Below are positions 1 through 64,000 of a stretch of 64,000 nt of DNA, one piece after another (positions within the stretch are counted from its first letter, which is position 1; every line of letters begins with the position of its first letter). The stretch comes from Pseudomonadota bacterium (GTDB taxonomy: Bacteria > Pseudomonadota > Gammaproteobacteria > UBA5335). The DNA lies in the NCBI GenBank assembly GCA_034189865.1, contig JAXHTV010000001.1, positions 124,001 to 188,000 of the forward strand, read 5' to 3'. Made by a program: the position numbers and the translations under genes. The notes under the pieces are model-generated. The model searched no databases. It was not told where the DNA came from and worked only from the letters and a program-made list of their open reading frames with translations.

Positions 1-1398
1 CCCGGAATCCGCCAGGCGATCGCGACAACGTCCAACGATCTGTTCCGGGGCCCCTTTAGTGTAGGCCACAAAGTGATCGTCAACGCGATGGATCGTGGTC
101 ATCATTTGCCGATCAGAATCGAAGGCCAAAACGGCAACCTGGGGGAACATTTCCAACAACGCCGCCTTGTCATAGTGGGCGAGTTTGGCGGCTTCGAATA
201 GCGCAACCTCGGTAGGATCACCGACGATCTCACCGGACTGCCCGGCCTCGATTTCGCTGTTAAGCGCCATCGCTCGGCCGAAATGCGTCCACCGGCCAAC
301 GTCAGCGACCGATTCCGGCAACTCACCGCGTTGCTCACCTTCCGACCAGAGCATCTCGGTGCGCATGCGATTCTCGGTGAGGGTGCCGGTCTTGTCCGCA
401 CAAATGTAGGTCACAGAGCCGAGTGTCTCGACCGCCGGCAAGCGACGAACCAGCGCCTGACGGCGAACCATTTTGGCCGCACCGAATGCCAGCGCGACAG
501 TGACCACCGCAGGCAGCGCTTCCGGAATGGCGGCCACCGCAAGACTGACCGCCGTTAAAAACATGAGCGTCGCCGACTCCCCCCGTAAAACTCCGGTGAC
601 GAAAATCACCACGCAAATACCCAGCACGGCAATGGCCAGCCGGCGTCCGAATACCGCGAGACGCTGTTGCAACGGCGTGCGTCCGCCAGCAGCCCCGCCC
701 AACAACGTGGCCACCCGCCCCAGTTCGGTCTGCATCGCCGTGGCAACGACCAAACCCCGAGCCCGACCGCGGGTCACGACGGTGCCCTTGTAGGTCATAT
801 TGCGTCGATCGCCGACGGGTAAGTCCGCTGTCGACAGTGTCTCTACTCGCTTTCCGACAGTCTGGGATTCGCCAGTCAGGGCCGATTCATCAACTTCCAG
901 ATCTCCCGACTCGAAAAGACGAATATCCGCAGGCACCACATCGCCCGCAACCATCTCGACGATATCTCCGGGTACCAGACCAACGGCTGGCAGCGTTTGC
1001 CATGAACCATCCCGCATGACCCTCGCTTCCGGCGCCGCGAGCCGCTTGAGCGCCGCCACGGCCCGCTCGGCACGATATTCCTGCGCGGCACCGATGATGG
1101 CGTTCAGTAACACAATGACGACGATCGCAATGGTGTCTTCCGGTTCACCCACCAGACCGGAGACGACGGCTGCGGCGATCAGCACCATAATCATGAAGTC
1201 GGCAAACTGACTGAGAAGTATCCGGACGGGCCCGCGGCCGCCGGTCTCTCGAATTTCATTGCTGCCGAATTCTTGCAGACGTTCTTCGACCCTCGCGCTC
1301 GGCAATCCGGTGGCCGGATCAACCTGCCAATGTTGCTGAACCGCTTCCACACCGCGGGTATGCCAAGGATGATTTTTCGTCGTTTTCTCGCTCACCAT
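1..1398 (-). CDS. P2-type cation-transporting ATPase (Ca2+/Mn2+-like), 3' end cut off by window
   Basis: ATP-driven cation pump of the inner membrane. The ATG at 1398 has a GGAG-type ribosome site a few bases upstream, and the frame stays open to base 1, so the first 466 residues are visible and the C-terminal half lies outside. The N-terminal cation-ATPase domain is followed by M1-M2 (about 60-105), the actuator-domain TGES (175-178), the M4 ion-site motif IPEALP (291-296), the phosphorylation motif DKTGT (335-339) and KGAPE near 455. The PEALP form of M4 fits the SERCA/PMR1-like P2A class, which moves Ca2+ or Mn2+, rather than heavy-metal P1B pumps, which have CPC. It is the third gene of an operon with a VIT1/CCC1-type transporter and a DUF211 protein; the gap to the former is 45 bases. 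The exact ion is inferred. Confidence 0.93.
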   Translation of the reverse strand, partial: MVSEKTTKNHPWHTRGVEAVQQHWQVDPATGLPSARVEERLQEFGSNEIRETGGRGPVRILLSQFADFMIMVLIAAAVVSGLVGEPEDTIAIVVIVLLNAIIGAAQEYRAERAVAALKRLAAPEARVMRDGSWQTLPAVGLVPGDIVEMVAGDVVPADIRLFESGDLEVDESALTGESQTVGKRVETLSTADLPVGDRRNMTYKGTVVTRGRARGLVVATAMQTELGRVATLLGGAAGGRTPLQQRLAVFGRRLAIAVLGICVVIFVTGVLRGESATLMFLTAVSLAVAAIPEALPAVVTVALAFGAAKMVRRQALVRRLPAVETLGSVTYICADKTGTLTENRMRTEMLWSEGEQRGELPESVADVGRWTHFGRAMALNSEIEAGQSGEIVGDPTEVALFEAAKLAHYDKAALLEMFPQVAVLAFDSDRQMMTTIHRVDDHFVAYTKGAPEQIVGRCRDRLADSG

Positions 1399-1443
1399 TA
1401 CTTAGCTCTCCGTCCGGGTAACTGAGAAAGGGCGTTGCCAGCC

Positions 1444-2028
1444 TCAGGAAGTAAACCAGTAGACCAAAAGCGCGGTAAAAATCGCTACCGTCACTGTCTG
1501 TAGTCCACTCCATAACCAGAACCGACCGCTCACCCTTCCGAGGTACACACCGAGCAAGAACAAACAGCAAAACGCCAACCCAATAGCGGCAGGGATGGCA
1601 GCGTTTCCGGACAACAGCCCCACGCGCGCCAATGCCAACGGGGAAATAATTACGACGGCCAGCGAAAAAGGCGCTAAACCGTTGATCAAAGAAATTAGAA
1701 CGGGGACCACTCGGGCGGCATCGCCGTGTGGAGTACCGGAAAGATCCATCGCCATGGCACGCTCGAGCTCCATCAACGCCCGCCGCCGCTCCGATGTTTC
1801 GGCGATATAGGCGCTAGTCAGCCCACTCATGCCCAAAGCGATCGCGGCGCCGAGACACGCGCTGAGAACAACGCCCACCGGCGTTTCGTCTGCGGCATAA
1901 AATCCCATAAGCACGCCCAACGTGGTCAAAGCACCGTCAAATCCATTCACCACGAAATAGCGGCGTGCGATACCTTGCGCGCGGGCCAACCGCAGCCAGT
2001 AGCGAAATCGAGCGGGAACCAAGCTCAT
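1444..2028 (-). CDS. VIT1/CCC1-family membrane transporter (TIGR00267-like)
   Basis: Membrane protein of 194 residues resembling the VIT1/CCC1 iron/manganese transporter group, in particular the compact prokaryotic branch I know as TIGR00267. The N-terminal segment has the family's start, RRYFVVNGFDGALTTLGVL, followed by about five hydrophobic helices (20-40, 48-70, 105-130, 138-160, 170-192). A short charged loop (72-92) lies after helix 2, where eukaryotic VIT1 has its metal-binding domain. Related proteins export Fe2+ or Mn2+ from the cytosol. It sits between a DUF211 gene and a P-type cation ATPase on the same strand, which supports a role in metal homeostasis. Substrate and direction are inferred. 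Confidence 0.85.
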   Translation of the reverse strand: MSLVPARFRYWLRLARAQGIARRYFVVNGFDGALTTLGVLMGFYAADETPVGVVLSACLGAAIALGMSGLTSAYIAETSERRRALMELERAMAMDLSGTPHGDAARVVPVLISLINGLAPFSLAVVIISPLALARVGLLSGNAAIPAAIGLAFCCLFLLGVYLGRVSGRFWLWSGLQTVTVAIFTALLVYWFTS

Positions 2029-2049
2029 CTCATACCGATTGGGAAGTGG

Positions 2050-2313
2050 CTAGCCTTCCCGACCGTCAACCTCCACTTCGTCGACACTGTGCAACGAACC
2101 GCCGAGTTGGGCGATCGACTCGAACAGGCGACCCACGGGAATATCCCGGCCCTCCACAGTGACCAGTAGCGTCTCGGTTTTCTCATCCATCTCAACCATG
2201 TTGAGTCGAATCAGCACGCCGGGAACGTGCTCGGAAAGTTCGGCCGCGAACTCTACTAACGTGGGATGATGGGGTTTTAAAATATCCAATACAACACGAG
2301 TGATGGCAGGCAT
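2050..2313 (-). CDS. DUF211 family protein
   Basis: Small soluble protein of 87 residues with an alternating alpha/beta pattern like the ferredoxin-like DUF211 fold, known mostly from archaea (MTH889 of Methanothermobacter is a structural example). The recognisable pieces are the N-terminal TRVVLDILKPHHPT strand-helix and the C-terminal GGSLHSVDEVEV. An upstream in-frame ATG at 2334 exists, but the start at 2313 has GAGGA ten bases before it and matches where the family begins. It is the first gene of the operon with the VIT1/CCC1-like transporter and the P-type ATPase. Some DUF211 proteins bind divalent cations in crystals, so a metal-sensing or buffering role is possible but unproven. Confidence 0.85.
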   Translation of the reverse strand: MPAITRVVLDILKPHHPTLVEFAAELSEHVPGVLIRLNMVEMDEKTETLLVTVEGRDIPVGRLFESIAQLGGSLHSVDEVEVDGREG

Positions 2314-2699
2314 TACGAGATGTTCCTCATCCAATCATCCTGACCCCATTATGAAAGAAGAAATTGGATATCCCGTGACGGAAGTCAATGACCTGATACC
2401 CAGGGAGCGATGGGCGCAAGAGTTCGACCGGCGGGTCGGCGTTCCCTCGTCGCCTCCTGTCGCAAAACAGGATTCGATAGCAGGAAAGGAGGAAATACGG
2501 GCGCAGAAGTACCCGAACGGCGCACCCGCGAACGCTGCATGACCATGCGATGGCGCACGAGAAGTGTTACGCGCATTCCGCGAGTACCAAGCACGAACCC
2601 GCCGTCATTAGAACGACGGTGGTAACGGACGGGTTGGGAGCGGCCGCGCATCACGCGACCGCTCTCGTCCATTGTCGCGCGGTGCGGCGAGTACCTCCG
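2314..2699. other. Gene-free interval, 386 bases, with one strong hairpin
   Basis: No convincing gene. An inverted repeat at 2638-2664 pairs GAGCGG-C-CGCG with CGCG-A-CCGCTC around a 5-base loop, just past the 3' end of the minus-strand glycosyltransferase gene. It lacks a following T-run, so it is not a classical terminator but may protect or end that transcript. A plus-strand open frame at 2351-2542 has no ribosome site and no recognisable protein character. The promoter of the metal operon should lie here on the minus strand, but I cannot identify clear -35/-10 boxes. Confidence 0.5.
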
Positions 2700-3938
2700 C
2701 TAGGCGAGTTTGCGCAGGCTGCTATTGTCGTTCTCACCGACAAACTCAAGAATCTCAGCTGCTGCCCGGCGATAGCCACCCGCGGCTCTTAGACTCTCAC
2801 CGAACGCTTCGGCATTTTTCGCGTATTGCGGTTCTTGCAGCAGCCCATCGACGGATTGCCGCAGCGATTTGACGCTCACTTTGTGACGGGGAAGAACAAC
2901 GCCGGCACCATTTTTACGGACCCGGCGCGCATTGAATTCCTGCTCCACTTGCTGGGGCACCATCACCATGGGAACATTGAAATACAAGCTTTCGTTGATG
3001 CTATTCATACCCGCATGGGTCACGAACGCATCGGCACGCTTGAGCACCTCCAGCTGCGGGACGCGATTACGTACCGTAAAGTTGGAGGGAATCTCCCCCA
3101 AATCGTCCACGTCGGTGTTTCGGCCCACAGACATCACAACGTGATATGGCGCGCCCTCGAATGCCTTGAGACATTGTCGATAAAAATCGGCGCGCATATT
3201 GTGAACAGTACCCAGCGATATATAAACCAGCCGCTCCCCCACCGTGTTCGGCAAATTCAGGTCGACATTATCCCGACCTTCGGGAATGGATGCGCCGACC
3301 AGTTTGTAGTTTGGCTTGAGACGGTTGCTGAATGGCTGATACTTCGGTGAGAGGAAAACGATATTGAGATCACCCTCGTTGGCGAAAATATCGAAGGCAT
3401 GATGGACAATGTTCCGGTAGGGAAGCCCCACACTGGCCAACATATCCATCAAACGCCGACGAGCTTCCACCACCTTCGGAACCGCCAGCACCAGCTCTTT
3501 CGCCACATGGGCACCCAACGGCAAGTCCGCGATCAGCAGCAAGGGGGTGCTAACCACGGTGGTAATAATGCATATACCCGGCACACCCAATCGTTGCGCC
3601 AGATATTTGCCGTAAAGGCAACACGAATCGTAGATGATGTAATCCGGCTTATCGTCATCCAGCTGTTTCGCCAATCCAACAACGGAGGCCTCAGCCAGCT
3701 CTAACAGGGTAAACGCCGCACCAATGAGTTCGGCCGCCGCCTGCGCATTGTGATGATAATCAAAGTACGGTTGATAGTTGCGGAAAACGGCGCCTCGCGA
3801 TTCAATCGCGGATCGACTGTCCTCACCGGCGTAGTAAATCACCTGTTCGCCGCGCTTGACCAATTCGGACACCAACCCCAAGCTCGGATTGATATGGCCC
3901 ACTGCCCCGGGGAGATTAAAAAATACCGCTTTACCCAT
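2700..3938 (-). CDS. MGT-type family 1 glycosyltransferase
   Basis: 412-residue GT-B glycosyltransferase of family GT1, closest in style to the macrolide/UDP-glucosyltransferases (MGT, TIGR01426). The N-terminal acceptor domain starts FFNLPGAVGHINPSLGL, which is the usual strand-turn-helix with its conserved His. The C-terminal donor-binding domain has ISLGTVHNM near 240, HAGMNSINE near 310 and MVPQQVEQEFNARR near 330, matching the sugar-nucleotide signature in which the usual D/Q near its end is read here as VEQEFNA. No transmembrane segment is present. Such enzymes glycosylate small molecules, lipids or carotenoids. No biosynthetic partner lies nearby, so the acceptor is unknown. The gene stands alone with long gaps on both sides. 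Confidence 0.88.
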   Translation of the reverse strand: MGKAVFFNLPGAVGHINPSLGLVSELVKRGEQVIYYAGEDSRSAIESRGAVFRNYQPYFDYHHNAQAAAELIGAAFTLLELAEASVVGLAKQLDDDKPDYIIYDSCCLYGKYLAQRLGVPGICIITTVVSTPLLLIADLPLGAHVAKELVLAVPKVVEARRRLMDMLASVGLPYRNIVHHAFDIFANEGDLNIVFLSPKYQPFSNRLKPNYKLVGASIPEGRDNVDLNLPNTVGERLVYISLGTVHNMRADFYRQCLKAFEGAPYHVVMSVGRNTDVDDLGEIPSNFTVRNRVPQLEVLKRADAFVTHAGMNSINESLYFNVPMVMVPQQVEQEFNARRVRKNGAGVVLPRHKVSVKSLRQSVDGLLQEPQYAKNAEAFGESLRAAGGYRRAAAEILEFVGENDNSSLRKLA

Positions 3939-4449
3939 GACTGTACCCTTGCGTTATAGAATTGCTTTCGCCAAAAGGCGACCGCTCTCCCCCTTGCACC
4001 CCCATCAGTTGTGATGGCATCGCCAACGGACCCACGGCCCACTGCTGACTCCTCGATCAATGGAGCCAGACGAGACGATGTACGGTATGTTGAATGTCGG
4101 CTTCGTAAAACTCGACTTTATAGTGGCTGTCAAATGTGACCATTTTTCAAGCATGGGGCGCTTACTGAAGCGCCCGTCGCCGCACGGTGAATTTCCTACG
4201 CCGACGCTTCAATCCTTTTCTCGAATCTTATCGGCGCAACCCGGCTGTTTTTATCAAACCCTTGACAGTATATATCAGCCCGCATTTTCAAGGCGCACGT
4301 CTACTTGACCGATATTAAGATATGAGGGTTCCGCGAGAACGGACGTGGATTTCACGCGTGCAGTTACCACCGACCCAATGTGAGGCGATTAGAGCTCGCT
4401 GCGGCATAATCGACATTGAATGCGAGCGGTTTTGAGAAGGAGGGACGAG
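3939..4449. other. Gene-free interval, 511 bases, with a perfect 8-bp hairpin
   Basis: No supported gene. It separates the divergently transcribed glycosyltransferase (minus) and the unknown gene at 4450 (plus), so promoters for both should be here. A perfect inverted repeat GGGCGCTT-ACTG-AAGCGCCC lies at 4156-4175 without a T-run on either strand. A TTGACA at 4262-4267 has no matching -10 box at 16-18 bases, so I do not call it a promoter. A GGAGGG ribosome site just before 4450 belongs to the next gene. Confidence 0.5.
4156..4175. repeat. Perfect inverted repeat (8-bp arms, 4-base loop)
   Basis: Arms 4156-4163 and 4168-4175 are exact reverse complements, GC-rich and joined by ACTG. There is no adjacent T-run in either direction, so a protein-binding palindrome or RNA hairpin is as likely as a terminator. 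Confidence 0.6.
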
Positions 4450-5142
4450 ATGCCTTCGAACTTCGATTTCGCGAATACCACACTGAAACCACTCACGCCG
4501 AGAGATATTGGTTTTCTCATGGCCCACTTTCCGCGATCACGTACAGACGCTTCGGAAACGGCGGTGATTGCAGATCAGTTCCCCAATACGCTGGAAACAC
4601 TTCTCGAGAGTAACTTCGTGGCCCACGCCATACTGGATGAACAGTCGGCGTTACTCAACGTTTCCCCGTTTTTGTTTTTCAACGTGCTACTTCGGCAAAC
4701 CCTCACGGATCATCGCGACAAAGAGCGGCGCAAGATCGTGAATTATCTAGCCCAGACCCTCACCGTATTCATCGACACCGAACGAATGCTCAGCCCGTCA
4801 GCGATTGCACCTCGACAGCAATACATCACCCAGATGATCCAAACAGCCCAGCAGTCGTCCCCCCACGAGCGATTCCGAATTCATGTCCATATCGGTAACT
4901 ACGCCTTGTTTCTGACCAGTGTGTTTCCCGATTGGATCGCCCATACCCATCGTTTTCACAAACGGGTCATTGATCGCCGATTCTATATCGACTTTGGTCG
5001 CGCCTATTACGCCGAAGCCGCGAACCATTCGCTGGCCCGAATCTACGGCTTGGAGAAGGTACTTCAGCAACTGGCGAGGCTGTTCGATCACTACATGCGT
5101 GAGCTCAACCGTCTCTCGGAAAACTACTTCCACACGCATTAG
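4450..5142 (+). CDS. Conserved-looking hypothetical cytoplasmic protein
   Basis: 230-residue protein I do not recognise. The ATG at 4450 has a strong AGGAGG site 8 bases upstream; an earlier in-frame start at 4420 has none. It has no signal peptide or membrane helix and looks largely helical, with paired hydrophobic and charged residues. It contains a His-rich stretch (HERFRIHVHIGNYALFL) near 140-157 and ends with a helix carrying HYMRELNRLSENYFHTH. Base composition is like its neighbours. It stands alone on the plus strand and is followed by a weak hairpin with a T-run at 5240-5267. Function unknown. Confidence 0.75.
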   Translation: MPSNFDFANTTLKPLTPRDIGFLMAHFPRSRTDASETAVIADQFPNTLETLLESNFVAHAILDEQSALLNVSPFLFFNVLLRQTLTDHRDKERRKIVNYLAQTLTVFIDTERMLSPSAIAPRQQYITQMIQTAQQSSPHERFRIHVHIGNYALFLTSVFPDWIAHTHRFHKRVIDRRFYIDFGRAYYAEAANHSLARIYGLEKVLQQLARLFDHYMRELNRLSENYFHTH

Positions 5143-5199
5143 GGAGTAGCAATCTGACGAATCATTATGAGCGTCAGAAGTAGAAACTTAAAAGCGGAC

Positions 5200-5227
5200 A
5201 AAAAAAGACCCCTGTTTATCAGGGGTC
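5200..5227 (-). terminator. Rho-independent terminator, minus strand
   Basis: Perfect stem GACCCCTG (5207-5214) / CAGGGGTC (5220-5227) with a 5-base loop. Read on the minus strand the stem is followed by seven T residues, from the A-run at 5200-5206. Confidence 0.85.
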
Positions 5228-5239
5228 AACTCCTTGTAT

Positions 5240-5267
5240 CGGCGCCTCCCCAAAGACGCCGGTTTTT
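5240..5267 (+). terminator. Weak plus-strand terminator candidate
   Basis: CGGCG (5240-5244) pairs with CGCCG (5257-5261) over a 12-base loop, followed by GTTTTT. It is suitably placed to end transcription of the gene at 4450-5142, but the stem is short. Confidence 0.45.
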
Positions 5268-5577
5268 ATTATACGGAATGTCAGAAGGCCTTTGTTGTTA
5301 TGGTGAGACCCATGCCACGGTACGTTTTGGCTAGCGACTCGGTGATGTCTCGGGAATGGTATTGCAGATCGCGTGCCAGTTTTTCGACACCCAATGACGC
5401 GCATATCTTGTATAATAAAAACAGTAATATAGGATTATTCGCGAGTCGACTCGAAGATACAGAAAGGCAATCAGAACGATTGTGTTGATACCGGACGGCA
5501 ATAAGTGACGCGGCTCGTCAGCCTTTCGTCTGCGCGCTGACCTCAATCGGACACCGAACGATGGTCAATGCACGTAC

Positions 5578-6345
5578 TCAGAGCTGACAGGCACGCTCCG
5601 CGACCCAGTCAACCGCTGCGGAGATATCGTCAAGCAATACTGCCCCATCGACCAACTGACTCGCGTCGGCTGGCCGGAACTTTCCGGTTCGAACAAGTAT
5701 CGCCTGCAAACCAGCGCCCAACGCCCCCAAAACGTCGCTCTCCAAATCATCCCCCACCATCACGACCTCTCCCGGCTCGCATCCGATGGCGGCGCAGGCG
5801 GAATGAAAAAGCGTTGCCGAGGGCTTACCAAAGACCTCGGCCTGAGTCCCAGTGGCAAATTCAAGTGCCGCGACAAAAGGTCCGACATCCAGACTCAGAC
5901 CCGCCGCTTCTCGGAAGTAACGGTTTGTTCCAACGGCCAACAGGGGCGCTCCGTCCATCAGCAAACGAAACGCACGGTTCATCCGCTCGTAGGTAAAATA
6001 TTCTCCGGCATCGCCGACCACCACAGCATTGGGCGGTTCTTGCCGTAAGCCCGTAAACTCCGACTCAAGATCCGGGTGAATCAATAAAAAGGGCCGGAGA
6101 CTTCGCTTCTCGATCTCCGCCCTCACTGCGATCGGGGCCGTGATAATGTCCGCGCCGTCGATCTCGAATCCCATCGCCCGAAGGCGCTCGGCGATCCGCG
6201 CACGCGGGCTCCGGCTGGTGTTGGTGATGTATCGGACCGGAATACCCAGCCCTTGAAGCTTAGCCAAGGCGGTCGCCGCCGAAGGAATAGGCGAATCGCC
6301 GACGTACAATACGCCGCTTAGATCCAGTAGGCATCCTCGTATCAT
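5578..6345 (-). CDS. HAD-superfamily phosphatase, LHPP-like (TIGR01458 type)
   Basis: 255-residue cytoplasmic phosphatase of the HAD IIA subfamily. The first catalytic motif is degenerate-looking but typical of this branch: LLDLSGVLYVGD near residues 5-17, where D is the nucleophile and the +2 acid is replaced by Ser. Motif II is ITNTSRSP, motif III has FGKPSATLF with its Lys, and motif IV is MVGDDLESDVLGA. This set matches phospholysine/phosphohistidine pyrophosphatase-like proteins and sugar-phosphate phosphatases of the NagD group. The ATG at 6345 has GGAGGT seven bases upstream, so it is preferred to the in-frame upstream start. It is a monocistronic minus-strand gene. The physiological substrate is unknown. 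Confidence 0.87.
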   Translation of the reverse strand: MIRGCLLDLSGVLYVGDSPIPSAATALAKLQGLGIPVRYITNTSRSPRARIAERLRAMGFEIDGADIITAPIAVRAEIEKRSLRPFLLIHPDLESEFTGLRQEPPNAVVVGDAGEYFTYERMNRAFRLLMDGAPLLAVGTNRYFREAAGLSLDVGPFVAALEFATGTQAEVFGKPSATLFHSACAAIGCEPGEVVMVGDDLESDVLGALGAGLQAILVRTGKFRPADASQLVDGAVLLDDISAAVDWVAERACQL

Positions 6346-6440
6346 CACGACCACCTCCACTCGACCACGGGCTGGCAGATTCTTAAATGCCACTCCATTG
6401 TATCTCTGCCCCGACGGGATGAAAGAACGGTTGGTGAAGG

Positions 6441-6466
6441 AAAAAGAAAAGCCCCTTTCGGGGCTT
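6441..6466 (-). terminator. Rho-independent terminator, minus strand, not downstream of any gene
   Basis: AAGCCCC (6449-6455) and GGGGCTT (6460-6466) form a perfect 7-bp stem with a TTTC loop. On the minus strand it is followed by TTTTCTTTTT. The nearest upstream minus-strand gene is already terminated at 6818-6853. Confidence 0.85.
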
Positions 6467-6817
6467 AGCTATTTGTCTATCGTGGTGTCAAAGACCAGCG
6501 GTTTTTATGATTGCTCGACAATATTGTGCTTAGTTTATGTGCTCTCTTCTTTCTCTTACTCGGCTAAACGCTTGTTGTGCACGGGACTCTAGCCTTGTCA
6601 TCACATTTGCAAACAGCGTGCCACATTCCGCATAGAGAACAACCGGAGTAAAAATTATCCAAAAATATCATCGTGTTAAAAAATAATTTAGCGGCCACTC
6701 CCACGCTGTTAGATGATCTAATTCCACATTCCCCGCGCCCAAGTCCGCCAATAAACTGACGTCGGGGGTCAATATTTGACAGCCAGAGTGTGACGCATAT
6801 CGGCCAGCCGGCACCGC

Positions 6818-6853
6818 AAAAAAGAACCCGCCGGTTGGTTGACCGGCGGGTTC
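6818..6853 (-). terminator. Rho-independent terminator of the CsgG-like gene
   Basis: Perfect 12-bp stem GAACCCGCCGGT (6824-6835) / ACCGGCGGGTTC (6842-6853), 6-base loop, followed on the minus strand by six T residues. It lies 40 bases after the stop at 6893. Confidence 0.93.
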
Positions 6854-6892
6854 TGCCCAGGGCTACGAAATGTGCCGGGGCATGAGCGTTTA

Positions 6893-7636
6893 TCAATACT
6901 TGAATTGGTCCTGCGGAGTCGCCTCCGCCAGATACTTGACGGCCTCGCCAATGCAGATCCGAACGGCTTTTTCCATCGGGGTATTGGCATACATCTGCAG
7001 GCCGCCACCCATTGCGGCGCCACCTACAAATCCTCCGAGTAAAGAGCCGATACTGGCATCGCGTGCCTCACCTTCCACTTTCTTCGCGGAAAGAATGTCG
7101 GTGGTCCGACTATCGATGATACGGATATCAATGGCGAGGTGGGCCCTATTCATTCCGGCACCGACAGCGCCGAGAACACCACCGCCCCAACCGCCGATGC
7201 CACCACGAGCACCACCTGCTTTGCCTTCGAATTCGGTCACTGAGGCCGCCACCAGCAAATCGGCACCACTAATCTGCCCGGTCTGCACACGCGTTTCCTG
7301 GCTGACGGCACCGCTTGATGATAACTGTTGCTCCTGCATGACCGCATCCAAATCCTGACGCTCCACCACCCGGAAGCGGTTGGATTCGACGAGAGCGGTC
7401 ACCAACATATCGCGCAGACCGTCGCCAATTTCTTGATTGGCTTGGTTTGCCGCCGAGACATTGAATCGCGCCACGGCGATTCGCGCTTTCGGGCCGTTGT
7501 AGGGCGGCAAGCCTTCGACGGTTTCGACCGTTTTCGCGGTGGGTTCAGTATAACTCTCCATGGCAGCACAACCCGCTAACGCCAGCGATACCACCAACAT
7601 AGTGAAGAGCGATTTGGTATTTCTAAGCCAGTTCAT
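6893..7636 (-). CDS. CsgG/HfaB-family outer-membrane lipoprotein
   Basis: 247-residue lipoprotein. A signal peptide with lipobox LALAGC gives a mature N-terminal Cys23. The body matches the CsgG family: KARIAVARFNVSA near 50-63, a DGLRDMLVTAL helix near 72-83, RFRVVERQDLDAVMQEQ near 88-104, and GADLLVAASVTEF near 125-137. A glycine-rich insert (139-160) resembles the flexible membrane-inserting or loop region. CsgG proteins form secretion pores or periplasmic assemblies. No curli csgA/B/E/F genes are visible, so a curli role is not implied. A secreted protein at 7774-8370 lies upstream on the same strand, and the pair may work together. A perfect terminator follows. Confidence 0.88.
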   Translation of the reverse strand: MNWLRNTKSLFTMLVVSLALAGCAAMESYTEPTAKTVETVEGLPPYNGPKARIAVARFNVSAANQANQEIGDGLRDMLVTALVESNRFRVVERQDLDAVMQEQQLSSSGAVSQETRVQTGQISGADLLVAASVTEFEGKAGGARGGIGGWGGGVLGAVGAGMNRAHLAIDIRIIDSRTTDILSAKKVEGEARDASIGSLLGGFVGGAAMGGGLQMYANTPMEKAVRICIGEAVKYLAEATPQDQFKY

Positions 7637-7773
7637 TTTTCCCGTCCTTAGTATAGATGCCCGTAGGAGCTATCTTAGAAGATCCAACCGGTAAGATGCG
7701 ACCCAGCTGGAGATTCGCGTAAAAACACGTATAACAGATTAAACGACAACAGCCGCGCGCTCGCCACCTTCGA

Positions 7774-8370
7774 TCAGGGGCCAGGTGCTGCTCTCGGCGC
7801 GGTTTTCTCGAGAAACTTTGCCAACAACTGTTGCCCACCTTCCTCCAACGCTTCGCGTCCTCCGGTGAGGGAGTCAATGTGCAAGGCATCGCCCGAGGCA
7901 CTGAAATAACCGAGCACTTTCCGATCACTGATTCGAACCAGCTTTGCACTGATATTGGCGAAAGCGGACATCATTCGGGTACCGGCAATCTGACTCGGCG
8001 TGGCCTTGGCAACAGCCTGGCCGAACAGCACCATATCAGCGCCGTAGTTTTGGGCGACGGATACGGCCTCGTCCACCCCTAGGGATACGGTCTTGTAAGC
8101 TTTTTCGACGCGCAGCTCCTCCAATACGGAGGGATCGATCACATCAAACCCCGCCTCAGTGAGCCCTTGGGCCAAGACCCCTTCCACCACCGACAGATCG
8201 ACTTCTGTTCGGGTATGACCTGTCCACCAAGCGAGGTACTCACCTTGCACATTCTGCTCAGCCATCAAGATGAGAATCTTGCCTTTGGACTGGGCCCAAC
8301 TGGTGCCCGGCGCAGCCATCAGTAGACAAAGTCCGAGGACGATCCAGTTAAGCAGACGTCGTTGTTTCAT
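7774..8370 (-). CDS. Secreted periplasmic protein, partner of CsgG-like lipoprotein
   Basis: 198-residue protein with a clear Sec signal peptide (positively charged start, hydrophobic 9-23, cleavage after SWA-Q or nearby). The mature part begins GKILILMAEQN and has an alpha/beta pattern with DLSVVEGVLAQGLTEAGFDVIDP, like the middle domains of FlgT or the LPP20/GNA1162-type proteins, where a helix plus RxFxVxD/P strand recurs. I do not place it in a named family with confidence. It is followed after 137 bases by the CsgG-like lipoprotein on the same strand, and both have the variable 'resistant pore accessory' look of envelope proteins. A shared transcript is likely. Confidence 0.8.
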   Translation of the reverse strand: MKQRRLLNWIVLGLCLLMAAPGTSWAQSKGKILILMAEQNVQGEYLAWWTGHTRTEVDLSVVEGVLAQGLTEAGFDVIDPSVLEELRVEKAYKTVSLGVDEAVSVAQNYGADMVLFGQAVAKATPSQIAGTRMMSAFANISAKLVRISDRKVLGYFSASGDALHIDSLTGGREALEEGGQQLLAKFLEKTAPRAAPGP

Positions 8371-8426
8371 GGATAGACTCCTTTGATATAGGTCCGGAGC
8401 ATCGGGCTACCCGAATGCACACCGGA

Positions 8427-9206
8427 TTATTCGCGCTCCCCGTTGCTTGCCCCGTCTCTGGAATAGGGTTGACGTAAATGCACGGGTTCAACTGGCCCGG
8501 CCGCTCGTCGGGCGCGAATGTTGATCATCTCGACGAACACGGAAAACGCCATAGCGAAATAGATATAGCCTTTAGGAACGTGAAAATCGAGCCCCTCCGC
8601 CACAAGCACGACGCCAATCATAAGCAAAAAACTCAAGGCCAACATCTTGACGGATGGGTGGCGATCCACGAACTCGCTGACCGGATTAACCGCAATGAGC
8701 ATGAACACAACCGCCACGACCACGGCAATCACCATAATCTCAATCTGATCAACCATTCCGATGGCGGTAATGACCGAATCCAGGGAGAAGACGATATCCA
8801 TAATCCCGATCTGTATGATCACGCCAAAAAATCCGCTGACGGCGGCATCGGCCGCACCGCCACCTTCCGCACCTTCCAACTTGTCGTGAATTTCCATGGT
8901 GCTCTTGGCCAACAGAAACAAACCGCCGGCAATCAGAATCAAATCACGCCCCGATAGCTCAACATCGAAGATCGAAAACCAGGGCGCCGTCAGCCGCATA
9001 ATCCAGGCGAGGGACAACAGCAGCAGAATTCGCGAGATCATGGCAACAAACAACCCGATGCGGCGGGCTTTGGGCCGTTGTTCCGGGGGAAGACGATCCG
9101 CAAGGATCGAAATAAACACGATGTTGTCGATCCCGAGAACAATCTCGAGAGAAACGAGGGTCACCAATGCGATCCAGGCTTGTGGGTCGGCGAGCCATTC
9201 GAGCAT
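8427..9206 (-). CDS. TerC family integral membrane protein
   Basis: 259-residue inner-membrane protein of the TerC/YgdQ family. Hallmarks are the paired acidic motifs in helices: EIVLGIDNIVFISIL near 20-34 and GIMDIVFSLDSVITAIGM near 130-147, which together line the metal site of this family. About seven membrane helices are predicted by eye. Members such as E. coli Alx and B. subtilis MeeF/MeeY export Mn2+ or assist metalation of secreted enzymes. The ATG at 9206 has GGAG seven bases upstream; upstream TTG/ATG codons do not. No yybP-type riboswitch is visible in the 77 bases upstream. It follows an exported putative zinc hydrolase in the same direction, consistent with metal supply to a secreted enzyme, but this link is inferred. 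Confidence 0.92.
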   Translation of the reverse strand: MLEWLADPQAWIALVTLVSLEIVLGIDNIVFISILADRLPPEQRPKARRIGLFVAMISRILLLLSLAWIMRLTAPWFSIFDVELSGRDLILIAGGLFLLAKSTMEIHDKLEGAEGGGAADAAVSGFFGVIIQIGIMDIVFSLDSVITAIGMVDQIEIMVIAVVVAVVFMLIAVNPVSEFVDRHPSVKMLALSFLLMIGVVLVAEGLDFHVPKGYIYFAMAFSVFVEMINIRARRAAGPVEPVHLRQPYSRDGASNGERE

Positions 9207-9283
9207 ATAAAACTCCACTGACATCAAAAACCGTCCAATGCCCGGTTTCGAGCGAACATTTCCAGCAATTGGACCGAAGTAGC

Positions 9284-10678
9284 CTACTCTGGCCGCTCTT
9301 CGACTTCCACCGGCCCATCACCCCCCAACGGCGGCGCGGGCTCTTCATGCTGATCGGATGAAACCTCATCGAATGTATCAGGTATGTTTTCAACCGCCAC
9401 TGTTTCCACCCCCACGCGGTATGCGGCAAACCCCGGCATCACGACTTGATTGACCGCCATGCCGAGGATACGACCGGCGACGGGGCTCTCAATAACCGTG
9501 CGCATATTGGTAATCGGATCGGTAACGGTTCCCAACGTGTCGCCCAAGGAGACACGGTCACCCAACGCCACGGCTGACATGAGAATTCCGCCGCTACTGG
9601 TCCGCACCCACACCGATTCGTAGAACACCGGCTGAGGCCCGCGCCAAAATGCGTAGCTGTGAATCATTTGCCGGTTTCGAAGCAGCGATTTCAAGGCTTT
9701 AACACCCAGCGCCACTTCTTCTTGCTGTAACCGGTGGGGCTCCCCAGCCTCCAGCGTAACCGCGGGAATTCCCGCCTCGCTGGCGGCACGCCGGAGTGTG
9801 CCGTGTTCACCATCACTTTGCAGCACGGTGATCGCCCCGAAATCCTTAATGAACTCAAGCACGTCGGGATGTTTCAGATCCGCTCGCAGTTGAACTAAAT
9901 TGGTCCGAAAGAAAGAGCCGGTATGCAAGTCGACGAGTAAATCGCAATGACGGATCACCTTCTGGAAGAACGAGTGGGCGATGCGTGAGCCGGCGTTGCC
10001 ATTGGCATCGCCCGGAAAAAAACGATTGAGATCGCTGCGATCCGGCAAATAGCGGGAACCCCGATAAAAGCCGTGCAGATTCACAATCGGCACCCCAACG
10101 ACCGTGCCCGATAGCTCCGTCGGCTGGATCTCGAAGAACACCTGTCGAACGATCTCAATCCCGTTGAGCTCATCACCGTGAATGGCGGCCGTAAGACAGA
10201 GCACTGGCCCGGGTGAAGTGCCGTGGGCGACCAACACCGGTGTCGATACCGGCATGCCGGCAAAGGATTGGCTGGCAGACCAGGCAACGCGCCGGGTGGT
10301 TCCGGGCCGAATCCGAACGCCTAAAATCTGGAATGAAGCACGCTCTTCTCTGGGCTCCAGTTGCACCACCGCCGGTTCCGTCGGTGGTGCCGGCTTCATG
10401 ACCGGCAGTGGCGTCTCATCCGGCGTACCGCGTGGTTCGAGGGGCGCTGGATCTCGGGATTCATCAGTCGATACCGCGGTATCAGGCGCGGCGGGCGGCA
10501 GCTTCTCACCCTGATCGATCTCAGCCGGAAGCGCAGGTTCATCGGCTGCCTGCGCGTAGCATCCGGTGAAGAGAAGCAGCGTCATAAGTCCGACGCGCAG
10601 TGCTTGACGAAACCGAAGTGCCTTATGAGCGCGCCCCAGAGTCGCAAAAAAGATAGATTTCGATGTTCGCCTATTCAA
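9284..10678 (-). CDS. Exported M14-type succinylglutamate desuccinylase/aspartoacylase family protein
   Basis: Zinc-dependent carboxypeptidase-fold protein. The M14 core shows AAIHGDELNGIEI (zinc His and Glu), DLNRFFPG (substrate Arg) and LLVDLHTG (third zinc ligand). The C-terminal 100 residues contain a biotinyl/lipoyl-like hammerhead (SPVAGRILG), common in this family. A signal sequence RQALRVGLMTLLLF followed by TGCYAQAAD suggests either a lipoprotein (Cys) or cleavage after AQA. A proline-rich linker of about 80 residues separates it from the enzyme domain. The start is uncertain: TTG at 10678 has GAGG close upstream, ATG at 10585 would leave a minimal signal peptide, and ATG at 10783 would add a long N-terminal tail. 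It precedes terC on the same strand. Its substrate is unknown. Confidence 0.85.
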   Translation of the reverse strand: MNRRTSKSIFFATLGRAHKALRFRQALRVGLMTLLLFTGCYAQAADEPALPAEIDQGEKLPPAAPDTAVSTDESRDPAPLEPRGTPDETPLPVMKPAPPTEPAVVQLEPREERASFQILGVRIRPGTTRRVAWSASQSFAGMPVSTPVLVAHGTSPGPVLCLTAAIHGDELNGIEIVRQVFFEIQPTELSGTVVGVPIVNLHGFYRGSRYLPDRSDLNRFFPGDANGNAGSRIAHSFFQKVIRHCDLLVDLHTGSFFRTNLVQLRADLKHPDVLEFIKDFGAITVLQSDGEHGTLRRAASEAGIPAVTLEAGEPHRLQQEEVALGVKALKSLLRNRQMIHSYAFWRGPQPVFYESVWVRTSSGGILMSAVALGDRVSLGDTLGTVTDPITNMRTVIESPVAGRILGMAVNQVVMPGFAAYRVGVETVAVENIPDTFDEVSSDQHEEPAPPLGGDGPVEVEERPE

Positions 10679-10835
10679 ACAGACCTCGGCCAGTCGGAAC
10701 CCGGCCCACGGCGCGACATCCCATTCGAATGGTATTAATCTTGGCTGGCTGTGGCGATGCACAACCGCACGCGCTTTCTCGGCCATGATCGCCTTGTGTC
10801 GCGAGACGTCAATCAACAAACTATCAGCTGACTGC

Positions 10836-11906
10836 ATGACCAAGCCTTTGGATGTTCTTATCGTCGGCGCCGGATTGGCGGGCCTTCTGATCGCCTGGGA
10901 ACTTAACCGGCGTGGTTGGGGAGTCGGCATCCTCCGCGACCGGTCTCATCCGCCCACCTCCCGGATCGCTACCGGCCTGATAAACCCGGTCACCGGCCCT
11001 CGCCTGGCAGCCCGGCCGGATATCAAACCAACGCTGGCCAGCGCCGAGAGGTGCTACCGAGAACTCGGCCGAACCCTGGGACGGGCAATCTATGAACCGA
11101 TAGAGATCCGACGTATCTGCAAAGACTCCGCCGAGATCCAACGCCACCGACTCCGCTCCGCGAGCTCAGATTATCAAGACTTCCTCGGGCCATGGGAAGT
11201 ACCGGGTAGCGAGCAGAATCGGCTGCACGATCCTGAAGGTAGTTTCAAAATTCTGGGTGGCGCCCGTGTTCGGCTCGATTCCCTATTGGATGGTCTAACC
11301 GAATACTTCGAACAGCGCGGGGCAATAGTCTCCGGCATCGCAGAGCACTCGTACTCGTCCCTTCACCTTCAACGAGAAATCGTTCGTTGGCACGCTCTGA
11401 GTGCCAAGCGCATAATTTTCTGCGAAGGCTGGCGGGTATTGAACAACCCTTGGTTCGACTGGCTGCCCATTCAGCCCGCCAAAGGCGAACTCTTAACCGT
11501 CGTCACTGAGGTCTCAATGCCCAAGCTTACCCTCATCGGCGAGAAAACGCTGTTACCGCTGGGCAACAACCAATGGCGGATCAGCGCCACTTATGACCGC
11601 GAACATATCGACACCGAACCCACCGATGCCGGCGCGCGATCCCTGGTGACCGGTTTCAAGCGTCTGTTGCGTGAACCAGTCCAAGTACGAATCATCGCCC
11701 ACGAGGCAGGCATTCGCCCCGGCACACCGGATCGATACCCTCTGATCGGCTGTCATCCCGAATACCCGCAACTTACCGTCTTCAATGGCTTGGGGTCACG
11801 GGGTGCGCTGCTAACGCCCTTGTACGCTACCGCGTTAGCGGATCATTTGTCAGCAAATACCCCCTTACCGCCTCAGGCCGATGTGGTCCGCTACCATGCC
11901 CGCTGA
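10836..11906 (+). CDS. FAD-dependent amine oxidase (DAO family, MnmC2/MnmL-like)
   Basis: 356-residue flavoprotein of the DAO fold. The Rossmann motif VGAGLAGLLIAWEL is at residues 9-22, GLINPVTGPRLAARP near 48-62, and the C-terminal FAD-binding segment FNGLGSRGALLTP near 325-337 resembles the C-terminal oxidase domain of E. coli MnmC. That domain removes the carboxymethyl group from cmnm5(s2)U34 of tRNA to leave nm5(s2)U. The downstream gene encodes an MnmM-type methyltransferase and overlaps it by 11 bases, which suggests the two catalyse consecutive steps. Function by family alone could be any glycine/sarcosine-type oxidation. The upstream divergent gene begins 158 bases away. The ATG at 10836 lacks a strong ribosome site. 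Confidence 0.8.
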   Translation: MTKPLDVLIVGAGLAGLLIAWELNRRGWGVGILRDRSHPPTSRIATGLINPVTGPRLAARPDIKPTLASAERCYRELGRTLGRAIYEPIEIRRICKDSAEIQRHRLRSASSDYQDFLGPWEVPGSEQNRLHDPEGSFKILGGARVRLDSLLDGLTEYFEQRGAIVSGIAEHSYSSLHLQREIVRWHALSAKRIIFCEGWRVLNNPWFDWLPIQPAKGELLTVVTEVSMPKLTLIGEKTLLPLGNNQWRISATYDREHIDTEPTDAGARSLVTGFKRLLREPVQVRIIAHEAGIRPGTPDRYPLIGCHPEYPQLTVFNGLGSRGALLTPLYATALADHLSANTPLPPQADVVRYHAR

Positions 11907-12489
11907 AAGACAACGCCCCGACCGCGCGGTGTTGTCCGCCCACCAAGCCATCGGTGACGTATTGCGGACCGGCGATCTGGCTATTGACGCCACCGCCGGC
12001 AACGGCCACGACACGGTCTTTTTGGCCGCGCGCGTGGGACCGGCTGGTCACGTTTTCGCGTTCGACGTTCAAGCGGAAGCGCTCTCAAATACCCGAGAGC
12101 GCCTGGAATCAACAGGCGGCTTAGCATGGACATCGCTCATTCACGCCTCGCACGCGGAGATGGATCGTCACATTTCCAAGCCCTGTCACGGCCGCATCCG
12201 GGCGGTCATGTTCAACCTGGGATACCGCCCCGGAAGCGACAAGTCGGTCGTCACCCGCCCCGCAACCACCATCGCCGCGCTGGATCGAGCAACGAAACTG
12301 TTGATGCCTGGCGGGCGTTTGTCCATCGTGGCGTACCCGGGGCACGTCGGCGGGATGGAGGAAACCTTCGCGGTGACGGAATGGATTGAGCAGCTACCGT
12401 CTCAGGGTTACCTCTCCACCCCGGAACCAGCACGTTCGCAAAGGGCTCCGCGCCTGCTTATAGTGGCCGTGCGCGAAGCGGGCACTTGA
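11896..12489 (+). CDS. mnmM: MnmM/YtqB-type class I SAM-dependent tRNA methyltransferase
   Basis: 197-residue methyltransferase closely resembling B. subtilis YtqB, now called MnmM, which methylates nm5(s2)U34 to mnm5(s2)U. The SAM-binding motif IDATAGNGHDT (30-40), the acidic FAFDVQ strand (54-59) and the family signature FNLGYRPGSDKSVVT (106-120) all fit, including the NLGY catalytic-loop position. The partner upstream is an FAD oxidase that could make nm5(s2)U, with an 11-base overlap. An alternative start at 11881 would add five residues and overlap more. Enterobacteria instead use one fused MnmC protein. Pathway assignment is inferred from family and neighbourhood. Confidence 0.85.
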   Translation: MPAERQRPDRAVLSAHQAIGDVLRTGDLAIDATAGNGHDTVFLAARVGPAGHVFAFDVQAEALSNTRERLESTGGLAWTSLIHASHAEMDRHISKPCHGRIRAVMFNLGYRPGSDKSVVTRPATTIAALDRATKLLMPGGRLSIVAYPGHVGGMEETFAVTEWIEQLPSQGYLSTPEPARSQRAPRLLIVAVREAGT

Positions 12490-12545
12490 ATCGCCAACCT
12501 CGACAAGGCACGCTGGATTCGCCACCGAATTCGGAGATCAGAACG

Positions 12546-12908
12546 ATGATAAACTGGACCATGGGCACAATTCCCTCATTCGCCATCGCGCTTGCCATCT
12601 TCTCCACCGCGATTCCCTTCGCTTATGCAGACGATACCGTGGGTCTGCAGATGGAAATCCGGATGGATGACAACCGCCTAAGATCCCAGTTTTTCCTCAA
12701 CACCACGCTGTCACGGCCCCACGCGAACGGCGCGGAGCTTCCGACCCTCCGTCTGCCTTTAAAGCGGCCTGTTAGCCCACCCCTTCCATCACGTTATGAA
12801 GGCACCATCCTCGACCACCCCTTGGGACTCACTGCAGCCTTTGTTTTCGGCGCCGCGCTGGTTTATCTGGTGATCGAGCACGCTGAGGATGACTGGGAAG
12901 AGGACTGA
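12546..12908 (+). CDS. Small exported/membrane protein of unknown function
   Basis: 120 residues. The ATG at 12546 has GGAG nine bases upstream; a longer frame starting at 12486 has no site. A signal peptide (MINWTMGTIPSFAIALAIF, cleavage after YA-D) is followed by a 60-residue periplasmic stretch rich in Pro and Arg, then one membrane helix (LGLTAAFVFGAALVYLVI, about 92-110) and a short acidic tail EHAEDDWEED. It lies between the mnmM-like gene and sfsA on the same strand. I do not recognise a family. Confidence 0.75.
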   Translation: MINWTMGTIPSFAIALAIFSTAIPFAYADDTVGLQMEIRMDDNRLRSQFFLNTTLSRPHANGAELPTLRLPLKRPVSPPLPSRYEGTILDHPLGLTAAFVFGAALVYLVIEHAEDDWEED

Positions 12909-12922
12909 CCATCCGCCCCATA

Positions 12923-13636
12923 ATGACCGTCAAGTTCGATCAGCCTCTGATTGCAGGCCGGTTGATTCGTCGCTACAAACGATTTCTCGCCGACGTTGAA
13001 CTAAGCGACGGAACCGTAGTGACCGCTCATTGCCCCAACTCCGGCCGCATGACCACGTGCATCGGACCAGATTGGCCGGTTCAACTGAGCCGAAGTGACA
13101 ATCCGCGCCGCAAACTCCCCTATACCCTGGAGATGACCCATAACGGCCATTGCTGGATCGGCGTTAATACCCTGCGCACCAACGCCATCGTCCACCATGC
13201 TCTCAGACAAGGACATATTCCGGAACTGGCAGGATTCGACCAGATCCGAACGGAAGTGCCCCTCGGCGGGAACAGTCGAATCGACTTTCTGCTCACTTTC
13301 GGCAACAAAAAATGCTATCTGGAAGTCAAAAGCGTAACGCTGAAATCGGATGCAGATTTTGTCAGTTTTCCCGATGCCATCACTCGGCGAGGACAGAAAC
13401 ATCTACTGGAGCTGAGACAAGCCCAAGATCAAGGCGATCAAGCCGCCGTGTTGTTTTTGGTACAACGAACGGACGCGGAACGGTTTCGTCCGGCGTGGGA
13501 AATCGACCCCAGCTTCAGCGAAACCCTCGCAAAACTTCACAGCGAGGGCTTGACCATCATGGCGTATCAAGCGCAAGTCACACCGCAGGCCTTTGCGTTC
13601 AAGGGGTCGTTGCCCGTCGTTCTTGCCAAGAGATGA
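12923..13636 (+). CDS. sfsA: Sugar fermentation stimulation protein A
   Basis: 237 residues, near the length of E. coli SfsA (234). Characteristic features are the N-terminal OB-like DNA-binding part (RLIRRYKRFLADVELSDG near 13-30), HCPNSGRM near 34-41, and the nuclease-fold core with SRIDFLL near 116 and YLEVKSVTL near 132, which look like a PD-(D/E)XK active site. Linked originally to maltose metabolism in E. coli and to nucleic-acid binding, its exact role is unsettled. It is the last gene of the plus-strand group starting at 10836. A structured non-coding interval follows before the terminator at 13987-14013. Confidence 0.95.
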   Translation: MTVKFDQPLIAGRLIRRYKRFLADVELSDGTVVTAHCPNSGRMTTCIGPDWPVQLSRSDNPRRKLPYTLEMTHNGHCWIGVNTLRTNAIVHHALRQGHIPELAGFDQIRTEVPLGGNSRIDFLLTFGNKKCYLEVKSVTLKSDADFVSFPDAITRRGQKHLLELRQAQDQGDQAAVLFLVQRTDAERFRPAWEIDPSFSETLAKLHSEGLTIMAYQAQVTPQAFAFKGSLPVVLAKR

Positions 13637-13840
13637 GGCCTCGTGCCAACCTACAGTAGTAATAACAATGCCAATCATTACTATTGACAAACAGTGTCAC
13701 TTTAAGACGCGTTTCGTGACACGTTCCGGCAGCCCGGCGCATGGCCGGGTAAGCTTCAATAGACAAAGCGATGCCGACCTGTTTAACACAGCTGGCAATA
13801 AAACCGATTATCCGCGAAATCCGACCGTTCATGCGCCATG

Positions 13841-13884
13841 GCACACGGATTGCAACATTGAAGGCGTTACAAAAATCCGTGTGC
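13841..13884. repeat. Perfect 11-bp inverted repeat
   Basis: GCACACGGATT at 13841-13851 and AATCCGTGTGC at 13874-13884, separated by 22 bases. It is the largest of the repeats in the interval after sfsA. Confidence 0.75.
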
Positions 13885-13986
13885 AGTCATTTGGAATAGA
13901 AAAAGATAATAACAACGATAATTGAGTTCGCATGCCCCGAATAACAACAAGTGGCGCAGCCATGGCGCCTATAACCTGGGAATTGA

Positions 13987-14013
13987 CCCCTCCGATGTGG
14001 AGGGGTTTTTTTT
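13987..14013 (+). terminator. Rho-independent terminator with an alternative antiterminator stem
   Basis: Perfect stem CCCCTCC (13987-13993) / GGAGGGG (13999-14005) with a 5-base loop and eight T residues (14006-14013). The bases 13993-14004 (CGATGTGGAGGG) are also perfectly complementary to 14015-14026 (CCCTCCACATCG), a 12-bp stem that would enclose the T-run and exclude the terminator. The mutually exclusive arrangement resembles an attenuator, although it may simply serve as the 3' stem for the minus-strand acyl-CoA ligase gene. Confidence 0.8.
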
Positions 14014-14069
14014 ACCCTCCACATCGAAGGAACTTTGCGCGCGTCCCTCGGACGGAATGGTCGGGCGAG

Positions 14070-15818
14070 CTAGGAACCGGCTGCTACCGCAGCCTCTGAT
14101 TGGCCATAGTTTTCCTTCACCTGCCGCCGCTGCACCTTACCGACGGGGCTGATGGGCATCTCATCGACGAAGACTACGGATCGGGGCTTCTTGTAGCCCG
14201 CCATTTTCCCTTCGCAAAAACCGATAATCTCCGGCGCCGTCAAATTCTGGCCCTGCTTCAAAGCCACCACAGCCCGCACGGAACTCCCCCACTTCTCGTC
14301 CGGAACGCCGATCACGCATACCTGGGCGATTTTCGGATGCTCCAGCAAAATTTCTTCCACCTCATGGGGGAAGATCTTTTCGCCACCACTGGAAATACAT
14401 TCTTTCTTGCGTTCGACGATTCGAAGATCGCCATCCTCGTCGAAGTAACCCAGATCACCGCTATACAACCATCCTTCTCGCACGGCTTCAGCCGTTTTGT
14501 CGGGCTCGTTGTAATAGCCCTTCATCACCGACCCGCTGCGATAGATGATTTCACCGATTTCACCGCGCGCGACATCGCAATGGTTGTCGTCGACGATCCG
14601 TGTTTCCACCATGGGTTTGCCGACACAATGGTCTTTCAACGAAGCCGGACTCGTATCGAAACGGAAGGAGGTCACCGGGGTCATTTCCGTTTGACCGAAC
14701 CCATCGGCAATCACGACCCCCGGGAAGCGCTCAAAAATCTGCCGTTTTAACGCCGCCGGGCAAACGCCGGCGCCCGTGGCGCAAGCCATCACCGAGCTCT
14801 TGTCGAAGCGGTCGATATCGGCGTATTCCACCAACATACGCCAGGCCGTGGGGACATTCCCCAACAGCGCCGGCCGCTCACGTTCCACCAGCCGCATTAC
14901 TTGCTCCGGATCGAAACTGATCCCATCAGGAACAACCAAGGTCGTGTTGCCGAACAAGGGACCGAGAATACACAGCTGATAAGCGGCGTCGTGGAACATG
15001 GGAAACGATGGCATCATCACTTTGGTGGCACGCCTAGACGCCAAGCGCACCGCTAGCGGACTGCCGATCCCCCGCAACGCGGCGCCGATCATAAGCCGAT
15101 GCAGCAAGGGCCGACCCAACACCCAACGCGTGACGGATGATTTCGCCAGGGAAACAGCAATACCCGGCACGCTTTGGCGCAAGCGCTGTTCCATGTCCGG
15201 CGAGATTTCCAATCCACCGAGTCGGGGTACTACCGATTTCACGATGGACTCGACCATCCGGACATGATTGCCATAAGTGAGCATCACGCCCTTGGGCATA
15301 CCGGTGGTACCACCCGTGTAGCACAGGACACACACATCCTCGAGGCCGGTCTCGCCCACCGGAAAGTCGCCACTGGCTGCCGCCATCAGTGACTCATAAT
15401 CCGCCATGTCATCCCGGGGCGTGTCGCTGGACAGGATGAAATGCTCGACATGAGGCATATCAGGCCGGGCGGCTTGCACATGATCCAGCCACTCCGCCTC
15501 CAAAATGAAGGCCTTGGCCTCAGAGTGGTTGGCCTGAAAGGCGATCTCCCGCGGCGCAAAACGATAATTCATGGGCACCGGGATGGCGCCGAGCTTCTGG
15601 ATCGCGTAGTTGGACTCGAAAAACTGGGGGCAGTTGTGGAACATGATGACCACTTTGTCGCCCTGACCAATACCCAACTTGGCCAAAGCCGATGCCACGC
15701 GGTTGGCCCGGTCGTCCAATTCTCCCCAGGTGACGCGGCGATCCCCATAGACTAAGAACTCGCCATCCCGGTTGTACTTCACGCAGCTGCGCAGGGCGTC
15801 CTCGATAAAATTCGCCAT
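14070..15818 (-). CDS. Acyl-CoA synthetase / AMP-dependent ligase
   Basis: 582-residue adenylate-forming enzyme that activates a carboxylic acid, probably a fatty acid, to its CoA thioester. Motifs are the P-loop CYTGGTTGMPKGVM near 165-178, DGFGQTEMTP near 360-369, LYSGDLGYFDEDGDLRIV near 430-447 with the adenylate-binding Asp, and the catalytic Lys region PISPVGKVQRRQ near the end. No membrane segment is visible. ATG at 15818 has GGAGGAG six bases upstream, and the in-frame codon at 15830 is less likely. Monocistronic on the minus strand. Chain-length preference cannot be read from sequence. Confidence 0.93.
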   Translation of the reverse strand: MANFIEDALRSCVKYNRDGEFLVYGDRRVTWGELDDRANRVASALAKLGIGQGDKVVIMFHNCPQFFESNYAIQKLGAIPVPMNYRFAPREIAFQANHSEAKAFILEAEWLDHVQAARPDMPHVEHFILSSDTPRDDMADYESLMAAASGDFPVGETGLEDVCVLCYTGGTTGMPKGVMLTYGNHVRMVESIVKSVVPRLGGLEISPDMEQRLRQSVPGIAVSLAKSSVTRWVLGRPLLHRLMIGAALRGIGSPLAVRLASRRATKVMMPSFPMFHDAAYQLCILGPLFGNTTLVVPDGISFDPEQVMRLVERERPALLGNVPTAWRMLVEYADIDRFDKSSVMACATGAGVCPAALKRQIFERFPGVVIADGFGQTEMTPVTSFRFDTSPASLKDHCVGKPMVETRIVDDNHCDVARGEIGEIIYRSGSVMKGYYNEPDKTAEAVREGWLYSGDLGYFDEDGDLRIVERKKECISSGGEKIFPHEVEEILLEHPKIAQVCVIGVPDEKWGSSVRAVVALKQGQNLTAPEIIGFCEGKMAGYKKPRSVVFVDEMPISPVGKVQRRQVKENYGQSEAAVAAGS

Positions 15819-16003
15819 AATCTCCTCCATGATCGGTCATTTGTCCTGGCCATCCGTGTCCGCCTCCGCAGTTGCACGGGACATCGCGCCAACCGCTGAA
15901 ACACACCGAAAGAACCGCATTCGGACTTTTTTCAATATTCTGTCATCAAGTGTAGCAACGGCGCGGCGAGATGCCCGTCGATAACAAGGGAGATCAACGC
16001 ACG

Positions 16004-16567
16004 ATGGCATTGTCGAATGTGGTGGGCTTTGACGATGCGCCGTTTGCGCGAAATCATCGAGGAAATGTTCGGGTGATCGGCACCGTCTATGCGAGGAGCC
16101 GATTGGATGGGGTGTTAAGCGGAACCGTGCGGAGGGATGGTATCAACGCCACGGCGACCCTGATCCATATGATCGAGAATTCTCACTACCAGGACCATTT
16201 GCAGGCGGTATTTCTTCAGGGGATCGCTTTGGCGGGCTTTAACATCATCGACCTGGCACGGCTTCATCGCGCCCTGGGCCTGCCCATCGTCGTGGTGGCG
16301 CGGAAAAGACCGGACCTGGCCTCGATCCGATCCGCGTTACTCGAGCGTGTTCCCGGAGGTCAACGAAAATGGGCCCTGATTGAACGCCTCCCCCCCATGA
16401 CACCCGCCGCCGGTGTGTTCATCCAAACCCTGGGATTAACGCTTGAAGAGGCCACCACCCTGGTGGAGCGTTTCGCCCTGCACGGCAAACTCCCCGAGCC
16501 AATCCGCACCGCCCATCTCGTCGCCCGGGGGATTACCGCGGGCGGACGCCACCGCCACCGGCCGTAA
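16004..16567 (+). CDS. DUF99 family protein (archaeal endonuclease dU-like)
   Basis: 187 residues with the DUF99 signature: N-terminal VVGFDDAPFARN near 6-17 with its acidic pair, GNVRVIGTVYARSRLDGVL near 19-37, and a central FLQGIALAGFNIIDLARLH near 67-85 with the GLPIVVVARKRPD segment after it. In archaea such proteins have been reported as endonuclease dU, acting on deoxyuridine in DNA. They are uncommon in bacteria. The start is uncertain: ATG 15971 gives eleven more residues, but 16004 matches the family start and has GGGAG eleven bases upstream. It stands alone between two minus-strand genes. Confidence 0.82.
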   Translation: MALSNVVGFDDAPFARNHRGNVRVIGTVYARSRLDGVLSGTVRRDGINATATLIHMIENSHYQDHLQAVFLQGIALAGFNIIDLARLHRALGLPIVVVARKRPDLASIRSALLERVPGGQRKWALIERLPPMTPAAGVFIQTLGLTLEEATTLVERFALHGKLPEPIRTAHLVARGITAGGRHRHRP

Positions 16568-16573
16568 GCCAAA

Positions 16574-16608
16574 CAAAAAAAGGGGAGCCGAGAAACGGCC
16601 CCCCCCCT
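16574..16608 (-). terminator. Minus-strand terminator
   Basis: Hairpin with inner stem CCG/CGG (16588-16590, 16596-16598) and outer GGGG/CCCC arms, followed on the minus strand by seven T residues (16575-16581). It lies just after the stop at 16631 of the small secreted protein gene. Confidence 0.7.
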
Positions 16609-16630
16609 TCGACGCGGTCTTGATCCGAAA

Positions 16631-16951
16631 TCAAGGCATACTGGGAGTCGAAATCTCATTGAGGTACCAACTGATGAATCCCAATGCTTTCGATTTGAAA
16701 GAAACAATGTCGGAAAGGGTTCCGACTTTGTCACCGATTTCCAAATTGTCGACGATATAGCTACCCAGCCCCACGCCATTGACATCGATATCAATGAAAT
16801 CTGACAGATCGATCAGAATATCTAGAACCACACCTTCACCGGTTACCGCTTGCAGCTCCATATCGCTCATCGGCTCGAGTTCCGCCTGGGCCGCAAACGG
16901 GGCCACCAGAAGAACACCAGCCAGTAAAGTTCCTTTTAGAATCTTGACCAT
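16631..16951 (-). CDS. Small secreted protein with MSDxELxAVTGxG signature
   Basis: 106 residues. A signal peptide (ILKGTLLAGVLLVAPFAAQA-E) is followed at once by LEPMSDMELQAVTGEG, an N-terminal motif I have seen in several secreted gammaproteobacterial proteins of the FilA/DUF6160 type. The rest is a hydrophobic-acidic segment with regular DILIDLSDFIDIDVNG and SYIVDNLEIGDKVG, suggesting beta-strands or an amphipathic surface. No cysteines are present. It is a single gene with a strong terminator downstream and could be a surface or matrix subunit. Function unknown. Confidence 0.8.
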   Translation of the reverse strand: MVKILKGTLLAGVLLVAPFAAQAELEPMSDMELQAVTGEGVVLDILIDLSDFIDIDVNGVGLGSYIVDNLEIGDKVGTLSDIVSFKSKALGFISWYLNEISTPSMP

Positions 16952-17077
16952 GGATACACTCCAGCTATGTTGTGTCGGTAAAAAACTTGGGGATGAGGCA
17001 GTTACGCCCCATCAAAATGATACGCCATCACAAAAATGTCACAACTGTAATTTTGGCTATACAAACCATATCGGCAG

Positions 17078-17758
17078 TCAGCGGCTATGAAAAGGAAATC
17101 GCCCACGCCAGTACTGAAGGAGTAAAAAGCCAAACAACATACCCCCAAGATGGGCGAAATGAGCCACCCCGGTCGCAGCGCCCGTGACACCGAACCACAA
17201 CTCGATAACGCCATAGCCCAGAACAAACCACTTGGCCTTGATCGGAATGGGTGGGATCAACAACAAAATCCGCTGTTCGGGAAACAGCATGCCAAACGCC
17301 AGCAGGATTCCGAACACGCCGCCCGAGGCGCCGACTGTGGGATGCGGGGTGATCGGCTCCCCCTGAACCAATGGCGATAAGACCAGCAGCTGCACCAGCG
17401 CCGCCCCAACGATACAAACGAAATAGTAGGCCGCAAACCGGCGCGAACCGATGGCTCGTTCGATATTGGTACCGAACATCCACAGCGCAAACATGTTGAA
17501 AAACAAATGACTCAGGCTAGCATGTAGGAATCCGTACGTGACCAGCTGCCATGGGATAAATCCAGGTAAGCGCACGATGCCTGAGGGCGTATTCAACACC
17601 GCTGAAGAATCCAGCGGCCACAGAGCGAAGTAGGCGATCAAACTGGGATCACCACTGAACGCGTGCAAGGCAAAAACAGCGCCATTGGCGATCAGCAGGG
17701 CGCGGACCACCGGTGAAAATGCAGAGACAGGCGGTGAGATTCTGGTTGGCTGTTGCAT
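17078..17758 (-). CDS. Rhomboid family intramembrane serine protease
   Basis: 226-residue polytopic membrane protease. Six to seven helices are visible. Key features are the LxxN-type SHLFFNMFALWMFG near 83-96 (HxxxN in helix 2), the catalytic Ser in GASGGVFG near 143-150, and the partner His in VAHFAHLGGM near 199-208. Family length and order match bacterial GlpG-like simple rhomboids without the N-terminal cytoplasmic domain. Rhomboids cleave single-pass membrane proteins within the bilayer. No obvious substrate neighbour exists. The gene is on the minus strand with the small secreted protein further downstream in the same direction. Confidence 0.94.
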   Translation of the reverse strand: MQQPTRISPPVSAFSPVVRALLIANGAVFALHAFSGDPSLIAYFALWPLDSSAVLNTPSGIVRLPGFIPWQLVTYGFLHASLSHLFFNMFALWMFGTNIERAIGSRRFAAYYFVCIVGAALVQLLVLSPLVQGEPITPHPTVGASGGVFGILLAFGMLFPEQRILLLIPPIPIKAKWFVLGYGVIELWFGVTGAATGVAHFAHLGGMLFGFLLLQYWRGRFPFHSR

Positions 17759-17994
17759 CAGAAGGTTTCTCTACACATAAGCCGATTTCCGGCGAATTTT
17801 GGGTGCGTTGTGGCGTCCGTCATGGACGATCGTGGGTCATCCTCACTCTGCTGGCAAAGCGCCTTGAATACTTGCACACAGCGCATGCCACCATACTTCA
17901 TCGATCAAGCTTTCGCGAATTGGGGTATGATTTGCCGTACGCCCGTGCGTAGCCCCAACGCCCGATCCTAGTTTGCCAGGGAGGCTGAATTCAC

Positions 17995-18900
17995 ATGTTT
18001 ATTTCCACCCACCCGTATCGACTCAAATTACTCAAACGGGTGCTCGAACGCCAAACGTTCTATAGCCAGGATTTCACTCAATCACGGCGCAACATCAACC
18101 GCGCGGGAACATTTCTCCGCCCACCGCGAGGCGTACACGGCAGACGTCTGGACGTTTTCGGCGTTCCAGCAGAGTTATTGACGCCGGCCAACCTGGATTC
18201 GCCGCGACATATCCTCTACCTGCATGGCGGCGCATTTGTCAGCGGCGGAATCGCCTCTCACCGCGGACTGGCCGGGCGCATCGCCAGATTGGCCGATGCC
18301 CAGGTGCTGCTGATCGATTATCGTCTGGCGCCCGAGCAGCCTTACCCAGCCGCTATCGAAGACACCCACTCGGCTTACAACTGGCTGCTGGAACAGGGTG
18401 TGACCGAAGCTCAGATCGGATTGGCGGGCGACGCGTCGGGTGCAAACCTGGCGTTGCGACTGATGCAGGATCTAAAACGGGATGACAAACCCCTCCCGGC
18501 CTGTGCCGCGTTTTTGTGCCCCTGGCTGGATCTCACCTGCTCGGGTGAGTCCATGACGGCCGACAACGGCCAGCATCCCCTGATTTCAACGGGCGATTTG
18601 AGCAAGCTGGCACAAATGTACGCCACTCATCATGATCTCGCATCGCCTGAGATCTCCCCCTTATTTGGCGACCTCTCGGGCCTACCCCGTATTCTGGTAC
18701 AAGCGGGCGCGGAAGACCCCTTGCGCGACGACGCCATACGGTTTGCGGAAATGGCTCGAGAAGCCGGCACCAGCGTATCGTTCGAGATGTGGGCTGACAT
18801 GTTCCACGACTGGCATCTGTTCGCACCCTTCTTGGAAGACGGCCGCTGGGCGCTCAATCGCGTGAGCTATTTCTTAAAGATCCACTCGGCCAAGCACTAA
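17995..18900 (+). CDS. Alpha/beta hydrolase, HSL-type esterase with atypical nucleophile elbow
   Basis: 301-residue hydrolase of the hormone-sensitive-lipase group. The oxyanion motif HGGAF (77-81) and Asp/His segments EDPLRDDA (near 242-249) and MFHDWHLF (near 268-275) fit this class. The nucleophile elbow reads AGDASGANLAL (144-154), while the usual form is GDSAGGN, so the G-x-S-x-G pattern is shifted or lost: Ala stands at 147 where Ser is expected and Ser at 148. Activity therefore cannot be taken for granted. ATG at 17995 has a GGGAGG site about eight bases upstream. It is probably monocistronic, with a 12-bp hairpin after it. Confidence 0.87.
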   Translation: MFISTHPYRLKLLKRVLERQTFYSQDFTQSRRNINRAGTFLRPPRGVHGRRLDVFGVPAELLTPANLDSPRHILYLHGGAFVSGGIASHRGLAGRIARLADAQVLLIDYRLAPEQPYPAAIEDTHSAYNWLLEQGVTEAQIGLAGDASGANLALRLMQDLKRDDKPLPACAAFLCPWLDLTCSGESMTADNGQHPLISTGDLSKLAQMYATHHDLASPEISPLFGDLSGLPRILVQAGAEDPLRDDAIRFAEMAREAGTSVSFEMWADMFHDWHLFAPFLEDGRWALNRVSYFLKIHSAKH

Positions 18901-18922
18901 AGCACCCGCGAACGAACCATGT

Positions 18923-18955
18923 GTCTCACCGGGCTGTATCACGGCCCGGTGAGAC
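18923..18955. terminator. 12-bp hairpin between convergent genes
   Basis: GTCTCACCGGGC (18923-18934) pairs perfectly with GCCCGGTGAGAC (18944-18955) around a 9-base loop. It lies between the stops of the hydrolase (plus) and the DUF72 gene (minus). Neither side has a T-run, so it is more a transcript-end stabiliser or shared block than a classical terminator. Confidence 0.5.
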
Positions 18956-19002
18956 AAAACCGAAACTCGACGCCCACCCGTACCAAGCTGCACCACGACA
19001 CA

Positions 19003-19749
19003 TTAGCCGGCACCCGAATCAATCAATAACCGCTGAAGTTCAAGCGCGTTTTGAACCGCGAATCCCTGTTCATCGTTGTCGAAAAAACAGTAGGTCGCAT
19101 GCCCTTCGGTTCGCCACTTTTGCAATCGTTCCGCCCATTGTCGCAATCGACCCGGCGAGTAACAGCCCTGGTAGGCATCTCCCGGACCATGCAAACGCAC
19201 ATAAACCAAATCCGTCGTCACAGCCTTCGGCGGCTGCTGGCCAGCCAACTCAAATAGACAAAACCCGGCTTGATAATCTGCCAGCAAATCGAAGATTTCA
19301 TTCGTCCACCAGCGCTCGTCCCGGAATTCGAACGCGTAGCGATAATCGCGACCGAGGGCGCTGAGAAACCGGCGCAGCCGCGGCACGTCGGGCGCAAGCC
19401 CTCTCGGCAATTGAAATAAAATGGGTCCGAGGAACCCGTCGAACAGCGCCAAGCGCTCAAGGAAAGGGGGCAGGGTTTGCTGTGGGTCTTTCAGCCGCTT
19501 CATGTGGGTGATGTACCGGCTGGCCTTGACCGCGAACTGAAACTCCGAGCCCACTTGCGCCAACCAACCCTCGATCGCATTCGCGGACGGTAGCCGATAA
19601 AAGGAACTGTTGAGCTCGACCGTGCTCAACCGCTGCGCATAGTAGGCAAGCCAGCCTTGCGAAGACAGCGCTTGCGGGTAGAAGGCACCACGCCAGTGGG
19701 CATAATGCCAGCCGGACGTACCGATCCGTGTGATGGGATTGGATGTCAT
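19003..19749 (-). CDS. DUF72 family TIM-barrel protein (YecE-like)
   Basis: 248-residue protein of the DUF72 family. It begins ITRIGTSGWHYAHWRGAFYP and contains the family pieces ELNSSFYRLPS near 46-56, FAVKASRYITHMKRLKDP near 74-91, LFQLPRG near 111, YAFEFRDERWW near 137-147 and VYVRLHGPG near 183-191. These motifs form the TIM-barrel pocket. The biological role is unknown even in E. coli YecE. ATG at 19749 is preferred to the adjacent in-frame GTG. It follows the MotY-like gene on the same strand after 61 bases. Confidence 0.92.
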   Translation of the reverse strand: MTSNPITRIGTSGWHYAHWRGAFYPQALSSQGWLAYYAQRLSTVELNSSFYRLPSANAIEGWLAQVGSEFQFAVKASRYITHMKRLKDPQQTLPPFLERLALFDGFLGPILFQLPRGLAPDVPRLRRFLSALGRDYRYAFEFRDERWWTNEIFDLLADYQAGFCLFELAGQQPPKAVTTDLVYVRLHGPGDAYQGCYSPGRLRQWAERLQKWRTEGHATYCFFDNDEQGFAVQNALELQRLLIDSGAG

Positions 19750-19810
19750 CACCGTTTTCTCAACCTCACGACGCCGATCGATCTGACGCCGTAAGGTTTA
19801 GGATACCGGC

Positions 19811-20719
19811 TCAGTAGCTGGCGATCACGGAAACCCGGCGGTTCGAAGCCATCCCGTAGCGGGTGTCGTTGTCCGCGACGGGTGAACGCTCACCTCTTGA
19901 GCGAACTCGGATCTGGCGCCGACTGAGTCCGCAAGAGATCAGATACTCCCGGACGGCTTTGGCCCGCGCCCGGGCAAGCCGATGGTTGTATCGCTTGCTG
20001 CCGCGGCTATCGGCATGTCCGACCGCCACCACCACCTCCGACAAATGAGGATTCTCACCCAGGCGTTCGACGAAGACCCGTAGCGTGTCCATCGCAACCT
20101 TATCCAATTCCCAGCTGTCGGTGACGAAATACACGCTGGTTTCCGGCGGCTCGGGCAAACCCGCGGCCAGAACACGTGCCGAGTCGATTCGTTCTGATTC
20201 TAAAATAGGATCGGCTTTCAACAAATTCTCGAGACAGATCAGATGCTCGCGGTAACTGGGCATAAAGCGCACATTGGACAGGCGAACCTCTACTTGACCT
20301 TCGTTGTACCAATCACGGAAGTAAAGACTCGGCATGTGTGCATTTTCGAGCTCACTGATCAGCTGCTGCGCTTGCCGATGACCGAACCGGAATGCCCGCA
20401 CATCCGGCGAGATCGTGGTCACACCGAGCTCCCGGATGCCCGGCGGTTGCCAATCCGGGCTGATGCTATAGAGTTGCGCCTCACCGGATGTCATCGGCGG
20501 GCGGCGAACGAACAGACTCAAGGCCAGGTCATGGGGGCCGGTCTGGGAAAAAAGCGCGGTCCCGAACTGCGGGATGTCATGTCGCAGATGACAGGTGCCC
20601 ATACCCGGCAAACTCACCCAACGGGCCACGTCCGGCGGCGCCATATACACGCCGGCCGCGCAGGTAGCCGACGCCCAGCACAACAGCCCGAAGAACGACA
20701 TGAGTTTTTGAATACGCAT
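19811..20719 (-). CDS. MotY-like OmpA-family protein
   Basis: 302-residue secreted protein with two parts. A signal peptide (SFFGLLCWASATCAAG) leads into an N-terminal domain resembling MotY, with CHLRHDIPQFGTALFSQ near 40-56, PMTSGEAQLYSI near 73-84 and YREHLICLENLL near 156-167. The C-terminal 110 residues form an OmpA peptidoglycan-binding domain with the TDSWELDK/ GHADSRG/ YNHRLARARAKAVREYL / GERSPVADN and NRRV elements. In Pseudomonas and Vibrio, MotY forms the T-ring of sodium- or proton-driven flagellar motors. No flagellar gene is in this window. The start at 20719 is used; longer frames overlap the neighbouring permease end. Confidence 0.85.
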   Translation of the reverse strand: MRIQKLMSFFGLLCWASATCAAGVYMAPPDVARWVSLPGMGTCHLRHDIPQFGTALFSQTGPHDLALSLFVRRPPMTSGEAQLYSISPDWQPPGIRELGVTTISPDVRAFRFGHRQAQQLISELENAHMPSLYFRDWYNEGQVEVRLSNVRFMPSYREHLICLENLLKADPILESERIDSARVLAAGLPEPPETSVYFVTDSWELDKVAMDTLRVFVERLGENPHLSEVVVAVGHADSRGSKRYNHRLARARAKAVREYLISCGLSRRQIRVRSRGERSPVADNDTRYGMASNRRVSVIASY

Positions 20720-20798
20720 GCCGTTACAGTCGGCCCAGCTGAGGATCAGCTTTAGACCCGGTCGTGTATCGGTGCTAAACGAGCACGTCTTAAGAATA

Positions 20799-21953
20799 CT
20801 AACCGAACTGCCGCCGAAACCGCCAAGCGCCAAAAGCAAACACGCCACTTCCGAGCAATATCATGCCGACGACCGAAGGCCAAAGCACATCAAGGCCGGT
20901 ACCCTTCAGAAGAATACCCATGCTGATTTCAATGTAATGGTGCAATGGCGAGAGCAGCATCACTTTGGCCAAAAATTCCGGCATCGCCTCTGGCGGAACC
21001 CAGGTGCCGGACAACAACAGCATGGGCGAGAGCAACATAATCACCATCATGCCCACCTGAGCCAAGTTCTGAACGACCGTTGAAATGGCCAAGCCAAAAC
21101 CGGCGGTACTGAACACGTAGATGGCCGTCAGGACATAGAACAGCGGCAAGTTGCCACGAAGAGGAACGTCGAACACCGGCCCTAAGACGCCATATACGGC
21201 AATGGTGACACCGATGAGGATGACAAAGGTCATGGCAATCACCTTAGGCAACATGATTTCCAGGGGAGAAAGCGGCGAAACCAATAGTTGTTCTACCGTA
21301 CCGCGTTCTTTCTCGCGCACCATCGCGGCCGCAGGCAACATGATGGACAGCATGGTGATCATGGTGAGCAATTCGGTGATCGGCACAAACCAGACATCTT
21401 CGGCGTTGGGATTGAACCAGAGCCGATGGGCACTCTCCACCACCGGTAACCCGCCACCGCCACCGGCCTGCAAGCGCGCGGTCGCCATCTCGATCCCGAA
21501 CCCGCCGACGATTTGCGCGGCGTAGCTGGTGGCCAGAGAGCCGAGCACCGAGTTACTGGTGTCGACAAACAATTGCACTGCCGTCGGCCGCCCCAAGATC
21601 AACGACTCGTTGAAATCGGGCGGAATTTCCAACAACAACATCGTATCGCCATGATCCAGCAACGACATCGCCGCGTCCGGATTGAGTTCGGTCCCCTGGA
21701 TTTTGAACAAAGGTTCGCGAAAACGGTAGATCAGCTCACGGGACGCCGGACTGTTGTCATGGTCAGCGATGGTTACCGCACCATTTTTAAGCTGGATTTC
21801 GATCCCCGAACCGGCAATCAAAAGATGGGCCGAAAACGCATAGACCACGACAATCAGCAGAAAAATATCCCGCCGGAACTGCAACAGCTCTTTCCAGGTC
21901 ATCACCCGAAGATGTTGGAACAGGGCGAGACGATCGGACGTTTGATCGGTCAT
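20799..21953 (-). CDS. ABC-2 permease of multidrug/solute exporter (YbhR-like)
   Basis: 384-residue membrane protein of the ABC-2 type. A first helix (LLIVVVYAFSAHLLIAG near 33-49) is followed by a large periplasmic domain of about 150 residues, then five helices after residue 190. The signature AAAMVREKERGTVEQLLVSPL near 207-227 marks the coupling region. It is the last gene of the exporter operon: the ATG at 21953 overlaps the previous stop as ATGA. With the second permease it would form a heterodimer energised by the fused ATPase. Substrate unknown; close relatives (YbhFSR) export cations and drugs. Confidence 0.9.
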   Translation of the reverse strand: MTDQTSDRLALFQHLRVMTWKELLQFRRDIFLLIVVVYAFSAHLLIAGSGIEIQLKNGAVTIADHDNSPASRELIYRFREPLFKIQGTELNPDAAMSLLDHGDTMLLLEIPPDFNESLILGRPTAVQLFVDTSNSVLGSLATSYAAQIVGGFGIEMATARLQAGGGGGLPVVESAHRLWFNPNAEDVWFVPITELLTMITMLSIMLPAAAMVREKERGTVEQLLVSPLSPLEIMLPKVIAMTFVILIGVTIAVYGVLGPVFDVPLRGNLPLFYVLTAIYVFSTAGFGLAISTVVQNLAQVGMMVIMLLSPMLLLSGTWVPPEAMPEFLAKVMLLSPLHHYIEISMGILLKGTGLDVLWPSVVGMILLGSGVFAFGAWRFRRQFG

Positions 21954-23104
21954 GCCGACGGTCTTTTGGTAAACAGCCAATAGGCCAATATGAACAACAC
22001 ACTGGCATAAATCAGCAAGGCCAACACGGCCGGCCATAAGATCCCTGGACCGATTCCCTTAAGAAAAGTCCCGTCGATAATCCGGGCGTAGTGCATCGCC
22101 GGGGCGAGGTAGGCCATCACTTTGGCTTCCGGCCCCAGCGAGCTCAAGGGAATCAGCAACCCCGAATAGAGCATCGCTGGCACCAGCGTGACCACCATTG
22201 TCATCACGATGGCCGCGATTTGTGTTCGCACAAAACTGGAAACGAGCAACCCGATGCCCGTGGTGCACACCGAGTAGATGACGGTGACGACCAGGAAAAA
22301 TAAAAACGAGCCCTTAAACGGTGCACCGAACAGATAAACGGCCAACACCCAGAGCAAAACGCCGTTGACCGTCGAGATGGCCGCGTAAGGCGCCAATTTA
22401 CCAACGAGAAACTCACCACGGGAGACTGTCGACGCATAGATGTTGAGTATCGAACCCCGTTCTTTCTCCCGCACGACACTGACCGCCGTAAGCAACGGCG
22501 GCGTCATCATCAGCACCAGCATCACCAACTTCGGGGCCATGGACCAGATGCTCTTGCCGCTTTGGTTGTAGAGCAATCGGACTTCCAGCGCCAAATTCCC
22601 CAGTTGATCGCGTGCCTGCTCCCGCGTCAGGCCCGCCCCCTGCGCCAGCAAATCGGCAATGCGATTTTGATTGTAGGCCCCGTTGATCGCAGCGACGTAA
22701 CCACGCGCGATGTTGGCCCGCAGAGGAAAGGTACCGTCCAACAAGGTCTGGACGGACACGGGCCGGTGACTCCCGATGCGTTTAGAGAAATCTGGCGGAA
22801 TCACGATCGCGGCACGAATCGCGCCGGCACTTAACAAGTGATCGATCTCCGACTCCGATTGCAACATGCCTTTAAAATCAAAATACCGCGAGTCAATAAA
22901 TCGATAAGCATAATCGCGGCTGTCGGGGGAGCGGTCATGGTCTACGATGGCTAACGGGATGTTCTCCACGTCCATGTTGAGACCATAACCAAACAGCAGC
23001 ATCAGCGCCGCGGGCACCACAAAGGCCAAGCTGGTAAACAGACGATCCCGGGTGATCTCCGCCCACTCCTTGGCCACCACTGCCCACAAGCGTCGCGGAT
23101 TCAT
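21950..23104 (-). CDS. ABC-2 permease of multidrug/solute exporter (YbhS-like)
   Basis: 384 residues, same fold and length as the next permease. It opens with RRLWAVVAKEWAEITRDRLF and helix FTSLAFVVPAALMLLFGYG. The long periplasmic segment contains the IVDHDRSPDSRDYAYRF motif typical of this subgroup, and SVVREKERGSILNIYAS near 206-222 is the coupling motif. Overlapping ATGA junctions connect it to the ATPase upstream (23101-23104) and the other permease downstream (21950-21953), so the three are translationally coupled. Confidence 0.9.
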   Translation of the reverse strand: MNPRRLWAVVAKEWAEITRDRLFTSLAFVVPAALMLLFGYGLNMDVENIPLAIVDHDRSPDSRDYAYRFIDSRYFDFKGMLQSESEIDHLLSAGAIRAAIVIPPDFSKRIGSHRPVSVQTLLDGTFPLRANIARGYVAAINGAYNQNRIADLLAQGAGLTREQARDQLGNLALEVRLLYNQSGKSIWSMAPKLVMLVLMMTPPLLTAVSVVREKERGSILNIYASTVSRGEFLVGKLAPYAAISTVNGVLLWVLAVYLFGAPFKGSFLFFLVVTVIYSVCTTGIGLLVSSFVRTQIAAIVMTMVVTLVPAMLYSGLLIPLSSLGPEAKVMAYLAPAMHYARIIDGTFLKGIGPGILWPAVLALLIYASVLFILAYWLFTKRPSA

Positions 23105-25095
23105 GCCGATGCCGCCGCTCGTTGTTCCAGATCCAGTACGTTATGCACGAAGACGTTCTCCATCGTCAGAGGCAACCGGGCGATACTCCGAACGGCTATT
23201 TGGGCATCCACCAGCCGGGATCGAATCTGCGGTTCGGCCTCGTCCGGATTCGGGGCCAATAACTGCACCCGGCGACCAAACAAGCTGGCATCCTCGAAAC
23301 CACTTTCTCGCAACACCCGCTGCGCCTGATAAGGCCGATCACAACGAATCTCGAGCAACCGGCCGAAGCGCTGCTCCACGTCTGCTTTCAAACCCGCCGG
23401 GCTATCGTAAGCCACCAGTTTTCCCGCATGCATCAGGGCGATCCGATCACAGTACTCGGCCTCAACCATGTAGTGAGTAGTCACCAGGATGGCGACATGC
23501 TCTTGCCGGGAGAGTTGAAACAGAACATCCCAGAACTCCCGCCGACCCACCGGGTCGACGCCGGACGTGGGCTCGTCCAGGAATAAAATCGGCGGACGAT
23601 GAACCAACGCGCAACCCAACGCCAAACGCTGACGCTGCCCCATCGGCAACGAGCCGGTCAGGGTATTTTCAAGCCCCCCGAGGCCGGACAATTCGATGAT
23701 CCACGCCAAACGTTTGGGAATCAGCGCGGGTGAGACGGCGTAAATACCCGAATACAAGCGGATATTCTCCGCGACGGTCAGGTCCTGATACAGGGAAAAC
23801 GCCTGGGACATATAACCGATACGCTGTTTGATCATGCGTCCTGGGCGCCGCATGTCCACCCGGGCGACCATACCGCTGCCACCGGAGGGGCTGAGAATTC
23901 CGGTGAGCATTTTGATCACGGTGGTCTTGCCCGCGCCATTGGCACCCAGCAGTCCGAATATCTCGCCGCCGCTGACCTCGAAGCTCACTTCATCAACAGC
24001 CCGGAATTTTCCGAAATCGCGGATCAAGCCATTGGCCGTGATGACCGATCCATCTGTGGTCAAGGTGATATCGACACCGTCCGGGGATTGCGGCAAGGGG
24101 CGTGCGGCAGCCGAGGTCTCACCGTTGGAGGCCAGCAAACTGACGTAGACGTCCTCCAACTCCGGCGAGTCGATCACCAGATCCCGAACCACCATGCCGT
24201 CCAGTGTCTCGCGCACGATCCGTTGACTGTCGTCACCCACCGACTCGGGAACAAAAACACGCAAGTAGTTGCCGAGTGCCACCACTTGGTCGAACCGGCG
24301 AAGAAGACGGGCGCGGGCCTCGAGTTGTTGCTCGACGGCGACGGTGACGACGGTTCCCGGTGCACGCGCCAACAACTCTTCGATTTCTCCTACCGCCAGC
24401 ACCCGGCCATGGTGCATCAACGCCGCCCGGTGGAATCGAGACGCTTCGTCCATGTAAGCGGTGGAAACCAATGCGCTGATGCCTTTCTCGGCCAGCAACT
24501 CCGCAAGGATAGCCCAGAAGTCCCGCCGTGAAACCGGGTCCACCCCGGTGGTTGGTTCATCCAGAATGACCAGCTCGGGCTCGTGGATGAGTGTGCATAC
24601 CAAACCCAGCTTCTGCTTCATTCCGCCGGAGAGTTTTTTCATCGCCCGGTTACGGAACCCGTCCAGCCGGGTAATCCGCAGCAAACGGTCTTTGCGCTCG
24701 GCGAGATCCTGGGAGGAAACTAACCGCAGGCGTGCAAAAAAGTCGATATTCTCTTCAACGGACAAATCGGGGTAGAGGTTCTGCCCCAGGCCTTGCGGCA
24801 TAAAACCCAGTCTTTGCTTGACCCTTTCGGCCGCTAATTCCGAGTCGATGCGCTGCCCGAAAACTTCCACCTGACCGTCGTCGTAACTCATCACGCCGGC
24901 GACAGTTTTCATCAGGCTGCTCTTGCCTGCACCGTCTGATCCAATCAAACCGAACAGGGTCCCGGGCGGAACGTCCAAATCCACACCCCGTATGGCCTGC
25001 ACCTCACCGTAGTTCTTAACGAGCCCGCTGACCCGGACGACCGAACCATTCGGTGCAGTGACCGCGTCTGAACTCACCAGCGGGGTTCCTGCCAT
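23101..25095 (-). CDS. Fused double ATP-binding subunit of ABC exporter (YbhF-like)
   Basis: 664 residues with two complete nucleotide-binding domains in one chain. Domain 1 has Walker A GSDGAGKSS near 52-60, signature KLSGGMKQKLGL near 152-163 and Walker B ILDEPTTGVDP. Domain 2 has GANGAGKTT near 391-399 and Walker B FLDEPTSGVDP, but its signature is SLPMGQRQRL in place of LSGGQ, so it may form an asymmetric site. This layout matches E. coli YbhF. It overlaps the HlyD gene by 22 bases upstream and the permease by 4 bases downstream. Confidence 0.93.
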   Translation of the reverse strand: MAGTPLVSSDAVTAPNGSVVRVSGLVKNYGEVQAIRGVDLDVPPGTLFGLIGSDGAGKSSLMKTVAGVMSYDDGQVEVFGQRIDSELAAERVKQRLGFMPQGLGQNLYPDLSVEENIDFFARLRLVSSQDLAERKDRLLRITRLDGFRNRAMKKLSGGMKQKLGLVCTLIHEPELVILDEPTTGVDPVSRRDFWAILAELLAEKGISALVSTAYMDEASRFHRAALMHHGRVLAVGEIEELLARAPGTVVTVAVEQQLEARARLLRRFDQVVALGNYLRVFVPESVGDDSQRIVRETLDGMVVRDLVIDSPELEDVYVSLLASNGETSAAARPLPQSPDGVDITLTTDGSVITANGLIRDFGKFRAVDEVSFEVSGGEIFGLLGANGAGKTTVIKMLTGILSPSGGSGMVARVDMRRPGRMIKQRIGYMSQAFSLYQDLTVAENIRLYSGIYAVSPALIPKRLAWIIELSGLGGLENTLTGSLPMGQRQRLALGCALVHRPPILFLDEPTSGVDPVGRREFWDVLFQLSRQEHVAILVTTHYMVEAEYCDRIALMHAGKLVAYDSPAGLKADVEQRFGRLLEIRCDRPYQAQRVLRESGFEDASLFGRRVQLLAPNPDEAEPQIRSRLVDAQIAVRSIARLPLTMENVFVHNVLDLEQRAAASA

Positions 25096-26183
25096 GGCAC
25101 AGATTCATCCCATCGAATAACCGCATCCGCCGGCATACCCGGAGAAAGCATGTAATCCGGGTTCTCGGCGAGATACAACTTGACGGCATACACTTGCTTG
25201 GTGCGCTCGTCCGGGGTTTGAACTTCTTTCGGCGTAAACTCCGCTCGTGAGCTGATGTAGCCCACTTCAGCGGAGAAAGCCCGTTCCGGGAACGCATCGA
25301 CATAAACCCGAGCCGGCAAATTCAAGCGCACCTTACCGATATCCCCGCCAGCGACGTAAACTTTGAGGTACAGCTGGTCCAGATCCACCACTTCGAACAG
25401 CGGCCGCCCGGCAGCGCCCACTTCCCCTGGCTCCGCAAGGCGGGCGGTCAACACCCCTGAAATGGGCGACGTGACGGACAAACTGTCCAGCGCGATCACC
25501 GCCTCGTCTCGCATCGCCTTCACTCGCTCGAGCTCGGCATCGACGGCTTTCAACTCCACCTCTTTGGCGGCGATCTGATCCAGGCCCAATGTCGCCCGCG
25601 ATACTTGTTTTTGTGCCGCCACCACGCCAGTGTTGGCCGATTGAAGATCGGCCGCCATGGCCTTCCAACGAAGTTCGGCCTCTTCCAAGCGATGACCTTC
25701 CACTGTTCCTTTCGCCGAGAGGATGCGAATGCGCTCCAGATCCTTGCGAAACTGGGCCTCCGCCGCCTTCGCTTTTCCCAGCACCGCTTTCATGTGAACG
25801 AGGTTCGACTCGGCGAGATCAATTCCGAGCGGCACTTCTTTTCGTAGCACATCCAAACCGTCGTGGGCCGCCGCACGGCGCGCTTCCAGTGCAGCAATCC
25901 CCGCATCCGCCTGACGAATCTTGGCTTGGACTTCTTGGTCCTCCAACCGAACCAACAGCTGGCCCTTGTCGGCAGCCTCACCCTCGCGCGCCAGAACCTC
26001 GGCCACTTTGCCCGGATACTTCGCCGCGACCGTAACCGTATCGCCCTCGATACGGCCATTGGCCTGGATTAGCCCCTCCGGCAACGGCGCGTTCGCGATA
26101 CGGTGGTAAACGACCAAGACCCCCAACACCACCAAAGCGAGCACTATCAGGCCGAATCCGACTGGCCATTTCCGCTTTTCCAT
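25074..26183 (-). CDS. HlyD-family periplasmic adaptor (YbhG-like)
   Basis: 369 residues. One N-terminal anchor helix (FGLIVLALVVLGVLVVYH, 9-26) leads into a lipoyl half-domain (GDTVTVAAKYPGKVAEVL), a long coiled-coil hairpin (about 75-215), the second lipoyl half (SLSVTSPISGVLTARLAEPGEV) and beta-barrel domains. It bridges the inner-membrane ABC exporter and the TolC-like channel encoded 35 bases upstream. ATG at 26183 has AAGG eight bases upstream, and the in-frame codon at 26222 overlaps tolC's stop. Confidence 0.92.
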   Translation of the reverse strand: MEKRKWPVGFGLIVLALVVLGVLVVYHRIANAPLPEGLIQANGRIEGDTVTVAAKYPGKVAEVLAREGEAADKGQLLVRLEDQEVQAKIRQADAGIAALEARRAAAHDGLDVLRKEVPLGIDLAESNLVHMKAVLGKAKAAEAQFRKDLERIRILSAKGTVEGHRLEEAELRWKAMAADLQSANTGVVAAQKQVSRATLGLDQIAAKEVELKAVDAELERVKAMRDEAVIALDSLSVTSPISGVLTARLAEPGEVGAAGRPLFEVVDLDQLYLKVYVAGGDIGKVRLNLPARVYVDAFPERAFSAEVGYISSRAEFTPKEVQTPDERTKQVYAVKLYLAENPDYMLSPGMPADAVIRWDESVPWQEPRW

Positions 26184-26218
26184 CCTAATCACCTTGCCTT
26201 TAGCTGCTCGAACGCGGC

Positions 26219-27571
26219 TCAAAGCCCGCCTGAGACGTATTGCAATTTAAGTTCCGCATAAACCGCGTCATAGACTGCGTTGTTGTAGCTCGAAAATGCG
26301 GCCGTCCGGCGTGTCTGTGCTTCCAGTACCTCGGTATTGGTCGCCAGGTTGTTCCGGTATCGATCGGTGGTCACGCGCAGGTTTTCATCCGCCGCCTCAA
26401 GAACCGTCTGGGCTACTTCGAGCCGGAACAAGGCTTCCTCCAGGCTCAACCAGACCTGGCGAACCTGCAACTTGATCAGCTCACTGGCTTGAGCCAACAA
26501 CTCAGTAGTCGACAAGCGACGGTTTTCTAATGCTTCGGCCTGCTTGCGTGTGCCGCCGGCATCGAAGAACGACCAATTCACCGCCACGCCGCCATACGCC
26601 ACGGTGTTATCTTGCAACGAATCCAAATCGAGATACATCAATCCGCCGAGCAAACCCACTTGCGGCAGAAGACCGGCTTTGATGATCTTGCCGGCATGGC
26701 CGAGCGTCTCCACTTGCGCCTGTAACGCCTTGAGTTCCGGGCGTTCCTCCATCGCGCGGTCCAACAACGGTCCCAGCTCGAGCCGAGCCACCGGCGGCTC
26801 GAGGGCAGCCAAGTTAACCGGTGTACTCAAATCCCGTTGCATCAGCCGATTGTAGGCGGCCTGAGTCAACTCCACCGCATTACGGGCCTGAAGGTTTCGT
26901 TGTTTGGCCTCCGCCAGAAACACTTTTACCGACAAGACGTCGTTTTTCGCCACCAGTTGCTGTTCGTAGAGATTATTGACGTCTTGGACCAATGCCCTGA
27001 CCGTGGCGATCTCCTGATCAGAAATCGTCACCGCTTCCTCGGCCCGGAGCACATTGGTGTAGCTCTCGGCGACCGCCAGTTTCAACTCTTGCTCGGTCTG
27101 GCGCCGTCGCCAGCGGGCGGCAGTCAACTGTGCATCGGCTGCGTCGATGCTTCCGCTGATCCGCCCACCGGTATAAACCGGCAAACTGGCCATCACGCCA
27201 GCTTGCCCGAAGCTGTCGTCGACGATCTCGAACTCGCGTAGCTCAGGCGGGACAGCGAAGGTCGGCTGCAGTATTCCAGGCAAACCGGGGAGATTGACGC
27301 TGACGTTTTCGGGAATACCCGGGTCGATACTCGGTGCCTCGTCGAGCGCCAAGTACAGACCCAAAGCCGACAGCGCTGGATAACGGACCCGTTTGGCGGC
27401 CTCGCGGGCGGATTCGGCTGAATCCACTTGTAGCATGCTGGCGCGCAACCCGAAGTCGACTTCCAGCGCCCGCTGCCAAGCGTCCTGCAATGTTTCGGCA
27501 GAACCGACGGAGCCGAATAACATCAGCACCACCGGCAAGCCACTGATTACTTTTCTCCCAGGTAACCTCAT
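26219..27571 (-). CDS. TolC-family outer-membrane efflux protein
   Basis: 450 residues. A signal peptide (ISGLPVVLMLFGSVGSA-E) precedes two structurally similar halves with long helices and the family's outer-membrane beta-strand regions. Internal motifs are SLPVYTGGRISGSIDAADAQ near 128-147 and VNWSFFDAGGTRKQAEA near 333-349, the paired 'Y/F-G/A-G-R' equatorial segments. It is the first gene of the five-gene exporter operon (TolC, HlyD, ATPase, permease, permease), so it likely serves that pump specifically. Confidence 0.93.
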   Translation of the reverse strand: MRLPGRKVISGLPVVLMLFGSVGSAETLQDAWQRALEVDFGLRASMLQVDSAESAREAAKRVRYPALSALGLYLALDEAPSIDPGIPENVSVNLPGLPGILQPTFAVPPELREFEIVDDSFGQAGVMASLPVYTGGRISGSIDAADAQLTAARWRRRQTEQELKLAVAESYTNVLRAEEAVTISDQEIATVRALVQDVNNLYEQQLVAKNDVLSVKVFLAEAKQRNLQARNAVELTQAAYNRLMQRDLSTPVNLAALEPPVARLELGPLLDRAMEERPELKALQAQVETLGHAGKIIKAGLLPQVGLLGGLMYLDLDSLQDNTVAYGGVAVNWSFFDAGGTRKQAEALENRRLSTTELLAQASELIKLQVRQVWLSLEEALFRLEVAQTVLEAADENLRVTTDRYRNNLATNTEVLEAQTRRTAAFSSYNNAVYDAVYAELKLQYVSGGL

Positions 27572-27885
27572 CGACGCCCTCCCGACATCTTAATCTTGCC
27601 CCGACCGCCATTGACCGACCCACCCCGCCAAGCAATCCCAGGACTTTTCGTTCCGCTGCCGCGGCAACCTCGCAGTTTCCATGAGTCATTGAAGCGTATA
27701 CCCGCGTGACGACTCCTGACCTAGCGCAAGCGTTCCCTGAGAGACGCGGTAACGCGATTCCGCGCTTTCTTAAAGTGGACGTCGCGGTGACGACCCGCTT
27801 ATCGTTACACCTCACCCACGGTGGGCACGGCCGTCTGCGCCACGGGACCGAAACGATACCTTCAAACACGGAGACGCAAAAAACC
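27572..27885. other. Divergent promoter interval, 314 bases
   Basis: Lies between the minus-strand exporter operon and the plus-strand small membrane protein at 27886. It must hold promoters for both, but I see no strong -35/-10 pair, hairpin or repeat. Confidence 0.4.
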
Positions 27886-28077
27886 ATGCCTGTTACGTCG
27901 ACCTGGGAAACGCTTCTGCTCGGGCTCCTGGCCGCCGCGGTTCTATTATGGATGTGGCCCGGCGTACGAGAAGCCACACGCCGCAGCCGCAAAGTAGAAA
28001 ACCCCGACTGGCGCGGCGTTTTACTGCCCCTGGCTGTGGTCGTGCTGTTCGTCGCGCTGTTGATTCTAATGGTGTAA
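27886..28077 (+). CDS. Small two-helix membrane protein
   Basis: 63 residues with two membrane helices (LLLGLLAAAVLLWMWPG, 9-25, and VLLPLAVVVLFVALLILMV, 45-63) joined by a basic loop (VREATRRSRKVENPDW). It resembles small proteins I have seen near other proteobacterial genes, but no function is known to me. GGAG lies twelve bases before the ATG. The longer in-frame extension from 27706 lacks a site and protein character. It converges on the BtrH-like gene, whose stop is 10 bases away. Confidence 0.7.
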   Translation: MPVTSTWETLLLGLLAAAVLLWMWPGVREATRRSRKVENPDWRGVLLPLAVVVLFVALLILMV

Positions 28078-28087
28078 GCGCTCAAAG

Positions 28088-29077
28088 CTAGCGCTGCTCA
28101 TCCACCTGTAATGCCAAACGATGATAAGCCGATTCATGTTCCAACAATGCCTTCAAGCGGGATCGTGCCTCCTCGAACATGGGCCGATCGCCTTCGGAAA
28201 TCTTTTTAAACGCTGTCGCGGTATCTGTCCATAGACTCGCCAGCTCGCGCATCTGACTGGCCAGGCCCAACTGTTTTACCGCCGGAACATCATCAGACGC
28301 CTCGTCCAAGAACTCACTGTACATCAATCGAAACGCACCGCCACCGGTACCTCGCTTCTCGATCAACTGGTAGGCGAATCGAGCGGTCCATTGCCAGTCC
28401 GGAAACTCGGCCCACTGCGGCAACTCAGCAATCCAGGTCTCCAAGGCCCTGACACCTTGCACCGGAATTCGCGACCCGAGTAGGGAGCGACTGTTTGCCA
28501 CGATCGCCTGAAGAGTGGCACTCGGCAGGTCGTCGGGAGCGGAAAGTGTCGCGGGAGCAAACATTTGCCCTTGCAAGGGAAACGGCCCCTTTTTGGAATG
28601 TCGCGCATCGCGCATCGCGGCATAAGGAACCTCCAGCAACGCGGGGCGCTCGGTATCGGTCACCAGGAACACGCCGGCGGCGTCATCGTAGCCCCAAACC
28701 GCGATCAAATGCCCGGGGAAATGGGTGGAGGATTCATAGTACGGCAGGTAAAAAATATCGGTTTGAACGACGGCCGGACGGCCATCATCCAGCGCCAAAC
28801 GCAGATCGCGCTCACTCACGGCGGGGTCGGCGGCGGTCTGCCAGCGAAAGGATTGACCCAACCGGGTAAAGGCATTGCGCTCGAAATCAGTAGATCGCAC
28901 GTGAACCAAGCGACTGGGGCTCATGCCGGGGAAGTTGGCATAGAACAAACCAAGACCGCCACCCATCCCGAAACAAAACGCTTCCGACCACTTGATTCCA
29001 TGGTAGTTGGCAAGGTCCGCAATGGCGGTGCTCCCGCAGTGGCGTCCGGGCTGGTGGCATATCTGAGTTTCTGACAT
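28088..29077 (-). CDS. BtrH-like protein with DUF4872 C-terminal domain
   Basis: 329 residues. The N-terminal half resembles butirosin biosynthesis protein H (BtrH_N) with the papain-like pattern: GRHCGSTAIADLANYHG near 11-27 carries Cys14 followed by G-S, and PGHLIAVWGYDD near 120-131 carries His. The C-terminal half fits DUF4872, a helical domain of unknown use. BtrH transfers a gamma-glutamyl acyl chain from an acyl carrier protein to an aminoglycoside; many homologues are outside antibiotic clusters. ATG at 29077 has GGGAG eight bases upstream. No carrier protein or other biosynthetic gene is close by, so its substrate is unknown. Confidence 0.82.
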   Translation of the reverse strand: MSETQICHQPGRHCGSTAIADLANYHGIKWSEAFCFGMGGGLGLFYANFPGMSPSRLVHVRSTDFERNAFTRLGQSFRWQTAADPAVSERDLRLALDDGRPAVVQTDIFYLPYYESSTHFPGHLIAVWGYDDAAGVFLVTDTERPALLEVPYAAMRDARHSKKGPFPLQGQMFAPATLSAPDDLPSATLQAIVANSRSLLGSRIPVQGVRALETWIAELPQWAEFPDWQWTARFAYQLIEKRGTGGGAFRLMYSEFLDEASDDVPAVKQLGLASQMRELASLWTDTATAFKKISEGDRPMFEEARSRLKALLEHESAYHRLALQVDEQR

Positions 29078-29481
29078 GGCTGACTCCCTGCGACGGGCGA
29101 ACATCCCATCGTTCCGTTCTCATAGAACAAGGTTTTAATCGTGCGGATAAGGGGATATCGATTCCGACTTTACGCCGCCATCAATCAACCCCCAACGCTT
29201 ACGCCGTGACAATGCCGCGACGCGTTCATCCGACATACAAAATGGCATACTTCGGCACAGCCAACACAGTCATCTCTCCCACGAGTCCGATTTTGTGATT
29301 TTCGCTCAGCCCCAAAGGTTGCGAAGGACTCGAAAATCCCCTATAAGTTTTCGATAGTTGCGGGCATTCGATTGCGCCCGACGACCACTGAAAAATATAG
29401 AACATCTCGGTTCACGTGCCGATCGACGCGACGGAAGGGACGAATGGAACCAGTCAACGCAGCCGCAAAAGTGATGCCGCC
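29078..29481. other. Divergent intergenic interval, about 400 bases
   Basis: Separates the BtrH-like gene (minus) from the PAS-GGDEF-EAL gene (plus). A small repeat GTTCT-CAT-AGAAC is at about 29119-29131. No convincing promoter boxes, RNA or protein gene were seen. If the sensor starts at GTG 29416, the gap is 338 bases. Confidence 0.4.
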
Positions 29482-32007
29482 ATGAACCGCGATCAGCAGG
29501 CGACCATCGGCTTCAACGCTGATAAGAAGGCGGCGCCTACGCGCGCCGATTCACCCGAAAACCTCCGCGATACGTTTGAGCTACTGAACCGAAGCGGTAA
29601 TGTTTTTTTTACGTGTGACGCTGCTGGGCGATTTATCAATGTCAGCCGCTCGTTAGAAGAGATTAGCGAATACGATCAGGCGGATCTGACGCAAGCCCAC
29701 TTCGCCGACTTGGTGGTTCCAGAAGATTTCACAAAAGCTATCGATTTGTTCCGCTGTGCCCTGGACGGCGATTACGGTCAGGGCGAAATTCGCGTCTTGA
29801 CTCGGTCGGGCAAACGCCGCTGGCTTCGCATCGTGAACATGCCCGTCTGTGATGAACAAGGAACACCGGGCGTGTTCGGCCTGGCCACCAACGTAACGGA
29901 ACTGCGTGAGAGCCAAGCCCGCCTGGAACACGCCCAGCAAATCGCGCAGCTTGGTCATTGGTACTACGATCTTGGCGATCGAAAACTCAGCATATCGGCC
30001 GAAGTTTCATCAATTCTCGGCATTCCGCAGAACGATTTCGACCTGCGTTATAAGCGCTTCCGTGACTTGATTCATGCCGAAGATCGCCCGCGGGTTGTCA
30101 GGGAATATCGTAACGCGGTGGTCAACCGCTCTCCGTTCGAGCTTGAGTTTCGTGTCGTACGCCGCGACGGTCAGGTCCGGTGGGTTCGGGAACTGGGTGA
30201 AATTGCCTTTGGTGGCGATGGACGCCCCAAAAGTGTCGCCGGCACACTACAGGACATTACCCGGCAGCGGCAGACGGAAGATGAACTCCGCCTAGCGGCG
30301 AAGGCCCTTGCCAGCACCGGGGAAGGCGTTATTATCGCCGACCGCAAGCGTCGTGTAGTCTCTGTCAATGCCGCTGTGACGCGCATTACCGGTTGCTCCG
30401 TCGCAGAGATCAAAGGCCAGAATCTGGCGCAGTTCGCCGACCGCACACTCCCGACGGAATTCTACGAGGCCATCCTGAAGGTCATAGACGAGTCCGGTTA
30501 TTGGCAAGGCGAGTTGCGGGCTCGCCGCAAAAACGGTGAGCTCTTTCCGGTATTGGCCAGTGGTAGCGTGGTCCGCGACGACAACAACCTCGTCGCCCAG
30601 TATGTCTTTGTTTTCAACGACATCTCAACCAACAAAGAACTCGAACGACGCCTGGAGTATCTCGCGCACCGAGACATGATCACCGGATTGCCGAATCGGA
30701 CATTGTTCCTGGACCGACTCGAGCGGGCCGTTAACCGTGCCGAGCGCTTGGGCGGTCGACTCGGCGTCCTGATCATCGATTTGGATCACTTTAAGACGAT
30801 CAACGATTCTTTGGGCCACGACGTCGGGGACCGCCTGCTCCGAAAGGTCGCCGAGAGGTTCCAGACTGCGCTGCGAGAGAGCGACTCCATCTCTCACACG
30901 GGCGGAGACGAATTCGCTGTCCTGGTTGACGACAACCGCGATACCCAACAATTGGCCCTGATTGCCGAAAGCCTGCTGGACGCCCTCAGTCATCCGTTCG
31001 AGGAGCAGGGACGGGAGCTATTCATTTCCGCGAGCATCGGCCTGAGCAGCTACCCCGATGACAGTCGGGATATGCACACGCTGCTCCGACACGCTGAAAT
31101 CGCGATGTACCAAGCGAAGCAGCAACGCCACAGCTACCAATTTTGTTCGCCCGGGCTGACCAGCCAAGTGAGCGAATCGCTTCATCTCGCCAACAGCCTC
31201 CGACATGCCCTGCGGCGAGACGAGTTCGTCTTGTACTACCAGCCCATATACGACATTCACCACGGAAACGTGGTCGGAACCGAAGCCCTGATTCGCTGGC
31301 AACACCCCGAGCGAGGGCTATTGGCTCCCCACAGCTTCATTCCCTTGGCAGAACAATTCGGCCTGATCGGCGCCATCGGCGAGTGGGTTCTGCAACAAGC
31401 GAGCGCCCAATGCCTGGCCTGGGAATCGGCCGGTGGTCCACCCGTTCGTATGTCGGTGAACTTATCGGCCCAGCAATTTAACGATCCTGCCTTGGCGCCA
31501 CGGGTGGCAGACATCGTCCGCGCCTCGCGCCTTAACCCGGGACGCTTGGTCCTGGAGATTACCGAATCGACCCTGATGAAGGACCCCGCCCGAATCGGCC
31601 AAACACTGCGTTTACTGCATCAACAGGGCGTGGAGATTGCGATTGACGATTTCGGTACCGGCTACTCGTCGCTGAGTTATCTGAAACACTTTCCCTTCGA
31701 TTACCTGAAGATCGACCGCTCCTTCACCCACGGCGTGCCGGACGAAACGGACAGTGCGATTATTGTCGAGTCCATCATCGCACTGGGACAAAAGTTGGGG
31801 CTTGAGGTGGTGGGCGAAGGCGTGGAATCCCTGGAACAAAGTCGATTCTTAGCCTCGCAAGGCTGCCGGTACGCCCAAGGCTTTCTGATGGCTCCACCGC
31901 TGGATGCCGAAACGATCACCAGGCAACTCCTGTTACCCCAGGGCTGCTTGGTCGAAGGCCTCGTATCGGATGTGGCGACGGATACCTCAGGAGCCGGTAA
32001 TTATTGA
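29482..32007 (+). CDS. PAS-PAS-PAS-GGDEF-EAL cyclic-di-GMP signalling protein
   Basis: 841 residues (863 if GTG 29416 is used). Three PAS/PAC sensor domains occupy about 35-395. The GGDEF domain has an intact GGDEF motif at 474-478 with an RESD inhibitory I-site just before it. The EAL domain has EAL at 601-603, and the downstream catalytic segments NLSAQQFND, EITESTLM, IDDFGTGYSS, LKIDRSF and GEGVE are all present. Both cyclase and phosphodiesterase activities are therefore possible, as in many bifunctional proteins; the net direction depends on signals. No membrane helix, so it is cytoplasmic. Its 3' end overlaps the convergent macro-domain gene by 21 bases. Confidence 0.92.
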   Translation: MNRDQQATIGFNADKKAAPTRADSPENLRDTFELLNRSGNVFFTCDAAGRFINVSRSLEEISEYDQADLTQAHFADLVVPEDFTKAIDLFRCALDGDYGQGEIRVLTRSGKRRWLRIVNMPVCDEQGTPGVFGLATNVTELRESQARLEHAQQIAQLGHWYYDLGDRKLSISAEVSSILGIPQNDFDLRYKRFRDLIHAEDRPRVVREYRNAVVNRSPFELEFRVVRRDGQVRWVRELGEIAFGGDGRPKSVAGTLQDITRQRQTEDELRLAAKALASTGEGVIIADRKRRVVSVNAAVTRITGCSVAEIKGQNLAQFADRTLPTEFYEAILKVIDESGYWQGELRARRKNGELFPVLASGSVVRDDNNLVAQYVFVFNDISTNKELERRLEYLAHRDMITGLPNRTLFLDRLERAVNRAERLGGRLGVLIIDLDHFKTINDSLGHDVGDRLLRKVAERFQTALRESDSISHTGGDEFAVLVDDNRDTQQLALIAESLLDALSHPFEEQGRELFISASIGLSSYPDDSRDMHTLLRHAEIAMYQAKQQRHSYQFCSPGLTSQVSESLHLANSLRHALRRDEFVLYYQPIYDIHHGNVVGTEALIRWQHPERGLLAPHSFIPLAEQFGLIGAIGEWVLQQASAQCLAWESAGGPPVRMSVNLSAQQFNDPALAPRVADIVRASRLNPGRLVLEITESTLMKDPARIGQTLRLLHQQGVEIAIDDFGTGYSSLSYLKHFPFDYLKIDRSFTHGVPDETDSAIIVESIIALGQKLGLEVVGEGVESLEQSRFLASQGCRYAQGFLMAPPLDAETITRQLLLPQGCLVEGLVSDVATDTSGAGNY

Positions 32008-32526
32008 CTGCCACGCGCTTTCGAATACCGTCCGATCCGACGTCCGATGAAGCACGAATCGAATTCGCTTGATGGACTTTAGGTCTCCAAGCGCGTCTTT
32101 TACTGCAGCGAGTGCCACCAAGGCCGCAGCCTCCAACGGATAACCGAAAACTCCGGTGGAAATCGCGGGAAAGGCGATGGACTGAACACCCGCCTCATCG
32201 GCAATACGCAGGGCGTTGTGGTAGCACTGCGCAAGCAACTCATCACTGGGTTCGTCACGCCCGTAAACCGGACCCAGGCAATGAATGACCCAGCGATTGG
32301 GTAATTGATGCCCGCCGGTGATCACCGCCTGACCCGGCCGGATGGGTGCCAGCGGCTGACATTCCTCGGCCAAGCCGTGTCCGGCCGCGCGATGAATGGC
32401 ACCGGCCACACCGCCACCCGGTAACAGTTGCGCATTGGCCGCGTTGACAATGGCATTGAAAGCCGGTTGGTTGGCGATATCCCCTTGAACGAACTCAACC
32501 CGGGTTGTTGCGGTCTGTTCTGACAT
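31987..32526 (-). CDS. Macro-domain O-acetyl-ADP-ribose deacetylase (YmdB-like)
   Basis: 179 residues of a MacroD-type macro domain. The ADP-ribose binding pieces are VEFVQGDIANQPAFNAIVNAAN near 10-31 (Asp and Asn), LLPGGGVAGAIHRAAG near 34-49, and AFPAISTGVFGYP near 118-130. Such enzymes hydrolyse O-acetyl-ADP-ribose and remove ADP-ribose from acidic residues. An AAGGAGG site precedes the ATG. It converges on the sensor gene upstream and overlaps its last 21 bases. Confidence 0.93.
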   Translation of the reverse strand: MSEQTATTRVEFVQGDIANQPAFNAIVNAANAQLLPGGGVAGAIHRAAGHGLAEECQPLAPIRPGQAVITGGHQLPNRWVIHCLGPVYGRDEPSDELLAQCYHNALRIADEAGVQSIAFPAISTGVFGYPLEAAALVALAAVKDALGDLKSIKRIRFVLHRTSDRTVFESAWQSIITGS

Positions 32527-32655
32527 AGAACCTCCTTCGACTCGACGACCCTAGCCGCCGGATGGTTGCGTCGTTCGCCCACATGGTAGGGCGTGATGCT
32601 TTTAGCCAATGGGCGGTCTATTGCGTATGAACAACAAGCGCCCGAGGAGAACAGT

Positions 32656-33594
32656 ATGCCCGGCAGCCACCAAGACGACATCAAACCCTCCGAAATCACA
32701 CCCGAAAAGGTGTACCGTGATCGCCGAAAATTCCTGGCAGCAGCCGGCGCCACAGCACTGGCCGTCACGGCGGGCGCCTATGCATTCGGTTTCGGCAATG
32801 AGCCACGAACTCAGGCCTCAGCGGCGCGAAACGTACCGGATGACACGCCCACGGACTTCGGAAAGGCATCGGGCTATAACAATTTCTACGAGTTCGGGAC
32901 CGATAAGACCGATCCCGCCCGCTATGCTCACACGCTCAAAACCAGCCCATGGACCGTCACTGTCGACGGCGAATGCGCCCGCCCGGGAACGTATGCTCTG
33001 GAAGACGTCCTTGAAGGCCACGCCGAGGAAGAACGGATCTATCGATTGCGTTGCGTCGAAGCGTGGTCCATGGTCATTCCCTGGATCGGCGTTCCGCTGG
33101 CGGACATTTTAAAGCGCTACGAACCGACCTCTCGGGCGAAATACGTCGCTTTCACCACCTTGCATGATCCGGAGCAAATGCCGGGCCAGAAGCGTCCGAT
33201 TCTCGATTGGCCCTACCGAGAAGGGTTACGAATCGACGAGGCGACGCACCCTCTGACAATTTTGGCGACAGGCATGTACGGCCAAACGTTACCCAATCAG
33301 AACGGCGCTCCTCTCAGATTGGTGGTGCCTTGGAAATACGGTTTTAAAAGCATCAAATCCATCGTTCGCATCACGTTCACCGAACGCCAACCCGCCACCA
33401 CGTGGAACGAGATGGCACCGCGAGAGTACGGTTTTTACGCCAACGTCAATCCCACGGTAGATCATCCGCGCTGGAGTCAAAGTCGTGAACGGCGGATCGG
33501 CGAAATATTTCGCCGCGAAACCTTGATGTTCAACGGCTACGGGGATCAAGTCGCGAGTTTGTACCGCGGCATGAATCTGCGGCGCTACTTCTAA
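32656..33594 (+). CDS. msrP: Protein-methionine-sulfoxide reductase, catalytic subunit
   Basis: 312-residue molybdenum enzyme exported folded by Tat. The Tat signal [19 protein letters not shown] is near 23-41. The molybdopterin ligand Cys is in [14 protein letters not shown] near 130-143, and [21 protein letters not shown] fits the sulfite-oxidase fold. MsrP repairs methionine sulfoxide in periplasmic proteins after hypochlorous-acid type stress using electrons from the quinone pool via MsrQ. ATG at 32656 has GAGGAG seven bases upstream. The msrQ start overlaps its stop (TAATG), so both are made together. Confidence 0.95.
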
Positions 33595-34214
33595 TGACAA
33601 CATCCGGGGGTCGGCTGGCTTGGACAAAACGGCTGTTGCTACTGGCTCTACTGCTGCCGGCCGCACGGTTGATCTACGGGGTCGCGGCCGACAATTTGGG
33701 CGCCGATCCCATCGAAACGCTGGAGCATCAAACAGGATGGTGGGCCTTGCGGATTTTGCTGCTTAGCTTGCTGATGACGCCCTTACAGCGCCTGTCGGGT
33801 TGGGCCTGGCCGATTCGGTTCCGCCGCCTGTTGGGGCTGACGGCGTTCTTCTACGCGCTGGCGCACTTGGGGATCTATGCCTTGTTTGACCAGTCCTTGA
33901 GTTGGCAAGCCATATGGGAGGATGTCGTCAAACGACCCTATATCACCGTCGGCGTCGTGGCGATGCTGATCCTGACACCCATGGCGGCAACCTCCACCGA
34001 TCGAATGATTCAACGACTCGGCCACCGATGGAAACAACTCCACCGGTTGGTTTATCTGGCCGCCCCGTTGGCCTTATTGCATGTATTCTGGCAGGCCAAG
34101 ACACTACAACAAGCGCCTTGGATTTATGCCGTCATATTGACCCTGCTACTCATGGCCCGCCTGCCCAGCTGGTCGCATCGGCTGGCACGTTTTGCCGGCG
34201 CTGCTAAGCGGTAA
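33594..34214 (+). CDS. msrQ: Protein-methionine-sulfoxide reductase, heme-binding membrane subunit
   Basis: 206-residue membrane protein with six helices and the ferric-reductase-like heme b ligands. The first His pair lies near helix 3-4 (YALAHLGIYA) and the later one in LHRLVYLAAPLALLHVFW. It passes quinol-derived electrons to the periplasmic MsrP. The ATG begins on the last base of the msrP stop, which shows translational coupling. Its end overlaps the convergent ppnN by 11 bases. Confidence 0.95.
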   Translation: MTTSGGRLAWTKRLLLLALLLPAARLIYGVAADNLGADPIETLEHQTGWWALRILLLSLLMTPLQRLSGWAWPIRFRRLLGLTAFFYALAHLGIYALFDQSLSWQAIWEDVVKRPYITVGVVAMLILTPMAATSTDRMIQRLGHRWKQLHRLVYLAAPLALLHVFWQAKTLQQAPWIYAVILTLLLMARLPSWSHRLARFAGAAKR

Positions 34215-35577
34215 TTTCGTAGCACGGGACGTAGCGGTTTCCGGGCAAGCGCATCCGCTGCTCATCGACGAACCCGCTCAGTAAACGGTCTAACGGGGTC
34301 ATCAATTCCGGGTCCCCCTTTAACTGGAAAGGGCCATGCTCGGCAATAGCCCGTATGCCGTAGTCCTTGACGTTCCCCGCCACGATACCGGAAAAAGCCC
34401 GACGCAAATTGGCCGCCACTTCGTGGACCGGTTGTCGCCGATGAAGCGCGAGCGCCGCCATGTTCTCATGCGTTGGCAGGAACGGTTGTTGAAACTCCGG
34501 CTCGATTTTCAACACCCAGTTAAAGTAAAACGCATCGCTCTTCTGCCGTCGGTAGGCTTTGACTTCATCCAGGCCACGCTTCACGGCACGCGCCACCTCC
34601 GCCGGATCGCCGATGATCACCTCGTAGCGCGCCCGCGCTTCGGGCCCCACGGTGGCCTCCACAAACTCGTTGAGCCGGTCAAAGTACCCACGGGTGTGGT
34701 CGGGACCGGTCAGAATCACCGGCAATGGCATATCCGCATTGGCCGGGTTGATCAAAATCCCCAGCAAATGCAGCAGCTCTTCCATGGTTCCCACGCCACC
34801 GGGAAAAATCACGATAGCGTGTCCCAAGCGGACGAAAGCCTCCAGACGCTTCTCCATGTCCGGCATGATGACGAGCTGATTCACAATGGGATTCGGCGGT
34901 TCTGCGGCAATGATGCCCGGCTCGGAGATCCCGATATACCGACCCGCCCCGCGACGTTGTTTGGCATGACCGATTGTCGCGCCCTTCATGGGACCTTTCA
35001 TGGCACCTGGACCACATCCCGTACAAATGTCGACCTCGCGCAAGCCCAGTTGGTGCCCGACCTCTTTGGTGTAGTCGTACTCCTCTCGACTGATGGCGTG
35101 CCCCCCCCAACAGACGGCGAGGTTGGGGTCGACGCCCGGTGACATCGCGCGCGCGTTGCGCAGCACATGGAAAACAGCATCGGTGATGTTGCCCGGCACC
35201 TGCGGGTTGAAACGCGGATTGCCTTGAATCTCGTTGTGCACGTAAACCACATCACGCAGCACCGCGAACAGATGCTCGCGGATCCCGCGGATCATTCGCC
35301 CGTCCACGAACGCGCTCGCCGGCGCATTGATCAACTCCAGCCGAATACCGCGCTCTTGGGGAACGACGGTGATGTCGAACTCCCGGTGATGCTCCATGAT
35401 TCGACAGCTGTCGTCGTCGTTCGCACCGCAGTTGAGCACGGCCAACGCGCAGCGCCTGAGCTGCTCCTTCAAACCACCGTGACTGGTATCCTTCAGCCGA
35501 GCGACTTCCAGCTGAGAGAGGCATTCCAAACTGCCTTCCGGCGTGATCAGAGCATCGATGACGTGAGAAGAATTCAT
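34204..35577 (-). CDS. ppnN: Pyrimidine/purine nucleotide 5'-monophosphate nucleosidase
   Basis: 457 residues (E. coli PpnN/YgdH is 454). The LOG-type phosphoribohydrolase core has FPGGVGTMEELLHLL near 256-270 (the PGGxGTxxE signature) and GCGPGAMKGPMKGATIGHAK near 187-206. N- and C-terminal extensions unique to PpnN surround it: in E. coli these bind (p)ppGpp and control activity. The enzyme cleaves nucleoside monophosphates into base and ribose-5-phosphate. Monocistronic on the minus strand. Confidence 0.95.
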   Translation of the reverse strand: MNSSHVIDALITPEGSLECLSQLEVARLKDTSHGGLKEQLRRCALAVLNCGANDDDSCRIMEHHREFDITVVPQERGIRLELINAPASAFVDGRMIRGIREHLFAVLRDVVYVHNEIQGNPRFNPQVPGNITDAVFHVLRNARAMSPGVDPNLAVCWGGHAISREEYDYTKEVGHQLGLREVDICTGCGPGAMKGPMKGATIGHAKQRRGAGRYIGISEPGIIAAEPPNPIVNQLVIMPDMEKRLEAFVRLGHAIVIFPGGVGTMEELLHLLGILINPANADMPLPVILTGPDHTRGYFDRLNEFVEATVGPEARARYEVIIGDPAEVARAVKRGLDEVKAYRRQKSDAFYFNWVLKIEPEFQQPFLPTHENMAALALHRRQPVHEVAANLRRAFSGIVAGNVKDYGIRAIAEHGPFQLKGDPELMTPLDRLLSGFVDEQRMRLPGNRYVPCYEITA

Positions 35578-35830
35578 AGGGTTTAATCACACTTCGCGGC
35601 TCACGCCGCAGCGGTCGTATTGAGACAATCCCCTAGTGTATCTTGCAACTTTGTTGAATGCTTTAGGTCAAACGCACGAAATTTCGAGCACCCGACTTTT
35701 TGTAACTTTGAGTTAGAATACGTAGAGTTCGGGTGACGGGAACGTCAACGCGACTACTTTATGCGTGCTCTCTCCAATGAGACCACAAGCGCACAATGAT
35801 TGGGTCATATTGCAAGATTAGGGACTGATC

Positions 35831-36445
35831 GTGGATCAAACATCCGTCATCAAGACGTATAATCGACTGGCCTCCACCTACGACCATTTATTCAGCCCGA
35901 TCTTCAATCCGGGCCGCAAACGCGTGGTGGACCGCATGGCCTGCCAACCGTCGGATCGGGTCTTGGAAGTGGGCGTCGGAACCGGCATGTCGTTGCCCTA
36001 CTACCCCTCCGATACGCGGGTGTCCGGCATCGATCTTTCCGAAAATATGCTGGAACGTGCTCGACAGCGCGTTGCGCGGGAACAACTGCGTAACGTCGAT
36101 CTGCGTATCATGGACGCCCAGCAGCTTGACTACCCGGACAACTATTTCGACAAAGTCACCGCGATGTACGTCGCCTCGGTGGTGCCCGATCCGGCACGCA
36201 TGGTCTCCGAGATGAAGCGGGTGTGTCGCCCTGGGGGCGACTTGTTCATCGTCAATCACTTCAGTCACAGCAACGGGTTTGTCCGAACTTTGGAGAACAT
36301 CACCTCCATTGTCACGCCCTTTTTTGGGTTTACCTCGGTGTTTCCGCTGGACAAATTTCTGGAAGCGGCGAACTTCCAGCATTTCGAGATCGAGCCCGTT
36401 AATCTGTTCGGCTACTGGCTGCTTATTCACGCCGAGAACGAGTGA
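35831..36445 (+). CDS. PmtA-like class I methyltransferase (phosphatidylethanolamine N-methyltransferase candidate)
   Basis: 204 residues. The start is GTG at 35831 with AGGG about eight bases upstream. It has the SAM-binding motif VLEVGVGTGMSLPYYP near 44-59, SGIDLSENMLERA near 64-76, IMDAQQLDYPDNYFDKVTA near 92-110 and the post-motif MKRVCRPGGDLFIVNHF near 128-144. The overall pattern and length match the Rhodobacter-type PmtA, which methylates phosphatidylethanolamine three times on the route to phosphatidylcholine. UbiE-type or other small-molecule methyltransferases remain possible. Monocistronic; the next gene starts 140 bases later. Confidence 0.8.
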   Translation: MDQTSVIKTYNRLASTYDHLFSPIFNPGRKRVVDRMACQPSDRVLEVGVGTGMSLPYYPSDTRVSGIDLSENMLERARQRVAREQLRNVDLRIMDAQQLDYPDNYFDKVTAMYVASVVPDPARMVSEMKRVCRPGGDLFIVNHFSHSNGFVRTLENITSIVTPFFGFTSVFPLDKFLEAANFQHFEIEPVNLFGYWLLIHAENE

Positions 36446-36585
36446 CCCGAAACCCGAAACGGATTGAGTACGCGCTGTGAACTACCCAATGACAGAACCC
36501 ACGACTTATTTCGGCAACGCCGGGTACCCAAGGGCCTTGCACACCAAAACCCTCGACTGGATCTCACCCTGAGTAGATCAATTTC

Positions 36586-38277
36586 ATGGGTACCTTATTC
36601 GTCACCTTAGGCGGTTTACTGGCATTTTTTCTCGGCTATCGGTACTACGCACGGTTCCTGGCAAGCCGCATTTTCAAACTGGACCCGGATTTCCGCACGC
36701 CAGCACATGAACTCCAAGACGGCATCGACTATGTGCCCACCAGCCGCTGGGTACTGTGGGGCCATCATTTTGCTTCAGTCGCCGGTGCCGCACCTATCAT
36801 CGGCCCCGCCATCGCGATGATCTGGGGGTGGCTACCCGCCCTGTTGTGGGTGCTGTTCGGCACTGTATTTATTGCCGGAATTCACGACTTCGGAACACTG
36901 TGGGCTTCTGTCCGCAACAAAGGCCAATCGGTTGGCAGTATCGCCGCCTCCGTGATCAACCCCCGGGCCCGCAGTCTTTTCCTACTGATTATTTTCTTCC
37001 TTATTCTCATCGTAAATGCCGTGTTCGCCGTGGCGATCGGAACGCTGTTCACAAAGTTCCCCTCCAGCGTTCTGCCCTATTGGCTGCAAATTCCGGTCGC
37101 CATGGCGATCGGATGGCTGGTTTACCGGCGCGGCGTGGATATCGTCTTGCCGGCGCTGGGCGCGCTTGTGTTGCTGCTGGGTTTTGTTTTTCTCGGCAGT
37201 GCGGTGCCGCTCAGCCTGCCCGCATCATGGCTCGGACTGCCGTCCACCGCGTGGTGGGTACTGATCATGCTGGCGTATTGTTCGTTCGCGTCCCGCCTCC
37301 CGGTCTGGCTTTTGCTCCAGCCGCGCGATTTTATCAACTCCCATCTGTTGTTTTTCTGCCTGGCCGTGCTGTATCTGGGGCTATTCGTCGGCCGTCCGGA
37401 CTTTGTCGCACCGGCATTCAACAGGGCCGTACCGGCAGATGCCCCACCGCTTCTGCCGTTATTGTTCGTCACCATCGCCTGTGGCGCGATTTCCGGATTT
37501 CACGGCCTGGTCAGCTCCGGCACCTCATCGAAACAACTCGACAAAGAAACCGATGCCCGCTTGGTGGGATATTTGGGCTCCATTGGAGAAGGCTTGCTGG
37601 CCTTGATCGCCATTATGGCCACAGCGGCCGGCTTGGCCTCCACCGATGCATGGCAAAGCCACTACGGCAGCTGGGCGGAGGCCAGTACGGGCGGAATCGC
37701 GGTTTTCGTCACCGGCGCGGGCAATCTGCTTAGCCATCTCGGCATCGCACCGGCGATTGGCACGACGCTGGTGGCCACAATGGTGGTCGCCTTTGCGGCC
37801 ACGTCGCTGGATACGTCCATGCGACTGCAGCGGTTTATCCTCAAAGAGATCGGAACCGAGTACCGAATGCCGGCACTGCAGAACACCAACATTGCCACGG
37901 CTATCTGTTTTTTTGCGTGCTTGGCACTGGCCTTCCTCGCCGACCCCAGCAACCCCGGTGCGGGCGGTATGGTCCTCTGGCCGCTATTCGGAACGACCAA
38001 CCAGCTAACCGCTGCCCTGTCGCTGTTGATTCTGACCCTGCTGTTACATCGTCTTCGTCGGGGCTATATTTATTCCTTAATACCCTTTGTGTTGGTCGCC
38101 ACGATGACGCTCTGGAGTATGGTTTTCAATATTCGCGCCTACCTGTCCGCCGGAAATTACCTGCTGGTGAGCATTGGGGGAATCATATTCGCACTGAACG
38201 TTTGGCTGCTGCTTGAGGGGTTCGGGGCCGCTAGACGCGCGCGGTCTCAAGCACCAGCAGCGCAAGATTTATCGTAA
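36586..38277 (+). CDS. CstA-family carbon-starvation transporter (short form)
   Basis: 563-residue inner-membrane carrier with about 14-16 helices. The family markers are GIDYVPTSRWVLWGHHFASVAGAAPIIGP near 46-74 (CstA N-terminal signature), GTVFIAGIHDFGTLWASVRNKGQSVG near 91-116, and HGLVSSGTSSKQLD near 306-319. E. coli CstA (701) and BtsT (716), which carry peptides or pyruvate, are considerably longer; this form lacks the C-terminal part and may have a different substrate. It heads a plus-strand block with a small Cys-Cys protein and an ArsA-type ATPase. Confidence 0.9.
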   Translation: MGTLFVTLGGLLAFFLGYRYYARFLASRIFKLDPDFRTPAHELQDGIDYVPTSRWVLWGHHFASVAGAAPIIGPAIAMIWGWLPALLWVLFGTVFIAGIHDFGTLWASVRNKGQSVGSIAASVINPRARSLFLLIIFFLILIVNAVFAVAIGTLFTKFPSSVLPYWLQIPVAMAIGWLVYRRGVDIVLPALGALVLLLGFVFLGSAVPLSLPASWLGLPSTAWWVLIMLAYCSFASRLPVWLLLQPRDFINSHLLFFCLAVLYLGLFVGRPDFVAPAFNRAVPADAPPLLPLLFVTIACGAISGFHGLVSSGTSSKQLDKETDARLVGYLGSIGEGLLALIAIMATAAGLASTDAWQSHYGSWAEASTGGIAVFVTGAGNLLSHLGIAPAIGTTLVATMVVAFAATSLDTSMRLQRFILKEIGTEYRMPALQNTNIATAICFFACLALAFLADPSNPGAGGMVLWPLFGTTNQLTAALSLLILTLLLHRLRRGYIYSLIPFVLVATMTLWSMVFNIRAYLSAGNYLLVSIGGIIFALNVWLLLEGFGAARRARSQAPAAQDLS

Positions 38278-38477
38278 CCGGTGCCGGGAAGCCTACTGAG
38301 ATCATCGATGTTTCGGTCCCTGCCGAGCCAGATCGGATACGCAATACAGTGATCTGCGATAATCCGCGTAACAGCTCGCCCCCGTTCGACTCGTTACGGA
38401 GGCAAGAATCGGCCCACATAGGCCCAACTGAGGACGCTTAGTACTGTCCGATTATCGAAATCGTGCTGACGTAAACC

Positions 38478-38762
38478 GTGATCAACCACTCTAGGGCCTC
38501 CCTCTGGTGGCGACGGCTCCACCGTCTGAGCCATCTATACCGGGAACTTTACTACGCCCCCCACCGCCGGATGCTGGCCCGCCAGAACCGGCAGCAAGCC
38601 GATCTCTTTCGGCTACTGATTTCCATGGAAACCCTTGGCTTGCCCAATCCCGCCGCCTTTTACACATTGGAACTCACGCCTTTTCTGTTGGAAGATTTTC
38701 ATGACTGGCATCGACGCATGGGCATGGAGAAATCGCCCCTGGAGGGCTACCGGTGCTGTTGA
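38478..38762 (+). CDS. Small Cys-Cys-terminated protein ('cory-CC-star' type)
   Basis: 94 residues, GTG start at 38478. Strongly basic N-terminal helix (SLWWRRLHRLSHLYRELYYAPHRRMLARQNRQ, here given only as position 8-40), then a hydrophobic segment DLFRLLISMETLGLPNPAAF and the compact end LEDFHDWHRRMGMEKSPLEG plus YRCC immediately before the stop. The double Cys at the very C-terminus is the named trait of a small family I recall as 'cory-CC-star', usually found next to ArsA-type ATPases. Its stop overlaps the start of the next gene by 10 bases. Confidence 0.75.
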   Translation: MINHSRASLWWRRLHRLSHLYRELYYAPHRRMLARQNRQQADLFRLLISMETLGLPNPAAFYTLELTPFLLEDFHDWHRRMGMEKSPLEGYRCC

Positions 38763-39754
38763 ACTGGAAGCGCCGGGCCACCAAGCCCAACGCGACGGGC
38801 AATCCCCATTGGATTCGTTTTTTTGGCGGCAAAGGCGGGGTGGGGAAAACCACGTGTAGTAGTGCCTACGCCCTTTCGATGGCAGGGGCGGGCCATCGAA
38901 CGCTGCTGGTTTCCACCGATCCGGCCCACTCCTTAAGCGACCTGCTAGAACACGCGCTGAGGGGACAGCCGCAGCAAGTAACCCAAAACCTTTGGGCATT
39001 TGAACTCGACCCCCATAGCGCAGCGCTCAGGTATCTGTCGGAAGTAAAGCGTAATATCAGTGCACTGGCTGCGCCGGAACTCCTGAAGGAAGCGCACCGG
39101 CAGGTGGATTTGGCCGCACACTCACCCGGAGCGGAAGAGCTCGCGTTGTTTGAGGAATTGGTCAGCACCCTGCTTGATGTCGCACCGGCTTACGATGGCG
39201 TGGTCTTCGACACCGCACCGACAGGCCATACGCTCCATTTGCTCGCCCTACCCGAACTGATGCAAGCCTGGGTAGATGGTCTGTTAGCCCGGCGCCTCCA
39301 AGCGCACGCCGTATGGTCGGACACCGGGCAAGGTCAATCCCCCAAGCTCGATCAAGCGCAACAAATTCTCAATCGCCGGCAGCACAGGTTTGACCGCGTC
39401 AGGCACTTGCTGATGGATCCCGAACGCTGTTCTTTCACGTTTGTGATGAACGCGGATCGTTTGTCCATGGCCGAGACGGAACGTGCCATGAAAACGCTGC
39501 GCCAAAACCACGTTCCGCTTGGCGGTGTCATCATCAATCGCACGACGCCCGCCAGCGAGCACAGCGCCTTGATGACTGCTCGCCGCACGGTCGAAGCAGG
39601 CTATATTGAGGCGACCCGCAAACGATTGGGTCGGTATACCGACGTGTATGTCATCCCCATGGCGAGCAGCGAAGTTCAGGGCTTAAGCAATCTGCGCGAT
39701 CTCGGCGCCACTTTGAACAACCAAGGACTGGGCCCCAGCCAGACGAAACGATAA
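38753..39754 (+). CDS. ArsA/Get3-family ATPase
   Basis: 333 residues. GTG start at 38753 is inside the previous gene, with GGAGGG six bases upstream. The deviant P-loop FFGGKGGVGKTTCSS near 23-37, the STDPAHSLSD switch I near 55-64, and FDTAPTGHTLHLLALPE near 145-161 all match ArsA/Get3 ATPases. No paired Cys typical of arsenite binding is seen. Homologues either drive arsenite export or escort hydrophobic tail segments to a membrane. No ars gene (arsB, arsC, arsR) is present, so an arsenic role is not supported; a job with the short CstA carrier or the small Cys-Cys protein is more likely. Confidence 0.88.
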   Translation: MLLNWKRRATKPNATGNPHWIRFFGGKGGVGKTTCSSAYALSMAGAGHRTLLVSTDPAHSLSDLLEHALRGQPQQVTQNLWAFELDPHSAALRYLSEVKRNISALAAPELLKEAHRQVDLAAHSPGAEELALFEELVSTLLDVAPAYDGVVFDTAPTGHTLHLLALPELMQAWVDGLLARRLQAHAVWSDTGQGQSPKLDQAQQILNRRQHRFDRVRHLLMDPERCSFTFVMNADRLSMAETERAMKTLRQNHVPLGGVIINRTTPASEHSALMTARRTVEAGYIEATRKRLGRYTDVYVIPMASSEVQGLSNLRDLGATLNNQGLGPSQTKR

Positions 39755-39774
39755 CTAAGCGAGGAGACAGGCAC

Positions 39775-40659
39775 ATGTTTGAAAATGACGTATTAGCCCA
39801 AAAACGCATTCTGATCACCGGCGGCGGAACAGGCCTCGGGAAGGAAATGGCTGAGGAATACCTACGCCTGGGCGCCGATGTCTACATTTGCGGGCGACGC
39901 AAAAATGTGCTGGATGCGACCGCCGAACAACTGATGAACAAGCATGGCGGCTCAGTTAAAACCTTTGCGGTGGATATTCGCCAAGCCGATCGGGTCGATG
40001 CCATGATCGAGGAAATTTGGGAAGACGGCCCGCTCACCGGTTTGGTTAATAACGCCGCCGGCAATTTCCTCAGCCGCACCAAGGATCTCTCGCCGCGGGG
40101 TTTCGATGCGATCGCCAACACCGTTTTACATGGCACGTTCTATGTTACGCATGCCGTCGGCAGACGATGGATCGAAGGCGGCCACAGAGGTTCCATTATT
40201 TCCATCGTGGTTACTTGGGTATGGACCGGTTCACCCTTCGTCGTTCCCTCTGCGATGTCGAAAGCTGGAATTGATGTGATGACCAAATCCCTGGCGGTCG
40301 AGTGGGGTCCGCACGGCATTCGCCTCAATGCCATCGCACCTGGCCCGTTCCCCACAGAAGGGGCTTCCACCCGCCTCAGCCCGGGCATGGATAAGTCGGG
40401 GATGTTTGCCGGCGCCGGTGCCATGACGCCCTTGGGTCGGACCGGTGAGATGCAAGAACTCAAGAACTTGGCCACTTTTCTTATGGCCGACGGATGCGAG
40501 TACCTCACCGGACAGACCATCGCCATTGATGGTGCCGGTTATCTCGCCAACGGTGGCGGTTTCAACCAATTAAGAAATCTGTCCGACCGGGATTGGGACA
40601 AGATACGCGACATGATTAAGTCGCAAAATGAGCGCGATAAATCGCAACGATCGGTATAA
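39775..40659 (+). CDS. SDR-family reductase, 2,4-dienoyl-CoA reductase-like
   Basis: 294 residues with an NAD(P)-binding Rossmann fold: ITGGGTGLGKEMAEEYL near 14-30, NNAAGNFLSRTKDLSP near 92-107 and a Ser-rich center SIISIVVTWVWTGSPF. The usual catalytic YxxxK position reads SAMSKAG, with no Tyr, as known in dienoyl-CoA reductases where a different Tyr acts. IAPGPFPTEGA near 190-200 is the family's loop. A GAGGAGA site precedes the ATG. It follows the ArsA-type gene by 20 bases and is probably co-transcribed. Substrate could be an unsaturated fatty acyl-CoA. Confidence 0.85.
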   Translation: MFENDVLAQKRILITGGGTGLGKEMAEEYLRLGADVYICGRRKNVLDATAEQLMNKHGGSVKTFAVDIRQADRVDAMIEEIWEDGPLTGLVNNAAGNFLSRTKDLSPRGFDAIANTVLHGTFYVTHAVGRRWIEGGHRGSIISIVVTWVWTGSPFVVPSAMSKAGIDVMTKSLAVEWGPHGIRLNAIAPGPFPTEGASTRLSPGMDKSGMFAGAGAMTPLGRTGEMQELKNLATFLMADGCEYLTGQTIAIDGAGYLANGGGFNQLRNLSDRDWDKIRDMIKSQNERDKSQRSV

Positions 40660-40822
40660 AGAAAACCGTAGCCCGTCCGTCGAGCAAGGCGAGATAGCAA
40701 ACCTGGCGACGCAAGTGGCCGTACCCAGGCCGTCGAATGGTTCAATACAGCCCCGAACGCGACCGCCAATCTCATTCAAAGGAATCGCATGACAAATCCC
40801 TTACTGCAGCAGGGACGGCCCG

Positions 40823-42190
40823 TTAGGACTTCTTCACGGGCCGCTTCCAGCCGTCGACGGTCCTTTGCTTAGTGCTCGAAAGGGTGAGTTTGTTCGCCGG
40901 TGCATCCTTGCGAATAGTGGACCCCGCACCGATATTGGCCCCGGCGCCAACCGTGACAGGGGCCACCAGCTCGGTGCCCGAACCAATGAAAGCACCGTCT
41001 CCAATTTCAGTCTGGTGTTTCCGGGCGCCATCGTAGTTACAGGTGATGGTACCCGCACCGATATTAACGTACTGGCCGACACGGGCATCACCCACATAGC
41101 TCAAGTGACTGATTTTGCTACCTTTGCCGACGGTGGATTGTTTTACTTCGACAAAATTACCCACATGGACGTGATCCGCCAAGTCTGCGCCCGGCCGCAG
41201 GCGGGCATACGGCCCAATCCTTGCTTCCGATCCAATGGTCGCGCCATCCAAATGACTGAAAGGCAGTACCTCTGTACAGGCTCCAATACGACAATCTCGG
41301 ATCACACAATGCGCACCCACATGCACCCCATCCTCCAAGATCACCGTACCTTCAAAGACCGCGTTGACGTCGATCACCACATCCCGACCGCAGCGCAACT
41401 CCCCACGGACATCGAACCGCGAGGGGTCCATCAACGTCACGCCGTCATTGAGAAATCGCTCAGCCAAACGCAATTGATACGCGCGTTCCACCGCGGCCAG
41501 CTGCGAGCGATCGTTGACACCCAATACTTCCGAAGAATTTTCCGCCGCCTGGCTTTGAATAGGCCTGCCTTCGTCAGCCGCCATACCGACCACATCAGTC
41601 AGGTAATACTCGCGCTGCGCGTTCCCGCGCCCCAATTTTCCGATCAACGCTCGGAGTAACGCGGCAGGACAGGCCAAAAGACCGGTATTCACTTCAGGAA
41701 TACGGCGTTGCTCCTCGTTCGCGTCCTTCTCTTCCACAATGCCGACGATTCGTTTTGTGGCGTCGCGGACGATGCGACCGTAGCCGGCAGGATTTTCCGG
41801 CCGGGTGGTGAGTAGGCTCAAATCACGATCACCGGCCTGAACGAGGGCGGAAAGGGTATCGGGCGTGACCAAAGGAACGTCCCCATACAAGACCAAAACG
41901 GAGGCATCGTCGGGAATCAAAGGCAGCGCCTGGGCAACAGCATGACCGGTTCCGAGTTGTTCTTTCTGCTCAACCCATGTGAAACCACAATCTGCGAAAC
42001 GCCGGCGCACACTCTCGGCCCCGTGTCCGACCACCACACAGATTTGCTCGGGATTGAGTGCACTTGCCGTCTCAACCACGTGCGCAAGAAGAGGACGCCC
42101 TGCCAGCGGATGTAACACCTTGGGCAACGCCCCATTCATCCGGGTGCCCTTGCCGGCGGCGAGAATGACGACAGATAACGATGAAGCCAT
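40823..42190 (-). CDS. glmU: Bifunctional UDP-N-acetylglucosamine pyrophosphorylase/acetyltransferase
   Basis: 455 residues, the E. coli length (456). The N-terminal uridylyltransferase starts ILAAGKGTRMNGALPKVLHPLAGRPLLAHV with the conserved G-x-G-T-R-M and Lys. YGDVPLVTPDTL is near 101-112. The C-terminal half is a left-handed beta-helix of hexapeptide repeats, with GNFVEVK near 327-333 and the catalytic His region GAGTITCNYDGARKHQTEIG. Makes UDP-GlcNAc for peptidoglycan and LPS. It follows the atp operon, but a terminator lies between, so it likely has its own promoter. Confidence 0.97.
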   Translation of the reverse strand: MASSLSVVILAAGKGTRMNGALPKVLHPLAGRPLLAHVVETASALNPEQICVVVGHGAESVRRRFADCGFTWVEQKEQLGTGHAVAQALPLIPDDASVLVLYGDVPLVTPDTLSALVQAGDRDLSLLTTRPENPAGYGRIVRDATKRIVGIVEEKDANEEQRRIPEVNTGLLACPAALLRALIGKLGRGNAQREYYLTDVVGMAADEGRPIQSQAAENSSEVLGVNDRSQLAAVERAYQLRLAERFLNDGVTLMDPSRFDVRGELRCGRDVVIDVNAVFEGTVILEDGVHVGAHCVIRDCRIGACTEVLPFSHLDGATIGSEARIGPYARLRPGADLADHVHVGNFVEVKQSTVGKGSKISHLSYVGDARVGQYVNIGAGTITCNYDGARKHQTEIGDGAFIGSGTELVAPVTVGAGANIGAGSTIRKDAPANKLTLSSTKQRTVDGWKRPVKKS

Positions 42191-42266
42191 AGGAGGGCTA
42201 GAGACCTAATCAGGCAGTTAACGAGCCTCTATTATACGCAGCCGACCCCGCAAACGTGGCCGAAAC

Positions 42267-42293
42267 AAAAAAGCCTGCAACGTGCGGGCTTTT
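42267..42293 (-). terminator. Terminator of the ATP synthase operon
   Basis: Stem GCC(T/C)GCA-ACG-TGC(G/A)GGC with one imperfect pair, at 42273-42289. The A-run at 42267-42272 gives a T-run on the minus strand directly after the stem. It sits 15 bases after the atpC stop. A T-run also follows on the plus strand, but no plus-strand gene needs it. Confidence 0.75.
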
Positions 42294-42303
42294 AAGTGAA
42301 AGG

Positions 42304-42723
42304 CTAGCGTCGTATTTTTTTGAGACGCTCAAGCATCTGAAGTTTGGCGATCGACTCGGCGAGCTCGGTTTGCACCATCGTATAGTCGACATCCGCGTGC
42401 TTCTGATCGAGCGCTTCCTCGGCTCGCTTCTTCGCTTCCAATGCAGCAGCCTCATCAAGATCATGCGCCCGTGTAGCGGTATCCGCTAACACGGTGACCT
42501 TGTGCGGCTGGACCTCAAGCAGCCCGCCGGAGACGAAAAAATAGTTTTCTTCGCCGCGCTCATCACGAACCCGGACTTCACCCGGCCGCATTCTCGTTAA
42601 CAACGGTGCGTGGCGAGGCGCGATGCCAACATCGCCCTCTGTCGCCGGCGCGATCACCATTTGGGCAGCGCCGGAATAGATCTCGCCCTCGGCGCTGACG
42701 ATGTCGACATGAATTTGACTCAT
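42304..42723 (-). CDS. atpC: F1 ATP synthase epsilon subunit
   Basis: 139 residues. An N-terminal beta-sandwich (IHVDIVSAEGEIYSGAAQMVIAPATEGDVGI without further residues) ends in GIAPRHAPLLTRMRPGEV near 34-51, and a C-terminal two-helix hairpin (rich in Glu and Lys, from about 88) regulates rotation. It is the last gene of the atp operon. The gap of 142 bases to atpD is larger than other junctions in the operon. Confidence 0.97.
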   Translation of the reverse strand: MSQIHVDIVSAEGEIYSGAAQMVIAPATEGDVGIAPRHAPLLTRMRPGEVRVRDERGEENYFFVSGGLLEVQPHKVTVLADTATRAHDLDEAAALEAKKRAEEALDQKHADVDYTMVQTELAESIAKLQMLERLKKIRR

Positions 42724-42865
42724 ACTCTAAATACCTTTCGCCGGGCCGCACCGAGAATGCGATTCGAAAACGTCCCTTGAGGCGTACGGAAAACCTGATG
42801 GTACCGGCTCTTCATCAGCTAGCCACGCCAGTGGCCTTGAAGAAAACAAGCCGGTTATCTTCTCA

Positions 42866-45197
<2,332 letters not shown>

Positions 45198-45228
45198 GGG
45201 ATCTCCTACTCGTCAAACAACCGATCAA

Positions 45229-46770
45229 TCACCAAGTCCCATTGGCCTTGAAATCCTCAACGACTTTACGAAGCCCATCGGCGATCTCATCGTTGTAGTC
45301 GCCCGTGCTGTCAATCTGGCCCAGCAAATCTGAGAAATTCGATTTCGCATGATCTTGGAGGGCGCGCTCGAAGCCTCCGACCTGCTTGACATCCAGATCG
45401 TCGAGATAGCCTTCGTTAACCGCAAACAGAGACAACGCCATCAATGAAATCGATAGCGGATCGTACTGTTTCTGTTTCATCAACTCAGTCACACGCTGAC
45501 CGCGGTCGAGCTGTTTCCGCGTCGCTTCGTCCAGGTCCGAGGCGAACTGCGCAAATGCAGCCAACTCACGATACTGAGCGAGGGCAAGACGAACACCGCC
45601 ACCAAGCTTTTTGATGATCTTGGTCTGCGCCGCGCCGCCGACACGGGACACCGACAATCCGGCGTTGATAGCCGGCCGAATGCCCGCGTTGAACAAATCC
45701 GACTCCAGATAGATCTGACCGTCGGTAATGGAAATCACGTTGGTAGGAACGAAAGCCGATACGTCACCGGCTTGGGTTTCGATAATCGGCAACGCAGTCA
45801 ATGAGCCAGTTTGCCCTTTTACTTCCCCGTTGGTGATGTTCTCGATGTGCGCCGCATTGACGCGAGCTGCACGCTCTAGCAAGCGGGAATGCAGGTAGAA
45901 AACGTCCCCGGGGTAGGCTTCACGGCCGGGCGGACGCCGAAGTAAGAGCGAAATCTGGCGATAGGCCCACGCTTGCTTGGTCAAGTCATCATAGACAATC
46001 AGAGCATCTTCGCCACGATCGCGGAAGTACTCGCCCATGGCGCAACCAGAATACGCTGAGATATATTGCATCGCAGCCGGATCGGATGCCGTCGCCGCAA
46101 CCACGATCGTATGGTCCATGGCGCCGTGTTCTTCCAACTTACGCACCACCGAGGCGATACTCGATGCCTTCTGCCCGATCGCAACGTAAATGCACTTAAC
46201 TCCGGTGCCTTTTTGATTGATGATGGCATCAATGGCAACGGCGGTTTTTCCTGTCTGGCGGTCGCCAATAATCAATTCACGCTGGCCACGGCCGACCGGG
46301 ACCATGGCGTCGATTGACTTCAGGCCGGTTTGGACCGGCTGTGACACGGACTGTCGCGCAATAACGCCGGGAGCGACCTTCTCGATTGGGGAGGTAATTT
46401 TTGATTCCACCTCACCCTTGCCGTCAATACCCTGCCCAAGCGCATTGACGACTCGACCCAAGAGGGCCTCTCCGACGGGGACCTCGAGGATTCGGCCGGT
46501 GCATCGAACCGTGTCACCTTCACGAATATGCTCATAGGCACCAAGCACCACGGCGCCGACTGAGTCCCGCTCGAGGTTGAGCGCCAAGCCGAAGACGCCA
46601 CCGGGAAACTCCAACATTTCGCCCTGCAGTGCGTCGGCCAAGCCGTGAATCCGACAGATTCCGTCCGCCACACTCACCACGGTACCTTCGGCCCGAGCCT
46701 CGGCGACGACTTCGAAATTCTCTATGCGCTGCTTGATTAGCTCGCTAATTTCGGAAGGATTGAGTTGCAT
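45229..46770 (-). CDS. atpA: F1 ATP synthase alpha subunit
   Basis: 513 residues, the E. coli length. Begins [15 protein letters not shown]; Walker A GDRQTGKT near 169-176; [16 protein letters not shown] near 216; and the catalytic Arg finger region within [17 protein letters not shown] near 364-380. The second of two adjacent ATG codons (46770) is chosen because it matches the family start. Confidence 0.98.
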
Positions 46771-46782
46771 CATGCTACCTCA

Positions 46783-47319
46783 TCAATGAACCAGAGCGCC
46801 GGACAATCTATCCAGCTTGCTGCGTACGGACCCGTCGATTACTAAGTCACCCGCTCGGATCACGGCACCCCCGAGCAGATTTTCGTCTACGGAACTAGTC
46901 AGTCTGACCTCACGTCCAAGCTTATCTTTAAGTGCCTGGGCGAGCTTGGCGCTTTGCTGTTCTTGCAGCGGGACCGCCGAACAGATGTCGACGTCGATCG
47001 TGCCTTCCGCCTCAGCTCTCAGCACTTCGTAGATTTCAGCAATCACTGAAATCAATTTAAGACGGCGGTTTACGAGCAACAGTCTGACAAAGTTCAGACC
47101 GTCCGCACCCAATTGTTCGCCGATCGCCGACTGGATCACGCCTTGAACGACATCGCGTCCGTAACGAGGATCGTCGATCAACCGAGCCAAATCGTCGTTA
47201 CCCACCAATTGGGCCAACAAATCAAGCCGCTCCGACCACGCCCCGAAGTTTCCGGCATCACGCGCTAGCTGAAAAATGGCCTTGGCGTAAGGTCGTGCCA
47301 AAGTTGTCTGTTCAGACAT
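46783..47319 (-). CDS. atpH: F1 ATP synthase delta subunit
   Basis: 178 residues. Peripheral-stalk cap of the F1 head: N-terminal six-helix domain from TLARPYAKAIFQLARDAG and C-terminal DKLGREVRLTSSVDENLLGGAVIRAGDLVIDGSVRSKLDRL segment, whose first part near 133-150 is the OSCP/delta signature. Confidence 0.97.
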   Translation of the reverse strand: MSEQTTLARPYAKAIFQLARDAGNFGAWSERLDLLAQLVGNDDLARLIDDPRYGRDVVQGVIQSAIGEQLGADGLNFVRLLLVNRRLKLISVIAEIYEVLRAEAEGTIDVDICSAVPLQEQQSAKLAQALKDKLGREVRLTSSVDENLLGGAVIRAGDLVIDGSVRSKLDRLSGALVH

Positions 47320-47330
47320 ACGGCACCCAC

Positions 47331-47801
47331 CTAGACCTGAGATACGAGATCGTCGATTAGGCGCTCGTGACTCGCCGCGTCGACCTCCCGCTCGAGGATA
47401 CGGCCGGCAGCGGTCACCGCAAGCGTCGCGACCTCTTTACGGAGAGACTCTCGAGCCCGAACCCGTTCTTGCTCGATCTCGGATTGCGCGGCGGTAATCA
47501 GGCGCTCACCCTCGGATCGCGCCTCAACCTTCGCCTGCTCGATGGTCTCGTTGCTGCGCTTGTTGGCTTGAGCCAGGATCTCAGAAGCCTGATCGCGGGC
47601 CGCGCGAAGAATCTTGTCCGCTTCGTCTCGCGCCTTATCCAATTGCTCCGACCCCTGCTCGGCAGCCGCAAGACCATCAGCAATTCGCTTTTGCCGATCC
47701 TGCATCGCCTGCGTAAGGGGCGGCCAGATAAATTTCATCATGAACCAAACGAACACCGCGAACGTGATCATTTGGCCAATTAAGGTTGCATTGATCCCCA
47801 C
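47331..47801 (-). CDS. atpF: F0 ATP synthase b subunit
   Basis: 156 residues, the E. coli length. One N-terminal membrane helix ([21 protein letters not shown]) and a long charged coiled-coil (residues about 30-145) forming the peripheral stalk dimer. Confidence 0.97.
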
Positions 47802-47835
47802 GATCTAACCCCCGTTTATACTCTCCGTTGGTACC

Positions 47836-49316
<1,481 letters not shown>

Positions 49317-49435
49317 AACCGACTAATCGTGCCTAGGCCTACGCCTGCGTCGCCGGCGATCTGGGCTGACCTCATTCAAAGGCGCCGCAAGTATATAGAG
49401 TTGGAGGTTGAGGGTCAACGCTCTGTGACGGCGAA

Positions 49436-50302
49436 TCATTTTAGATGACGAATGATGCCGTCCAGCTCATCGAGCGAGTGGTAATGAATCACCACTTTGC
49501 CCTTCCCCTCGCGGTGCTGGAGAGTGACCCGCGCGCCGAGACATTCAGACAACTCCTCTTGCAAACGAGCCACATCCGCGTCGACGCGCTCTGACCTTGA
49601 ATCGGCTCCTTTCTTCTGCGGTGGATCGATTGTCGCTCGAACCAGCTTTTCGGTCTGACGAACAGTCAGACCACGGTCCACCACCGCCTTCGCGGCCTCG
49701 GACTGCGCTCGACCATTCAAACCCAACAACGCCCGCGCATGGCCCATTTCGAGCTCGCGGTTCTGAAGGCGCTCCTTCACATCTGAGTTCAACTCGATCA
49801 GCCGCATCAGGTTAGTCACGGTCGCGCGGGAGCGACCGACCGCATCGGCGACCTGTTGATGCGTTAACTCAAATTCGTGGCGCAGCCGATCCAACGCCTG
49901 CGCCTCCTCCATGGGACTGAGGTCTTCACGTTGAATGTTTTCTATGAGAGCAATGGCCGTAGCCGCGCGGTCGGAGACTTCCCGCACAACGCATGGCACG
50001 GTCGCCAGCCCGGCCAATTGAGCCGCCCGCCATCGCCGCTCGCCAGCGATGATTTCATAACGATCCGCCCCTAAAGCGCGAACGACGATCGGCTGCACAA
50101 TGCCTTGGGCTCTGATCGACTCAGCCAACTCTTCGAGTGCTGCCTGGCTCATCACCTGACGCGGCTGATGAGGCCCTGGAGACAAGAATTCGATGGGTAG
50201 GTGCTGTAAGCGCTCCGCGCCTCCAGGGGCTTCGCCTTTGCCGGGCACGGTGCCCAGCAGCGAATCCAGCCCTCGCCCCAGCCCTCTCTTTTTTACCGAC
50301 AT
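49436..50302 (-). CDS. parB: Chromosome partitioning protein ParB
   Basis: 288 residues. N-terminal KKRGLGRGLDSLLG near 5-18, then the CTPase/parS nuclease-like domain with FLSPGPHQPRQVMSQAALEELAESI and IAGERRWRAAQLAG near 79-93, then the DNA-binding helix-turn-helix near 130-155 (LTHQQVADAVGRSRATVTNLMRL). The C-terminal dimer domain ends at VIHYHSLDELDGIIRHLK. ATG at 50302 matches the family start. It follows parA, overlapping only if an unlikely TTG is used. Confidence 0.97.
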   Translation of the reverse strand: MSVKKRGLGRGLDSLLGTVPGKGEAPGGAERLQHLPIEFLSPGPHQPRQVMSQAALEELAESIRAQGIVQPIVVRALGADRYEIIAGERRWRAAQLAGLATVPCVVREVSDRAATAIALIENIQREDLSPMEEAQALDRLRHEFELTHQQVADAVGRSRATVTNLMRLIELNSDVKERLQNRELEMGHARALLGLNGRAQSEAAKAVVDRGLTVRQTEKLVRATIDPPQKKGADSRSERVDADVARLQEELSECLGARVTLQHREGKGKVVIHYHSLDELDGIIRHLK

Positions 50303-50325
50303 CCCTTGCGCCCTTCCCGATCGAC

Positions 50326-51114
50326 TCAAACCGCAAGCCGACCGACAGGCCGACCGTCCCGACGCAATAGCTCGCCGGCCAAGGCCATATGGGCAACGGC
50401 ACCACGCGCAGTGCGATCATAGTGCACGACCGGCAATCCGAAACTCGGCGCCTCTGCCAGTCGAACGTTCCGCGGAATAACGGTCCGATAAACTTTGTCG
50501 CCAAAATGCTCCAACAACTGCATCGATACTTCTTTCGATAAGCGGCTGCGGGGATCAAACATCGTGCGTAACAAGCCTTCAATGTGGAGCGCCGGATTCA
50601 GCTGCTCCTGGACACGCTCAATGGTATTGAGTAGGGCCGTAAGACCTTCCAGCGCGTAGTACTCGCATTGCACCGGAATCAGCAACCGATCAGCGGCCGC
50701 CAGGGCATTGATCGTGAGCATGTTCAAAGACGGGGGGCAATCGATCACGATGTAGTCGAATTTCGGGCGGACTTCTTGCAAAACCGCGCGCAATCGCAAC
50801 TGTTGATCGGTGCGCTCCATTAACGCGACTTCCGCAGCCGTCAAATCCCCATTCGCCGGCAAAACGAAAAGCCCGTCATCGCGCGGCGCGACCATCGTCT
50901 CCTCAACGCCCGCCTCACCCAACAACACTTCACAGGTGGTGAGATCCACTTGATGCTTATCCAAACCACTGCCGACCGTTGCATTACCTTGCGGATCCAT
51001 GTCGACCAGCAGCACCCGCAGCTTGGCCATGGCCAAGGCGGCCGCCAGATTGACGCTGGTGGTGGTCTTACCCACCCCGCCCTTTTGGTTCGCAACCGCG
51101 ATCACAGCGCTCAT
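50326..51114 (-). CDS. parA: Chromosome partitioning ATPase ParA (Soj)
   Basis: 262 residues. Deviant Walker A KGGVGKTTTSVNLAAALA near 11-28, Walker A' FDYIVIDCPPSLN near 113-125 and the nucleotide-contact DPRSRLSKEV near 190. It moves ParB-parS complexes along the nucleoid. Its ATG follows the rsmG stop directly, so it is co-transcribed with rsmG and parB. Confidence 0.97.
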   Translation of the reverse strand: MSAVIAVANQKGGVGKTTTSVNLAAALAMAKLRVLLVDMDPQGNATVGSGLDKHQVDLTTCEVLLGEAGVEETMVAPRDDGLFVLPANGDLTAAEVALMERTDQQLRLRAVLQEVRPKFDYIVIDCPPSLNMLTINALAAADRLLIPVQCEYYALEGLTALLNTIERVQEQLNPALHIEGLLRTMFDPRSRLSKEVSMQLLEHFGDKVYRTVIPRNVRLAEAPSFGLPVVHYDRTARGAVAHMALAGELLRRDGRPVGRLAV

Positions 51115-51798
51115 TTAGCCATCAACTCCACCGTCACGAAGGGATTCAGAATCATCAACGCGGATCCATTCCACGACATGCCGCTCAGCTTCCAGGTGCG
51201 GCACGTCCAATCGACGAATGACGCCCTGGCGGTAACCGCAAAGATTCAAAGACAATTGTTCTCCTGGTTCCGCGCCTTTCATTAACAACAAACGCCCCCC
51301 TAACGCACAATGGGGCTTGGCCAGCGCCGCCAGCTTACCGGATGCCCCGACCGCCCGAGCGACGACTGTATCGTATCTCACTTGGGATTTGTGGCTCTCT
51401 GCCCGCCCTTGGACGGCCTGGACATTGCCCAACCCCAACGTCATGATGGCGTGCCGGACAAAGCGTATCTTTTTTCCATTGGCATCCAACAGCACAAATT
51501 GCCGCTCCGGCGCCATGATGGCGAACGGAATCCCAGGCAGACCCGCACCGGTCCCCAGATCCAGTATCCGCGCCCCGGACAAATACGGGAGCACCGCGAG
51601 GCTGTCCAACAGGTGGTGCGTGACCATTTGCGCGGGTTGTCGAATCGCGGTCAAATTGTACGCGGCATTCCATCGCGCCAACTCGTCGACAAAACGAATC
51701 ATCGTTTCTACCTGACGATCCGACGGACTCAGCCCCAATCGCGCACAACCACGCCGCAAGCTCATTTTGTAATTTTCGGTCGACGCCACGATCACCAT
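51115..51798 (-). CDS. rsmG: 16S rRNA (guanine527-N7)-methyltransferase
   Basis: 227 residues. The SAM-binding motif ILDLGTGAGLPGIPFAI near 74-90 and LLDANGKKIRFVRHAI near 99-114 match RsmG (GidB). ARWNAAYNLTAIRQPAQMVTHHLLDSLAV near 38-66 is the family's N-terminal part. The start is uncertain: 51798 is chosen for GGTGGG upstream; 51765 is nearer the E. coli start. In many relatives mnmG (gidA) precedes it. Here a divergent srkA is found instead, so mnmG must lie elsewhere. Confidence 0.93.
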   Translation of the reverse strand: MVIVASTENYKMSLRRGCARLGLSPSDRQVETMIRFVDELARWNAAYNLTAIRQPAQMVTHHLLDSLAVLPYLSGARILDLGTGAGLPGIPFAIMAPERQFVLLDANGKKIRFVRHAIMTLGLGNVQAVQGRAESHKSQVRYDTVVARAVGASGKLAALAKPHCALGGRLLLMKGAEPGEQLSLNLCGYRQGVIRRLDVPHLEAERHVVEWIRVDDSESLRDGGVDG

Positions 51799-51975
51799 TC
51801 GCCCACCACGACTCTGCTCGACACGCGACCCGCGATAATGGCTCGAAACGGCGCGCCCCACGGCCCATCATACATCGCTTGAACCGGCAACCTACGATCC
51901 ATGAGGCCCACGAAAAACCCGAGGAATTCTCGTCCAGTTGATATCCCATGGACGATTGCCTGACGATAGAACGCT

Positions 51976-52968
51976 ATGAGCATAAACGAAGCGCACCCCT
52001 ACGATAAATTGAGCCCGGATGTCATTCTCGACGCTACGGAGAGCGCGGGCTATCTCTGCGATGGCTTTTTGCTCGCCATGAACAGTTACGAAAATCGTGT
52101 CTACCAAGTCGGAATCCATGATGAAAAACCCGTCATCGTAAAATTTTATCGTCCGGGCCGGTGGTCCGATGCGGCGATACTCGAAGAACATGAGTTTGCG
52201 CGAGAACTCGATCGTTTGGAGATCCCGGTCGTTGCGCCGCTGGCAGACCGTCCGGGGGAGACCTTACACTACTTTGCCGGCTACCGATTTGCCGTCTTTC
52301 CGCGCCGGAGCGGACGCCCCCCGAACCTTGAAAACGAGGACACGCTTAGCGTGCTTGGCCGATTCCTGGGGCGCTTGCACGCGTGCGGATCGTCACGACC
52401 GTTCCGACATCGAACATCGATCGATAGCCGACGATTGGGGCACGAGTCACGGCGCTATCTGCTGTCAACGAACTTCATCCCTGAGTTCCTGACCCAACGG
52501 TATTCAAACATCACGGCCGACCTGCTTGAGACCATCGACTCCGCGTTTGCGAAATTACCTCACATTCGCCCCATCCGTTTACACGGCGATTGCCACCCGG
52601 GAAACCTCTTATGGTCCGACCGCGGCCCGCACATCGTCGATCTCGATGACTGCGCCACGGGTCCTGCCATACAGGATTTGTGGATGCTAATCTCCGGCGA
52701 CCGGCAGAGCCAGGCACGACAACTGGCCACCATCCTCGAAGGATATCAGCAGTTCAACGATTTTGATTTTCGTGAAATCACGCTAATCGAAAGCTTGCGT
52801 ACGCTGCGCATGATCCATCATAGCGCTTGGTTGGCGCGCCGATGGAATGATCCAGCGTTTCCGCGCGCGTTTCCGTGGTTTGACTCCCCGCGCTACTGGG
52901 AAGAGCAGATACTTATACTGCTAGAACAGCGGTCGTTACTGGACGAACCCACGCTTGAATTGTATTAG
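51976..52968 (+). CDS. srkA: Stress response kinase A
   Basis: 330 residues (E. coli 328). It has the kinase-like fold with NSYENRVYQVGI near 36-47, VIVKFYRPGRWS near 53-64 (Lys), the catalytic RLHGDCHPGNLLW near 199-211 and VDLDDCATGPAIQDLW near 217-232 for the metal-binding Asp. SrkA reduces cell death from stress in E. coli, being opposed to MazEF. ATG at 51976 is the likely start. Confidence 0.94.
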   Translation: MSINEAHPYDKLSPDVILDATESAGYLCDGFLLAMNSYENRVYQVGIHDEKPVIVKFYRPGRWSDAAILEEHEFARELDRLEIPVVAPLADRPGETLHYFAGYRFAVFPRRSGRPPNLENEDTLSVLGRFLGRLHACGSSRPFRHRTSIDSRRLGHESRRYLLSTNFIPEFLTQRYSNITADLLETIDSAFAKLPHIRPIRLHGDCHPGNLLWSDRGPHIVDLDDCATGPAIQDLWMLISGDRQSQARQLATILEGYQQFNDFDFREITLIESLRTLRMIHHSAWLARRWNDPAFPRAFPWFDSPRYWEEQILILLEQRSLLDEPTLELY

Positions 52969-53058
52969 TCATGGGAAACAACAAATGAACTGCGCGCAGC
53001 CACGCGCATCGTCCTCCCTCCAACCACCAAACTGTCTGTCAATTTGCCAGAATCCACC

Positions 53059-54054
53059 ATGAACCCAACACTAAGCCCAACCGGTGCGAGCCACTCCCCA
53101 CCGCGCGTAAATCACGAAATTTCCATCGGCGTCAGCTCATGCCTACTGGGCGAGTCGGTTCGGTACAACGGCGGCCATAAACGCGACCGCTTCGTGGCGG
53201 ACATCCTCGCATCCTATTTTCAGCTGATTCCGGTATGCCCTGAGGTTGCTGTGGGCATGGGCGTGCCACGGGAGCCGATTCGACTGGAACTCAGAGACGC
53301 TCAGATCCGCGCGGTCGGCGTAAAAGACAAAAGCCGCGACATGACACAGCCACTCCGCGAATATGGGCGCCGGATGGCGGCGGAGCTTCCATCCATCTGC
53401 GGTTATATCTTTAAAAGCAAGTCTCCCAGCTGCGGAGTCGAACGCGTGAAAGTCTACGTACCCGGTGGACGCCCACTCAATGATGGCCGAGGCGTGTACG
53501 CCGCAGAAATCGCTCAAGCCCGACCTCTTCTACCCATCGAGGAAGAAGGGCGGCTTAACGACTCCGTGCTCCGCGAAAACTTCATTGAGCGGGTTTTCGC
53601 CTTCCACCGCTGGCAACAATTCTTGGCAAATAGCGCAACGGCCGAACGTTTGGTTGAGTTCCACACGGCTCACAAACTGGTGCTGATGGCCCATGGCACA
53701 CAACGGCTTCGCGAACTGGGTCGACTCGTGGCAAAAGCGGGAAGCGAACCCATCGCCGACCTGGTCGAAGAATACGGTAGGGCGTTTATGCTAACGCTCA
53801 GTTATCGGGCAACTCGAAAGCGGCATAGCAACGTGCTGTTCCATGCCATGGGCTACCTCAAGAAGCACTTAAACACGGAGGATAAGCAGGAGCTAACGAA
53901 CCTGATTCACAGTTACCGAACTGCCGAGGTTCCTTTGATTGTCCCCGTGACGCTGCTAAGACACCACTTTCGCGTACACCCACATCCGTACATAGAAAAA
54001 CAACTGTACTTTCAGTGGGCGCCCGCCGGACTCAGTCTCTGGAACAGCATTTAG
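53059..54054 (+). CDS. DUF523-DUF1722 protein (YbbK-YbgA fusion)
   Basis: 331 residues. The N-terminal DUF523 domain has SSCLLGESVRYNGGHKR near 24-40, VCPEVAVGMGVPREPIRL near 60-77 and FKSKSPSCGVERVKVY near 116-131; conserved Cys residues could hold a metal or thiol. The C-terminal DUF1722 domain spans about 185-320 with FHTAHKLVLMAH near 206-217. The pair occurs fused in many proteobacteria. Some members have been linked to 2-thiouracil degradation (TudS-type desulfidase) through DUF523; this link is from memory and unproven here. ATG at 53059 is used, since the upstream TTG has no site. Confidence 0.88.
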   Translation: MNPTLSPTGASHSPPRVNHEISIGVSSCLLGESVRYNGGHKRDRFVADILASYFQLIPVCPEVAVGMGVPREPIRLELRDAQIRAVGVKDKSRDMTQPLREYGRRMAAELPSICGYIFKSKSPSCGVERVKVYVPGGRPLNDGRGVYAAEIAQARPLLPIEEEGRLNDSVLRENFIERVFAFHRWQQFLANSATAERLVEFHTAHKLVLMAHGTQRLRELGRLVAKAGSEPIADLVEEYGRAFMLTLSYRATRKRHSNVLFHAMGYLKKHLNTEDKQELTNLIHSYRTAEVPLIVPVTLLRHHFRVHPHPYIEKQLYFQWAPAGLSLWNSI

Positions 54055-54083
54055 CTGAACCGGTCCTGGGGTGAAGTGAATCA

Positions 54084-54111
54084 GTCGCCCGGCCAATCTC
54101 AACCGGGCGAC
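54084..54111 (+). terminator. Terminator candidate after DUF523-DUF1722 gene
   Basis: Perfect 9-bp stem GTCGCCCGG (54084-54092) / CCGGGCGAC (54103-54111) with a 10-base loop, followed by TTGTCGTT. It lies 30 bases after the stop. The downstream T content is modest. Confidence 0.6.
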
Positions 54112-54212
54112 TTGTCGTTAGAAAGGCGCGGGTTGTAGCAAACAACACACGGAACTGGTCCGGCGCTTACGGCCGAAAAAGCCATTCGCTTTCACCCAAC
54201 GGCCTGGGTTAC

Positions 54213-55001
54213 TCATTTCAGATTTCGGGCGATCAATTGCGCAATCCCGTCAGATGCCGCACGCAGCCCCCGGACCGCGGGACTTTCATCGCATTGTTCT
54301 TCATCCGCACACAGCCAGGCAAAATCCCTTACGCTGTACTGAGGATCAGCCGGCATATCCGTCGCCCCCTCAACCGGGATCGGGCCGCCGTAAACCATGC
54401 TTGTCGCGTACAAACGCTCCTTGGAATCAGCCGACACCAAATCGACAAACACTTCTAACGTGGGCACATAGGGTTCGTTCGGACTCAGCGCCGTATAGCC
54501 CGCAAACTCCACATAGACATGCAGGTAAGCATCGAAGCTTTGGGATGGCTGCGCCGGATAGTCACCCAAAAACCTGAAACCCCGAATCGAACCCGCATGA
54601 CGCTGCTCATCGACCGGGACGTCCAGCACATTATAACCCACGGCCTGCAGGTGACGAGCAATGTTCTCCGTGAGATCCTCCGCCACGCTGAAATTCCATT
54701 GTTCAATGGTTTGAGTTAACTCGTAATTGCGGCTCGCCCTGTCTGCTTGACGAACAGACTGACTGACGCCCGCTCCGACAATACGGCCAGGCAATGTCAC
54801 ACCGGGGTTCGCTGGCAAAGGATACCGCAGTATCCTTGCGTCATAGAGGGCGGGATCCTGGATCGTGAGCAGACCTATCCGACTGTCAGGCCCCAACAGG
54901 GATTCCGGTGGTTCTTCCCGCGTTAGTTGTGGCGCAGGCCCACAACCTCCAAGACCCAGCAATAGGACCGCGATCAGTACCCAGCCAAATCGCTTATACA
55001 T
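54213..55001 (-). CDS. Lipoprotein of unknown function
   Basis: 262 residues. The signal peptide ends in lipobox LGLGGC, giving mature Cys20. The body has RIGLLTIQDPALYDARILRYPL near 41-62, YNVLDVPVDEQ near 122-132 and PYVPTLEVFVDLVSADSKERLYAT near 177-200, with an alpha/beta look similar to lipoproteins that sit near CsgG-type assemblies. Two Cys near the C-terminus (CADEEQC) may form a disulfide. I do not recognise a named family. No close partner on the same strand; the plus-strand DUF523 gene converges on it. Confidence 0.8.
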   Translation of the reverse strand: MYKRFGWVLIAVLLLGLGGCGPAPQLTREEPPESLLGPDSRIGLLTIQDPALYDARILRYPLPANPGVTLPGRIVGAGVSQSVRQADRASRNYELTQTIEQWNFSVAEDLTENIARHLQAVGYNVLDVPVDEQRHAGSIRGFRFLGDYPAQPSQSFDAYLHVYVEFAGYTALSPNEPYVPTLEVFVDLVSADSKERLYATSMVYGGPIPVEGATDMPADPQYSVRDFAWLCADEEQCDESPAVRGLRAASDGIAQLIARNLK

Positions 55002-55404
55002 ATTAGCTATCTCCTTGCTTCGTTTCAGGCCCTGACTCCATCAGGTTCACACTGTTTTCGCACGCGGACCATCTCGGAAACATTTTGTCGGCCAGACCCG
55101 GTTTAATCGAGTGGTGCTTGCTGTTTCTCGAATCGGCGATTTGAAACCTGGGCGTGGGACCAAAAAGTCTCAGCCCTGAGACCTATGAAGTCATACCCTG
55201 GACGACACGCCCTTAATAATATAGTTCGCAACGTGGGAATGCGCCGTTTCGCTTTTCGGGCGACGCCCTTCACGAAACATGGCCATCATGGTTAACCCGA
55301 AACGTTTGCGTCCCCTCATCATTTATCTCAGACCACAAGGTCTGGTAGGCAAAACTAGCTGAATGCTAGCCAGGTCGCAACTGCAATGAATCACTTACAG
55401 GCAA
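55002..55404. other. Gene-free interval, 403 bases, with several small hairpins
   Basis: Lies between the lipoprotein gene start and the SRPBCC gene end, both minus. A minus-strand terminator is at 55162-55182. Other exact inverted repeats are CAGACC-ACAA-GGTCTG and CTAGC-TGAAT-GCTAG, at about 55331-55374, and CCTGA-CTCCA-TCAGG at about 55029-55043. No protein gene is visible. The terminator lies some 220 bases past the SRPBCC stop, leaving room for an untranslated element. Confidence 0.45.
55162..55182 (-). terminator. Rho-independent terminator, minus strand
   Basis: Perfect 7-bp stem GTCTCAG (55167-55173) / CTGAGAC (55176-55182) with a 2-base center, and the A-run 55162-55166 gives five T residues on the minus strand. 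The loop is tight, so the two inner base pairs probably open. Confidence 0.65.
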
Positions 55405-55851
55405 CTAATCGCTCTTTTCGGCGATTTTTTTGATGCTCTGCAGCTGCGTATTTGCCACCTTTTTTGTATACCACGCCATCAAAGAGGCCAAGCGGGCCGC
55501 GGTTGGATCGGACTCAATCATCTGAGTCCGATAGACCAATCGGGACAAATGGTCATCTGTCTGCTCCAGCTCGTACTGAACTTCGACGGTAGCACGAGGG
55601 TGCTCCAGTCGAATGGCCAGATACCGGGGCGGTTCGTAGCGGATCACCTTACCTAAGTATTCAACGGCACGACCGAACTCGCGGACCCGCTGCCGAAAAC
55701 GCGTTCCCACAACCTCAGGTGGTTCAGGCCGGGAGAGATAGACGGTCTCCTCCAACCCCACCATCCAGCGCTGCACAGATGCATCATCATCCAGCACCGA
55801 AAACACCCGCGACGCGGGAGCCGCAATCTGCGCACTTAACTCAATATTCAC
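55405..55851 (-). CDS. SRPBCC (START-like) family protein
   Basis: 148 residues with the classic SRPBCC order: strand IELSAQIAAPASRVFSVLDD, short helices, then anti-parallel strands (EVVGTRFRQRV, AVEYLGKVIRYEPPRYLAIRL, ATVEVQYELEQTD, SRLVYRTQM) and a long C-terminal helix. Such proteins bind lipids or hydrophobic ligands or have been recruited as small cyclases. It lies 50 bases after the 55902-56513 gene in the same direction. Ligand unknown. Confidence 0.85.
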   Translation of the reverse strand: MNIELSAQIAAPASRVFSVLDDDASVQRWMVGLEETVYLSRPEPPEVVGTRFRQRVREFGRAVEYLGKVIRYEPPRYLAIRLEHPRATVEVQYELEQTDDHLSRLVYRTQMIESDPTAARLASLMAWYTKKVANTQLQSIKKIAEKSD

Positions 55852-55901
55852 CGGCCAACTCGGACCACGGGGGCTGAAAAAAACGGCAACATTGGCCGCC
55901 G

Positions 55902-56513
55902 CTAAAAGTCCTGCAAGCCTTTGTAGTCGATGGCAGCGGCATAATCCAGCAGTTCTTGTTCCGAAACATCGTCGCCCTGAATCGTAACCAGAAATCGATT
56001 CGCAACAGCCATCTGTATCTCACCACTGGAATCTTGCTCATCATAGGTCACCATCGCTTTCTGCCCCGCGATACGCTTCATTTTGGCTCCCTGCGACGAC
56101 ATGGCCATGGGATTCGATAGCAGCATCAACATGCCCTGCAGCATGGGAGAATCGGTAGCAATCGTGACCTCAATCCGCTGACCGTCCTTCCCGGTATACG
56201 CTCGATTTGCCGTCACGCCCCCGCCGAACATGGCACCGGCCATGGCCTCAGAGTTTGACCCTTCCGCAGTCCAACCCGACAAGGGCGCCGGCAAAAATTC
56301 AACCAGTTGTTCTCCGCGCTGCTGACGTATCAGTTGAGCGGCATATTCGAGGCTGCTGACGGCTTCCGCGCGATCACCTTCGGAATAGTAGTTCAACGCT
56401 TCTTCAATGGTGTCGGACACCTCATCCGCAAACGCAGGAATCCCGAAAGCCATCATCCAAATGGCACAAAATCCGCAGACGAAGATCACTGACTTCAATC
56501 GCTTACTCAGCAC
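55902..56513 (-). CDS. Secreted protein of unknown function
   Basis: 203 residues. Signal peptide (VIFVCGFCAIWMMAFGIPAFA-D). The mature part starts with a helical EALNYYSEGDRAEAVSSLEYAAQLIRQQRGEQ, a TPR-like helix pair, followed by a beta-rich part with RIEVTIATDSPMLQGMLMLLSNPM and KMKRIAGQKAMVTYDEQDSSGEIQMAVANRFLVTIQGDD in pieces. I have seen this arrangement in periplasmic proteins without assigned function. Probably cotranscribed with the SRPBCC gene after it. Confidence 0.75.
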   Translation of the reverse strand: MLSKRLKSVIFVCGFCAIWMMAFGIPAFADEVSDTIEEALNYYSEGDRAEAVSSLEYAAQLIRQQRGEQLVEFLPAPLSGWTAEGSNSEAMAGAMFGGGVTANRAYTGKDGQRIEVTIATDSPMLQGMLMLLSNPMAMSSQGAKMKRIAGQKAMVTYDEQDSSGEIQMAVANRFLVTIQGDDVSEQELLDYAAAIDYKGLQDF

Positions 56514-56652
56514 GGCGTACTCCTTGTCTCACCCAAGCCATTGGACGATGTATTAAGCCAAACGGGATTCATCCTAACAAGGTCCGCTAGCCTTTGAAAT
56601 GCATGCCACGTCGCAGGCGACTCGCCTCGCCCAGGACAACTCCCCTATGATT

Positions 56653-56943
56653 TTAATCGTCTTCGTTGGGCCAAGCGTGAACCACAAACGCCGGCTCTCC
56701 CTGCTTTGCCTGCTCATAACACGCGAGCGCTTCCGGCTCTTCCGGCCGTCGGTCGTGTGAAACGTGTTCGCAATGCTCCAAGGATGCAACCACCCATTCC
56801 GCTTGGTCGAGTTCGGAGCGCGCTATCTGCTCGGCCGCTGTTAAATCGTCGCGATTGATCCAACAGTGCACGTATGCGCCACCGATGGTCGCCCGGAAAC
56901 TTGCATTGTCTTTGGGGTAAACATGGTAGATCAAAAACTGCAT
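56653..56943 (-). CDS. Small conserved-looking cytoplasmic protein
   Basis: 96 residues from the ATG at 56943 (QFLIYHVYPKDNASFRATIG start). It has no signal or membrane helix. The middle segment INRDDLTAAEQIARSELDQAEWVVASLEH resembles an alpha/beta fold with a helix, ending in an acidic tail. Likely real because of its coherent codon pattern and lack of alternatives. It is 75 bases before the EAL-HDOD gene stop. Function unknown. Confidence 0.6.
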   Translation of the reverse strand: MQFLIYHVYPKDNASFRATIGGAYVHCWINRDDLTAAEQIARSELDQAEWVVASLEHCEHVSHDRRPEEPEALACYEQAKQGEPAFVVHAWPNEDD

Positions 56944-57018
56944 GATGAGACTCTGGGTTCGCAAGTCGACCGACGGATTAGCTATCGGGTGCAATATTGA
57001 AACGCGATCTGTCGGCAA

Positions 57019-58209
57019 TCAATTCAAGATAGACTCTGCCCAGCGAATCGACTGCAGATACTCGCGGGCGGGCGATTTGGGGCACACGGCGAGCAACGAC
57101 GGACTATCGAAGTCGCCGCGCTCATAGGCCAGGACAGCGCTGAGAATACCGCCTAAAGGGCCCTCTTGACGGATCAGTGCAACCTTGAGAACGTCGTTAA
57201 GAGAAAGGTTTTCCATGACCCGCTCCATGGAGCAATCCATCATCGCGTCGAGCGTGGACAGCAAGCCCACCGTAAACGCAGAATCGGTTGCCAACGAGAC
57301 ACGTGCCGCTATGAGTTCGCACATTTTGGCACGAATCAAACTCAACCTGTAAAGCTCATCCGGATGGTCGTCCAAACCACTGAGCACGATGACCGTGGCA
57401 ATACTGCGCACAACATCGAGCCCTAGCATCACAATCGCTTCTTGAATCGATGAAACATTACGCCGAATTCCAAACTGAGCCGAGTTAATCAACTTAAGCA
57501 ACCGAAAACTTAATGAAAAGTCTTCCTGCGCGATAGTCGCCAACTCGGTAACCTTCACATTCGGATCCGACAATCGCGCGAGCAGTTGGAGTATCCGTTG
57601 CCGCACCACGGGAATCCTACGCTGGTCGACACGGCGCGGACGACAGAAAAAATACCCTTGAAACAAATCGAACCCCAATCGCGTACAACGGGCAAACTCT
57701 TCGGGCGTTTCGACCTTCTCGGCTAACAGCTGCACCGGCCACTGACGCAGTGCCTGGACCTGACTTGGCAATTCGTCCGGAGGAATTGCTTGGATGTCGA
57801 CTTTCACGATATCCGCCATGGCCACCATGGAATCCATCCCCGCGCGGTAGACGAAGTCATCCAGCGCCAAGCGGTAGCCGACGCCACCCAATCGAGAGAG
57901 CGCGTGCAACAAATCATCATCGATTTCGATATTTTCCAGCACCTCCAAAACGACCTGATTCGGCGGAAAAGGAAGCGGATCGGTATTGACCAGAAAATGG
58001 CGCGTCATGTTCACAAAGGCGATTTTATCGCCGATCAAGCTATGCAAACCAATCTCCGTCAACGCCGCCATGATGACCTCTGACGTCGCTTTGTCGCCGT
58101 CGACATCGGAACATTCGTCGTTGCCGGGTGTGCGATATAAAAGCTCATAAGCCACCACACTCATCGATCGATCGAATACCGCCTGTCTGCCCACCGAAAT
58201 CGAATGCAT
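57019..58209 (-). CDS. Degenerate EAL plus HDOD domain signalling protein (YuxH-like)
   Basis: 396 residues. The N-terminal half is an EAL-like fold, but the catalytic set is lost: the EAL position reads YELLYR near 17-22, and ALDDFVYRAGM and KVDIQ keep only part of the acidic residues. The C-terminal half is an HDOD domain (from about 200) with DPNVKVTELATIAQEDFSLSFRLLKLINSAQFG and later LGLDVVRSIATVIVLSG pieces. Such proteins act as adaptors or c-di-GMP receptors. ATG at 58209 has AAGGAAAGG upstream. Not expected to be a phosphodiesterase. Confidence 0.9.
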   Translation of the reverse strand: MHSISVGRQAVFDRSMSVVAYELLYRTPGNDECSDVDGDKATSEVIMAALTEIGLHSLIGDKIAFVNMTRHFLVNTDPLPFPPNQVVLEVLENIEIDDDLLHALSRLGGVGYRLALDDFVYRAGMDSMVAMADIVKVDIQAIPPDELPSQVQALRQWPVQLLAEKVETPEEFARCTRLGFDLFQGYFFCRPRRVDQRRIPVVRQRILQLLARLSDPNVKVTELATIAQEDFSLSFRLLKLINSAQFGIRRNVSSIQEAIVMLGLDVVRSIATVIVLSGLDDHPDELYRLSLIRAKMCELIAARVSLATDSAFTVGLLSTLDAMMDCSMERVMENLSLNDVLKVALIRQEGPLGGILSAVLAYERGDFDSPSLLAVCPKSPAREYLQSIRWAESILN

Positions 58210-58331
58210 TCCCAATCCTTTCCTTTCACTATCTCCCTGCCAAGACACCCAGACAACTCTCAGGGGCGACGAACATCGCCCGGCGTTTAACCTGGCTAAC
58301 AACCCCTATCGGCGAAAAATTCGACGACTGT

Positions 58332-58532
58332 ATGGATTGGGCAACAATAAAATTAAAGCGGAAGAGTTGCGGGACCAAGAATGGATCGCTTGGCCGCAGG
58401 GATGCGGCTGACGGCTATCTGGCCTTTGAATCGAAAGAGGATGATGAGGACAAAAAGTTTCGCGGCCGCTTAACCGGAGAAGACTACAAGATGCTGTTTA
58501 CAGAAAAATCAGAGCTAGGACGCCGGCGTTAA
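58332..58532 (+). CDS. Possible small charged protein
   Basis: 66 residues rich in Lys, Arg, Glu and Asp (KKFRGRLTGEDYKMLFTEKSELGRRR at the end, starting at about 43). No clear ribosome site, signal or family. It opens upstream of and in the opposite direction to the EAL-HDOD gene, and its end overlaps the DUF3135 stop by four bases. Either a short real gene or chance. Confidence 0.3.
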   Translation: MDWATIKLKRKSCGTKNGSLGRRDAADGYLAFESKEDDEDKKFRGRLTGEDYKMLFTEKSELGRRR

Positions 58533-58888
58533 TCGCAACGACCCGTCTGATCACGATACCGATCCATTGAAATCACGGGCGCACGAGTAAGATCCCTTGG
58601 CTTGGAAGGATCGATATCGCCGACGATACACGGTACAAACTGATTGTGAAAAGCGTCCATCATCAAATGAGACAACCGAACGCAACCGCCGATCGGTGTA
58701 CGCGACCGGCGACGCTCCATGTCGATACGAAACTGCAACCCGCGAAGACGACAGCGATTTGCAGCGGACGCAGAGCCAATCAGCCGCTCGATTTCCTCAC
58801 AGCGCCGCGCCTCGAAAGCCTGTGGGTCGCTTTTTGCGAGATCAGCCCAGGTATCAAAATCGAATTTCCCGGTTCGTTCACTTTCCAT
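58529..58888 (-). CDS. DUF3135 domain protein
   Basis: 119 residues. The first half matches the DUF3135 pattern KFDFDTWADLAKSDPQAFE near 8-26 and RRCEEIERLIGSA near 28-40. The rest is specific, with a basic RLRGLQFRIDMERRRSRTP. GGGAG lies six bases before the ATG. A plus-strand Kv channel follows upstream. No function is known for the domain. Confidence 0.85.
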   Translation of the reverse strand: MESERTGKFDFDTWADLAKSDPQAFEARRCEEIERLIGSASAANRCRLRGLQFRIDMERRRSRTPIGGCVRLSHLMMDAFHNQFVPCIVGDIDPSKPRDLTRAPVISMDRYRDQTGRCD

Positions 58889-59127
58889 GTCGCTCTCCCT
58901 CTACCCCATAACGAGGGGAAATCCTGGAACCCATATCGGTTAATTCTACACGAATCCCTTTTTGCTCTCATGGATAGACCGACTTCTGTTCCCCTGGCCC
59001 AATCGCTTAACGACCCGGTCTATTGCAAGCGCCCCAAAGACCTGATACCGACCTGACCGTCAAGAATGATGAAACATGGGCCGATAACGAGAGACATCGT
59101 GGACTGTGTACTTCTGATTAAAACACT

Positions 59128-60177
59128 ATGCACCGCCATACCATTCGCCACCAGACCTACCGCCTACTTGACGAAGAGCTGTTCTCTAGTCGGGAAAGCC
59201 GCTGGTTGCATAGCGCCATCGTCGTTCTGATCGCGCTCAACGTGGTCGCCGTGATTCTGGAGTCGGTGGATTCTTTCTCGGTGCGGTACGGAGCTCTGTT
59301 CTCGCGCTTCGAGGATGTGTCCGTAGCGATTTTTACCGCTGAATATCTTTGCCGTTTCTGGTCCTGCGTCGAGAATCCGAGAAACTCCCGCGAACGCCCA
59401 CTTGCTGCGCGGCTTAGATATATCGTGTCTCCCGGTGCGCTGATCGATCTATTAGCGATACTACCCTACTTTTTGTCCATACTCGTGGCACTCGACCTGC
59501 GATTCCTGCGCGTACTCAGGCTCCTTCGAGTATTCAAACTGACCCGCTACTTCTCGGCGTTGGAAGTTGTTTTATCTGTATTAAAAGAAGAAGCTCGAGC
59601 TTTCGGTGCTGCGCTGTTCGTACTCATGGTCATCTTAGTGCTCGCATCTAGCGGAATTTACATTTTCGAACATGAAGCACAACCAGATGCCTTTGGCAGC
59701 ATTCCGGCAGCCATGTGGTGGGCAGTAGCAACTCTAACCACCGTTGGGTATGGCGATGTAACACCCATTACTGCTGGAGGCAGGGTATTCGGTGCTACCG
59801 TAACGATTGTCGGAATCGGCATGGTCGCCCTGCCGGCCGGCATACTGGCCTCGGCGTTCTCCGACCAACTACACCGTCGAAAGGAGACCTATGCGGCAGC
59901 GATAGACCAAGCGCTGGGCGACGAAACCATAACGCGGCCGGAGGCAGACTTTTTGGAAGAGGTCCGCGTTCGTTTGGGGCTCAGCCCGGAGGAGGCGCTC
60001 AGGATCTACGAGCGACGGATGAACCGAAAAAGCGCCGGATATCCAATCGATGAGAATACCCCCCCTCCTTGTGGCAATTCAATTGCAAGCTGCCCATACC
60101 GAAGCGGCACATTGCAATCCAATACAAAGCCCTCGGGGAATCAAACCGGCAGCACACCACCAGTACAAAACAACTGA
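59128..60177 (+). CDS. Voltage-gated-type potassium channel
   Basis: 349 residues. Six helices S1-S6 with a basic S4 (RFLRVLRLLRVFKLTR near 125-140) and the selectivity filter TVGYGD near 208-213 in the pore loop. After S6 there is a short cytoplasmic helical region and a Ser/Pro/Asn-rich tail of about 50 residues with no recognised domain. Kv-like channels of this form are widespread in bacteria. Ion selectivity for K+ follows from TVGYGD. Monocistronic on the plus strand. Confidence 0.94.
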   Translation: MHRHTIRHQTYRLLDEELFSSRESRWLHSAIVVLIALNVVAVILESVDSFSVRYGALFSRFEDVSVAIFTAEYLCRFWSCVENPRNSRERPLAARLRYIVSPGALIDLLAILPYFLSILVALDLRFLRVLRLLRVFKLTRYFSALEVVLSVLKEEARAFGAALFVLMVILVLASSGIYIFEHEAQPDAFGSIPAAMWWAVATLTTVGYGDVTPITAGGRVFGATVTIVGIGMVALPAGILASAFSDQLHRRKETYAAAIDQALGDETITRPEADFLEEVRVRLGLSPEEALRIYERRMNRKSAGYPIDENTPPPCGNSIASCPYRSGTLQSNTKPSGNQTGSTPPVQNN

Positions 60178-60225
60178 AGTCTCACCCTCGGGAATGGACC
60201 TTCGTCTAGAAACCGTCGCTGCGGA

Positions 60226-63200
60226 CTAAGCGGCGGCCCAGCGGAGCGACGACAGGGTATGCGGCTCATCGACCACGCTCCCTTGAGCATAATCAACGCC
60301 CAGCGCTCTCCATGTTTCCAATGAAACCTCATCGGAAACATGGGTTGCGACTAGCTGTATTCCCGAAGCGGCCGTGAGGACTCTGACCGCAGAGACATAG
60401 GCTTTATGAACTGCGTCCTTTGCCAAGTCCTCCGATGACCCGACATCAATTTTGACAAAATTCACAGCGAAATCGCGAAGCCGGTTAATCGAACCGATCT
60501 GTGCGCCGAATCCGTCGATCGCAAAGCGACATCCCAAAGGCCTCAACAGTTGGACGAGCGCCTTAAATGCCAACTCGCAGCTGATCGCATCGACCTCACT
60601 GATCTCGAAACATAGACGCGCGGGATCCACGCTGGATTCCGAAATCGTTTGGTATAGGTGGGTACGGAAGGCTGCGTCGTTCAAGGATGCTGCCGACAAA
60701 TCAACGCTGCACAAGGCAACCGTGCGCTTTTCCTTGGGCATGGATGCTAACCAGTCGAGACTTTTTCTGACCACCCACCCGTCGAAACCGGCCGACGGAC
60801 CGTTGGCGGCAAAGACCGACCTCAAGCGTTGGGACGAAGTATCTTCACCATCAGTGGCACCCCACTGGAGAAAGGTCTTACACCAGTTAATCTCTTGCGC
60901 TCCGTCTAGGGGGACGATGCGCTGCGCGAACAACTCCAAGCCTTCGGCGCTGATCGCTTCCCCGACCTTCGCAACCACTTCCGGGTCATCAGCCGCCCCC
61001 TCCTTCTCGGAAACAGTGCTATGCAGCTGGTGTATTCGGTTTCGCCCCAGCTTCTTGGCTTCATAGCATGCACTGTCAGCCAGACTAAGCAGCCGCGACA
61101 AGTTCATTTTGTCACCGACGATGGGGACCACGCCAATACTGACGCCGATCTGGAGCAACTGCCCATCCCAGACAAACTCGAAATCCTCAACGGTCCGCCG
61201 GATATTCTCTGCGATAATCAAGCCTCGCTTGACATCACAATGCGCCAGCAACGCGGCAAATTCGTCCCCACCAAGACGCGCCAGGGAATCCGTTCGACGG
61301 AGCTGCCCTTTCAATGATTCGCTGACTTGTTTGAGCAACTGATCGCCAGCGCCATGGCCGCAGGTGTCGTTCACCTGCTTGAACCGATCCAAATCTAAGT
61401 ACAAGAGACAGTGATGCGCTTCTTCGGACTTTGCAGAATCCAGACACGACTGGCATCGACGCTCGAACTCTCGGCGATTGACCAAGCCGGTCAAGGCATC
61501 GTGGCTGGCGTAGTAGGCGATTTCCTCGGCCATACGCTCAGCGTCGGTGATGTCCCGGAAAACGACCACTGCGCCAAAAGCATTGCCATCCTGCCCCCGA
61601 ATCGCTGAAGTCGACGCTTGGATCGTCAATTCCCGTCCGTCGCGACTCAGCAACTGGTTCTTGCCAAACGCCCCGCCATCACCCCCAATGTCGTTATTGA
61701 ATTCAAAGGGATGCGAACCCGTCGCTGCGGAACTCTGATGCCCCGTCAGCCGCAGAACCTCGGCGACGGGATGACCTCTTGCGTCCCGCAACTCCCACCC
61801 AGTCAATGCTTCCGCCGACGAGTTCATATATTCGACACGATTATTCCGATCAAGGGTGATCACGCCATCCGCGATCGATGCCAGAGTCACCTGGGCGCGC
61901 TCCTTCTCTCGATACAGCTCCTCCATTGCCCCGGTTTGCGCCCGATACAGACGAGCGCTCTCCAGCGCGCCAGCAACTTGCGACGCGACAACGTCGACAA
62001 ACTCTAAATCGGACTCGCTAAAGACCCCCGAGAGCAAATTGTTCTGCAGATACAGCAGCCCCAGAACTTTGCCGCGACTGATGAGCGGATAGCAAAGTAC
62101 GGACCTGAGCGAAAGCTTTTGAACCTCCGGATCGTCTGTAAACAGTCCCGTTCGGCTGGCGTCCTCCAATTGCACAGACTGTCGTGTCCGCTGGGCATGG
62201 CGAATAATACTGCGCCCAAACAAGTCTTCGACGTCGGCAAGTGGGCGCTCCATCAGCTCGACGTCGACCCTTTTGTTCTTGCGCCCAACCGCGCGTAAGA
62301 ACAGTGCGCCGTCTCGACTGGCGATCAGATAACAATCCAGAGCGCTGAGGCGATCTAACACCACTTCGATGATGATTCGGAACAGTTCGTGCGGATTTGG
62401 CGTATTTGAAATGCGGTGGGCAATATCAAGCAATAATGCCGTGTCGAAGGAACGATCGGATGCCTGATCGTGCTCGTCAACGGTACGAATCCGATCCCGC
62501 TCGCTGAGCTGCGCAACCAATTTGTCTGCACCTAACTCTCGATAAACACGCGCCGCTGCCTGCAAATGATAGGTCGCCTGGCTTTTTTGACGGTCCCGCA
62601 GGAAATGACCGAATCGTTCGTGAACATGACCAAGAAGCAGGTTGTACTTCGCTTCTTCGGCCAAATCGATCGAATCCAAGTACAAATTGCGCGCACTGAT
62701 ATCATCTTGCCGAAGTTCCGCGAGGCGCGCTTCGATAAGCGCCAAATACGGGCGCAAAGCCGGTCCGAGCCCTGCCCAGCCGCGAATCAGTTCCAGCGAT
62801 TGGCCCACCGGACTTTCCGATATACTGCCGGGCCCATCAGGGCTGGATGAAATCTCATCCAGTGCATGTAGCACCCGGACGATGTGCCACTGCCGTTCCG
62901 GGAGAATGGATCGGGCAATTGACAACCCAGGCTCCGCTCGCTTGAGCAATTCCGCGGTCGCCGCAACATCACCGAAAAAATAAGCCGATGTGGCGCGGAA
63001 GCCATAATAGGTGGCCAAACTCCCCCATTGCTGGGTTTCCATCCAATGATTGACTGCGTTTTGTTCTTCGTTGGGATCCGCTTCGGATACCAACGGATTG
63101 ACGAATCCGATACGGACGGACGCGGCCATCTCCTTGGCCCATAGGAGCTCGTATGACTCGGCGTAAGCTTCTGCCGAGCGTGCGGCCGAATGCAGTTCGG

Positions 63201-64000
63201 TCAGATTAGTAGCGGAAAAGGCTTCCGCAAACAAAGACAAAACTTGGCAGTTGCAGACGACCAATCGGTGCCGGAGTTCCTCTCCCACCGCTAAACTTGT
63301 AGATGCGGCGCGGCGAGCCTCCTCCATCGTATGTCGCCAATGAAACCCCAAACCGACAAATTGACTAAAAGAAAACGCCGACTCTAGGGTTCCCGGACGT
63401 TCACGACAGAGCCGGAGTTGAATATCCTCCAGCAAATCCGCCAGCGCATGCTGCTTGAACTCCCGCGCTCCAACGCTACAAACACCCACCAGAAAATAGT
63501 GACGCCAAGCGCGACTATCAGAGTCGATCTTAGCTTGAAGATGGGTTGCCAACGTGCCCACGTAGAAATAGTGATCGAGGCTACCAGTCAAGTAGTAGCA
63601 AGGCGCCAGTTCACGACAAACATTGAGAATGAGTTCGCGTCGCGGATCTTGGCTGCGCCGCGGCACTGACCGATGCCCCGGCTGAATATCCAGTAACATG
63701 GCATTCAGCTCGGACAGCAGTTCCACCGTCGCTCGTCGCACATCCCGCCCCTTGGGCTCGACGCTGTAGCCCAGCAGGGACAGTGCCTCAAGAAATGCCG
63801 GAATCGCCGCTTGGAATTCATTACGGTTGGAGAGCGTGACACCCTTCTCATGCAGAACTGTGGCACGCCAAGCAGGGCTCGCATCGTCGCGCGACAACAG
63901 CCGATCCAGCAGCACTTCAGCCTCTACGTCATTCCCGAGCAGAGACTCAACCACCGCGTGTCGTAAAGTCACCTCTTTGACCAACTCAGCGTCTTGATGC
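60226..64000 (-). CDS. Large GAF-PAS-GGDEF-degenerate-EAL signalling protein, N-terminus cut by window
   Basis: The visible 1,257 residues are open to the window edge, so the true start and N-terminal part are missing. About 500 residues of helical, TPR-like repeats come first (residues 1-500), then a GAF domain (about 530-670), PAS (about 690-800), GGDEF (about 815-980) and a C-terminal EAL-like domain. GGDEF is intact (LARLGGDEFAAL) with a RRTD I-site. The EAL part is degenerate: the EAL site reads CKTFLQW, and the FG-loop Asp pair is lost (IDGFGAQIGS), although EIS and VKID remain. The layout resembles large 'kinase/AAA ATPase plus GAF' sensor proteins; the missing N-terminus may carry such an ATPase domain. 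Confidence 0.9.
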   Translation of the reverse strand, partial: HQDAELVKEVTLRHAVVESLLGNDVEAEVLLDRLLSRDDASPAWRATVLHEKGVTLSNRNEFQAAIPAFLEALSLLGYSVEPKGRDVRRATVELLSELNAMLLDIQPGHRSVPRRSQDPRRELILNVCRELAPCYYLTGSLDHYFYVGTLATHLQAKIDSDSRAWRHYFLVGVCSVGAREFKQHALADLLEDIQLRLCRERPGTLESAFSFSQFVGLGFHWRHTMEEARRAASTSLAVGEELRHRLVVCNCQVLSLFAEAFSATNLTELHSAARSAEAYAESYELLWAKEMAASVRIGFVNPLVSEADPNEEQNAVNHWMETQQWGSLATYYGFRATSAYFFGDVAATAELLKRAEPGLSIARSILPERQWHIVRVLHALDEISSSPDGPGSISESPVGQSLELIRGWAGLGPALRPYLALIEARLAELRQDDISARNLYLDSIDLAEEAKYNLLLGHVHERFGHFLRDRQKSQATYHLQAAARVYRELGADKLVAQLSERDRIRTVDEHDQASDRSFDTALLLDIAHRISNTPNPHELFRIIIEVVLDRLSALDCYLIASRDGALFLRAVGRKNKRVDVELMERPLADVEDLFGRSIIRHAQRTRQSVQLEDASRTGLFTDDPEVQKLSLRSVLCYPLISRGKVLGLLYLQNNLLSGVFSESDLEFVDVVASQVAGALESARLYRAQTGAMEELYREKERAQVTLASIADGVITLDRNNRVEYMNSSAEALTGWELRDARGHPVAEVLRLTGHQSSAATGSHPFEFNNDIGGDGGAFGKNQLLSRDGRELTIQASTSAIRGQDGNAFGAVVVFRDITDAERMAEEIAYYASHDALTGLVNRREFERRCQSCLDSAKSEEAHHCLLYLDLDRFKQVNDTCGHGAGDQLLKQVSESLKGQLRRTDSLARLGGDEFAALLAHCDVKRGLIIAENIRRTVEDFEFVWDGQLLQIGVSIGVVPIVGDKMNLSRLLSLADSACYEAKKLGRNRIHQLHSTVSEKEGAADDPEVVAKVGEAISAEGLELFAQRIVPLDGAQEINWCKTFLQWGATDGEDTSSQRLRSVFAANGPSAGFDGWVVRKSLDWLASMPKEKRTVALCSVDLSAASLNDAAFRTHLYQTISESSVDPARLCFEISEVDAISCELAFKALVQLLRPLGCRFAIDGFGAQIGSINRLRDFAVNFVKIDVGSSEDLAKDAVHKAYVSAVRVLTAASGIQLVATHVSDEVSLETWRALGVDYAQGSVVDEPHTLSSLRWAAA

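Follow-up and report, generated by a model that had tools for sequence, protein, structure and literature searches.

Can two proteins encoded by overlapping genes stand in for single-chain MnmC and finish the wobble modification cmnm5(s2)U34? The question is raised by a pair of genes in the 64-kb stretch of gammaproteobacterial DNA that was analysed here as a whole (the window), where a sequence-only reading had proposed that a DAO-family flavoprotein and the MnmM methyltransferase next to it form a two-gene functional replacement for MnmC. The pair and the residues that matter for this proposal are laid out as follows.

10836..11906, + strand: DAO-family FAD-dependent oxidoreductase (PF01266), 356 aa, with its ATG at 10836
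11896..12489, + strand: mnmM (ytqB), tRNA nm5(s2)U34 methyltransferase (NF053511), 197 aa, with its ATG at 11896
11896..11906, + strand: overlap of 11 bases between the DAO and mnmM reading frames, which lie on the same strand
11715..11717, + strand: codon of DAO Arg-294, proposed carboxylate binder, invariant across three DAO groups
11793..11804, + strand: DAO G-S-R-G loop, residues 320–323, MnmC(o)-like and not ThiO-like
12214..12246, + strand: MnmM motif NLGYRPGSDKS (U33/U34 recognition), placed by alignment to Bacillus subtilis MnmM
12334..12345, + strand: MnmM Y147-P-G-H150 (U34 stacking and hydrogen bond), placed by alignment to B. subtilis MnmM

The overlap that had been read from the letters is exact, and the majority of homologous DAO/mnmM pairs in a comparison of 110 loci likewise overlap or abut; an overlap of this kind suggests that translation of the two genes may be coupled. 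The identity of the second protein is the firmest point of the proposal. It scores 189.4 bits against the curated NCBIfam equivalog NF053511 (cut-off 135) and matches the solved YtqB structures PDB 4pon and 8h0s, which bears out the MnmM/YtqB signature noted earlier (residues 107–120, NLGYRPGSDKSVVT). Judged by the equivalog and the solved structures, the window protein is with certainty a true MnmM, and it most likely methylates nm5(s2)U34 with SAM. The activity of the B. subtilis enzyme is abolished by mutating K11, D34, N101, Y104, K110, Y141 or H144 (PMC9976899). D34, N101, Y104, K110, Y141 and H144 are found in the window MnmM as D39, N107, Y110, K116, Y147 and H150, which again places the protein in the family. 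The equivalent of K11 is probably His16 (window 11941–11943); most homologues have His at the aligned position and others have Gln or Arg, with Lys at only one of the 110 MnmM loci.

The rest of the genome (2.9 Mb, 99.4% complete) sets the stage for such a pair. The genome-wide search suggested with the earlier reading located mnmE and mnmG adjoining on contig C6 (C6:92357–95623) and mnmA on contig C3, and because MnmE, MnmG and MnmA are all encoded, a route to cmnm5(s2)U34 is available. The same search returned no MnmC oxidase (TIGR03197) above the curated cut-off anywhere in the 99.4%-complete genome, no MnmC methyltransferase (PF05430) above its curated cut-off, the DAO and MnmM chains included, and no MnmL (TIGR01212) above cut-off. 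An intact fused mnmC, which had been named in advance as the observation that would speak against the proposal, was looked for genome-wide and was not found. DAO and MnmM thus appear, from gene content, to be the sole recognisable candidates in this genome for taking cmnm5(s2)U34 to mnm5(s2)U. The displacement of mnmG from rsmG, also noted earlier, is confirmed by the position of mnmE/mnmG on the other contig; in the window, rsmG forms part of an rsmG-parA-parB-atp cluster without mnmG (51115–51861, − strand). Rfam gives no matches within the 64-kb window, so that an ARAGORN call of tRNA-Arg(gcg) inside an OmpA-like ORF (window 20544–20619, − strand) is probably false.

We consider it highly probable, on the strength of comparative sequence analysis, that DAO and MnmM make up a two-protein equivalent of MnmC in which DAO would oxidise cmnm5(s2)U34 and MnmM would methylate the product. 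The absence of a recognisable MnmC, the presence of MnmE, MnmG and MnmA, the conservation of the pair and two fusions of its members all favour this role, as it was originally proposed. MnmE and MnmG would install cmnm5 on U34 of tRNAs reading NNA/NNG split-box codons, and MnmA would supply the 2-thio group. DAO would then handle cmnm5(s2)U34 as an N-substituted glycine, with Arg-294 gripping its carboxylate and FAD abstracting a hydride from the glycine carbon. Hydrolysis of the imine would release glyoxylate and leave nm5(s2)U34, the amine of which MnmM, made from the overlapping gene, would methylate with SAM to give mnm5(s2)U34. In this scheme we infer the substrate and electron acceptor of DAO, the coupled expression of the pair and the tRNA species that are modified.

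The case for the oxidase is built from several features of the protein. It is assigned to PF01266 (E 3.5e-29) and falls into no named family in the protein-family libraries searched, with 96.3 bits against TIGR02352 (ThiO; cut-off 250.8) and 88.7 bits against TIGR03197 (MnmC(o); cut-off 174.2), in each case below the score for membership. In an alignment, Arg-294 is invariant (45/45 pair DAOs, 10/10 MnmC(o) and 11/11 ThiO). We take this residue to be the binder of the substrate carboxylate, like the equivalent arginine of glycine oxidase, and by this analogy propose that it holds the carboxylate of an N-substituted glycine. Residues 322–323 are R/K-G in all pair DAOs, within a loop that reads S/A-R/K-G, and MnmC(o) is similar, with R-G at the same position in 10 of 10 MnmC sequences, whereas all 11 ThiO-like sequences have R-N-G. 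The C-terminal G-S-R-G of the window protein (320–323) therefore does resemble the MnmC oxidase, as had been claimed for its terminal motif, and a D-R/K-x-P stretch is also common to pair DAOs and MnmC(o). The best folds for the AF2 model of DAO (pLDDT 93) are glycine oxidase, iminodiacetate oxidase, CmiS2 and MnmC (TMq 0.79 for the last), and MnmC(o) has itself been described as a glycine-oxidase fold with an N-substituted glycine as its substrate (PMC3648344). The net charge of DAO is not clearly above that of ThiO, so that tRNA binding, if it occurs, is invisible in bulk charge.

Trees of both proteins had been recommended at the outset as a check. The pair DAOs form a third clade (support 99) beside MnmC(o) (100) and ThiO (95), so that the window DAO lies outside the MnmC(o) clade. 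In the MnmM tree, DAO-associated and MnmL-associated proteins are not cleanly separated, with 12 changes of the DAO label against 34 when labels are shuffled.

The association of the two families was measured in 370 evenly sampled gammaproteobacterial genomes, where the pair-DAO lineage was defined by a profile from 25 sequences at a threshold of at least 270 bits and a true MnmC methyltransferase by at least 70 bits. MnmM is above cut-off in 31 of the genomes, from 18 families, and the DAO lineage in 29; the two coincide in 26 genomes against an expected 2.4 (Fisher p=1e-31), and the genes are adjacent in 25 of these and fused in the other. An MnmC methyltransferase is present in 82 genomes, none of which has MnmM (expected 6.9; p=4e-4). 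In about two thirds of the sample, both MnmM and any recognisable MnmC methyltransferase are missing.

A scan of named genomes extends the pair from Methylomonas, Methylobacter, Nitrosomonas and Mariprofundaceae to Planctomycetaceae, Gemmata, Verrucomicrobiaceae and Akkermansiaceae, so that it spans three phyla, Pseudomonadota, Planctomycetota and Verrucomicrobiota. No PF05430 match is seen in 17 of 18 named pair-bearing genomes, and the remaining one has a single partial match of 24 bits in an unrelated-looking ORF. At the 110 MnmM loci, DAO lies directly upstream on the same strand in 62, is fused in 2 and is found within a few kilobases in 3; MnmL is present instead in 9 (Bacillota), and neither partner is adjacent in 34. 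Among 16 named genomes in which mnmM has no DAO next to it, eight encode a pair-lineage DAO elsewhere, and a search of three Bacillota genomes did not find a pair-type DAO. The pairwise distances of DAO and MnmM co-vary (Mantel r=0.74, 0 of 2000 permutations, which ignore shared species phylogeny).

The two proteins are joined in a single ORF, DAO first, in a gammaproteobacterium (L018:1435–3105, 556 aa) and in a planctomycete (L134:902–2581, 559 aa), and the model of the gammaproteobacterial fusion has two confident domains (pLDDT 93.5). This domain order is the reverse of that in MnmC, where an N-terminal methyltransferase is followed by the oxidase (PMC3648344). One further genome, G308, carries a pair-type DAO (L182:2345–3391) and no MnmM, and encodes on another contig a stand-alone MnmC-type methyltransferase of 253 aa (L181:410–1171). 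The same oxidase here seems to be paired with a methyltransferase from the other family, a partner swap as judged from gene content.

Comparison with the known systems shows what is shared and what is not. With Escherichia coli MnmC the pair has in common the two reactions, as proposed, an oxidase of glycine-oxidase fold, the invariant arginine and the S-R-G loop. MnmC, however, is one chain with its PF05430 methyltransferase first. The pair is instead encoded by two genes that overlap, or by a fusion with the order reversed; its methyltransferase, MnmM, is of an unrelated family, and its DAO comes from outside the MnmC(o) clade. By its sequence features the pair most likely works like MnmC, but curated cut-off, domain content and clade all place it outside MnmC. 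The MnmL/MnmM system of Bacillota has the same methyltransferase and likewise a partner gene directly upstream, but MnmL is a radical-SAM protein (TIGR01212) and the partner in the pair is a flavoprotein. In Cohnella, Paenibacillus and Neobacillus the gene immediately upstream of mnmM is of this radical-SAM type, whereas the upstream partner in the window is DAO. The sequence-only reading was mistaken in treating MnmL as another DAO subgroup, as TIGR01212 is defined in NCBIfam as 'tRNA modification radical SAM protein MnmL/YtqA' and is found upstream of mnmM in Bacillota; because MnmL is a radical-SAM protein and DAO a flavoprotein, the contrast with Bacillota is sharper than was first claimed. 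Its suggestion of a separate, third arrangement fares better, as the DAO partner and its own clade set the pair apart from both MnmC and MnmL/MnmM.

Cho et al. (2023) searched their Gram-positive bacteria for an operon that would combine the oxidase with the methyltransferase; they found no such operon there and did not identify which oxidase works with MnmM (PMC9976899). The literature that we searched, the coverage of which did not extend to a 2024 paper on alternative routes, contains no description of the DAO-MnmM pair. The abstract of Jaroch et al. (2024) reportedly mentions fusion proteins and alternate arrangements, and part of the DAO-MnmM arrangement may already be described there. 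For the phyla covered by our comparison, MnmM probably has as its oxidase partner one particular flavoprotein family, encoded next to mnmM or fused to it, and the question of the partner is directly testable in cultured bacteria, e.g. Methylomonas and Nitrosomonas. If the proposed role is right, the pair would be a third means of completing the wobble modification, in addition to MnmC and MnmL/MnmM. It would also reveal a modular swapping of partners: the same DAO would be combined either with MnmM or with a methyltransferase of MnmC type, and the same MnmM either with a DAO or with a radical-SAM protein. Annotators could then give a name to a DAO family whose scores currently lie below the curated cut-offs set for its closest relatives.

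Where the oxidase came from is a separate matter. It might be an MnmC(o) that split from a fused MnmC, with the methyltransferase replaced by MnmM, an origin compatible with the two-protein role and one that we regard as a serious possibility while leaning somewhat against it. The common S-R-G loop and D-R/K-x-P stretch argue for it, as does a weak branch joining pair DAO and MnmC(o) (support 76). Against this, the two are well-supported separate clades on long stems (99 and 100) with about 20% identity between them, the window DAO is below the TIGR03197 cut-off, and AU tests reject neither MnmC(o) nor ThiO as the sister of pair DAO. Such a simple fission of MnmC(o) receives no support from cut-off or clade and is not rejected by the AU tests. 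The other origin, which we offer tentatively and with more doubt than conviction, is a convergent second MnmC: a separate lineage of glycine-oxidase fold would have evolved into a cmnm5U34 oxidase in parallel to MnmC(o), formed a pair with the unrelated methyltransferase MnmM in Pseudomonadota, Planctomycetota and Verrucomicrobiota, and on at least two occasions fused with it in reverse order, an arrangement not known to have been described as such.

The most obvious rival to the two-protein role is that DAO is a metabolic oxidase, i.e. a glycine oxidase/ThiO or some other small-amine oxidase, that stands beside mnmM by chance. ThiO provides the best single NCBIfam score of the protein (96 bits), glycine oxidases are its top folds, and ThiO shares with it the DAO fold, the conserved arginine and a chemistry on a glycine-like substrate, as proposed for the pair DAO. 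The second-best fold match, the iminodiacetate oxidase IdaA (PDB 6pxs), by its name oxidises N-carboxymethyl glycine, which is chemically akin to cmnm5, but it is a small-molecule enzyme and has about 22% identity to DAO. The window protein, however, lies below the ThiO cut-off of 250.8 and lacks the R-N-G loop, and ThiO identity is rejected because the genome carries a bona fide ThiO of its own, on contig C40, at 287 bits and above cut-off. Together with the co-occurrence of DAO and MnmM, their fusions and the mutual exclusivity with MnmC, this makes a chance neighbour very improbable. It is about as improbable that MnmM acts alone on ammonium-derived nm5(s2)U from MnmEG while DAO has a different substrate, one connected with tRNA or SAM metabolism, since this reading, although MnmEG is able to use ammonium (PMC9976899; PMC3936742) and orphan-MnmM genomes exist, leaves unexplained the fusions, the pairing with an MnmC-type methyltransferase in G308 and the coupling at genome level.

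The two-protein role also has to accommodate genomes that encode only one of the partners. MnmM is apparently able to work without DAO, because four genomes (G351, G138, G236 and G314; loci L011, L038, L039 and L040) have MnmM with neither a pair-type DAO nor MnmL above cut-off, and there it perhaps uses ammonium-derived nm5 or another oxidase. The opposite case is seen in G031 and G367, where a DAO of the pair lineage is present and MnmM is absent. G031, with its DAO at L184:2600–3736, also has no MnmC methyltransferase, and modification in this organism may stop at nm5(s2)U.
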